From: Spirochaetaceae bacterium
GTDB lineage: Bacteria > Spirochaetota > Spirochaetia > Treponematales > Rectinemataceae
Direction of reading: 5' to 3'
Length of the DNA: 32,554 bases
NCBI GenBank assembly: GCA_025356015.1
Contig: JANXYO010000046.1
Span: forward strand, 1-32,554
Positions 1 to 32,554 of this stretch are shown piece by piece. The notes beneath the pieces were generated by a model. That model ran no database searches. It saw only the letters and a list, made by a program, of their open reading frames with translations, and was not told the origin of the DNA. Positions within the stretch are counted from its first letter, which is position 1. Each line of letters opens with the position of its first letter. The translations under genes and the position numbers were made by a program.

Positions 1-152
1 TCGGCATAGAGACCTTCGAAGTCCTGGTCCATGTCCCGAAGAAGCTCGTTCACCATTTTCCTGAAAGGCCGGATCGGATGCTTCGCCGGGATCCGGTCTT
101 CCATGCTCACATAGCTGAACGCGTCAATCTGCTTCTCTTCACTCCCGCGCAT
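1..152 (-). CDS. IS transposase, N-terminal fragment (cut by window edge)
   Basis: An ATG at 152-150 opens a frame that stays open for 50 codons to the window edge. The product starts MRGSEEKQIDAFSYVSMEDR and continues with IPAKHPIRPFRKMVNELLRD. This matches the conserved start of the large IS5/IS1182-like transposase group (pattern MRG...FSYV.LE.R.P.DHPLR.IR..V...L), in which the DDE catalytic domain lies further downstream. Only this N-terminal, probably DNA-binding, part is visible. The ribosome-binding purines just upstream (GGGGGTGGG, plus positions 155-163) lie inside a hairpin stem. The gene is codirectional with the upstream vanY-like gene, so read-through transcripts could enter it. 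Whether the element is intact cannot be judged from this window. Confidence 0.8.
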   Translation of the reverse strand, partial: MRGSEEKQIDAFSYVSMEDRIPAKHPIRPFRKMVNELLRDMDQDFEGLYA

Positions 153-154
153 TT

Positions 155-188
155 CCCACCCCCGCGGCGAGTATGCCATGGGGGTGGG
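155..188. repeat. 9-bp inverted repeat over the transposase ribosome-binding site
   Basis: CCCACCCCC at 155-163 pairs perfectly with GGGGGTGGG at 180-188, leaving a 16-base loop. In a minus-strand transcript the arm nearest the transposase ATG contains its only purine-rich ribosome-binding candidate, so the hairpin would block initiation on any RNA that starts upstream of base 188. A weak -10 match (CATACT, minus 174-169) lies in the loop and would give an RNA lacking the first arm. Protection of IS transposases from outside transcription by such hairpins is known for IS10 and IS50; applying it here is inference. Confidence 0.6.
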
Positions 189-212
189 GGTTATGGGAAT
201 TTCAACAGCCTG

Positions 213-992
213 CTAGAGGTAGCTGTCCAGGAAAAGCATCAGGTAGTGCTGGATCCCGCCGAAGTACTCCTCCTGGAGTGCGACTGCCTCGCTGCCAATG
301 AAGCGGTAGTGCCAGCTTTCCCAGACATATCCGGTGACCCCCTCCATACCCTTGGGATAGGAGAGCGACCAGCCGAAGCGGGCCGCGTTCGCAACAAGCC
401 AACGCCCGGCCCGGGTATCCGCGAAGGCATCGGTTATGGAGCCGAAGTCGACAGCTGTCCCGAGCTGGTGCTGTGACATGCCGGGCTCGGCGGATACCCT
501 CCTCGCCTCGCTTTCGCCAAGCTCCTTCACGTTCCTCGCAAACACCTCGGCCTGGTAGGCATAGGATCGGTAGGCCGAGGATACGAGCAGCTCGATGCCG
601 CTGGCCCTCGCGGCCTTGTCCATCGCGGCGAGCGCGGCGAGAGCCGGCCTTCTGAGCTTGTGGCCCGGCCGTGAAACGGAGATGCCACGATCCTCCACCG
701 CCTCGAGGTCGGCGGGCACGAAGCCCTTTGGCAGGGCCTTCCCCTTGTCGACACGCGCAATGAGTCCAGGATTCCCGGCGCCCTCCTTCTCGACCTTTGA
801 AAGGAGGGTCAGGAACCTCGCACTCGAACCGCGCATCCGCGAGAGGATCTCGGAGCGGACGGCCGGTGGTATGGCCGAGGCCTCGAGGGCGAGGCTTGCC
901 TTCGTGATGGCTTCGGGCCTGCAAGCGGGGAGCAACGCCAACAAGAAGATGCCGGGCATGATGATCCTGGCGCCGAGAGCACATGGTCTCAT
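213..992 (-). CDS. VanY-type D-alanyl-D-alanine carboxypeptidase lipoprotein (M15B)
   Basis: Predicted zinc D,D-carboxypeptidase that trims D-Ala from peptidoglycan stem peptides in the periplasm. The 259-residue product has an N-terminal hydrophobic stretch ending in LLPAC (Cys24), a lipobox. The catalytic part carries the M15B signatures: SAYRSYAYQ (139-147), SQHQLGTAVDFG (173-184, zinc ligands His175 and Asp182) and ESWHYRF (225-231, base Glu225 and ligand His228). The start is uncertain. ATG 992 lies 8 bases after a TATACT box and would be leaderless. An internal ATG at 959 has AGGA five bases upstream but would leave a signal peptide without basic residues. The stop codon (TAG, 215-213) falls exactly at the IS junction, so the last residues may be altered by the insertion. 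The UDG-like gene diverges from it. Confidence 0.88.
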   Translation of the reverse strand: MRPCALGARIIMPGIFLLALLPACRPEAITKASLALEASAIPPAVRSEILSRMRGSSARFLTLLSKVEKEGAGNPGLIARVDKGKALPKGFVPADLEAVEDRGISVSRPGHKLRRPALAALAAMDKAARASGIELLVSSAYRSYAYQAEVFARNVKELGESEARRVSAEPGMSQHQLGTAVDFGSITDAFADTRAGRWLVANAARFGWSLSYPKGMEGVTGYVWESWHYRFIGSEAVALQEEYFGGIQHYLMLFLDSYL

Positions 993-1000
993 GGCCCGGG

Positions 1001-1006
1001 AGTATA
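1001..1006 (-). promoter_or_regulatory. candidate -10 box of the vanY-like gene
   Basis: TATACT on the minus strand, ending 8 bases before ATG 992. The -35 position with a 17-base spacer reads CTGAAC and is weak. Transcription would start almost at the ATG, or give a leader of about 34 bases if ATG 959 is the true start. Confidence 0.4.
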
Positions 1007-1083
1007 ACGAGGTTTCGACCTTTGTTCAGCACGTCAGCCCACCCCTTGCCCTCTCGGCCGGGGTCAGGGCACTCTCTGGCCCA

Positions 1084-1830
1084 ATGACAAAAGCTGCCTT
1101 CGCCGCCGTCAAAGAAGCAAGGGACGAGTTCCGCTCCCTTGTGGAGGGATGGACCAGGACCCACCCCTACCTGCCTGCCCTCCTCGAGGCCATGAGGCTC
1201 GAGCTCGGCTACGGGGACTACCGCGTCGAGACGCCCATCGTCTTTAACCGTGCCCTCGACGACATCACCCGCGAAGCCGAGATTCGCGTCATCCTAGTGG
1301 CCGACAATCCAGGCAAGAATGAGCAAAAGGCGGAGAACAGGAGCTATCTCGTGGGCCACTCAGGAAAGCTCGCCGAGCGCTGGTTCGCCGAGAAGCTGGC
1401 GGTCGATTTTCGCAGGGAAGTCCTCATCCTGAACAAGACCCCGGTGCACAGCCCCAAGACGGCCGAGCTAAAGAGGCTACTCGCCCTTTCAGGCCGGGAC
1501 CTGCCAGCCCTCGAGTCCCTCCTTTCGGAAAGCCAGGTCGCGATGGCCGGCCTCGCTGCCCGTCTCCACCTCGGCCTGGGAGGCATCCTGTGGATCTCGG
1601 GGCTGGGGGAGCTCAGGAAGGCCGGGCTCTTCCGGGCCTACCGCGACGAGCTTGCCCTCCGCCTTGCGTCGATGGCTGCGAAGGAGAGGGAAGGGGTCCT
1701 GGCCTTCAATCACTTCTCAATGAACCAGTTCGCCATCGAGTTCAGGCGCAAAGCCGATCCGGGCCTCGGGGCCTGGGAAAACCTCTCTGCAATAGGGAGG
1801 GCCAATAGGCAGAGGGTCTTCGGGCAATAA
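1084..1830 (+). CDS. uracil-DNA glycosylase superfamily-like protein
   Basis: The 248-residue product resembles the uracil-DNA glycosylase superfamily in the order of its motifs. VADNPGKNEQ (72-81) sits where family 4/5 enzymes have GE.PG..ED. SYLVGHSGKLAERWF (87-101) matches the GRPFVG.AG.LL segment. VLILNKTPVHSP (113-124) matches the strand bearing N-V-V-K-C-P. FNHFSMNQF (208-216) stands where the HPS loop is expected. No CxxC iron-sulfur ligand pattern is visible, unlike family 4. The role would be base excision or binding of damaged DNA, but the altered motifs leave activity open. Upstream codons in the same frame run into the vanY gene, so I chose ATG 1084, although no good Shine-Dalgarno precedes it; ATG 1192 is an alternative. 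It converges on the metal-binding lipoprotein gene with a 10-base gap. Confidence 0.62.
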   Translation: MTKAAFAAVKEARDEFRSLVEGWTRTHPYLPALLEAMRLELGYGDYRVETPIVFNRALDDITREAEIRVILVADNPGKNEQKAENRSYLVGHSGKLAERWFAEKLAVDFRREVLILNKTPVHSPKTAELKRLLALSGRDLPALESLLSESQVAMAGLAARLHLGLGGILWISGLGELRKAGLFRAYRDELALRLASMAAKEREGVLAFNHFSMNQFAIEFRRKADPGLGAWENLSAIGRANRQRVFGQ

Positions 1831-1840
1831 TTCGAGCAAC

Positions 1841-2806
1841 TCATCGCAAGAGAGAATCGACGATGGTCAGCGAGAGCTCGCGCACGAAACTGATGTAGGA
1901 AGCGTCGGGCGGCAGTGCGTGGGTCACGATGCGCACGGCCCTGACATGGGATTCCTCGGCCAGGGTCGACACGACCCGGTCGGGTGTGCCCGACTCCACG
2001 AACAGTACCTTCACCCCGTTGTGCGTGATGAGGGATTTCAGGGCCGCGATATCAGAGGCCGAACTCTCGGCTTCCGAGGACAGGCTCGGCACCACGGCGC
2101 CCACAAGCTTGAAGCCATAACGTTGCGCGAAATAGCCGAGGGATTCGTGACCGGTCACGAGCTTGCGGTCGGCCGGAGCGATGGTCGAGACCCGCTTGGC
2201 GATCTCGGCATCGAGGGCATCGATCCTCATCTCGAAGGATGCGAGTTTCGCCGAGAGATCCAGGCCAAAGTCGGCGCGCATTTCGGCGGCCAGTGCCGAG
2301 GCCACGGCCTTCATCGTCAGCGGATCGGTCCACAGATGCGGGTCCTTGGCTCCCACGGCCTGGTCCCTGTCGCCCTGCGGTATCCCCTCGCCAGAGCCGA
2401 CTATCCGTATCTGGATATGGTCCGATGCTGTGAAGAACCTGATCCCCTTCGAGCGCGCCGAGGCAAGGGCCTTCGACATGCCTTCCTCGAGGCCCAGACC
2501 GTTCTCTACGATGAGGTCGGCGCCCTGGAGCATCTGGATGTCCTTGGCCGAGGGCTCCCATTCGTGGGGATCCAGGCCGTTGGGTATTGAGGTCCTCACC
2601 TCGATGGAATCACCCACAAGGTCCTTCACGACCGAGCCAAGGAGGGAATAGGTCGCCACGACGAGCCTGCCGGAGGCCTTCCCCGCCCTCGCGTCGGCGC
2701 CGCAGGAGGCGAGGAGGGCGAGCGCGCAGATCGGGAGGATGACCGCGCAGGCGAGGAGGGATGCAGCCCGGGATCCTCGGACAGGTTTGCCGGGGCTAGA
2801 TCGCAC
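1841..2806 (-). CDS. zinc/manganese ABC transporter substrate-binding lipoprotein (ZnuA/TroA family)
   Basis: Periplasmic metal-binding lipoprotein of the cluster A-I solute-binding family, which delivers Zn or Mn to an ABC permease. I start it at GTG 2806, not the upstream ATG 2911: AAAGG lies 8 bases before the GTG, and this gives a compact signal peptide with basic residues followed by LLASC (Cys35). In this 321-residue numbering the metal ligands are probably His81 (PHEWEPS), His157 (DPHLWTDP) and His220 (TGHESLGYF). The fourth ligand is uncertain: Glu271 in VESGTPD or Asp301. The histidine-rich loop of some ZnuA proteins is short here. It is the last gene of the helicase operon, its start overlapping the GNAT gene by 11 bases. 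No permease or ATPase gene lies in the window. Confidence 0.9.
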   Translation of the reverse strand: MRSSPGKPVRGSRAASLLACAVILPICALALLASCGADARAGKASGRLVVATYSLLGSVVKDLVGDSIEVRTSIPNGLDPHEWEPSAKDIQMLQGADLIVENGLGLEEGMSKALASARSKGIRFFTASDHIQIRIVGSGEGIPQGDRDQAVGAKDPHLWTDPLTMKAVASALAAEMRADFGLDLSAKLASFEMRIDALDAEIAKRVSTIAPADRKLVTGHESLGYFAQRYGFKLVGAVVPSLSSEAESSASDIAALKSLITHNGVKVLFVESGTPDRVVSTLAEESHVRAVRIVTHALPPDASYISFVRELSLTIVDSLLR

Positions 2807-3296
2807 GGCCGCAGCCTTTGGCGACAGGAGCCGCCCCGACGCAAAGCTCAAGGACCATGTCCCTGCCCTCGTCAACGAAGCCGGCCCGCTCATAAAGCCC
2901 CCGGCCGTCATCAGTGCTCTGGAGCCTCAGCAGGCCCAGGCCCCGCGAGCGTCCCTCCTCCAGGGTCAGCCTGAGAAGCTCGCCGCCTATGCCGCGCCGT
3001 CTGTGCGACGCGAGGGTGAACATGTTGAACACGAGGCTCCCCCCACCTGGCCCGCCCTCTTCACCCTCGGGCCCTTCGGGGCAGAGGCCGCTCGTCCCGA
3101 CGATGCGGCCCTTGTCGAGGCAGAGCCAGGCGACCAGATGACCCATATCCAGGTCCCGGGAGAAGCGGGATAGGAGCTCATCCCGCCAGGCGTCCTCGTC
3201 CTCTATCCCGGCATCCTTGACGATCCGCATGAATTCGAGCCTGAGCTCAGCCAGGGCCGGGGAATCCGCGCTCACTGCGCGGCGGTACTCGAGCAT
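2796..3296 (-). CDS. GNAT-family N-acetyltransferase
   Basis: A 166-residue single-domain GNAT protein that would transfer an acetyl group from acetyl-CoA to an unknown amine. The acetyl-CoA pyrophosphate-binding motif A is visible as HRRRGIGGELLRLTLEEG (residues about 98-115), preceded by the strand LVFNMFTLAS. The C-terminal GLYERAGFVDEGRDMVLEL is the usual motif B region (YERAGF). AGGA lies 7 bases before ATG 3296. The gene sits 8 bases after the stop of the NYN-LOTUS gene and overlaps the start of the metal-binding lipoprotein, so it is probably cotranscribed. The substrate cannot be inferred; this subfamily often acts on small molecules or on antibiotics. Confidence 0.85.
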   Translation of the reverse strand: MLEYRRAVSADSPALAELRLEFMRIVKDAGIEDEDAWRDELLSRFSRDLDMGHLVAWLCLDKGRIVGTSGLCPEGPEGEEGGPGGGSLVFNMFTLASHRRRGIGGELLRLTLEEGRSRGLGLLRLQSTDDGRGLYERAGFVDEGRDMVLELCVGAAPVAKGCGRAI

Positions 3297-3304
3297 GGCC
3301 GATC

Positions 3305-4084
3305 CTAGCGCCCCTTGGCCTTGGTCCTTATGTAGATCTGCTTGCCCTGGTCGGTCGGGCTCGCCCTCTCGTCGATCTCGAAGAGTCCCGAGGACTTGAT
3401 GAGGTCGCCGAGTTTCCTGTACCCGTAGTTGCGGGGGTCGAACTCTGGCAGGCGGTTCGCTATGTAGGTCCCGACAGCCCCGAGATAGGCCCAGCCAAAC
3501 TCGTCGGCGGCCTCCTCGACGGCGCTGATGAGGAGGCTCGACATTCGCCTGTCACCCTTCATGTCCAAAGAGCCCCGGGGTGCCGTTTCGCGGTCCCCTC
3601 GGCCCTCGCGCTCCTCCTCGGGCTCGCGGAGGATCTCGGTGTACACGAACTTGTCACAGGCCGCGACAAATGGCTTGGGGGTCTTGCGCTGTCCGAAGCC
3701 GAGGACCTGCTTGCCGTCCTCACGGAGCCTCACGGCGAGCCGGGTGAAATCGGAGTCGCTCGAGACGATGCAGAAGCCGTCAAGGCTCTCCGTGTAGAGG
3801 AGGTCCATGGCGTCGATGATCATCGCGCTGTCCGTCGAGTTCTTGCCCGTGGTGAAGCTGAACTGCTGCATGGGCTGGATGGCGAACTCGAGGAGCTTGT
3901 CCTTCCAGCTGCGCAGGTTGGTGTTGGTCCAGTCGCCATAGATGCGCTTGACGCTGGCGATGCCGTACTTGGCTATCTCGGCGAGCAGGCCCTCGATGAT
4001 CGATGCCTGGGTATTGTCCGCGTCCACAAGGACGGCGAGCTTGGGCTGGGCCTGGTGGCCGAGCTGGTTTTGTTCGTTCTTCAT
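3305..4084 (-). CDS. NYN (PIN-like) domain protein with C-terminal LOTUS/OST-HTH domain
   Basis: Probable RNA-directed protein of the LabA/MARF1-like group. The N-terminal NYN domain (about 14-150) shows the acidic residues expected for a PIN-fold, metal-dependent nuclease: LVDADN (Asp21, Asp23), STDSAM (Asp85) and SSDSDF (Asp110, Asp112). A charged linker (about 153-178, rich in E and R) follows. The C-terminal segment (about 180-255), with ISAVEEAADEFGWAYLGAVG and NYGYRKLGDLIKSSGLFEI, fits a LOTUS/OST-HTH domain, which binds RNA. The 259-residue length is usual for this two-domain architecture in bacteria. Translation is coupled to the helicase-associated gene through an ATGA overlap (4084-4081), which suggests a functional link with the helicase pair. 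The biological substrate is unknown. Confidence 0.88.
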   Translation of the reverse strand: MKNEQNQLGHQAQPKLAVLVDADNTQASIIEGLLAEIAKYGIASVKRIYGDWTNTNLRSWKDKLLEFAIQPMQQFSFTTGKNSTDSAMIIDAMDLLYTESLDGFCIVSSDSDFTRLAVRLREDGKQVLGFGQRKTPKPFVAACDKFVYTEILREPEEEREGRGDRETAPRGSLDMKGDRRMSSLLISAVEEAADEFGWAYLGAVGTYIANRLPEFDPRNYGYRKLGDLIKSSGLFEIDERASPTDQGKQIYIRTKAKGR

Positions 4085-6231
4085 GATTCATCTCCAAATA
4101 AGGATGCGCGCACCCGGCGCACCGTGCTGACGGCGCCCAGGGGTACGCGGGCGGGGCCGCCCGTAGCGAGGTCTTCTGCCTCGAGGACGAGCCCCTTGTC
4201 GTTCTTCTCAAGCTTGACTGGGCGAAGGAGGGCCCTCACCGGTTCCTCTCCGGGGAGGCGGTAGAGCACCTCGAGGCGGTCGCCGCGGGAACGGAGGGCG
4301 CTCTCGACGACGCGCACCTTGCCCATGTAGTCGAGGCCAGTGGCCTCGAGCCGCTCCGGCCGGGGATCGGATTCGGCTATCTGACGCTCGCTCAGCACGA
4401 GCCTGCGCTCGATCCTGTCGGCGAGCTCCCGCCTCGACTCGGGGGCCCGGTCCCCCGCGAGCCGCTCGAGGGCCGAGCGAAGGGCCTCGAGCCTCGGGGC
4501 AGGATCGAGGAAGCTGCCGTCGCGGCCTTCGCCCCGGTAGCCCTCAGGGCTGAGTCCCGCCACGCGCGAAAGCTCGGCCACGATCCCTGTGTTGCCGTCG
4601 CGCAAGCGGCGCGAAGGCCCGTCCCCGGCCTCCCTCCCCGAAAGGGGAAGGGAGAGGCCAAGAGAGGCCCCTATGGGCGGAGCGACCGGGGGAGGGGCCT
4701 CTAAACCGGCGCGGGTGAGGACGGCTCCGACCTCCTCTGGGCTATTGGTGGCGAGGAAATAGACCCCAGGAGCGATGAGCTCGGCGACGAGGCTGCCGAG
4801 GGCGACTCCTCGCTCGATGATAGGGCGCATCCGCTCGTCGGCGACCAGGAATAGCCCGCGATAGAGCCGCAGTGAACGGTATTCCTCCTGCCACGCGTTG
4901 ATGGAGAAGGCGAGGCTCTGCGGCAGGACCCGCCCGGCCATCTGGGCGAGCCGGGATTCCAGCGCCGCCGCGTCAAGGCCGGAGGCAAAGGCCCTGCGCG
5001 CCGTGTCCCTCTCAAGGTCGAAGCTCCAGACTCGCCCCAGGGACACCGGCCTGGCGATGCAGCCTATCGTCAGCCTGTCCTCGAGGGAGGCCTCGGGCAT
5101 GAGGTGGAGGGCATGGGCGCCCTCTGCGACGAGCATGGCTCGCGCCTCGCCCTCGGCCAAGGGCGCCTGAGCCCCTTCTCCAGCATCTGCCGCCGATGCG
5201 CCCTTGAGCCCGCCAAGGAGGCCGAGGGCCTCGAGGGCAGGCATCGCGAGCGAGGCGTCCCCCTGGTAGCCCGCCCTCCTGCAGCAGATCCTGAGCCATC
5301 GGGCCATGCCCGAGCGCGACATCGAACCGACCGCGGGTGATGCGAGCGACGCGGCGAGCAGTGAGGCGAGGACATCGATCCGCTCCCTGGTGGCGCTGGG
5401 CCCGGCAGATCCCTCCCTCTCCTCGTCCTCGGCCTGGGAATCGAACTCAGTCAGCGAGGCAGCGAGAAAGAAGGGGAGGTTCTCACCACATTCCTCGAGC
5501 ATGGAGGCGAAGGCGCCCCGGTCCGCTGCCCACTCGCTCTCCTCGTGCCTGATCGCCCCGGAGGCATAAAGGGCCTTGGCGAGGGCCTCTGCCCTGTCGG
5601 TGGAACCAGCCCCAAGGCCGGCAAAAAGGGGGACGACCCGCTCAAGGGCGCGCTTTGTGAGCCCTCCGCCCTTGCGGAGCGCCCCGGGCGAGTGGAAGAG
5701 AAATGAGAAGAAGGCCACGCAGGTCCCGGCGTCGCAGGGGCCGCTCTGCCCCTGCGGCGCCTCGTCCCTGGACAGGTGTTCAGGCGTGCCGAAAAGCAGG
5801 GCCGGATCAAGGATCGTCGCGCGAAGCGTCGCCTCCACGAGGGGATTGACCGCGATCACCTTCTTGCCATCGGCCACATAGCGGAACAGGAGGAGGCGGT
5901 CCAGAAGGTTCGATATGCGGACACCGAGCTCGAAGAGGGCCAGTTCCCCGGCGAAGAGTTCCTTGACCGCCGGCTCGGGCGAGGGCCCGAGAAGGAGACA
6001 GGAGCCCAGTATCCGCGCGTCCAGCCTGTCGAGGAGGAGCAGAAGGGACTCGGCCGTGTCGCTCCGCCGAAGAAAGGATTCCAGCCGCTTCACGAGATCG
6101 CGCTTGTCGTAGGGCGTCTTCACGGGCCCGAGATAGTTGCGCACGGCCCCGAGGAGGGCCTCGGCGTCAGTGGTGAGAAGGGCGTCGGCCCAGATCGCGG
6201 GTGTGGGCACGCTAAGGGACCTTTCCCTCAT
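4081..6231 (-). CDS. XPB/Ssl2-type helicase-associated domain protein (Helicase_C_3)
   Basis: A 716-residue protein with no Walker motifs, of the type encoded next to bacterial XPB helicases (the Mycobacterium Rv0861c-Rv0862c pair is the comparison I recall). The recognisable part is about residues 385-525: SLGRVWSFDLERDTARRAF, then a helix pair and LPQSLAFSINAWQEEYRSLR, and ending in GVYFLATNSPEEVGAVLTRAG. This corresponds to the Helicase_C_3 domain also found at the N-terminus of XPB. The N-terminal 250 residues are helical and leucine-rich, perhaps winged-helix repeats. The C-terminus (about 640-716) looks like a small beta domain (WYL-like order: VLYRLPGEEPVRALLRPVKL), a weak guess. ATGA overlaps join it to the helicase (6231-6228) and to the NYN gene (4084-4081). 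It probably regulates or targets the helicase. Confidence 0.78.
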   Translation of the reverse strand: MRERSLSVPTPAIWADALLTTDAEALLGAVRNYLGPVKTPYDKRDLVKRLESFLRRSDTAESLLLLLDRLDARILGSCLLLGPSPEPAVKELFAGELALFELGVRISNLLDRLLLFRYVADGKKVIAVNPLVEATLRATILDPALLFGTPEHLSRDEAPQGQSGPCDAGTCVAFFSFLFHSPGALRKGGGLTKRALERVVPLFAGLGAGSTDRAEALAKALYASGAIRHEESEWAADRGAFASMLEECGENLPFFLAASLTEFDSQAEDEEREGSAGPSATRERIDVLASLLAASLASPAVGSMSRSGMARWLRICCRRAGYQGDASLAMPALEALGLLGGLKGASAADAGEGAQAPLAEGEARAMLVAEGAHALHLMPEASLEDRLTIGCIARPVSLGRVWSFDLERDTARRAFASGLDAAALESRLAQMAGRVLPQSLAFSINAWQEEYRSLRLYRGLFLVADERMRPIIERGVALGSLVAELIAPGVYFLATNSPEEVGAVLTRAGLEAPPPVAPPIGASLGLSLPLSGREAGDGPSRRLRDGNTGIVAELSRVAGLSPEGYRGEGRDGSFLDPAPRLEALRSALERLAGDRAPESRRELADRIERRLVLSERQIAESDPRPERLEATGLDYMGKVRVVESALRSRGDRLEVLYRLPGEEPVRALLRPVKLEKNDKGLVLEAEDLATGGPARVPLGAVSTVRRVRASLFGDES

Positions 6232-7886
6232 TCCCAGGCCTCGATGTGGTAGCGGTAGCCCTGTTCTATGAGGAACTTCCTGCGGTTCGCGGCGAATTCC
6301 TCCTCGACCGTATATCGGGAGACAAGGGAATAGAAATACGAGTTGCGCGCCTTCGGGCGGAGGATCCGGCCAAGTCGCTGAGCCTCCTCCTGGCGCGAGC
6401 CGAAGCTTCCCGACACCTGGACGGCGACCGAGGCATCGGGGAGGTCGATCGCGAAATTGGCGACTTTGGACACGACAATGACGCGCACGATCCCGTGCTT
6501 GAAATCCGAGTAGATCCGCTCGCGCTCGGGATTGGGAGTCTTGCCCGTGATGAGGGGGGCTCCCAGCTCCTTCGCGATCCGCCCCAACTGGTCGAGGAAC
6601 TGCCCGATCACCATGATGGGCTCGTCTGGGTGGTTCTCGACAAGCTCCCGCACCGCCTCGTACTTGGCCGGGTTCTCCGCGGCGAGCCTGTGTTTGTCCC
6701 TGGGCTCGGCCACCGTGTAGCGTATGTGGTCGTGCTCGGGCAGGGGTATGCGGATCTCGCGGCAGTAGGCCTCGGCGATGAAGCCCTTGCGCTCCAGGTC
6801 CTTCCAGGGCACGTCGTAGCGTTTGGGACCGATGAGGCTAAAGACGTCGTCCTCCCTTCCGTCCTCGCGCACCAGGGTCGCTGTGAGGCCGAGGCGCCTG
6901 ACGGCCTGGATCTCGGCGACGACCCGGAACACAGGGGCCGGCAGGAGATGGACCTCGTCGTAGATGACAAGGCCCCATTTCTCCTTGCGGAAAAGCTCGA
7001 AGTGGGGAAAGTCCGATTCCTTGTCGGGCCTCCAGGTGAGGATCTGATAGGTCGCGATCGTCACCGGCCTCACCGTCTTCTCCGCGCCGGTGTACTCGCC
7101 CATGGATTCGCTCGGGAGATCGGTCTTGTCGGCTAGCTCGTCCATCCACTGGTGGACGGCCGCCACGTTCGTCGTAACTATGAGGGTCTTGCGCCCCACC
7201 GCCGACATCGCGGCCATCGCGACGATGGTCTTGCCGGCGCCGCAGGGCAGGACGACGACCCCGTAGCCCGAGCCCGGCAAGCCTCCCCCGATGAAGGCGG
7301 CGAGGGCGTCGGCCTGGTAGGGCCTCAAGCTGAAATCCCCGCCCGAGCGGCGTGCGGTGAGGAGCTTGAGCTCGAGGGGATCGCCGGGTACCAGGGGTGC
7401 CTCGTCCCGTACCGGCCAGCCGAGGCGCAGGAGCTCGCGTTTCACCGTCCCCCTGTCGGTGAGCCGTATGACAAAGCCGCCGGGGACTGGCTCGAGCCAT
7501 TTTGCGAGGCGCTTGGAGCTGCCGATCTCGCGTTCGGTCTGGGCGTCCACGCAGGTGAGGAGGAGTGTGCCATCATCCTCCCCCGACTTCAGGACAAGGC
7601 GGCCGAACCTCGACATCGTGTCGCGGACGATGAAGATCACGTCCTTGGGGACCTCGTACCTCGTGTATCGTTCCAGGACGGCCTCGACCTGGTCGCTCCC
7701 CAGGCCCGCGCTTGAGGCGTTCCAGAGCGACAGTGCAGACATGCGGTAGGTATGGAGGTGCTCGGGGCTCTTCTCAAGGGCGGCGAAGGCGCCGAGGGCC
7801 GCGCGCGCCTCCTCGAATTCGGAGGCGTGCACGTCGAGGAGCAGCGAAAGGTCGCTTTGCACGATGAGAGGTTTGACGTCCGCCAT
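6228..7886 (-). CDS. XPB/Ssl2-like superfamily 2 DNA helicase
   Basis: ATP-dependent DNA helicase resembling eukaryotic and archaeal XPB. I start it at ATG 7886 (552 residues), because family members begin just before PLIVQSD; the upstream in-frame TTG at 7925 is unlikely. Order: N-terminal Helicase_C_3-like region (about 5-100), damage-recognition-like region, then Walker A CGAGKT (215-220), DEVH box (310-313), TAT motif III followed by the XPB RED signature (LVREDGRED, 338-346), and motif VI QEEAQRLGRILRP (499-511). All core motifs look intact. XPB enzymes unwind or translocate duplex DNA in nucleotide excision repair and transcription. It heads a five-gene minus operon and diverges from the HAMP cyclase. 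A -10 box TACAAT ends 9 bases before the ATG and there is no Shine-Dalgarno, so the mRNA may be leaderless. Confidence 0.92.
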   Translation of the reverse strand: MADVKPLIVQSDLSLLLDVHASEFEEARAALGAFAALEKSPEHLHTYRMSALSLWNASSAGLGSDQVEAVLERYTRYEVPKDVIFIVRDTMSRFGRLVLKSGEDDGTLLLTCVDAQTEREIGSSKRLAKWLEPVPGGFVIRLTDRGTVKRELLRLGWPVRDEAPLVPGDPLELKLLTARRSGGDFSLRPYQADALAAFIGGGLPGSGYGVVVLPCGAGKTIVAMAAMSAVGRKTLIVTTNVAAVHQWMDELADKTDLPSESMGEYTGAEKTVRPVTIATYQILTWRPDKESDFPHFELFRKEKWGLVIYDEVHLLPAPVFRVVAEIQAVRRLGLTATLVREDGREDDVFSLIGPKRYDVPWKDLERKGFIAEAYCREIRIPLPEHDHIRYTVAEPRDKHRLAAENPAKYEAVRELVENHPDEPIMVIGQFLDQLGRIAKELGAPLITGKTPNPERERIYSDFKHGIVRVIVVSKVANFAIDLPDASVAVQVSGSFGSRQEEAQRLGRILRPKARNSYFYSLVSRYTVEEEFAANRRKFLIEQGYRYHIEAWE

Positions 7887-7900
7887 AATCGGTATATTGT
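7873..7900 (+). promoter_or_regulatory. candidate promoter of the HAMP adenylate cyclase
   Basis: TTGACG (7873-7878), 16-base spacer, TATTGT (7895-7900). The -35 lies inside the first codons of the divergent helicase gene. It would give a leader of about 53 bases before TTG 7960. Confidence 0.4.
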
Positions 7901-7925
7901 AGTCCGATTTGGCCGCGAGGAACAA
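7896..7925 (-). promoter_or_regulatory. candidate promoter of the XPB-like helicase operon
   Basis: On minus: TTGTTC (7925-7920), 18-base spacer, TACAAT (7901-7896). The -10 box ends 9 bases before ATG 7886, implying a leader of 0-3 bases. Its -10 overlaps that of the divergent cyclase promoter, so the two may compete. Confidence 0.45.
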
Positions 7926-7959
7926 TACGCGGCGAGCTTTCGGAGAATGGAGTACAGAA

Positions 7960-9723
7960 TTGCCTAGGCCAGGCCCGAACGACCGTCACGATCTGCCCAA
8001 ATTCTCAGTCCTGAGAGTCATGCTGTCGGGACTTCTCCTCTTCCTCTGCATTTCCGCCTTTTTCGGCATCTTCTTCGTCCTCTCTGACGCGATCAAGCAG
8101 GAACTGCGCGGGGCCCTCCCCCCGCCTTTCGATTTCGGGGGAGCCGGGAGGCATTCCTTCCTGGACCTCTCCGTCCTGGCTGTCCTTGCCGGGCTCATCG
8201 CCTCCCACATCTACCACGCCCCCCTCATCGGCTTCTTCCGCTCGAAGCGGCGGGGCGAGGAGCCTTCGAAGGAACTCGCCGACCTCGCCAGAAGGCGCAT
8301 CTTCAAGTCGCCCATGGTCACTGCCTTATCGGTGCCTGTCCTCCTCGTGCCCCTTGCCCTCCTGCGTCTCCTCCTCGACCCCGGGGCCTCGGGCCTCCAG
8401 GGTTTCATGGCACCAGTCGAGTTCTCGGTGCTGGTCCTCTGCTCGGTGTTCACCCTCCTCTGGCAGAGGCACAGGGTTCAGTCCCTCTATCTCCCCCGGC
8501 TTTTCACAAGGGACGAGCTCGCTCTCTCGATCCCGGGTGCCCACCGCACCAGGATCAGGGCGAACTTCTACCTCGTGATCGCGCTATCGACCCTCCTGCC
8601 CATCCTCATCGTGGGTCTGTTCCTCGGCACGGCGATCAGCTGGGCCGGCACCTCTCCCTCCTTGAGCCCCGAAGCCCATCGCCTCCTGTTCGGCAGCCTC
8701 AGCAGCCCGGGGGGCCGGGCCGAGCCTGGTGTTTCCGGGATCCCCGGTATGGCAGGGATTGAGGCCCTCCCCGCGATCGCCCACCGCGAGCTCATGGTGG
8801 AATCCCTCCCCGTCCCCTACGTCGCGCCCCTGGACGTGCTTCGCATCGTGGCCGGCCTCGGCCTCGGCCTGTCGATGATCGTCGTCTACGTCTTCTTCAT
8901 CGCGCGTTGGACGGCCTCCGACATCATCGACCCTGTCGTCCTCCTGCGCTCGAATGTCGACAAGGCGAAACAGGGCGACCTGACCGCCCTGACCCCGGCC
9001 GTCGCGGCGAACGAGATCGGCGACCTCACCGTGGGCTTCAACGCCATGCTGCGCGGCATAGCCGAGCGGGAGCGAATCAAGGTCCTCTTTGGCCAGTACC
9101 TGACCAAGGAGATCTCCGAGGCGATAATCGAAGGCAAGGTCAGGCTCGAGGGTGCCCGATACGAGGCCACAGTGGTCTTCAGCGACATAAGGGATTTCAC
9201 GACCATGTCCGAGCGCATGGCGCCCGAGGAGGTGTTCGCCTTCCTGAATGACTACCTGGGCCGGATGATAGAGGTCATCGCCGCCAGGGGAGGCATCATC
9301 GACAAATTCCTCGGCGACGGGATCCTGTCGGTCTTTGGCGTGCCCATTGCTTCCGACCACCACGCGGCCGACGCCTTCGCCGCAGCCCTGGACATGCGTG
9401 CCAAGCTGGCCCTGCTGAACGCCGAGCGCTCTGGGCGTGGCCAGGAGGCCGTGAGGATCGGAATCGGCATGCACACGGGAGAGGTCATCGCCGGCAACGT
9501 GGGCAGCGCCCTCAAGCTTCAGTACACTATCATCGGGGACACTGTGAACCTCGCCTCGAGGATCGAGGGGCTGAACAAGGGCTACGGGACCGATCTGTTG
9601 ATGAGTGGCGCGACCCGCTCCCGCCTCGGCACGGCCGGGGCCCAGGGCCTCGGACTCCTTGAGACGGCCATGGTGCGCGGCAAGAGCGAAAAGGTGGATA
9701 TCTGGAGCTTTTCGGAATCCTGA
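7960..9723 (+). CDS. membrane adenylate cyclase, class III, with HAMP domain
   Basis: Makes cAMP from ATP at the inner membrane. I start it at TTG 7960 because GGAG (7949-7952) lies 7 bases upstream; the earlier in-frame TTG 7909 lacks one. In the resulting 587-residue numbering, six membrane segments are visible (about 15-42, 67-91, 118-138, 150-168, 203-225, 290-315). A HAMP domain (about 322-373, QGDLTALTPAVAANEIGDL) follows, then a class III catalytic domain. The metal aspartates are Asp409 (FSDIRDFT) and Asp453 (DKFLGDGIL). Purine-selecting Lys449 and Thr523 (YTIIGDTVNLASR) indicate adenylate rather than guanylate cyclase, and Asn530 and Arg534 are the transition-state residues. The catalytic set is complete. 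It is monocistronic, divergent from the helicase operon. The signal it senses is unknown. Confidence 0.92.
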   Translation: MPRPGPNDRHDLPKFSVLRVMLSGLLLFLCISAFFGIFFVLSDAIKQELRGALPPPFDFGGAGRHSFLDLSVLAVLAGLIASHIYHAPLIGFFRSKRRGEEPSKELADLARRRIFKSPMVTALSVPVLLVPLALLRLLLDPGASGLQGFMAPVEFSVLVLCSVFTLLWQRHRVQSLYLPRLFTRDELALSIPGAHRTRIRANFYLVIALSTLLPILIVGLFLGTAISWAGTSPSLSPEAHRLLFGSLSSPGGRAEPGVSGIPGMAGIEALPAIAHRELMVESLPVPYVAPLDVLRIVAGLGLGLSMIVVYVFFIARWTASDIIDPVVLLRSNVDKAKQGDLTALTPAVAANEIGDLTVGFNAMLRGIAERERIKVLFGQYLTKEISEAIIEGKVRLEGARYEATVVFSDIRDFTTMSERMAPEEVFAFLNDYLGRMIEVIAARGGIIDKFLGDGILSVFGVPIASDHHAADAFAAALDMRAKLALLNAERSGRGQEAVRIGIGMHTGEVIAGNVGSALKLQYTIIGDTVNLASRIEGLNKGYGTDLLMSGATRSRLGTAGAQGLGLLETAMVRGKSEKVDIWSFSES

Positions 9724-9770
9724 TCCCGTGGGTGCTGCGCGCGGCTATGGTGCCGGCGGCCGGCATAATT

Positions 9771-9776
9771 TATACT
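9771..9776 (+). promoter_or_regulatory. candidate -10 box before the 358-residue outer-membrane-like protein
   Basis: TATACT preceded by AT-rich sequence in a GC-rich context, 28 bases before ATG 9805. No convincing -35 is seen. Confidence 0.45.
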
Positions 9777-9804
9777 TTGGCCATTGACGATGGAAGGAGC
9801 AGCA

Positions 9805-10881
9805 ATGAAACGTAGCCTGTGCATGACGATCATCCTGATGGTCCTCGCAGGAGGGGCGGGAGCCCAGATCTCCCTCGCCCCGCTCAACGATGATTTCGGC
9901 GTCCTCATGAAGAGCGTTGGCTCGGACATCGCCCCCCAGCTCCTGCAAACCGCCCTTTCCGGCGATATCGTCGGCGAGGCCGCCTTCTATGGGAATGGAC
10001 CGCTTGGCAATATCACCTTCCTGGCCACGGGGGCCGATTTCGGGAATGGAATAGCCACTATCCTGAACAATAGTTCCCAGACCTGGAAATTCACCCTACC
10101 CATGCCTTCACTTATGTCCCAGGCCCTCGGCTCGAGCTTCTACGACTCGACGAGGACCAGCTTCCCCTACCCCGTCATGGCCCTTGGAGTCGGCTTCAGG
10201 CCGGTCAGGGACATCGAGGTACTCGTCAGTGGCTTCTACCTTCCCCAGGCCCTCATGGATTCCGTGGTCTCCCTCGAGCCGACCATGAAGAAGCTGAGTC
10301 CCACACTCACGGTGGGAAGCATCGTCGTGAAGGTGAGGAAGGTCCTGTTCAAGGACGATGGTGCCTTCCCCGCGATGTCGATCGGGCTCGGAGCTGCCTA
10401 CGCCGGATTCTCCATGGGCGCGACAGTGGCTAGCTTGAACGACATAGGGGGCCGGGTCGACCTCGGCGGCGGCAGCAAGCTTGACCTCTCGGGTAAGTTC
10501 GGCCTCGACACGAGGGTCTACGCGGCCGGCCTCGAGTTCCACGTCTCCAAGCGCCTGCCTGTGGTCACGCCCTTTGCCAAGCTCGGCCTCTGGTATCGGG
10601 ATGCCGTGGTCACCTCGGACACCAACCTCACCGCGACCCTCTATCCCCCCGCCCCGGCAACCAAGACGGTGCAGAAGATCGTCGCAGGCCCCAAGGCCGA
10701 GGACCAGGCCATAGCAGCCATTGCCACGGCCGGCCTTGAGATCAGGATCTTCGCCGTCATCATCCACTTCTCGGCCAGCCTCGACATGGAGAACCCGATG
10801 GTGAATCTTGGAAACCTCAGCCTCAAGGACATGAAGACCAACGGCTTCGCGGTGAGGACCGGAGTCAGGCTCTCGCTCTGA
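9805..10881 (+). CDS. probable outer-membrane beta-barrel protein, unrecognised family
   Basis: A 358-residue exported protein of unknown function. ATG 9805 is chosen for the strong GGAAGGAG at 9792-9799 and because it gives a clean signal peptide, MKRSLCMTIILMVLAGGAGA, with probable cleavage before Gln21. The mature part has many short alternating segments with glycine and aromatic residues (FPYPVMALGVGFRPV, AMSIGLGAAYAGFSMGATVA, PFAKLGLWYRDAVV, FAVIIHFSASLDM) and ends in VRTGVRLSL, all fitting a small beta-barrel. No enzyme motif is seen. It is followed by an intrinsic terminator and preceded by its own -10 box, so it appears monocistronic. It could also be a soluble periplasmic beta protein. 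Confidence 0.75.
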   Translation: MKRSLCMTIILMVLAGGAGAQISLAPLNDDFGVLMKSVGSDIAPQLLQTALSGDIVGEAAFYGNGPLGNITFLATGADFGNGIATILNNSSQTWKFTLPMPSLMSQALGSSFYDSTRTSFPYPVMALGVGFRPVRDIEVLVSGFYLPQALMDSVVSLEPTMKKLSPTLTVGSIVVKVRKVLFKDDGAFPAMSIGLGAAYAGFSMGATVASLNDIGGRVDLGGGSKLDLSGKFGLDTRVYAAGLEFHVSKRLPVVTPFAKLGLWYRDAVVTSDTNLTATLYPPAPATKTVQKIVAGPKAEDQAIAAIATAGLEIRIFAVIIHFSASLDMENPMVNLGNLSLKDMKTNGFAVRTGVRLSL

Positions 10882-10931
10882 TCCAAGGGAGGGAGCCGGT
10901 TCCCCAAGACCCAACCTAGGGCTGGAAATGC

Positions 10932-10967
10932 AGGACGCCAGGGAAGGAATCCCAGGCGTCCTTTTTT
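10932..10967 (+). terminator. intrinsic terminator of the 9805-10881 gene
   Basis: AGGACGCC (10932-10939) pairs with GGCGTCCT (10955-10962). Inside this, after one A-A mismatch, GGGA pairs with TCCC around an AGGAA loop. A run of Ts (10962-10967) follows. Confidence 0.88.
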
Positions 10968-10998
10968 GTGTGCCCGACCGCTTCACTGGAGAAATAAC

Positions 10999-11026
10999 AG
11001 GGGGCTGCCCTTCCGGACAGCCCCCT
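10999..11026. terminator. hairpin between convergent genes, possible terminator of the minus operon
   Basis: AGGGGGCTG (10999-11007) pairs with CAGCCCCCT (11018-11026) around a 10-base loop. It lies 32 bases downstream of the stop of the minus-strand lipoprotein gene at 11058. The downstream T tract is poor on both strands (GTTATTTC on minus, TTGTTC on plus), so termination would be weak or factor-assisted. Confidence 0.55.
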
Positions 11027-11057
11027 TTGTTCATTTGAGCCGCTTATGCGCGAACTA

Positions 11058-12593
11058 TCAGGAGGGCGTCGCCGGTCCGATCAGCAGGACCGAGTATCCG
11101 CCTTCTCCCGCGACCCTGAGGTAGATCTGCCCCAGGGACACAAAGAACGACAGACTGCCGGGCTTGGAAGGCAGCCCGGCGTAGAAGGGGACAAAAGCCC
11201 AGGCCACGTTGCCCGAACCCGTCGAGGTGAAGGTCATCGGGACCTGATTCTTGAATGCAAAAAGGTTGCCGGCATCATCGAGGGCAGCTGCGTATGAGTT
11301 CGGGCCATCGACGAAAGCGGCCACTGCCGTGGCGGCGCTCCCGCCCATGCTCAGCGCGGTGCTGCTGCCGGGAGTACCGTCGGCTGCCGCGACGGCCGTC
11401 GCAAAGAGGCCCAGATCGGTTCCCGCGTACAGGACAGGGCTTGATAAGCCGCCATCAAGGGCAAGCTGCCCGACTGTCGCGGCCTTGCCACCGGAACTGA
11501 ACTGAAGGGTTTTCGCCGTCCCCGAGAGGACGTCGGTGAACCAGGTCTCGAAATCGGTGGAATTGATATCGCTGCCACTGCGGTTGAAGAGGCCCAGGGC
11601 CGATGCGACATAGATGAATTTCGTGGTGCTGGTGGAGAAGCCGCCCGCCCCAGACTGAACAATAGCAGTGACGAGGTCCTTGGTGATCTTGTTCACCAGG
11701 TCGAGGTTGGCCCCCGTGAGGTTGGAAAGCAGGTCAAAGCTGGTCCAGCCCGCTGTGGAAGTCGATGAGGAAAGGTTCGAATAGCGGATGCCGAGGTCCT
11801 TTCCCTTGCCAAAATAGTAGACGAGGAGGCTCGGCGGGCCGCCAAGGGACGCGACGATGGCCCCCGATGCGACGGCGTTCGCACCGAAACCGGTCGAGAC
11901 GGCCGAAAGGCTTGTATGTGAAGGATCAAGCCTGACTAAGCCTTGGCTCGTGTTGAGCCAGACCTCGTCCCGGAAACTCGCCGAGATGTCAAACCAGAGG
12001 CCCTTTGACAGGGAGGACACGGTATAGGCGGCCGTCGAGACGCTCGTCCCGTCGCTGCCCTTGAGGAAAGCCCCCTCGAGCCAGTAGGAGTTGGCGCCAA
12101 TCGTCAAGGTCACAGAGGGGACCGTCGTCGGCGTCTGGGCAAGGAGGGCCGGAGCGAAGTACTGGATCCCCAGGTTCTGGGTGGTGAAGACCCCCGCAGC
12201 GACGGTGAAGGTCCCCGTCTCGCCAAAGTAGAGGGTCTGCCAGCCGCCCACGGTGGTTCCAAGAGCGGCCCGGATTTTGTAGCCAGAGGTCGGCGGCAGG
12301 TCGAGGGTGATCGTGTTCGCATCCGAACCGCCCGAGCTCGCGCTCAGGTTGGCCTGGAAGTAGTCGAGATCTCCCGACTGCTTGAGGAAGGAGCCGTTGA
12401 GCTCGATGTACAGCCGGATCGCGGTGACCGCTCCATTGCCCGCCGTATCGAGGACCTTGGCAGCACCGCCTCCCGCGATGAGGTTCCTTGGCACCGTTAT
12501 CGTGACGTGGCCCTGGGCTGGTGCCTCGAGGGTGCAGGTGGCGAGAATGAGCGCGGCGGCCGCGGCCGCCAGGACTATCGCAAGTTTCTTCAT
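11058..12593 (-). CDS. large secreted lipoprotein, unrecognised
   Basis: A 511-residue lipoprotein of unknown function, last gene of the envelope operon. ATG 12593 is chosen because GAGGAGG, overlapping the stop codon of the preceding fecR-like gene, lies 6 bases upstream; the GTG at 12608 is part of that region. The signal peptide, alanine-rich, ends in LILATC (lipobox Cys20). The mature region begins with a beta-type segment (HVTITVPRNLIAGGG) and then has repeating stretches such as VLYAGTDLGLFATA, FIYVASALGLFNRSG and ILVYYFG-like strands that suggest a beta-propeller or similar repeat fold. No catalytic motif was found. Cotranscription with a FecR-domain protein and a barrel protein suggests a surface or periplasmic structural partner. 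Confidence 0.72.
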   Translation of the reverse strand: MKKLAIVLAAAAAALILATCTLEAPAQGHVTITVPRNLIAGGGAAKVLDTAGNGAVTAIRLYIELNGSFLKQSGDLDYFQANLSASSGGSDANTITLDLPPTSGYKIRAALGTTVGGWQTLYFGETGTFTVAAGVFTTQNLGIQYFAPALLAQTPTTVPSVTLTIGANSYWLEGAFLKGSDGTSVSTAAYTVSSLSKGLWFDISASFRDEVWLNTSQGLVRLDPSHTSLSAVSTGFGANAVASGAIVASLGGPPSLLVYYFGKGKDLGIRYSNLSSSTSTAGWTSFDLLSNLTGANLDLVNKITKDLVTAIVQSGAGGFSTSTTKFIYVASALGLFNRSGSDINSTDFETWFTDVLSGTAKTLQFSSGGKAATVGQLALDGGLSSPVLYAGTDLGLFATAVAAADGTPGSSTALSMGGSAATAVAAFVDGPNSYAAALDDAGNLFAFKNQVPMTFTSTGSGNVAWAFVPFYAGLPSKPGSLSFFVSLGQIYLRVAGEGGYSVLLIGPATPS

Positions 12594-12604
12594 GGTTCGC
12601 CTCC

Positions 12605-13324
12605 TCACGGCCCGGTGACCGTTATGACGATGCCGCTGCGGGCTGCCTCTGGCGGCGGGCCCCCGGGGGCCCGGCCTGTGGCGGCTTCGCCTGTGCCCTG
12701 GGTGGCATGGGCTCCCGTGTCCAGGGCGAAGAAGAGCTGGAGCGAGGCCTCCTGGCCGGGAGAGACCGCCACACCGTTTGCGGCATTCGCGCTGTCGATG
12801 TTTGTCGCTCCCTCGAAGCCCGATGTGGCTCCGCCGCCTTCGGCCTCGCGTGTGGGCCTACCCGGCACGAGGACGACGACGCCCTCGCTCACGCGGAGAT
12901 AGAAGCCGTCGAAACCGAACTCGGTGCCGCGCACCGATGCCGTCGAGTAGGGGCTCTGCACCTTGTAGTCCTGGGGCGTGCCGGGCACCGTCGCCTTGAC
13001 GCTCGCCTGGACAGCCCCGACGCGCAGAAACATGGTGGCCGAGACGCTACCCGACTGCTCGAACAGCTTGTCGAGGGTGAGACGGGTGAGGGGCTTCACG
13101 ACGATCTTCGACTTGTCGATGAGGATCGTGGCTGTCGAATCGAAGCCGGTGGAGATTGTCGTCTTGAGGTCAACGGTCATGCCGTTTGTGGCGGCTGTCC
13201 AGGCGCCACCGTCTGGCTTGACCTCGACCTTGCCCTTGAGACCGGAGAGCACCGCCTGCGTCGCGGCACCGGCCGTCGATGCGAAGATCAGAATCGCCAG
13301 AATGGAAGCAGCTAGCTTCTTCAT
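12605..13324 (-). CDS. secreted FecR-domain protein
   Basis: A 239-residue protein with signal peptide MKKLAASILAILIFASTAGA and a FecR domain (about 25-155). Diagnostic features are the opening GLKGKVEVKPDGGAWTAATN, the region STATILIDKSKIVVKPLTRL, and the YSTASVRGTEFGFDGF segment typical of FecR. Here the domain follows a signal peptide instead of an inner-membrane anchor, so it is not a classical anti-sigma regulator. Such stand-alone FecR proteins are often encoded near CHASE2 cyclases and surface proteins. The C-terminal 70 residues are low-complexity, rich in Gly, Ala and Pro. AAGGAG lies 7 bases before ATG 13324. It is 12 bases after the barrel gene and 11 before the lipoprotein gene. 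Confidence 0.86.
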   Translation of the reverse strand: MKKLAASILAILIFASTAGAATQAVLSGLKGKVEVKPDGGAWTAATNGMTVDLKTTISTGFDSTATILIDKSKIVVKPLTRLTLDKLFEQSGSVSATMFLRVGAVQASVKATVPGTPQDYKVQSPYSTASVRGTEFGFDGFYLRVSEGVVVLVPGRPTREAEGGGATSGFEGATNIDSANAANGVAVSPGQEASLQLFFALDTGAHATQGTGEAATGRAPGGPPPEAARSGIVITVTGP

Positions 13325-13336
13325 CCTTTCGCTCCT

Positions 13337-14689
13337 TTACATATGCAGGGTGATTGCCAGGGTCGCGGCCATTTGCAGTTTCGAGCCGACATAGTCGGAG
13401 TCGAAGGCGCCGCCGGGAATGAAGGCCCCAATCGAGCAAGATACATCGAGGTCGGAGAAAATTCCATAAAGTGCAGTTATATCGACTTCACTACCCAGGT
13501 AGGCCGAGGTCCCGCCGGCCTTGAGTCCCGGCTCAGAGATGGGGCCTGAGCTGGGGCGCAGGAAGGTCATGAGCTTCGCGCTGCCAGTGAGTCCCGCAAG
13601 GAAGAGATCCTTCTCCGAGGCCGAAGCCTGGATGAACACGAGGTTCGCGAGGTAGGGCGAGAAGACGACGCCTAGGGTGCTTCGGGTGAGGGGGGTAAAC
13701 CGCTTGTAGGTCGAGGCGGCGTTCCCTTCCACGGGCCCGGTCGCGTCCGCGTCTCCCGAGGCGAAGATGAACCTGAACCCGGCCGTGCCGTTCAACAGGG
13801 CAATGGGGTACTGGAGGTCGAAACCCGCCAGGACCGACGAGATGGGCGCAAGCTGGTAGGAGTGCCCGCCGGGGGCCGCGGAATCCGGAAGCCAGGACAG
13901 GATCCGGCCCGAGCCGTAGGTGAGGAAAGTACTGTACGAGAGCGACTTGATGGAACCGGCCAGGGTAAAGCCGAAGTACTGGGTGTCCAGGGCTCCGCCC
14001 CCGTCGGCCTTGAAGTTCGTGCTTCCCGTGGCGATGAAGTCGGACTGTTTGTTGAGGTCGTTCTGGACGAGGGCCGACAGGGAGAGACTCTGACCGTAAA
14101 GGCGGGGAAGATCGAGACGGGCCGAGCCAAGAAGGCGACGCGAGCCGAAGAGCTCGCTGTCTGCCGAGGAGCGGGCCTGATCGGCCATGGAAATCGTGAA
14201 GGGCGAGGTGGCCAGGAAAAGAAGTCCTGTATAGGCGGCGCCGAAGGTGAAGGTTGCGCCGGGGTAGGCAAACTCGAGGGAAACGGCGTCGACAGGGGCA
14301 GACACGATGTAGGAACTCGGGTCGGCGAAGTCGAAACGCCCGGCCTGGAGGACAAAGGAATCCATTCCGGCTCGGGGCTGCTTCAGGGCCAGGGTGAACT
14401 TGAGAAGCTGGATATCGTAGCCCAGGAGCTTCGTCGTCCCGCTTGCGGGGATGTTGAGCTGGAGGAAGCCCGAGCCGCGCAACTCGGCCTTGCTGCCCAT
14501 GGGGAGGACGAAGTTGGGGGAGAGGGTGCTAGACTCGGAGAAGCCGGAAATGGCGTAGTTCGCCGAGTTCTCGGTGTTCGTGATGGAGGCCGCCTCCCGC
14601 AGGTCGGCGCCATATTCCTGCCCCAGCACAAGGGTGGGAGCGAGAAGGACGAGGAGGACGGCTATGATGGAAGCGCTTGTCCTTTTCAT
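13337..14689 (-). CDS. probable outer-membrane beta-barrel protein (spirochaete type)
   Basis: A 450-residue exported protein, function unknown. The signal peptide is MKRTSASIIAVLLVLLAPTL followed by VLG, with cleavage before Gln24. The mature part is a series of amphipathic strands with aromatic ends and turn-forming Gly, Asn and Asp residues (ALKQPRAGMDSFVLQAGRFD, FGFTLAGSIKSLSYSTFLTY, AGFDLQYPIALLNGTAGFRF, LQMAATLAITLHM at the C-terminus). The -FVLQAGRFDF- segment recalls porin-like proteins that orient along the membrane normal. Translation is coupled to the upstream small gene by an ATGA overlap (14689-14686). It shares an operon with the FecR protein, which may bind or assemble it. The family assignment is inference from sequence texture. 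Confidence 0.78.
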   Translation of the reverse strand: MKRTSASIIAVLLVLLAPTLVLGQEYGADLREAASITNTENSANYAISGFSESSTLSPNFVLPMGSKAELRGSGFLQLNIPASGTTKLLGYDIQLLKFTLALKQPRAGMDSFVLQAGRFDFADPSSYIVSAPVDAVSLEFAYPGATFTFGAAYTGLLFLATSPFTISMADQARSSADSELFGSRRLLGSARLDLPRLYGQSLSLSALVQNDLNKQSDFIATGSTNFKADGGGALDTQYFGFTLAGSIKSLSYSTFLTYGSGRILSWLPDSAAPGGHSYQLAPISSVLAGFDLQYPIALLNGTAGFRFIFASGDADATGPVEGNAASTYKRFTPLTRSTLGVVFSPYLANLVFIQASASEKDLFLAGLTGSAKLMTFLRPSSGPISEPGLKAGGTSAYLGSEVDITALYGIFSDLDVSCSIGAFIPGGAFDSDYVGSKLQMAATLAITLHM

Positions 14690-15138
14690 TGCGTGCCTCC
14701 CTTCAGGTCGAGGGCAAGGCGCAAGATCCTGAGCGCCTCGTCACCGGCGATGGCCCTTTTTGGGCCCCCGCTTGCGTTGACAATTCCGCGGGCGACGAGC
14801 TCCCTGTAGCCATAGCGAAGGCCGGGGAAAAGGGAGTACATGACGCCGCCTTTGAGACCCAGGCCACGCATCACCAGGAGGCAGTACTCGTCCAGCAGGA
14901 TGGGCGCTTCGGCGCTCCGGGCATCGGCGAGCCAGCCCTTGGCCTTGAGGGTCGCGAAGGCGTCGTCGAGGGTGGCATCCTCGCCGATGAGTCCTCCGGC
15001 GTTGAGAACCATGTACGCGGACGAACCTATCTGAGCCTTCTCCTGCGCGAGCAGCTCGTCTACAGCAGCATTGGATTGGGCGAACGCGGGAAACGTGGCC
15101 GCGACCATCGCGAAAATCAGCGCTAGTGGAATCCTCAA
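14686..15138 (-). CDS. small secreted helical protein, first gene of envelope operon
   Basis: A 150-residue exported protein of unknown function. I start it at TTG 15138: AAGGAG (minus 15152-15147) lies 8 bases upstream, whereas the GTG at 15147 overlaps that Shine-Dalgarno. The signal peptide then reads MRIPLALIFAMVAATFPAFA, with cleavage before Gln21. The mature part is helical. It ends in a segment, GYRELVARGIVNASGGPKRA, followed by GDEALRILRLAL, that loosely recalls S-layer-homology-type helices (YRELVARGIV ... EALRIL); I would not assign the family. It overlaps the barrel gene by ATGA, so the two products are probably made together. It diverges from the CHASE2 cyclase. Confidence 0.7.
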   Translation of the reverse strand: MRIPLALIFAMVAATFPAFAQSNAAVDELLAQEKAQIGSSAYMVLNAGGLIGEDATLDDAFATLKAKGWLADARSAEAPILLDEYCLLVMRGLGLKGGVMYSLFPGLRYGYRELVARGIVNASGGPKRAIAGDEALRILRLALDLKGGTQ

Positions 15139-15179
15139 GATGAGCACTCCTTATTAGATGGAAATGACGTCTCTTGAAG

Positions 15180-15187
15180 TCTATAGT
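15180..15187. promoter_or_regulatory. candidate overlapping divergent -10 boxes, envelope operon and CHASE2 cyclase
   Basis: TATAGT on plus (15182-15187) and TATAGA on minus (15185-15180) overlap almost fully. The plus box lies 42 bases before the cyclase ATG. No clear -35 is seen for either, so an activator may be needed. The geometry would let one event control both units. Confidence 0.35.
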
Positions 15188-15229
15188 TGTCCGGTGCAGC
15201 ATTCAACTGTTTTCGCCAAGGAGCCCCGC

Positions 15230-17941
15230 ATGAAAGTGCGATTCCGCCCAGAACTCGCGATTCCGGCGGCAATTGTCCTCGTTTTTGTGCTGCTCAGCCT
15301 TTTTGGACTCACGGCCGCCCTTGAGAATAGACTCTACGACCTCCTCCTGGCCGCCAAGCCCGCCCCCAAAGAGGATAAATCCCTTCTGCTCGTGGATTTC
15401 GACGACAAGTCGGTTTCAAAAATCGGGACCTGGCCCATCTCGAGGGAGATAATGGCCGATTCCATTATGCTTTTGCGCGAGGCGGGAGCCCGCTACGCTG
15501 TGTTCGATATCGAATACCTGAACAAGAGCCCCAGGGGAGTCAACAGCGAGGTCCTGACCCGGGAAATACCCGAGAACTTCTCCTCCGAGTTCGGCGCGAT
15601 AGGCGAAAACATGAAGCAGCTCGTCGACGCCTTTGCCCAGGGAAATATCCCCTTGCGGGATGCGGGAAGCTATGTCGGCGATTTCAGGAGCCAGGTCCTC
15701 GCGGGGGCCCAGAGCAGGCTCCTCTCCCAGGTGGAGAGGATCGCGCGCGACAACGACGAGTATCTCGCCGAGGCTGTCCGCTTTTTCGGGAGCGCCTTCC
15801 TCACGGTCAACCTACAGGATTCCCGGGACCCGAACATTCCCGATGAGGACCGCAAACTCGCCGTGAAGAATTTCGCCCTCAGGAACCTGAGCTGGAGGGG
15901 CAAGCTGCCTCCCTCGAAAGCGGAGCTCCTGCCCGCGATCCAGCCAATCTCCCCCGCCGCCAAGGGACTCGGCTTCACCAACGTGGTCATCGACTCGGAC
16001 GGGGTGAGAAGGAAGATAGACCTTCTTGGACGCTACGGGGACGCCTGGTTCCCCCAGCTCGCCTTCGGACCCCTCCTCGACTGGATGGGCAACCCAGCGA
16101 TCACGGCGACTCCCAGGTCGATAAGCCTGAAAGGGGCGCGCTTCCCCGACGGCATCGTCAGGGATCTGCGCATCCCCCTTGATCCCGACGGCAGGCTGAT
16201 CATCAACTGGCCCCACAAAAAATACGGGGACAGCTTCCGCCACCTCTCCTTCCTCGACCTCATCAACCACAAGGAGAACCTCGACAACCTGGTGTATGCC
16301 CTGAAGAACCGCGACGGCTGGGGCTATTTCAGCTTCTACGATGGAGAGAAACCCCTGCTCGACCAGTACAAGGAGGCCGAACTCCTGCGTGAGGCGATCA
16401 TGACGGGCAAGGAAGGGAACCAAAGGGTCGCGGACTACCGCGCCATGCGCGACCGCTTCCTCTCCGAAATCGGGAAGTTCCTGGACACGAAGCCAGAGGA
16501 CAAGATCGCCGCCGCGGTCGCCTCCGTCCTCAAGGACCCCAAATCCTCGAAGGCCATCAAGGACCAGTACCGCACCATCGGCGCCGACGCTCCCGAGTAC
16601 TTCAAGGGCCTTCGCGCCGTCTACGCCGAGCTCGAGCGCATCCGCAAGGGCGTCATCGCCCAGGCCGAGGGCTCCTTCGCTGTCCTTGGCTGGACGAGCA
16701 CGGGCTCCACCGATATCGGCGTCAATCCCTTCGACCAGGGCTACGCCAATGTCGGCACCCATGCGGCCGTCGCCAACACGATAATCAACCGAGACTTCAT
16801 CGACGCGGTGCCGGCATGGGGCTCGGCCCTCGCCGCCATCCTCCTCACTGCCGCCCTCCTCCTGCTGCTCCAGAACACCAAGCCCGCGGTGACCCTCGCG
16901 GCCGGAGCCGGGGCGACCATTTCCATCCTGGTCCTCGGGGCCCTCGCCTTCATTGTCACGGGAATCTACATGCCCCTCCTGCCCCCCCTGGGCTCGATCT
17001 TCTTCACCTTCCTGGCCCTCACGGCCATCCAGTTCCTCAAGACCGAGCGCGAGAAGGGCTTCATCAGAAACGCCTTCTCCCACTACCTCTCCGAGGAGGT
17101 CATAAAGACCATCGTCGGCGACCCCAACAAGCTCAAGCTCGGCGGGGAGCTCAGGCAGATGACGGCTGTCTTCACCGACATCAAGGGCTTCTCGACGATA
17201 TCCGAGAAGCTCGGCCCCGAGGCCCTCGTACACCTACTCAACGAATACCTCACTGGCATGAGCGACCTCATCCTCGACCTCGGGGGCACTATCGACAAAT
17301 ACGAGGGCGACGCGATCATCTCCTTCTTCGGCGCTCCCCTTAACCTGCCCCGTCACGCCCTCATGGCCTGCCAGGCAGCGGTGCGCATGAAAGCCAAGGA
17401 GGCCGAGCTCAACGCCCGATTCCTCGAAACCGGTATCGCCCCATCGATGCTGCTCACGCGTGTGGGCATAAACACCGGCGACATGGTCGTCGGCAACATG
17501 GGCACCATCAAGAAGATGAACTACACGATCATGGGCGACTCCGTGAACCTGGCCGCCCGCCTTGAGGGTGTGAACAAGCAGTACGGCACCTGGATCTGCC
17601 TCTCCGAGAGCACCAAGAACGAGGCCGGCGACGGCATCATAGTGCGCAAGCTCGATAGGATCAGGGTCGTCGGCAAATCCCAGCCCATCCGCATCTTCGA
17701 GCTCATCGCCGAGAAGGGAGGCCTTTCGGCCAGGCGGGCCGAGGTCCTCGGCCTCTTCGAGGAGGCCCTCGGCCTCTTCGAGTCCAGGGACTGGAACGGG
17801 GCCGCGGGCACGCTCAAGCGGGTCCTCGCCCTTGATCCCGAGGACGGGCCGAGCGCGGTCTATCTGGACCGCATCGCCAAGTACAAGAAGTCGCCGCCGC
17901 CGCCTGACTGGGACGGGGTCTTCAACCTCACGGCCAAATAG
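15230..17941 (+). CDS. CHASE2-domain adenylate cyclase
   Basis: A 903-residue class III cyclase with an extracytoplasmic sensor. ATG 15230 is chosen for AAGGAG at 15218-15223, 6 bases upstream. Order: membrane anchor (about 8-30), a long CHASE2 domain (about 45-525; opening SLLLVDFDDKSVSKIGTWPI and closing NVGTHAAVANTIINRDFID, both typical), three membrane segments (about 530-602), class III catalytic domain (about 635-820), and a helical TPR-like C-terminus (about 825-903). Catalytic residues are present: Asp650 (FTDIKGF), Lys690 and Asp694 (DKYEGDAI), Thr766, Asn773 and Arg777 (YTIMGDSVNLAAR). Lys/Thr indicate cAMP production. CHASE2 is longer than usual, with a charged helical insert at about 360-500. 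It faces the FecR/barrel operon and its 3' end overlaps the nuclease gene by 82 bases. Confidence 0.94.
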   Translation: MKVRFRPELAIPAAIVLVFVLLSLFGLTAALENRLYDLLLAAKPAPKEDKSLLLVDFDDKSVSKIGTWPISREIMADSIMLLREAGARYAVFDIEYLNKSPRGVNSEVLTREIPENFSSEFGAIGENMKQLVDAFAQGNIPLRDAGSYVGDFRSQVLAGAQSRLLSQVERIARDNDEYLAEAVRFFGSAFLTVNLQDSRDPNIPDEDRKLAVKNFALRNLSWRGKLPPSKAELLPAIQPISPAAKGLGFTNVVIDSDGVRRKIDLLGRYGDAWFPQLAFGPLLDWMGNPAITATPRSISLKGARFPDGIVRDLRIPLDPDGRLIINWPHKKYGDSFRHLSFLDLINHKENLDNLVYALKNRDGWGYFSFYDGEKPLLDQYKEAELLREAIMTGKEGNQRVADYRAMRDRFLSEIGKFLDTKPEDKIAAAVASVLKDPKSSKAIKDQYRTIGADAPEYFKGLRAVYAELERIRKGVIAQAEGSFAVLGWTSTGSTDIGVNPFDQGYANVGTHAAVANTIINRDFIDAVPAWGSALAAILLTAALLLLLQNTKPAVTLAAGAGATISILVLGALAFIVTGIYMPLLPPLGSIFFTFLALTAIQFLKTEREKGFIRNAFSHYLSEEVIKTIVGDPNKLKLGGELRQMTAVFTDIKGFSTISEKLGPEALVHLLNEYLTGMSDLILDLGGTIDKYEGDAIISFFGAPLNLPRHALMACQAAVRMKAKEAELNARFLETGIAPSMLLTRVGINTGDMVVGNMGTIKKMNYTIMGDSVNLAARLEGVNKQYGTWICLSESTKNEAGDGIIVRKLDRIRVVGKSQPIRIFELIAEKGGLSARRAEVLGLFEEALGLFESRDWNGAAGTLKRVLALDPEDGPSAVYLDRIAKYKKSPPPPDWDGVFNLTAK

Positions 17942-19092
17942 GCGGGTCCGCGCTGCGCCACGCGCAGCGCGGCTTCGCGGGCCAGGCCCGCCGCGAGCCC
18001 AGATTCGAGGACGAGGCATATTGGCAGGTGGTCGGAATAACCTGTGGACGAGGAACTCGACCATGGCAGGGGCCTGCCTTCCTTGTCCAGGAGAAAGGCC
18101 GAGTCGAGGACGGAGAAGGACGAGTAGCGAAGGCGGCTGCCTGCCCCCTGGGCGGCCTCGGGGCCCACCAGGAGGCCGGGGGAGAGCAGAAAGCCGTCAA
18201 TGCGCTCCCTCACGCCTGCATAGGCGTAGCTGAATCCCCGGGATTCGCCCCAGGGGCTATAGAGCACCGCCTCCCCGGTCGGGGAGCCCGAGCTTTCCCT
18301 GTCTGTGCTGACGAGGAGCCGCGGTAGCCCGGCACCCGCCCCGGCCTCGAGGGCAGGCATGAGGGCCGTGGGGTAGAGGCGCCCGACACGGGGGTACTCG
18401 TCGGGGCTCTCGTTGAAGTCGCCGCAGACCACTACGGCGCCATGGCCCTCGGCCGTCCTTTGTGAGACGATTCCCCCGACCAAGGCAGCCGCCTCCCGTC
18501 TCGCCTGCTCGGTGGGGGCGGCCCCCTCGAGCTTGGACTTCCAGTGGCAAAGAAGGACTACAAGCTCTCCTGCGTCGACCGCAAGCTCGGCCTCCAGGAT
18601 GTTCCTCCCCGGGCGCACTGCGCTCCCCGGCTCGGACGCCAGGGCGTGGGCCCTGACGCCACGCACCGGCAGGCGGGTGAGTATGGCGCTGCTTATCGGC
18701 GAGCCTTTGGTCGAGGCCATGATCGCCGTGGTGTAGCCCGCCTTCTTCAAGGGGCCATTGCGCAGGGCCTCGAGGACCCCGGCATTCTCGATCTCAAGGA
18801 GGCAGAGAAGGTCTGGGCCCTTGTTCCCCAGCTCGGGAGGGGCGACCGCCTCGGCGAGGCGGGCAAGACGGAGATGGTAGCGCGATTCGTCCCAGGCGCC
18901 GCCCCGGACCGAGAACTCCGGGTATTCCCCTCCCTGGTCGGTGGCGTCGAAGAGGTTCATCGCGTTGTACGAGACTATCGAGATCCTTCTCATGGCCCCC
19001 GGACCGAGGCCCGAGCAGGAGGAACAGGCAGAGGACAGGAAGGAAGTCGCGATGACCGCCGCCAGGGCGGCCAGCTTGGGAATGGCGGGCAT
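17860..19092 (-). CDS. endonuclease/exonuclease/phosphatase-family lipoprotein
   Basis: Predicted metal-dependent phosphoesterase of the DNase I-like (EEP) fold, acting in the periplasm or at the surface. The 410-residue product has a signal peptide ending LSSAC (Cys23). Family signatures are VSYNAMNLFD (40-49, Asn43), LLCLLEIEN (95-103, catalytic Glu100), HWKSKLEG, VVVCGDFNESPDE and the C-terminal YSDHLPI, which carries the Asp-His pair. GGAGG lies 7 bases before ATG 19092. After SDHLPICLVLES, where family members usually finish, about 47 more residues are encoded; the last 27 codons are antisense to the end of the CHASE2 cyclase. That tail is probably a stop-codon loss or 3' extension rather than a domain. 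The substrate (DNA, RNA or phospholipid) is unknown. Confidence 0.88.
   Translation of the reverse strand: MPAIPKLAALAAVIATSFLSSACSSCSGLGPGAMRRISIVSYNAMNLFDATDQGGEYPEFSVRGGAWDESRYHLRLARLAEAVAPPELGNKGPDLLCLLEIENAGVLEALRNGPLKKAGYTTAIMASTKGSPISSAILTRLPVRGVRAHALASEPGSAVRPGRNILEAELAVDAGELVVLLCHWKSKLEGAAPTEQARREAAALVGGIVSQRTAEGHGAVVVCGDFNESPDEYPRVGRLYPTALMPALEAGAGAGLPRLLVSTDRESSGSPTGEAVLYSPWGESRGFSYAYAGVRERIDGFLLSPGLLVGPEAAQGAGSRLRYSSFSVLDSAFLLDKEGRPLPWSSSSSTGYSDHLPICLVLESGLAAGLAREAALRVAQRGPAYLAVRLKTPSQSGGGGDFLYLAMRSR
17948..17972 (+). terminator. perfect 11-bp hairpin just after the CHASE2 cyclase stop
   Basis: CCGCGCTGCGC (17948-17958) pairs perfectly with GCGCAGCGCGG (17962-17972) around a CAC loop, 7 bases after the stop. 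A second inverted repeat, GCGGGCC/GGCCCGC (17977-17991), follows. There is no T run, so it would be a weak or Rho-assisted terminator, or an RNA-protecting 3' hairpin. It lies inside the coding region of the opposing nuclease gene. Confidence 0.4.
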
Positions 19093-19139
19093 CTGCAGCC
19101 TCCGGCGCGGAGCGCCGTGAGGCCCCTTGAGGGACTCCC

Positions 19140-20123
19140 TTAGCGCAGCCGCTCGGCTACAATACGCGCGAGTGCGGCGTTTTCCGATTGAGGATCAGAG
19201 CTCAGGGGCTCGAATATCTCGCCGGTGATGGCTTCGTAGGCCTGGATGTAGCGCCAGGCAGTCTCAATCCTGACATCGTCGGGGATCGATGGCGCGTCTC
19301 CGTCACCGCCAAAGCCGTGATCGAGGAGCCATCGCCTAAAAGGCTCCTTGTCGAGCTCGCGCTGGGGATCGTCGGACTGGAAGCGGGTCTCGTAGGAATC
19401 CCACCACCAGTAGCGGCTTGAATCCGGGCTATGCAGCTCGTCGGCAAGGACGAGGGATCCCCCTATCGTGCCGAACTCATACTTCGTGTCGACGAGGAGA
19501 AGCCCTGCCTTGGCGGCAAGCTCCTGGCCCCGGCGGAAGAGGGCGAGGGCGGCGCTCTCGATCTCGGTCCAAGGCCCTTCCTCGACGAGCCCCTCCCTGA
19601 TTATCTCGTCCCGCGAGACGGGCCTGTCATGGCCGGAGTCGGCCTTCGTCGAGGGAGTGATCAGGGGAACCGGGAATTTCTCGTTGCGGGAGAGGCCCTC
19701 CGGGAGCCTGATGCCAGAGACGGCGCGGCCCTGCTCGTAGTCCCGCCAGGCCGAGCCCGCGAGATAGCCCCGGACCACCACCTCCACGGGAAGCATCTTG
19801 GCCCGCCTTACCAAGGTAGCCCGCCCCGTTCCGCCGAGCTCCTGGGGCGCTCCGCCCGGCAGGACGTGGTTCGCCACGATGTCCGCGCAGCGGGCGAACC
19901 ACCAGGCGGAAATCCGGCTCAGGACCTCGCCCTTGAACGGCACGGTGGAGAGTATCCTGTCAAATGCCGAGATCCTGTCGCTTGCGACGAGGAGGAGGCA
20001 GTCCTGCCCCATGACGACGTCCCTGACCTTCCCGCGGAAGACGGGCTGCCCGCAGGCGGCGTCTTCGGGAAGGCAGTCGAAGGATTTGTCGAGGCTTGCC
20101 CCGATGTCATCCTTGAGGATCAT
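19140..20123 (-). CDS. purC: phosphoribosylaminoimidazole-succinocarboxamide synthase (SAICAR synthetase)
   Basis: Purine biosynthesis: joins CAIR and aspartate with ATP to make SAICAR. The 327-residue product matches the longer SAICAR synthetase form. Recognisable segments are GKVRDVV near the start, LLLVASDRISAFDRILSTVP (44-63), the FKGEVLSRIS region, VVRGYLAGSAWRDYEQG (115-131), PLITPSTKAD (153-162) and LLLVDTKYEFG, followed by LADELHSPDSSRYW. These carry the ATP- and substrate-binding residues and look intact. Its ATG overlaps the stop of the clpP-type gene by ATGA (20123-20120), so the two are cotranscribed. No other pur gene lies in the window. Confidence 0.96.
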   Translation of the reverse strand: MILKDDIGASLDKSFDCLPEDAACGQPVFRGKVRDVVMGQDCLLLVASDRISAFDRILSTVPFKGEVLSRISAWWFARCADIVANHVLPGGAPQELGGTGRATLVRRAKMLPVEVVVRGYLAGSAWRDYEQGRAVSGIRLPEGLSRNEKFPVPLITPSTKADSGHDRPVSRDEIIREGLVEEGPWTEIESAALALFRRGQELAAKAGLLLVDTKYEFGTIGGSLVLADELHSPDSSRYWWWDSYETRFQSDDPQRELDKEPFRRWLLDHGFGGDGDAPSIPDDVRIETAWRYIQAYEAITGEIFEPLSSDPQSENAALARIVAERLR

Positions 20124-20737
20124 AGCCCAAGCTCATCCCGCCGCATCCCGATCCGGGAAACCAGGCCGTAAGCCTGGGCCTCCTCGGCGCTCATCCAGTA
20201 GTCGCGGTCAGTGTCCTTCTGGACGCGCTCCATCGTCTGGCCCGTCTCCTCGGCTATGATCCGGTTGATGCGCTCCCTGGTCTTCTCGAGTTCGCGGGCG
20301 TGGATCTCGATCTCGGTGGCCACGCCACGCAAGCCAGAAAGGGGCTGGTGAATGAGGTAGTGGGAGTTTGGCAGGGCAAAGCGCCGGTCCTTGGGGACCG
20401 CGAGGAGGACGAGGGCCGCGGCGCTCGCGACAAGGCCCATGCCTAGGATCCGCACGGGGCACTTCACGAAGCGGATCATGTCGAAGATCGCGAAGCCCGC
20501 GTCGACATCGCCCCCGGGCGAATCTATGAGGAGGTTGACCGGATCCTCCGAGAGGCTTTCGAGCATGAGCAGCGACCTGATGATCTTCTCGCCCTGGTCC
20601 TTGTCGATTTCCCCCGTGAGCAGGATGGTTCGGGTCTTGAGGAAACGCTCGGCGAGGGCGTCCTCGGGCTTGCGAAGGTCCTTCTTGGACTCTTCCTCCT
20701 CTTCCTGAAAGCGCTGGGGAAGGCTAGCTATGGTCAT
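20120..20737 (-). CDS. clpP: ClpP-family ATP-dependent protease proteolytic subunit
   Basis: Serine protease subunit that forms the barrel receiving unfolded proteins from a Clp ATPase. The 205-residue length is normal. The catalytic triad is present: Ser105 in GLVASAAALV (usual form G.AASMGA), His130 in SHYLIHQPLSG and Asp179 in TDRDYWMSAEEA. LIDSPGGDVDAG (70-81) is the conserved SPGG turn. The N-terminus is unusual: residues 11-30 are strongly acidic then charged (QEEEEESKKD), in place of the short hydrophobic axial loop. With the altered nucleophile elbow this suggests a ClpP paralogue rather than the canonical subunit. AGGAG lies 5 bases before ATG 20737. purC follows with an ATGA overlap. 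Confidence 0.92.
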   Translation of the reverse strand: MTIASLPQRFQEEEEESKKDLRKPEDALAERFLKTRTILLTGEIDKDQGEKIIRSLLMLESLSEDPVNLLIDSPGGDVDAGFAIFDMIRFVKCPVRILGMGLVASAAALVLLAVPKDRRFALPNSHYLIHQPLSGLRGVATEIEIHARELEKTRERINRIIAEETGQTMERVQKDTDRDYWMSAEEAQAYGLVSRIGMRRDELGL

Positions 20738-20749
20738 CGCGGCTCCTGG

Positions 20750-20760
20750 AACCTAAGGTT
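20750..20760. promoter_or_regulatory. palindrome between the clpP -10 candidate and its ribosome-binding site
   Basis: AACCT-A-AGGTT is a perfect inverted repeat in the clpP leader, downstream of a TATATT box (minus 20773-20768). A GC palindrome (GGCCCC-GA-GGGGCC, 20783-20796) lies just upstream of that box. Either could be an operator; no regulator is known. Confidence 0.3.
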
Positions 20761-20821
20761 TCCGTACAATATACACTTCCCCGGCCCCGAGGGGCCATAC
20801 CCGCCGACAATCGGGCGCGGC

Positions 20822-20851
20822 TTGGTATTCGCCGCGCGAGCATAGTATTCT
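20822..20851 (+). promoter_or_regulatory. candidate promoter of the tlpA-ccdA pair
   Basis: TTGGTA (20822-20827), 18-base spacer, TATTCT (20846-20851), 31 bases before ATG 20883. Confidence 0.4.
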
Positions 20852-20882
20852 GGATATATCGCGGAGCTTTTAGAGGTGATCG

Positions 20883-21458
20883 ATGACCAGGACAAACATC
20901 GCCGGAGCGGCAATACTGTGCGCCCTTCTCTTGGCATCCTCGCCTCCAGCGAGCTTCGCGGCCCCAGCCTCGAAGCTCGGCACCCGTGCCTGGTACGCCG
21001 AGGGTTTCGAAGCCCTGGGCTTCAAGGTCTTCGCCGAGCCCGTCGCGCTCGATGATTTCTCGGTCAAGAGCCTCTCCGGCCCGGTCAACAAGCTCTCCGA
21101 TGCCAAAGGCAAGATCGTCCTCTTGAATTTCTGGGCGACATGGTGCCCGCCATGCCGCGACGAGATACCCTCGATCCAGAAGCTCTGGAATGCGATGAAG
21201 GGGAAGAATTTCACGGTCATGGGCGTGAGCATCGGGGAAAGCGAAGGGACGGTCCGCGACTTCGTCGGGAAGAACAAGATGAGCTATCCCGTCTTCCTCG
21301 ACTCCTCGGGGGCAATAGGCACGGCCTTCGGGGCGAGGTCGATCCCGACCACCTACGTCATCGACAAGACGGGCAAAGCTATCGCGGGCATCGTGGGCGG
21401 GGCGGCATATGACTCCCCCAAGGCGGCCGCCTTGTTCGCCGAACTTGCCACGCGATGA
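20883..21458 (+). CDS. TlpA/ResA-like periplasmic thiol-disulfide oxidoreductase
   Basis: Secreted thioredoxin-fold reductase. The 191-residue product has a signal peptide (about 1-27, hydrophobic ILCALLLASS, probable cleavage near Ala27). The AhpC/TSA-like thioredoxin domain begins with KIVLLNFWATWCPPCRDEIP: active site WCPPC (87-91, Cys88 and Cys91). The cis-proline loop is SIPTTYVID (153-161). GAGGTGA precedes ATG 20883. Its stop overlaps the start of the ccdA-type gene (ATGA, 21455-21458). The pair fits the usual arrangement in which CcdA passes electrons across the membrane to a TlpA-like protein, which reduces cytochrome c apoproteins or other disulfides. No cytochrome gene lies nearby, so the client is unknown. 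Confidence 0.93.
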   Translation: MTRTNIAGAAILCALLLASSPPASFAAPASKLGTRAWYAEGFEALGFKVFAEPVALDDFSVKSLSGPVNKLSDAKGKIVLLNFWATWCPPCRDEIPSIQKLWNAMKGKNFTVMGVSIGESEGTVRDFVGKNKMSYPVFLDSSGAIGTAFGARSIPTTYVIDKTGKAIAGIVGGAAYDSPKAAALFAELATR

Positions 21459-22390
21459 GCGATCCCGGTCTCGTTCCGGCCCTCGGGGCCGGAATCCTCA
21501 CCTTCCTGAGTCCCTGCGTCCTTCCCCTGATCCCGGGCTACCTCTCCTTCATCTCGGGCTACAGCCTGCAGGAGATTCGCGAGGGCCGCGGCCGGCTTCG
21601 CGTGCTCGCGAGGACAGGGGTGTTCGTCGCCGGCTTCACCGCCGTCTTCGTCGTCCTCGGCATCGTCTTCGCGGGCGGAGGACTCCTCCTCGGCGGGCTC
21701 TCCCGGGCCTTCACGATCGCCTCCGGAGCCGTCGTCGCCCTCCTCGGCCTCAACCTCGTCTTTGACTTCATCAAGATCCTCAACCTCGAGGCGCGCTTCC
21801 ACGCGACCAGTCGGCCACGCGGCTATGGCGGAGCCTTCCTGGTAGGCGTCGCCTTCGCTGCCGGCTGGTCTCCCTGCGTCGGCCCGATCCTCGCGGCGAT
21901 CCTCGTCCTGGCGGCAAGGGACTCCGATGTCTCCCGGGCCGCCATCCTCCTCGCCGCGTATTCCTTCGGCCTCGCGATTCCCTTCCTTGCCGTGGGTCTG
22001 TTCTTCGACCGAACCAGGAGGCTCATGGAGGCCCTAAAGCGCCATGCCACTGGAATCCGGGTCGCCTCGGGCTGCCTCCTCTTCGCCCTGGGCCTCCTCA
22101 TGGCCATCGGCAAGCTGGGGACAATTAGCTCGGTCGCGCCGAGGATGGGCATGGCCATGGCCGAGGCACTCGCCACCGACCCCCTCCCGCCGCGGATCGC
22201 CGTGGCCGCGGTCTGGCTCCTCCTCGCAGGCCTGAGCCTCGCCCTCCCGGCGATCCGCCACAGAAGGGTGCTCACCGCCCCGCGCCTTGCCTGGGCGGGA
22301 GTATTCGCAGCCCTGGCGGCCGGGGAGCTGGCAGGGCTCTGGTCTGCCGCCCACCTCATTTCCCAGTGGCTCCTCTTCCGAGGAGCCTAG
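21455..22390 (+). CDS. ccdA: CcdA/DsbD-type transmembrane thiol-redox protein
   Basis: Inner-membrane electron carrier that passes reducing power from cytoplasmic thioredoxin to periplasmic thiols. The product has 311 residues, against about 220-245 for ordinary CcdA. The paired redox cysteines are clear: Cys21 in LSPCVLPLIPGYLSFISGY and Cys141 in AGWSPCVGPILAAIL. Six core membrane segments can be followed to about residue 225. The extra C-terminus adds two more hydrophobic stretches (about 248-262 and 276-305). Translation is coupled to the TlpA-like gene by ATGA. The partner gene and motifs make the role secure; the C-terminal extension is unexplained. It converges on the PilZ gene with a 4-base gap and no visible terminator. 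Confidence 0.92.
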   Translation: MSDPGLVPALGAGILTFLSPCVLPLIPGYLSFISGYSLQEIREGRGRLRVLARTGVFVAGFTAVFVVLGIVFAGGGLLLGGLSRAFTIASGAVVALLGLNLVFDFIKILNLEARFHATSRPRGYGGAFLVGVAFAAGWSPCVGPILAAILVLAARDSDVSRAAILLAAYSFGLAIPFLAVGLFFDRTRRLMEALKRHATGIRVASGCLLFALGLLMAIGKLGTISSVAPRMGMAMAEALATDPLPPRIAVAAVWLLLAGLSLALPAIRHRRVLTAPRLAWAGVFAALAAGELAGLWSAAHLISQWLLFRGA

Positions 22391-22394
22391 GGAC

Positions 22395-22751
22395 TCACTC
22401 GGGGACCATGGGATCGGTCGCGCCGGGCTGCGATTGGCCCTGGACCAGCCTCAGGAACCTCTCCCTCTGCCGGTCGTTCCGGAAGGAAGTGACTTCGTAG
22501 CCCAGGATCGTGGATCTGGGGCCCTCGTTGAACCACTTCATCTGGGCCTCGATATCGATGGGTCCAGTCCCGGCCCTAAGGGGGGTGATGCGGATCTGCT
22601 CCTCCCTCCCTACCGCAATCTCGGGCGGGCCCTGGAGCATGACGCCGATTCCGCCCTCGCTCACGTCATAGAGGCTGCCGCTGGCCCCTGAGCTCCGGAG
22701 TGTCACCCGGCCCCCGACCTGGATCCGCGCAAGCCTGCGATGCTCACCCAT
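22395..22751 (-). CDS. PilZ-domain protein (candidate c-di-GMP receptor)
   Basis: A 118-residue single-domain PilZ protein. ATG 22751 is chosen because AGGAGG lies 9 bases upstream; the in-frame GTG at 22769 overlaps that site. The two c-di-GMP-binding elements are visible: the N-terminal RRLAR (residues 5-9, RxxxR type) and YDVSEGGIGV (28-37, D/N-x-S-x-x-G). Later beta strands (IDIEAQMKWFN, ILGYEVTSFRNDRQRERF) and a terminal helix complete the fold. It probably switches a partner protein on ligand binding, commonly in motility or secretion. No diguanylate cyclase lies in the window. It is followed by the convergent ccdA gene. Confidence 0.86.
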   Translation of the reverse strand: MGEHRRLARIQVGGRVTLRSSGASGSLYDVSEGGIGVMLQGPPEIAVGREEQIRITPLRAGTGPIDIEAQMKWFNEGPRSTILGYEVTSFRNDRQRERFLRLVQGQSQPGATDPMVPE

Positions 22752-22819
22752 GCTTGGCCACCTCCTCACAAGCCGAAGGTACCAAGGACCGGACTGGGAT
22801 GGACAGGAGAATGTTCTGT

Positions 22820-23770
22820 CTACAGCCGGCTTCGCCTGAGTCTCTCGAGCCAGACCACTGCCATGGCAAGGACCAGGCGAGGCACGGTGATCCAGAACAG
22901 GGGGCAGCCCAGGGCGAGGAAGAGGGCCGTGTCCTCCATGAGCGAGTGGCAGATCCCGGCGTGATGGTTAAGCAGATCGCCCTCCTCCCTGCTCATTCCC
23001 CCCGACTCGATCTGCTCGACGATGATGCCGGCTCCGTAGCCATAGCCCACGACATTTATCACGATCCAGAGGAAGCTGGCCCGCTCGGGAAGGCCCAGGA
23101 TCTTCATGAAGGAAGCGAGGAGCCGCGCGAGGGCATCCATGATCATGAACTCCTCCAGCAGGCGCTGGGCTATCATGATGCCCAGCACGATGAGGAGGAT
23201 GCGCAGGGCCAGGATCGCCGTCGACGATGCCCAGGCGAGGAGCATCGGGAGAAAATCCGGTCGCTGGACCTGGGCGGAGTGGCCCTGGCCGGCCAAACCG
23301 AGGGAATGGGGAAGGAGGGCATTGAAGAGCCATCCGGCGAGGAAGGCGACGACCAGCCTCAACACCGCCATCTTGACCGCGGAGGAGCCGGCCTTCTTCA
23401 TGACCGCCGTCTCCATGATGAGGTTGTGGGCGGTGAGGCACATGATGGCGAGGATGGTGGTCTGGCGCAGGTCGAGGCCCAGGGAGCCCGAGACGGCGAT
23501 CGCGCTGTAGATGTTGAGAAGGACGCTCGAGAGGAACACCAGGGCGCAATCCCCCGAAAGGCCGAGGAGGCGCATGAGTGGGGCCATGACCTGGGCAAGC
23601 CTCAGGAGCAAGCCGCTCCAGCCAAGGAGGGCGACGGCGAGGGTCACCGGCAGGATGATCTTGAACAGAAAGAGGGCGGTCCGCCCCGCGCTCTTCACGC
23701 CGAGCAGGACAGCTGAGGCCGCGCGCGAGCCTATGCTGTCCGGTCTTGTTCCGATGGGGCTGGGGGCCAT
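22820..23770 (-). CDS. nucleoside-recognition (Gate) domain membrane protein
   Basis: A 316-residue polytopic membrane protein with two Gate-type halves, related to SpmA/SpmB and nucleoside transporter cores. The first half (about 25-150) holds LFLFKIILPVTLAVALLGWS and the conserved TAHNLIMETAVMKKAG. The second (about 180-310) holds LLIVLGIMIAQRLLEEF, VINVVGYGYGAGII and NHHAGICHSLMEDTALFLAL, which is the parallel N/H...E motif. At least seven membrane segments are visible. The transported or sensed compound is unknown. ATG 23770 has no Shine-Dalgarno but lies 10 bases after the -10 of a strong promoter, so the mRNA may be almost leaderless. The adjacent GH3-like gene is codirectional. Confidence 0.85.
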   Translation of the reverse strand: MAPSPIGTRPDSIGSRAASAVLLGVKSAGRTALFLFKIILPVTLAVALLGWSGLLLRLAQVMAPLMRLLGLSGDCALVFLSSVLLNIYSAIAVSGSLGLDLRQTTILAIMCLTAHNLIMETAVMKKAGSSAVKMAVLRLVVAFLAGWLFNALLPHSLGLAGQGHSAQVQRPDFLPMLLAWASSTAILALRILLIVLGIMIAQRLLEEFMIMDALARLLASFMKILGLPERASFLWIVINVVGYGYGAGIIVEQIESGGMSREEGDLLNHHAGICHSLMEDTALFLALGCPLFWITVPRLVLAMAVVWLERLRRSRL

Positions 23771-23780
23771 AACCGGGAGG

Positions 23781-23810
23781 ACTCTAGACGCGCCGCGGTG
23801 GGCATGTCAA
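23781..23810 (-). promoter_or_regulatory. strong candidate promoter of the Gate-domain membrane protein
   Basis: Perfect -35 TTGACA (minus 23810-23805), 18-base spacer, -10 TAGAGT (23786-23781), ending 10 bases before ATG 23770. The -35 is flanked by the inverted repeat GGCAT/ATGCC. It lies in the short gap after the GH3-like gene stop. Confidence 0.62.
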
Positions 23811-23822
23811 GGAATGCCGGAC

Positions 23823-25385
23823 CTAGAGCTCGATCCCGATGACCTCGACAGGGCTCCTGCCGGCCGCGTAGCCCTGGCCGGAAAGGAGCCGGGCCACGGC
23901 GGCCACCCCGGCCGCGCTGAAGCCGAAGGCCGCGACGAGGGCCTCGGCCCGGGGGAAAAAGGCGGCATCGTAGGGGTCGCGCATCGCGACCACCACGGTC
24001 CTCGGCACGGATTCCTCGATCAGGCGGGAAAGGCCCTCCTGGGCAGGCCTTAGGTGCGCGTCGTAGCTGAGGATGACGGCGGCGGCGTGCCGCTTCCCAG
24101 ACAGGCCCTGCCCCAGGGATTCTGCCTCGGCGAGGCCAGGGTTGGATGGCAGGGCGATGAGGTCTGCCGTGGGGAAGGCGGCGCGCAGGATCTCCAGCGC
24201 CCCTTGGGTCTCCCCGGCATCGCTTGAGCCCTTTGGGGGCGTGAACACGACGAGGAGGAGGTCCTTGTCCGGAAAGGCGCCCATCGGCGCGCCACGCAGG
24301 ATCGCCAGGGACTCGCCGCGGTCGCGTTCTATCCTGCTCAGCAGGGAGGCCTTCGGGGAAAGGGCACGGGGCCTGGAGGGCCGGGCGGCGAGGAAGCGCG
24401 CGAGGCGCATCCCCGCGACATGGAGCCTCGGCTCGGGCATTTCCCCCGAAGCGCGGGCGGCCGCCATCGCTGATGCCGCGAGCAGGGCCTGTGCGGGCTT
24501 GGCCACTATTGTCAGGTCACAGCCCGCAAGGGCACCGAGGACGACGGCGCTAGGTTTGCCGCTCTCGAGTCCGAGCTCGTCACCGATGACGAGGCCCTTG
24601 AATCCGAGCTGGGCCCTGAGCCTCCCCTCGACAATACGAGCGCTCCGGGCGGCAGGGATCCGCTCGCTCTCGAAGGCGGGAACGAAGGCCCTTCCCACCA
24701 CGATCGCGTCGACACCGGCCCCGATCGCGGCGCCAAAAGGCCGCATCTCGACGCTTTCCATGCGTTCCGGCGGGAGGGCCACGAAGGAGATGCCGTCGAA
24801 GCACTCGGCGCAGGTGGAGCCCAGACCGGGGAAGCGGCCGGCGCAGGAAGCGACTCCTGTCGACGAGAGGCCCCTGACAAAGGCCGAGGCGAGCCTCGAG
24901 ACGAGACGGTGATCCTGTCCGAAGCCGTCGAGGACGCCCGAGAGCGCCTTCGGGTCGGTGGCGAGGTCGAGACGCGGAGCGAGCAGGAGGTCGACCCCGC
25001 AGGCGGCGAGGGCCAGGCCGATGAGCCGGCCCGACCGTTTCGCTGCCGATATCGATCCGAGGGCGGCGAGGCCGAGGGGGCTCAGTGCCGCGGGGAAGGG
25101 AGGCAGGCCAAAGCCCGGTCCAGGGAAGCCGCCGATCGCGATGAGGGCCCGGCCGAGCCCAGCCTCGGCACATTGGGTCCGCGCGAGACGCGCGAGGGAA
25201 GCCAGGCGATCGGGATCCAAGAGGGTCGCCCCCGCAAAGAGGAAGGCATTGATGCCGGCAGAGGCGTAGCGGGCGATGACCAGCTCGGGGCCATCGCCTC
25301 CCTCGTCGGCCTGGCCCTCGGCTGGCACTCCGGCGAGGATCATGCCAGCCGCCGGCGGGAGGCGGCTCGTCCTCTGTCCCTTCAT
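23823..25385 (-). CDS. degenerate glycoside hydrolase family 3 (NagZ-like) protein
   Basis: A 520-residue cytoplasmic protein (no signal peptide) with the layout of a NagZ-type beta-N-acetylhexosaminidase: a (beta/alpha)8 domain to about 350, then an alpha/beta domain. Fold markers are GVDLLLAPRLDLATDP (130-145) and GFKGLVIGDELGLES (261-275), where Asp269 stands at the catalytic nucleophile position. Other key residues are missing. The substrate-binding KHFPGHG is AGRFPGLG (182-189). The acid/base Asp-His dyad of NagZ (GDT..DSH) reads GSTCAECF (189-196). The early DEGG..R motif is replaced by GGFPGPG (85-91). It may be inactive or have a changed specificity. An AGGA element lies 7 bases before ATG 25385. 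It is codirectional with malQ upstream. Confidence 0.8.
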   Translation of the reverse strand: MKGQRTSRLPPAAGMILAGVPAEGQADEGGDGPELVIARYASAGINAFLFAGATLLDPDRLASLARLARTQCAEAGLGRALIAIGGFPGPGFGLPPFPAALSPLGLAALGSISAAKRSGRLIGLALAACGVDLLLAPRLDLATDPKALSGVLDGFGQDHRLVSRLASAFVRGLSSTGVASCAGRFPGLGSTCAECFDGISFVALPPERMESVEMRPFGAAIGAGVDAIVVGRAFVPAFESERIPAARSARIVEGRLRAQLGFKGLVIGDELGLESGKPSAVVLGALAGCDLTIVAKPAQALLAASAMAAARASGEMPEPRLHVAGMRLARFLAARPSRPRALSPKASLLSRIERDRGESLAILRGAPMGAFPDKDLLLVVFTPPKGSSDAGETQGALEILRAAFPTADLIALPSNPGLAEAESLGQGLSGKRHAAAVILSYDAHLRPAQEGLSRLIEESVPRTVVVAMRDPYDAAFFPRAEALVAAFGFSAAGVAAVARLLSGQGYAAGRSPVEVIGIEL

Positions 25386-25455
25386 GGAACTATCCTATTG
25401 CATCGCCGGACCGAAGGTAAGCACAAAGGCACAGGCCTCCCTCCCCTGGCCAGGC

Positions 25456-27456
25456 TCAGCGCTGACGGGCGGCGCAGAGCCTCGCCACCTTCGCGCCGAG
25501 CTCGGCGTCGGAGGCGAGGGCCTCGATGCTCGCGGGCATCCTGTAGCGCCAGTTCCCCTCGCCCACGGTGCCGGGAACGTTGATGCGCTCCCGTCTCGGA
25601 TCAGCCGGCCTCTTCTCCGGGCTCATCGCTATGAGGTCCTGGATCGAGTACACGACGAAGCGGGAGTTGGACCTGGCGATAGCCTCGAGGGCCAGGGCGA
25701 CAGCCTGGGCGTCGAGGGTCTCGGGGCAGGGACCGATGCCCCGGCCCAGGCAGTCCTCCAGGAAGGCCCAGACCATGCCGCGGTCGGCCTCGGTCGACCA
25801 CCACTCCCTGAGCGATGATGAGTCGTGGACAGAGGGCGTCGCCACCGTGAGGCGTGGGTACTCCGAGAGGGGCTGGTAGGGCTGGCCCGGGAGTCGCCAG
25901 AGCCTCGTCCAACGGAGGACGCGAAGGCCGAGTATGCCGAGTTCCCCCAGGACCTGGGGCACGCAGTCCGGCACGGCGCCGAGGTCCTCGGCGCAGGGGA
26001 GCATGGGAACCGCCGCCTTGAGGACGCCGAGGAGCCTGCGCCCGGTGCGGGCCCACAGGGACTCGGAGGCGGCACGCTTGCGGGAAAAGAGGGACTCGAG
26101 CTCGCCGCGCTCCGAGTCCGAGAGGCTCGGCCAGGCCGAGGCCTCGTAGTGGCGCCAGGCGGGGGCGAAGGAGCCGGGCTTGAACTCGTAGAGGACGCGG
26201 TCCCTCCATGCCCGCCCGAGGAAATCGATGCTGGCAGGCGAGAGCTTGGTCCCCGAGGCTCGAGCGGCCTCGGCTATGTCGAGCTCGCCCTCGATGCCTG
26301 CCCTGAAAAGGAAGAGGTCCTCCTTGCCGATGCGTTCGAGGACGGCCAGGATCGCGTCGGCGGCCTCGGCTCCACAAGCCGCCTCGATGGAGGACAGGCG
26401 GACGTGGGGCCGGCTCAGCCAGCGTATCCGGGCGGAATCAAGGCCCAAGGCCTCGAGCTCCTGTCCACTTATGTCCTCCTCGGGAACAAACCGCCCCAGA
26501 TAGCCTGAACCAGCCCTCTGTCCGATCGACCATATCCTGAAGAATCCCAGCACGTGGTCGATGCGGTAGGCCGAGTAGTACTTGTCGGCCTCTCTTAGCC
26601 GATCTACCCAGAAGCCGAAGCCCTGGGCCTCAAGGGCCTGCCAGTCGTAGATGGGGAAACCCCAGTTCTGGCCTAGTTCGGCGTACATGTCGGGCGGGGC
26701 CCCCGCCACGAGGCTGAGGTCGAAGACTTCGCGCTGGCTCCAGACGTCAGCCGAGTCGCGGTTCATGAGGATGGGGATGTCGCCCATGAGCTCGATGCCG
26801 AGCTTGGCCAGATGGGAGGCGGCCGCGGCGAACTGGCCCTCGGCGCGGAGCTGGAGCCAGGCCCAGAAGTCGAGCCGTGACGACAAGGAGGCCTCGGACC
26901 ACAGACCTTCGATGTCTGCCTTCGTGGGCTCGCGAAGCGATGCCCACTCCCACCAGGGCTTGCCGTCGTTCCTGCGCTTGCACTCGACGAAGGCCGCGTA
27001 GGCGCGCACCCAGGGGTTGGCGAGGATCCATCTGTCCAGCTCCGTCCTCGATCCATGGCCCAGCTCCTCCCAGAGCCGCCACAGTATCCCCAGCTTGGCC
27101 TCGAGGAGCTCCTCGTGGGGCACCGAATCGGCCGTGCCGAAGCGCGCGATGAGCGATTCCGCCTCGGCCGCCAATTTCTTGGCCGCGGCGCTCGTCCTAC
27201 TGAGTTCGGGGAAATCGGAGATCCTCAGGTACAGCGGGTGGAGGGCGAAGGCCGAGAGGGCGCTATAGGGCGAGGTCTGGCTTCCCGTATCATTGACAGG
27301 AAGGAGCTGCACGAGGCCGAGGTCCCAGGAAGCGGCCAGGTCGCCCATCGCGGCGAGGTCGGGGAATTCGCCGCAGCCCGGTGATCTGGCGCTGCGAAGG
27401 CTCGAGAGCGGGACCGCAAGGCCGCTCAGGGCCTTTTCATCGTGGGCGAAGCGCAT
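25456..27456 (-). CDS. malQ: 4-alpha-glucanotransferase (amylomaltase, GH77)
   Basis: Cytoplasmic disproportionating enzyme that transfers maltodextrin segments between glucans in maltose and glycogen metabolism. The 666-residue product is longer than the roughly 500-residue bacterial minimum. Landmarks are LGLVQLLPVNDTGSQTSPYS (46-65, substrate cleft), GDIPI (225-229), APPDMYAELGQNWGFPIYDW (253-272), the nucleophile Asp300 in YRIDHVLGFFRIW, acid/base Glu490 in CAEDLGAVPD, and His544-Asp545 in TPSVHDSSSLREWW. All catalytic residues are present. The extra length lies mostly in helical insertions at about 85-215. It is preceded by a TATACT box and AAGGA at the start. It is a single gene between radA and the GH3-like gene. 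Confidence 0.96.
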   Translation of the reverse strand: MRFAHDEKALSGLAVPLSSLRSARSPGCGEFPDLAAMGDLAASWDLGLVQLLPVNDTGSQTSPYSALSAFALHPLYLRISDFPELSRTSAAAKKLAAEAESLIARFGTADSVPHEELLEAKLGILWRLWEELGHGSRTELDRWILANPWVRAYAAFVECKRRNDGKPWWEWASLREPTKADIEGLWSEASLSSRLDFWAWLQLRAEGQFAAAASHLAKLGIELMGDIPILMNRDSADVWSQREVFDLSLVAGAPPDMYAELGQNWGFPIYDWQALEAQGFGFWVDRLREADKYYSAYRIDHVLGFFRIWSIGQRAGSGYLGRFVPEEDISGQELEALGLDSARIRWLSRPHVRLSSIEAACGAEAADAILAVLERIGKEDLFLFRAGIEGELDIAEAARASGTKLSPASIDFLGRAWRDRVLYEFKPGSFAPAWRHYEASAWPSLSDSERGELESLFSRKRAASESLWARTGRRLLGVLKAAVPMLPCAEDLGAVPDCVPQVLGELGILGLRVLRWTRLWRLPGQPYQPLSEYPRLTVATPSVHDSSSLREWWSTEADRGMVWAFLEDCLGRGIGPCPETLDAQAVALALEAIARSNSRFVVYSIQDLIAMSPEKRPADPRRERINVPGTVGEGNWRYRMPASIEALASDAELGAKVARLCAARQR

Positions 27457-27478
27457 TGTCCTTGGGACCTCCGGCTAC

Positions 27479-27484
27479 AGTATA
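27479..27484 (-). promoter_or_regulatory. malQ: candidate -10 box of malQ
   Basis: TATACT on minus, 22 bases before ATG 27456, within GACTATACTG. The -35 is weak (TTGTTT with a 20-base spacer). It lies in the 88-base gap after the radA stop. Confidence 0.42.
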
Positions 27485-27544
27485 GTCCGAGGGAACCCAG
27501 GATGAAACAAGCTTGAGCCTCCCTTTTCCTTGTCCACCCGGCCT

Positions 27545-28936
27545 TCAGTCCTTTTCGGCCTCGTGGACGCGGGCACCGAAGACTGCCTTGAGGGCTTCCT
27601 TGATGGTCCTCACTCCCTTCCACTCAGCTCCCGCCTCGCTCCCGCGATCCGACCGCCTCGCCTCGGTCTCGCCGGGGGGCCCCACGAGTGTCGAGAAGCC
27701 CAGGGCGGCGGCGGCCTTGGCCCTGCGCCTCATCTGGCGAACGGGCCTCACCTCTCCCGCGAGGGAGAGCTCGCCGGCCAGGACCACGTCCTTGGGCAAG
27801 GCCACGCCCGAGCGGGCCGAATAGAGGGCGCAGGCAAGGGCGAGGTCGACGCCAGGCTCGGTCAGGCGGATCCCTCCTGCGACGTTCACGTAGATGTCCT
27901 GGTCGGAGAACCTGGCTCCGGTGTGCTTCTCGAGGACGGCCGCGATGCGCGACACCCTCGCAGCGTCGATCCGCTCGGAGTAGACCCTGGTGAGGCCGGC
28001 CTTGGCGGGCACCGTCAGGGCCTGGATCTCGACGAGGAGTATCCTCGAGCCCTCGTGCACGGGTGCCACCGCGGCACCGGCCGGCATCCCGTCCTCTCGC
28101 CTCACGAGGAACAGGCCCGATGCGTCGCTGACCTCCTCGAGGCCGGTCTCCCCCATCCGGTAAAGCCCCACCTCCTCGGCGCTCCCGAAGCGGTTCTTGC
28201 TGGCGCGCAGGACCCTCATGTCGCCGTCGCCCTGCTCAAAGCCGAGCACCGCGTCGACCAGGTGCTCCGCGGCCTTCGGGCCGGCGATGATACCCTCCTT
28301 GGTGACATGGGCCACGAGGATGATCGCCGAGTCGTGTTCTTTCGCCCAACTCGTCAGTTCCATCGCGCAGTATTTGATCTGGTTCGCGGTGCCCGGGACG
28401 GCCCCGGCCTCGTCGGCCCTGAGGGTCTGGATGGAATCGACGACAGCCACCGTGGGCCGCACCGCATCCAGGGCCGCGCGCACGAGACCCAGGTCGCCCG
28501 AGCAGAAGACCTCAAGGCCATCCCTGACGCAGCCGAGCCTCTCTGCCCTGAGCTTGATCTGGGCTGGTGACTCCTCGCCCGAGATGTAGAGGAGCCTTCC
28601 CTTGGTGGCTGCCCTTGCCAGGACCTGGAGGAGGAGGGTGCTCTTGCCTATGCCTGGCTCCCCGCCCAGGAGGACTACCGAGCCGCGCATGATCCCCCCG
28701 CCCAGGACGCGGTCCATCTCGGCCGAGCCAGTGGGGATCCTGGTTTCTTTGCCCGTCTCTATCGAGGCGATGGGAAGGGGAAAGGTCTCCCCACCCCTCT
28801 CGGCCCTGGCCTGGGCGAGGGCGGTCTCCCTGAGGGTGTTCCACTGACCGCATTCAGGGCAGCGCCCCAGCCATTTCGGTTCGCTGTGGCCGCAGGAGCT
28901 GCAGCGGTAGACTAGGGCTTTCTTCTTCGCGCTCAT
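27545..28936 (-). CDS. radA: DNA repair protein RadA (Sms)
   Basis: RecA-related ATPase and helicase that processes branched recombination intermediates. The 463-residue product has the standard three parts. An N-terminal zinc finger has Cys12, Cys15, Cys26 and Cys29 (CSSC...CPEC). The RecA-like core has Walker A GEPGIGKST (92-100), Walker B VAVVDSIQ (163-170) and the RadA-specific KNRFG (247-251). A Lon-protease-like C-terminal domain (about 280-463) includes DIYVNVAGGIRLTEPGVDLA. The length and motifs are normal. ATG 28936 is 8 bases after a TAGGAT box, with a poor Shine-Dalgarno (AGGA at 9 bases, inside that box), so the mRNA may be leaderless. It diverges from a small membrane protein gene. 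Confidence 0.97.
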   Translation of the reverse strand: MSAKKKALVYRCSSCGHSEPKWLGRCPECGQWNTLRETALAQARAERGGETFPLPIASIETGKETRIPTGSAEMDRVLGGGIMRGSVVLLGGEPGIGKSTLLLQVLARAATKGRLLYISGEESPAQIKLRAERLGCVRDGLEVFCSGDLGLVRAALDAVRPTVAVVDSIQTLRADEAGAVPGTANQIKYCAMELTSWAKEHDSAIILVAHVTKEGIIAGPKAAEHLVDAVLGFEQGDGDMRVLRASKNRFGSAEEVGLYRMGETGLEEVSDASGLFLVRREDGMPAGAAVAPVHEGSRILLVEIQALTVPAKAGLTRVYSERIDAARVSRIAAVLEKHTGARFSDQDIYVNVAGGIRLTEPGVDLALACALYSARSGVALPKDVVLAGELSLAGEVRPVRQMRRRAKAAAALGFSTLVGPPGETEARRSDRGSEAGAEWKGVRTIKEALKAVFGARVHEAEKD

Positions 28937-28944
28937 AACGCGTA

Positions 28945-28973
28945 ATCCTACGGGTAATGGCCCTGCGCTTCAA
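28945..28973 (-). promoter_or_regulatory. radA: candidate radA promoter
   Basis: On minus: TTGAAG (28973-28968), 17-base spacer, TAGGAT (28950-28945), ending 8 bases before ATG 28936. Its -35 coincides with the position expected for the -35 of the divergent gene. TAGGAT also contains AGGA, so a Shine-Dalgarno role is the alternative reading. Confidence 0.48.
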
Positions 28974-28990
28974 GGACGAAAAAAAAGCGC

Positions 28991-28996
28991 TATACT
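28991..28996 (+). promoter_or_regulatory. candidate -10 box of the 134-residue membrane protein
   Basis: TATACT, 36 bases before ATG 29033. With a 16-base spacer the -35 reads TTCAAG (28969-28974), overlapping the divergent radA -35. Upstream of the box is a run of eight As (28979-28986). Confidence 0.5.
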
Positions 28997-29032
28997 CTAC
29001 GGAGGATTCCAGATTTCCAAGGAGTTTCTTCG

Positions 29033-29437
29033 ATGGCAAAACGATCACTGACCAATTTCGGCTCGCTCTTCTTCCTCCAGCTCGCCCTCGGGGCCTTCTT
29101 CCTCGCCCTCGGGATTATGGGAGTGAACAACTACCAGTCCAGCACCAGGGGCCTTATGGCCCTCTTCGCCAAGAACGACACCTTCAAGCTCGCTGCCTCC
29201 ATTACCGAGCTGGTCATGGGCGGAGTCCTTCTTCTCGGCCTCTTCGTTTCGGTGTCCTCGGCCCTCGCGAAGATCCTCAGCATCGCCCTCTTCCTGCTCT
29301 GGGGCCTCTACATGGTGATGACCTTCATTATCAATGGTTTCATCGAACCGAATTTCGTGACCTGGCTCTACAACATTTCCTGGAACGCGGTGATCCTGGT
29401 CTCGCTCTGGATTGTCGGGAGCAAATACACGGCCTAA
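29033..29437 (+). CDS. small four-helix membrane protein, unrecognised
   Basis: A 134-residue inner-membrane protein of unknown function. AAGGAG (29019-29024) lies 8 bases before ATG 29033. Four hydrophobic segments are visible: LFFLQLALGAFFLALGIMGV (12-31), ITELVMGGVLLLGLFVSVSS (56-75), AKILSIALFLLWGLYMVMTF (78-97) and ISWNAVILVSLWIVG (114-129). Loops are short; the one between the first two helices is polar (NNYQSSTRGL...KNDTFK). The overall pattern recalls small DoxX-like or DUF4383-like membrane proteins, but no motif allows an assignment. It ends 57 bases before the MarR-GNAT gene, which has its own promoter. Confidence 0.78.
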   Translation: MAKRSLTNFGSLFFLQLALGAFFLALGIMGVNNYQSSTRGLMALFAKNDTFKLAASITELVMGGVLLLGLFVSVSSALAKILSIALFLLWGLYMVMTFIINGFIEPNFVTWLYNISWNAVILVSLWIVGSKYTA

Positions 29438-29458
29438 GGAGACAGGGTCGAAATTTGA

Positions 29459-29487
29459 TTGACTTAGGCAACTATCTAGGCTAAACT
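29459..29487 (+). promoter_or_regulatory. promoter of the MarR-GNAT gene, apparently leaderless
   Basis: TTGACT (29459-29464), 17-base spacer, TAAACT (29482-29487), ending 7 bases before ATG 29495. No Shine-Dalgarno sequence precedes the ATG (only CGCCCC). The spacer contains a direct repeat TAGGC (29465-29469 and 29477-29481), on one helical face at 12-base spacing, a possible operator for the encoded MarR domain. Confidence 0.68.
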
Positions 29488-29494
29488 TCGCCCC

Positions 29495-30433
29495 ATGAAA
29501 GAGATAGGGCCCTCCGGTGGGGACCTCGATGCCGGCATTGCTGGCTTGAGGTCCTTCACCCGTTTCTTCACCGGCAAGATGGGAGTCCTCAGGGAAGGAC
29601 TCCTTGGGAGCCCCTATTCCCTCACCGAGGCAAGAGTGATCTTCGAGCTTTCCCAGGCTTCGCAAAGGAGCGCCTCCGATCTCTGCCAGAACCTTGGCCT
29701 CGATCCAGGCTACCTGAGCAGGATTCTGGGCCGCTTCGAGAAGGCCGGACTCGTTGAAAGAACTGTCTCGCAGTCTGATTCCAGGCGGCGGACGATCGCC
29801 CTGAGCCCGGCCGGCCGCTCGGCCTTCGAGCTCCTCGATTCCCGTTCCAGGGAGAACGCAGCAGCCATCGTCGGGCCCCTCGACCGGGTGGCGCGGGCAG
29901 AACTCCTCGCGGCCCTGCGCAGCGCTGAAGCCCTGCTCGGGGGCCAGGGGAGCTCTCCCCTTCGCCTGAGGGATCCCGAGCCGGGGGACCTGGGCTGGGT
30001 CGTCGAGCGGCACGGCGCCATCTACGAGCGCGAGTACGGCTGGGACTCGAGCTTCGAGGCGCTGGTGGCGCGCATCGTCGCCGACTACGCGGCCAGCCAC
30101 GATCCGGGCCTCGAGAAGTGCTGGATAGCGGAACTCCACGGGAAGCCCGTCGGCTCCGTATTCGTCGTGAAATCCGACGAGGAGACCGCCAAGCTCCGCC
30201 TCCTCCTCGTCGAGCCCGACGCCAGGGGCCTCGGGCTTGGGAAGCGGCTCGTCGACGAGTGCGTGCGCTTTTCGAGGGACCGGGGCTACCGGAAGCTGGT
30301 CCTGTGGACAAACAGCGTCCTGACCGCGGCCCGGGCCATCTATGCGGCCGCGGGCTTCATCCTGGTGGCAAGCGAGGCCCAGCGCATCTTCGGCGCCGAC
30401 CTCGTGAGCGAGACCTGGGAGCTCGCTCTCTAG
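29495..30433 (+). CDS. MarR-type transcriptional regulator fused to a GNAT acetyltransferase
   Basis: A 312-residue two-domain protein. Residues about 15-145 are a MarR winged helix: SLTEARVIFELSQASQRSAS, then DLCQNLGLDPGYLSRILGRF as the recognition helix region, and the wing SQSDSRRRTIALSPAGR. Residues about 155-312 are a GNAT domain: acetyl-CoA motif A LLLVEPDARGLGLGKRLVDE (233-252) and motif B ARAIYAAAGFILV. MarR-GNAT fusions are a known bacterial architecture, in which the enzymatic half may act on the ligand, or on proteins, while the other half controls genes. It probably regulates itself. The start is fixed by the promoter, 7 bases upstream. Its 3' end converges on the VWA lipoprotein gene with a 25-base gap. 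Confidence 0.9.
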   Translation: MKEIGPSGGDLDAGIAGLRSFTRFFTGKMGVLREGLLGSPYSLTEARVIFELSQASQRSASDLCQNLGLDPGYLSRILGRFEKAGLVERTVSQSDSRRRTIALSPAGRSAFELLDSRSRENAAAIVGPLDRVARAELLAALRSAEALLGGQGSSPLRLRDPEPGDLGWVVERHGAIYEREYGWDSSFEALVARIVADYAASHDPGLEKCWIAELHGKPVGSVFVVKSDEETAKLRLLLVEPDARGLGLGKRLVDECVRFSRDRGYRKLVLWTNSVLTAARAIYAAAGFILVASEAQRIFGADLVSETWELAL

Positions 30434-30458
30434 GCCCGAGCCGCCTCGAATCTCGCCT

Positions 30459-32381
30459 TTAGAGCCCGAGCTTGGCGTCGATCCTCGCCTTCGCGGCGGC
30501 GAGCACCTCGGCGCTCTCGACGCGGAGGAGCTTCAGGAACACCTCGTAGAGGTCGCCCTTCCGGTAGACAGTCCCCGAGACCAGGACATCGGCGCCCATG
30601 AGCTTGCCCAGCCTGGACGCGGCCTCGTCGTCGACCAGGCCCGACATCTGGAGCTCGAGCTCCGAGAGCAGGGCCTGAAGGTCCTTGCGCTCGACTATGG
30701 TGAAGAGCTTCGTCTTCGAGGCAGCGAGGGAGAGCTGGGAGCCGAAGTACTCGGCCTGCATCGCCATGGCCTTGTCCGCCTCTCCGGCGACCGCAAGGGG
30801 CATGACGGCGCAGCGGGTCGAGGCGTCGAGCCTGAAGGTCGAGTAGTCCGAAAGGTTCTGCAGGGCCTGGGAGAAGAGCTTGGCGAGGGTATCCTCGCGG
30901 CTCTCGTCGGCGACGCGTTGCGCGGCATAGAATGCCTCGTCGTACTCAAGGCTCCTGTCGGACTGCCGCGATATCTCCTCCTTGACGAAGCGGATGACGA
31001 CTGCCTCGAGCTTGTCGCTCGTGAAGTTGCTGCCGGTGTGGTGGGAGACCGATCCCTCGACCCCGCCAGCCGACTCGCCGCCCTCGCCGTAGGTCAGAAA
31101 GATGTACTTGCCCTGGGTGTACTGGGCGATCTGCCGCAGGACGTATTCTCCCTCGAGGGGGAGGCCCCCGACGCCGATGGAGAATAGCTTGATGCCCTTG
31201 GCCTTCGCATCCCGCGAGGCCGTCGCGTAGTCGTAGGCCTGGCCGTAGTCGAGGTGGGGCGGCGCGTCGGTGATGATGAAGCCGAGCCTGATCCCGTCGG
31301 AGTTCCACTTCATCTTGGTCACGGCGTCCTGGAGGGCCGACTGGAGGTCCTCGGGATCGTCGCCCCCCCCTCCCGCGTAGACCTCGTCCAAGGTCTTCTG
31401 GAAGGCATCGAGGTTCGAGGTGAAGGGCACCACCTGGGTGAGGTAATCATCTTCGCGGTCGCGGTAGAGCACCATGCCGAAGCGCAGGGCGGGCACAGGC
31501 TTCAAGGCGCGGATGTTCTCATTGATGATCTCGATGGTCGCGCGCAGGCGCTCGATCTCGTCGTCCATGGAACCCGTCGTATCGAGGATGAAGAGGACGT
31601 CGACCGGCAGTGGGTTCGGGACCCTCCTCGCCTCGGCCAGCTTTACGCTTACGCTGCGCGGTCCCTTCCTGTCGACATCGATGCCCGCCGAGCCCGAGGG
31701 GGAGCTCACTTCGACACGGTAGCTCGTGGCGGCGGCGGCCGCGTAGTCGGCGGGATAGAGCGCGAAACTGCCGTCGGCGAAAGTCTTCCCGCTAGCGAGG
31801 CCACGACCCTCGGACGATACCTTCACAACCGCGTTCGCGACGCTCTTGCCTGAGGGGTCGGCCACCTTCAGCACGATCCTCTCTCCGATGGCGAGGTTGA
31901 AATGCGGGACAGAGGCATACTCGGCGAGGAATTTCACGAAATAGTTGAACTGCTCATTGTCGTCGGAATACCCGGCCTTCAGGCCCGACTGGGCCGGCGC
32001 CGCCTTGGCGGGGGCGGCGGCGGCCGCGCCCGGGCTGGAGGGGCTGGCCATCTCGGCAACGAAGGGCTCTCCCGTCTTCAAGCCCAGGGCGGAATCGGCG
32101 GCGGTCGCCGCCTTGGCGGCCTCGGCTTCCTTTTTCGCCTTCTCGACGGACATGGCGGGGGCCGCCGTGGAACTGCCCGACCCGGCGGGACTGGGTGGGT
32201 TGACCGGCGCAAGGGCTGGAGTCGAGCTCGAGTCCGGATGCGGGCCGGAGGAGGCTGTCCCGGGAGCCGGGGCGACATGGGGTTCCATGACTGGCCTGCT
32301 GGCGCAGGACAAGATGGACAGTGCCACCAGGACGGCAAACAGGATGCGGGCTATCATCTGGATGGCGTGCCGATTGCTCAT
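30459..32381 (-). CDS. VWA-domain lipoprotein with C-terminal CsgG/FlgO-like domain
   Basis: A 640-residue envelope lipoprotein. The signal peptide ends LSILSC (Cys26). A low-complexity Pro/Ala/Ser stretch (about 30-135) follows, probably a spacer. Next is a beta-sandwich region (about 165-250, NAVVKVSSEGRGLASGKTFADG type, like carboxypeptidase-regulatory folds). The von Willebrand A domain (about 258-460) has the metal-site motif DTTGSM (267-272) and TDAPPH (371-376). The C-terminal about 115 residues (KTKLFTIVERKDLQALLSEL, then MGADVLVSGTVYRKGDLYEVFLKLL) match the CsgG/FlgO pattern found in outer-membrane secretion and flagellar proteins. AGGAGG lies 5 bases before ATG 32381. A TATACT box is upstream. 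It may bind a surface partner in a metal-dependent way. Confidence 0.88.
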   Translation of the reverse strand: MSNRHAIQMIARILFAVLVALSILSCASRPVMEPHVAPAPGTASSGPHPDSSSTPALAPVNPPSPAGSGSSTAAPAMSVEKAKKEAEAAKAATAADSALGLKTGEPFVAEMASPSSPGAAAAAPAKAAPAQSGLKAGYSDDNEQFNYFVKFLAEYASVPHFNLAIGERIVLKVADPSGKSVANAVVKVSSEGRGLASGKTFADGSFALYPADYAAAAATSYRVEVSSPSGSAGIDVDRKGPRSVSVKLAEARRVPNPLPVDVLFILDTTGSMDDEIERLRATIEIINENIRALKPVPALRFGMVLYRDREDDYLTQVVPFTSNLDAFQKTLDEVYAGGGGDDPEDLQSALQDAVTKMKWNSDGIRLGFIITDAPPHLDYGQAYDYATASRDAKAKGIKLFSIGVGGLPLEGEYVLRQIAQYTQGKYIFLTYGEGGESAGGVEGSVSHHTGSNFTSDKLEAVVIRFVKEEISRQSDRSLEYDEAFYAAQRVADESREDTLAKLFSQALQNLSDYSTFRLDASTRCAVMPLAVAGEADKAMAMQAEYFGSQLSLAASKTKLFTIVERKDLQALLSELELQMSGLVDDEAASRLGKLMGADVLVSGTVYRKGDLYEVFLKLLRVESAEVLAAAKARIDAKLGL

Positions 32382-32410
32382 GATGCCTCCTGCTGATCGG
32401 GGAGGCCTTG

Positions 32411-32416
32411 AGTATA
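32411..32416 (-). promoter_or_regulatory. candidate -10 box of the VWA lipoprotein gene
   Basis: TATACT on minus within GTGTATACTC, 29 bases before ATG 32381. No -35 match is seen, and a hairpin occupies the upstream region. Confidence 0.42.
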
Positions 32417-32431
32417 CACCCGATTCATGAA

Positions 32432-32461
32432 TCCGCCGCCACCTGTTTCGCGGGCGGCGGA
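32432..32461 (-). terminator. perfect 9-bp hairpin after the head-GIN-type gene
   Basis: TCCGCCGCC (32432-32440) pairs with GGCGGCGGA (32453-32461) around a 12-base loop, 8 bases after the TAG stop of the upstream gene. Only TT follows on minus, so it is a weak terminator or an RNA 3' end hairpin. Confidence 0.4.
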
Positions 32462-32469
32462 CTTCTGAC

Positions 32470-32554
32470 CTATCTGCCCGCCCTTGTCACCCGGGCCGAA
32501 CCGGAAATCCTCTGGCTTATCACCGGGTCGCCCCAGTAGCTGATGCTCCCCGAG
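32470..32554 (-). CDS. C-terminal end of a probable head-GIN (DUF2807) domain protein, cut by window edge
   Basis: The last 27 codons of a minus-strand gene that enters from the right edge, ending in TAG at 32472-32470. The visible peptide includes SGSISYWGDPVISQRISGSA and ends RVTRAGR. The pattern G-S-G/x-I-x-Y-x-G-D/N-P-x-V...SGSxxV is the characteristic closing repeat of head-GIN (DUF2807) proteins, secreted beta-helical adhesin-like proteins. GC-rich third positions support this frame over the competing open one. It lies upstream of, and codirectional with, the VWA lipoprotein, separated by a hairpin and a -10 candidate. With so little sequence, the family call rests on the short repeat alone. 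Confidence 0.6.
   Translation of the reverse strand, partial: SGSISYWGDPVISQRISGSARVTRAGR

Follow-up and report, generated by a model that had tools for sequence, protein, structure and literature searches.

Organization of the locus and its control region

The analyzed window is the whole 32,554-nucleotide stretch of DNA, which is part of a 4.17-Mb spirochaete draft genome (contig G000:C71). On its minus strand, four genes run from position 15138 to 11058 and encode, in this order, an S-layer-homology (SLH) like protein, an outer-membrane beta-barrel, a secreted FecR-domain protein, and a large lipoprotein. Their divergent plus-strand neighbor encodes a CHASE2 class III cyclase. The initial annotation had described a four-gene exported-protein operon divergent from a CHASE2 cyclase, and we found all five genes present and tightly arranged. 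The SLH-like and barrel genes overlap by 4 nt, as do the FecR and lipoprotein genes, and a gap of 12 nt separates the barrel gene from the adjoining FecR gene. A terminator-like hairpin with a 12-bp stem, recognized by pattern match only, lies downstream of the operon on the same strand (10999..11026). The Pfam scan matched three domains in total across the five proteins (FecR, CHASE2, and Guanylate_cyc) and returned no match for the SLH-like, barrel, and lipoprotein products.

The SLH-like and cyclase genes are separated by a divergent control region of about 91 bp (15139..15229). Overlapping -10 candidates had been claimed for this region. A promoter scan scored TATAGT on the plus strand (15182-15187), but the opposed minus-strand TATAGA is weaker, lacking the final T, and no minus-strand promoter was called in the region. 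It was noted that a TATA element lies at the same place in relatives, and that overlapping opposed -10 elements score at least 10 of 12 in 22 of their 27 divergent regions, compared to a mean of 13.2 and a maximum of 19 in mononucleotide shuffles. In the window the claim is weak, and the idea that overlapping -10 elements distinguish it was rejected, as the strict test does not support this.

Additional genes were recorded on both sides of this block. A HAMP-domain class III cyclase (7909-9723, plus strand), for whose N-terminal half no relative was found in the fetched loci, lies directly upstream of another protein (9802-10881, plus strand) that is predicted to be exported and may be a small barrel. 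Relatives of the latter were encountered in four close genomes (L065, L067, L068, and L245, in G009, G017, G018, and G030), and three of the four share a contig with the module, near its lipoprotein end, forming an extended neighborhood. An endonuclease/exonuclease/phosphatase-family ORF (17860-19092, minus strand) converges on the CHASE2 cyclase gene, sharing 82 bp with its 3' end. In L065, a relative of this ORF adjoins the cyclase.

A divergent SLH protein and an AlgE-like barrel

The first gene of the operon (14686..15138, minus strand) begins with a TTG start codon after an AAGGAG Shine-Dalgarno site, in a reading frame open to 15147, and encodes a 150-aa protein with a signal peptide. 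An SLH relationship was suspected from the sequence pattern ahead of the fold search. No Pfam SLH match was obtained among 21 family members and nothing significant was found against PDB sequences, so that a fold search was needed to identify it. The AlphaFold2 model, built with 21 relatives (pLDDT 91.9), matches the SLH fold, which consists of helical repeats around a core bundle. Its best 14 PDB matches were all SLH proteins (SpaA, Sap, and an S-layer cytochrome; Z 9.8-11.6), and the next unrelated chain reached Z 3.8. Against SpaA and Sap, 111-125 residues were aligned at Z 10.7-11.6 and rmsd 3.1-4.0. The initial annotation had recognized this gene and the export of its product, but "helical protein" was an unspecific label: judged by its predicted fold, which only a fold search could bring into view, it is a divergent SLH protein. 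Few genomes of the phylum encode SLH domains of the classical Pfam type (34 of 393); the divergent family is the commoner form there (175 of 393).

The arginine of the TRAE-type ligand motif in SLH domains binds pyruvylated wall polymers. Within the SLH-like family, hhalign pairs repeats 2 and 3 in register (P 1e-6), and both align weakly, in the expected register, with classical SLH (P 0.003 and 0.0002). The positions aligned with TRAE read LLDE in repeat 2 and AGDE in repeat 3, a comparison covering these two repeats, as repeat 1 could not be aligned. Because the arginine is lost in the aligned repeats, wall binding is doubtful. The motif is also not conserved in the OmpM of Negativicutes, which binds polyaminated peptidoglycan instead (PMC10628300), and with this precedent the SLH-like protein may still possibly bind the cell wall.

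The second gene (13337..14689, minus strand) encodes a predicted outer-membrane beta-barrel with a signal peptide. Its AlphaFold2 model, built with 61 relatives (pLDDT 93.2), has 18 strands. The best fold match was the alginate exporter AlgE (Z 33.2, TMq 0.71), followed by OprD-type porins and MOMP (Z about 27) and OmpM1 (Z about 18). Although AlgE is the closest fold, no Pfam match was obtained at E 0.1.

The FecR protein and the CHASE2 cyclase

The third gene (12605..13324, minus strand) encodes a FecR-domain protein (PF04773; 31 bits against a gathering cut-off of 24, E 3.5e-7). Its signal peptide, with no further hydrophobic segment, agrees with the earlier proposal that this FecR protein is soluble. 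Eight window proteins around it were scanned and gave no sigma-factor or TonB-receptor match; for a soluble protein with no such match nearby, the role of an anti-sigma partner to a neighboring ECF sigma factor and TonB receptor was rejected. A profile search returned no solved structure related to the module FecR family. The protein ends in a C-terminal beta-strand tail (...GIVITVTGP). Module FecR C-termini consist of a variable linker followed by a short alternating hydrophobic strand, with further examples including TATVIITIQ, GSVNVTVNW, and ARVNVNLVWP, and stretches with at least 5 beta-formers per 7 residues were found in 39% of 75 module FecR tails versus 5% of linker windows. Among the other FecR proteins of the window genome with readable ends, no such terminal pattern was seen, with one borderline case (L038); this last comparison carries no statistics. 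The conserved tail is a candidate contact surface.

Other FecR-domain proteins were noted along the way. One in the window genome (L037, G000:C13:17362 region) is fused to a long C-terminal part that resembles an outer-membrane barrel and is unrelated to the module barrel by HMM, making it a natural FecR-barrel fusion. Another (L103, G000:C105:5835-10518) is a membrane-anchored protein of about 927 aa, encoded directly downstream of a class III cyclase that has no Pfam CHASE2 domain. Among 22 module FecR proteins, hits to the Leptospira "surface adhesin Lsa33" model were obtained for 20 and to LipL45 for 12; the window protein's own hit to the adhesin model is far below the cut-off. This suggests that the Lsa33 and LipL45 adhesins contain FecR-type domains.

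The divergent cyclase gene (15230..17941, plus strand) encodes 903 aa, with the ATG at 15230, preceded by a Shine-Dalgarno AAGGAG (15218-15223), preferred over the ORF start at 15158. An N-terminal transmembrane helix is followed by an extracytoplasmic CHASE2 domain (Pfam 1e-31), further transmembrane helices, a Guanylate_cyc domain (1.4e-17), and a C-terminal tail. The CHASE2 domain had been described as very large, and this was upheld, with about 490 residues outside the membrane and two inserts (residues ~101-180 and ~341-480). The occupancy of these inserts is 83-100% in module CHASE2 domains, compared to mostly 16-50% in six other CHASE2 cyclases, and they are likewise candidate contact surfaces. 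The other type of CHASE2 cyclase, seen in five loci (L096-L100), had no FecR gene within 5 kb in the fetched flanks. The sensor is joined to a class III domain with its catalytic residues present, comprising the two metal-binding aspartates, the Lys/Asp substrate pair, the asparagine, and the arginine (D650, K690, D694, D770, N773, and R777). The position of D770 is Asn in most relatives, so the nucleotide specificity, and with it the assignment of cAMP as the product, is not certain.

Conservation and co-inheritance across Spirochaetota

Two locus sets were assembled. The first was chosen by cyclase similarity only, with flanks of up to 8 kb fetched; 31 of its loci had enough flanking sequence and a long (full-length) cyclase of the module type, and in 20 of these the genes for SLH, barrel, and FecR all lie within 3 kb. 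The second came from an SLH-family search of the 393 genomes, which added 40-odd loci, drawn from many families, where the three genes again lie together. Once the short duplicates L104 and L105 are removed from the 83 loci, 81 distinct ones remain across the phylum, and 79 of these hold the complete SLH/barrel/FecR trio; the other two run into a contig end. The CHASE2 cyclase lies within 3 kb of the trio in 45 of the 64 loci that have 3 kb of room on both sides. A narrower SLH alignment, used in a contig profile search, returned 41 loci all recorded as spirochaetes or Treponema; this search used a single narrow peptide pattern and does not imply restriction to the phylum.

The layouts of these loci differ. 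The divergent arrangement is commonest, co-directional ones start with FecR or SLH (for example FecR-SLH-barrel-cyclase), and convergent ones also occur, while a distant lineage (L213) has SLH-FecR-barrel-cyclase in one direction. Gene order has therefore been remade while the gene set stayed together. In the window genome, a second module (C1) has the same divergent layout, and the two copies each of the SLH and barrel families are all located at the two modules. A CHASE2 domain is encoded in 173 of the 175 genomes with the SLH family, compared to 264 of 393 overall, in counts that ignore kinship; the two SLH genomes without it are incomplete drafts (83 and 91%).

The initial annotation had envisaged a conserved block of five genes and had made conserved adjacency its own test. 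Adjacency is clearly present phylum-wide, in several gene orders and in paralogous units, but the block is smaller than envisaged. The SLH protein, the 18-stranded AlgE-like barrel, the FecR protein, and the CHASE2 cyclase form the conserved core. The fifth gene (11058..12608, minus strand), encoding a large lipoprotein with the lipobox LATC and no Pfam family, is accessory: homologues are limited to the nearest relatives plus a handful of others, about 11 of 81 loci (one weak), and the second module of the window genome lacks the gene. It was accordingly rejected as a core part.

Among 53 loci with all four proteins, distances to CHASE2 correlate at 0.83 for FecR, 0.89 for SLH, and 0.85 for the barrel, although such distance-matrix correlations (r 0.71-0.89) are inflated by shared phylogeny. 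Paralogous modules are better evidence of co-inheritance. In three genomes with two modules (G009, G018, and G045), the four proteins of each module cluster in all four trees with those of the corresponding module elsewhere, rather than with those of the sister module in their own genome. The barrel, SLH protein, FecR, and CHASE2 cyclase are thus one inherited unit across Spirochaetota, and this co-inheritance could also reflect shared regulation.

The neighbors common to loci with the trio only are mostly unrelated genes and some large GLUG-repeat proteins. In L118 and L120, the trio without a cyclase lies alongside a large GLUG-repeat exported protein, and L121 and L130 carry proteins of more than 1000 aa without a Pfam match.

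A possible trans-envelope signaling route

The most economical reading of this module, in which we infer each step, is a signal that would pass from the barrel/SLH complex through FecR to CHASE2 and so to cAMP. It has precedents in the Sinorhizobium barrel NsrA, placed upstream of CHASE2 cyclases (PMC7529298, PMC13001267), and in the FecR linkage on record for CHASE2 proteins elsewhere (PMC9239204, PMC5192318). As a mechanism of trans-envelope signaling with an outer-membrane sensor, we consider it evenly balanced. The compartments are assigned from signal peptides, the barrel fold, and family knowledge. The SLH protein, made in translational coupling with the barrel, would sit on it or bridge it to peptidoglycan, as a split OmpM attachment porin. 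FecR would read the state or ligand occupancy of this complex and contact CHASE2, perhaps with its C-terminal beta-strand tail extending a sheet of the partner, and the contact would change the cAMP output of the cyclase. The cAMP could be read by the many cNMP-binding proteins of the genome, in which 26 cNMP-binding domains were counted, and the lipoprotein would be an optional partner. Barrel assembly, which had been proposed as the reported signal, is one option among several, including attachment, stress, and ligand.

A different reading of the same proteins, possible though on the unlikely side, casts the barrel as a receptor at the surface or a channel for solutes, and FecR would relay its occupancy to CHASE2, with the SLH protein as a periplasmic adaptor and no sensing of wall attachment. 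It draws on Sinorhizobium, where the NsrA barrel and CHASE2 cyclases sense an external protein (PMC7529298, PMC13001267), and is consistent with the pore-like, AlgE/OprD-like barrel and with the ligand arginine lost in the aligned SLH repeats. However, the SLH protein and the barrel are kept with equal strictness and form a single chain in L126, features that suit an attachment function as well.

The divergent genes and their common control region could also mean that the barrel, SLH, and FecR genes are expressed under cAMP control; their products would then be effectors in transport or envelope maintenance and not sensors. The FecR gene SMc02177 is indeed a cAMP-Clr target in Sinorhizobium (PMC5498481). 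We regard such an output cluster as improbable, as convergent layouts have no shared promoter, and the matched protein trees of paralogous modules together with the subtype-specific CHASE2 inserts point to physical partners. An envelope housekeeping operon (a split OmpM-type tether) kept beside the cyclase by old synteny, without a functional link, would explain why the trio and cyclase are apart in about a third of loci, but it is very improbable, as adjacency with repeated re-arrangement, phylum-wide and in paralogous copies, is unlikely without selection.

Comparison with known systems

The linkage of FecR and CHASE2 is not new. That these genes often occur together had been noted in the initial annotation, is already published for CHASE2 cyclases in Campylobacterota (PMC9239204), and is conserved genetically in the module loci as well. 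FecR genes are also linked to CHASE2 histidine kinases in Burkholderia (PMC5192318), and with both outputs on record (PMC5192318, PMC9239204) the linkage follows the sensor and not the output domain, which indirectly favors a FecR-CHASE2 contact. We found no description of the spirochaete SLH/barrel/FecR/CHASE2 module in the open-access literature. Earlier records of FecR with CHASE2, from several phyla, came with no mechanism; the outer-membrane half is now identified and conserved across the phylum, giving a defined four-protein set to test, with the FecR tail and the CHASE2 inserts as concrete candidate contact surfaces.

The Campylobacterota clusters resemble the module in having a CHASE2 adenylate cyclase clustered with a FecR-domain protein, there called an outer-membrane protein. 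However, they include a phosphodiesterase and a TPR protein, and neither an SLH protein nor a separate 18-stranded barrel has been described in them (PMC9239204). The LysM-FecR/CHASE2 histidine kinase operon of Burkholderia and Pseudomonas also couples a FecR envelope protein genetically to a CHASE2 sensor, and its partner carries a wall-binding domain (LysM). Its output is a histidine kinase and response regulator, LysM and FecR form one chain, and there is no barrel (PMC5192318). In the NsrA/CyaD1-CyaD2-CyaK system of Sinorhizobium meliloti, an outer-membrane beta-barrel acts upstream of CHASE2 adenylate cyclases (PMC7529298, PMC13001267). NsrA is likened to the window barrel by role; it is much larger, with its barrel at about residues 600-1200, and no SLH partner is described.

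AlgE shares the 18-stranded barrel fold as the best structural match. The window barrel differs in having 13-15% identity to it and no Pfam match, and no polysaccharide synthesis genes were seen in the window operon.

Spirochaetes are counted among the Gracilicutes. OmpM, which combines an SLH domain and an outer-membrane barrel, was reported to be common among diderm Terrabacteria and wholly missing from Gracilicutes (PMC10628300). In OmpM the two parts form one polypeptide, whereas in the window they are encoded by two overlapping genes; a single ORF with a signal peptide, SLH, proline-rich linker, and barrel, and so with the OmpM plan, was found in one spirochaete locus, L126. OmpM1 carries one SLH repeat per chain, trimerized, on a porin barrel (PMC10628300), in contrast to the multi-repeat soluble SLH protein encoded apart from an 18-stranded AlgE-like barrel in the window, where TRAE is also lost in the aligned SLH repeats and FecR and a cyclase are attached. 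A bolder and doubtful extension is that spirochaetes have a hidden, split SLH-barrel attachment system wired via FecR to CHASE2 cyclases, with cAMP reporting the connection between outer membrane and wall. The SLH-fold/barrel pair, once fused, is in any case placed in a phylum of the Gracilicutes, and it is relevant to the ancient divide that has been proposed for outer-membrane attachment.
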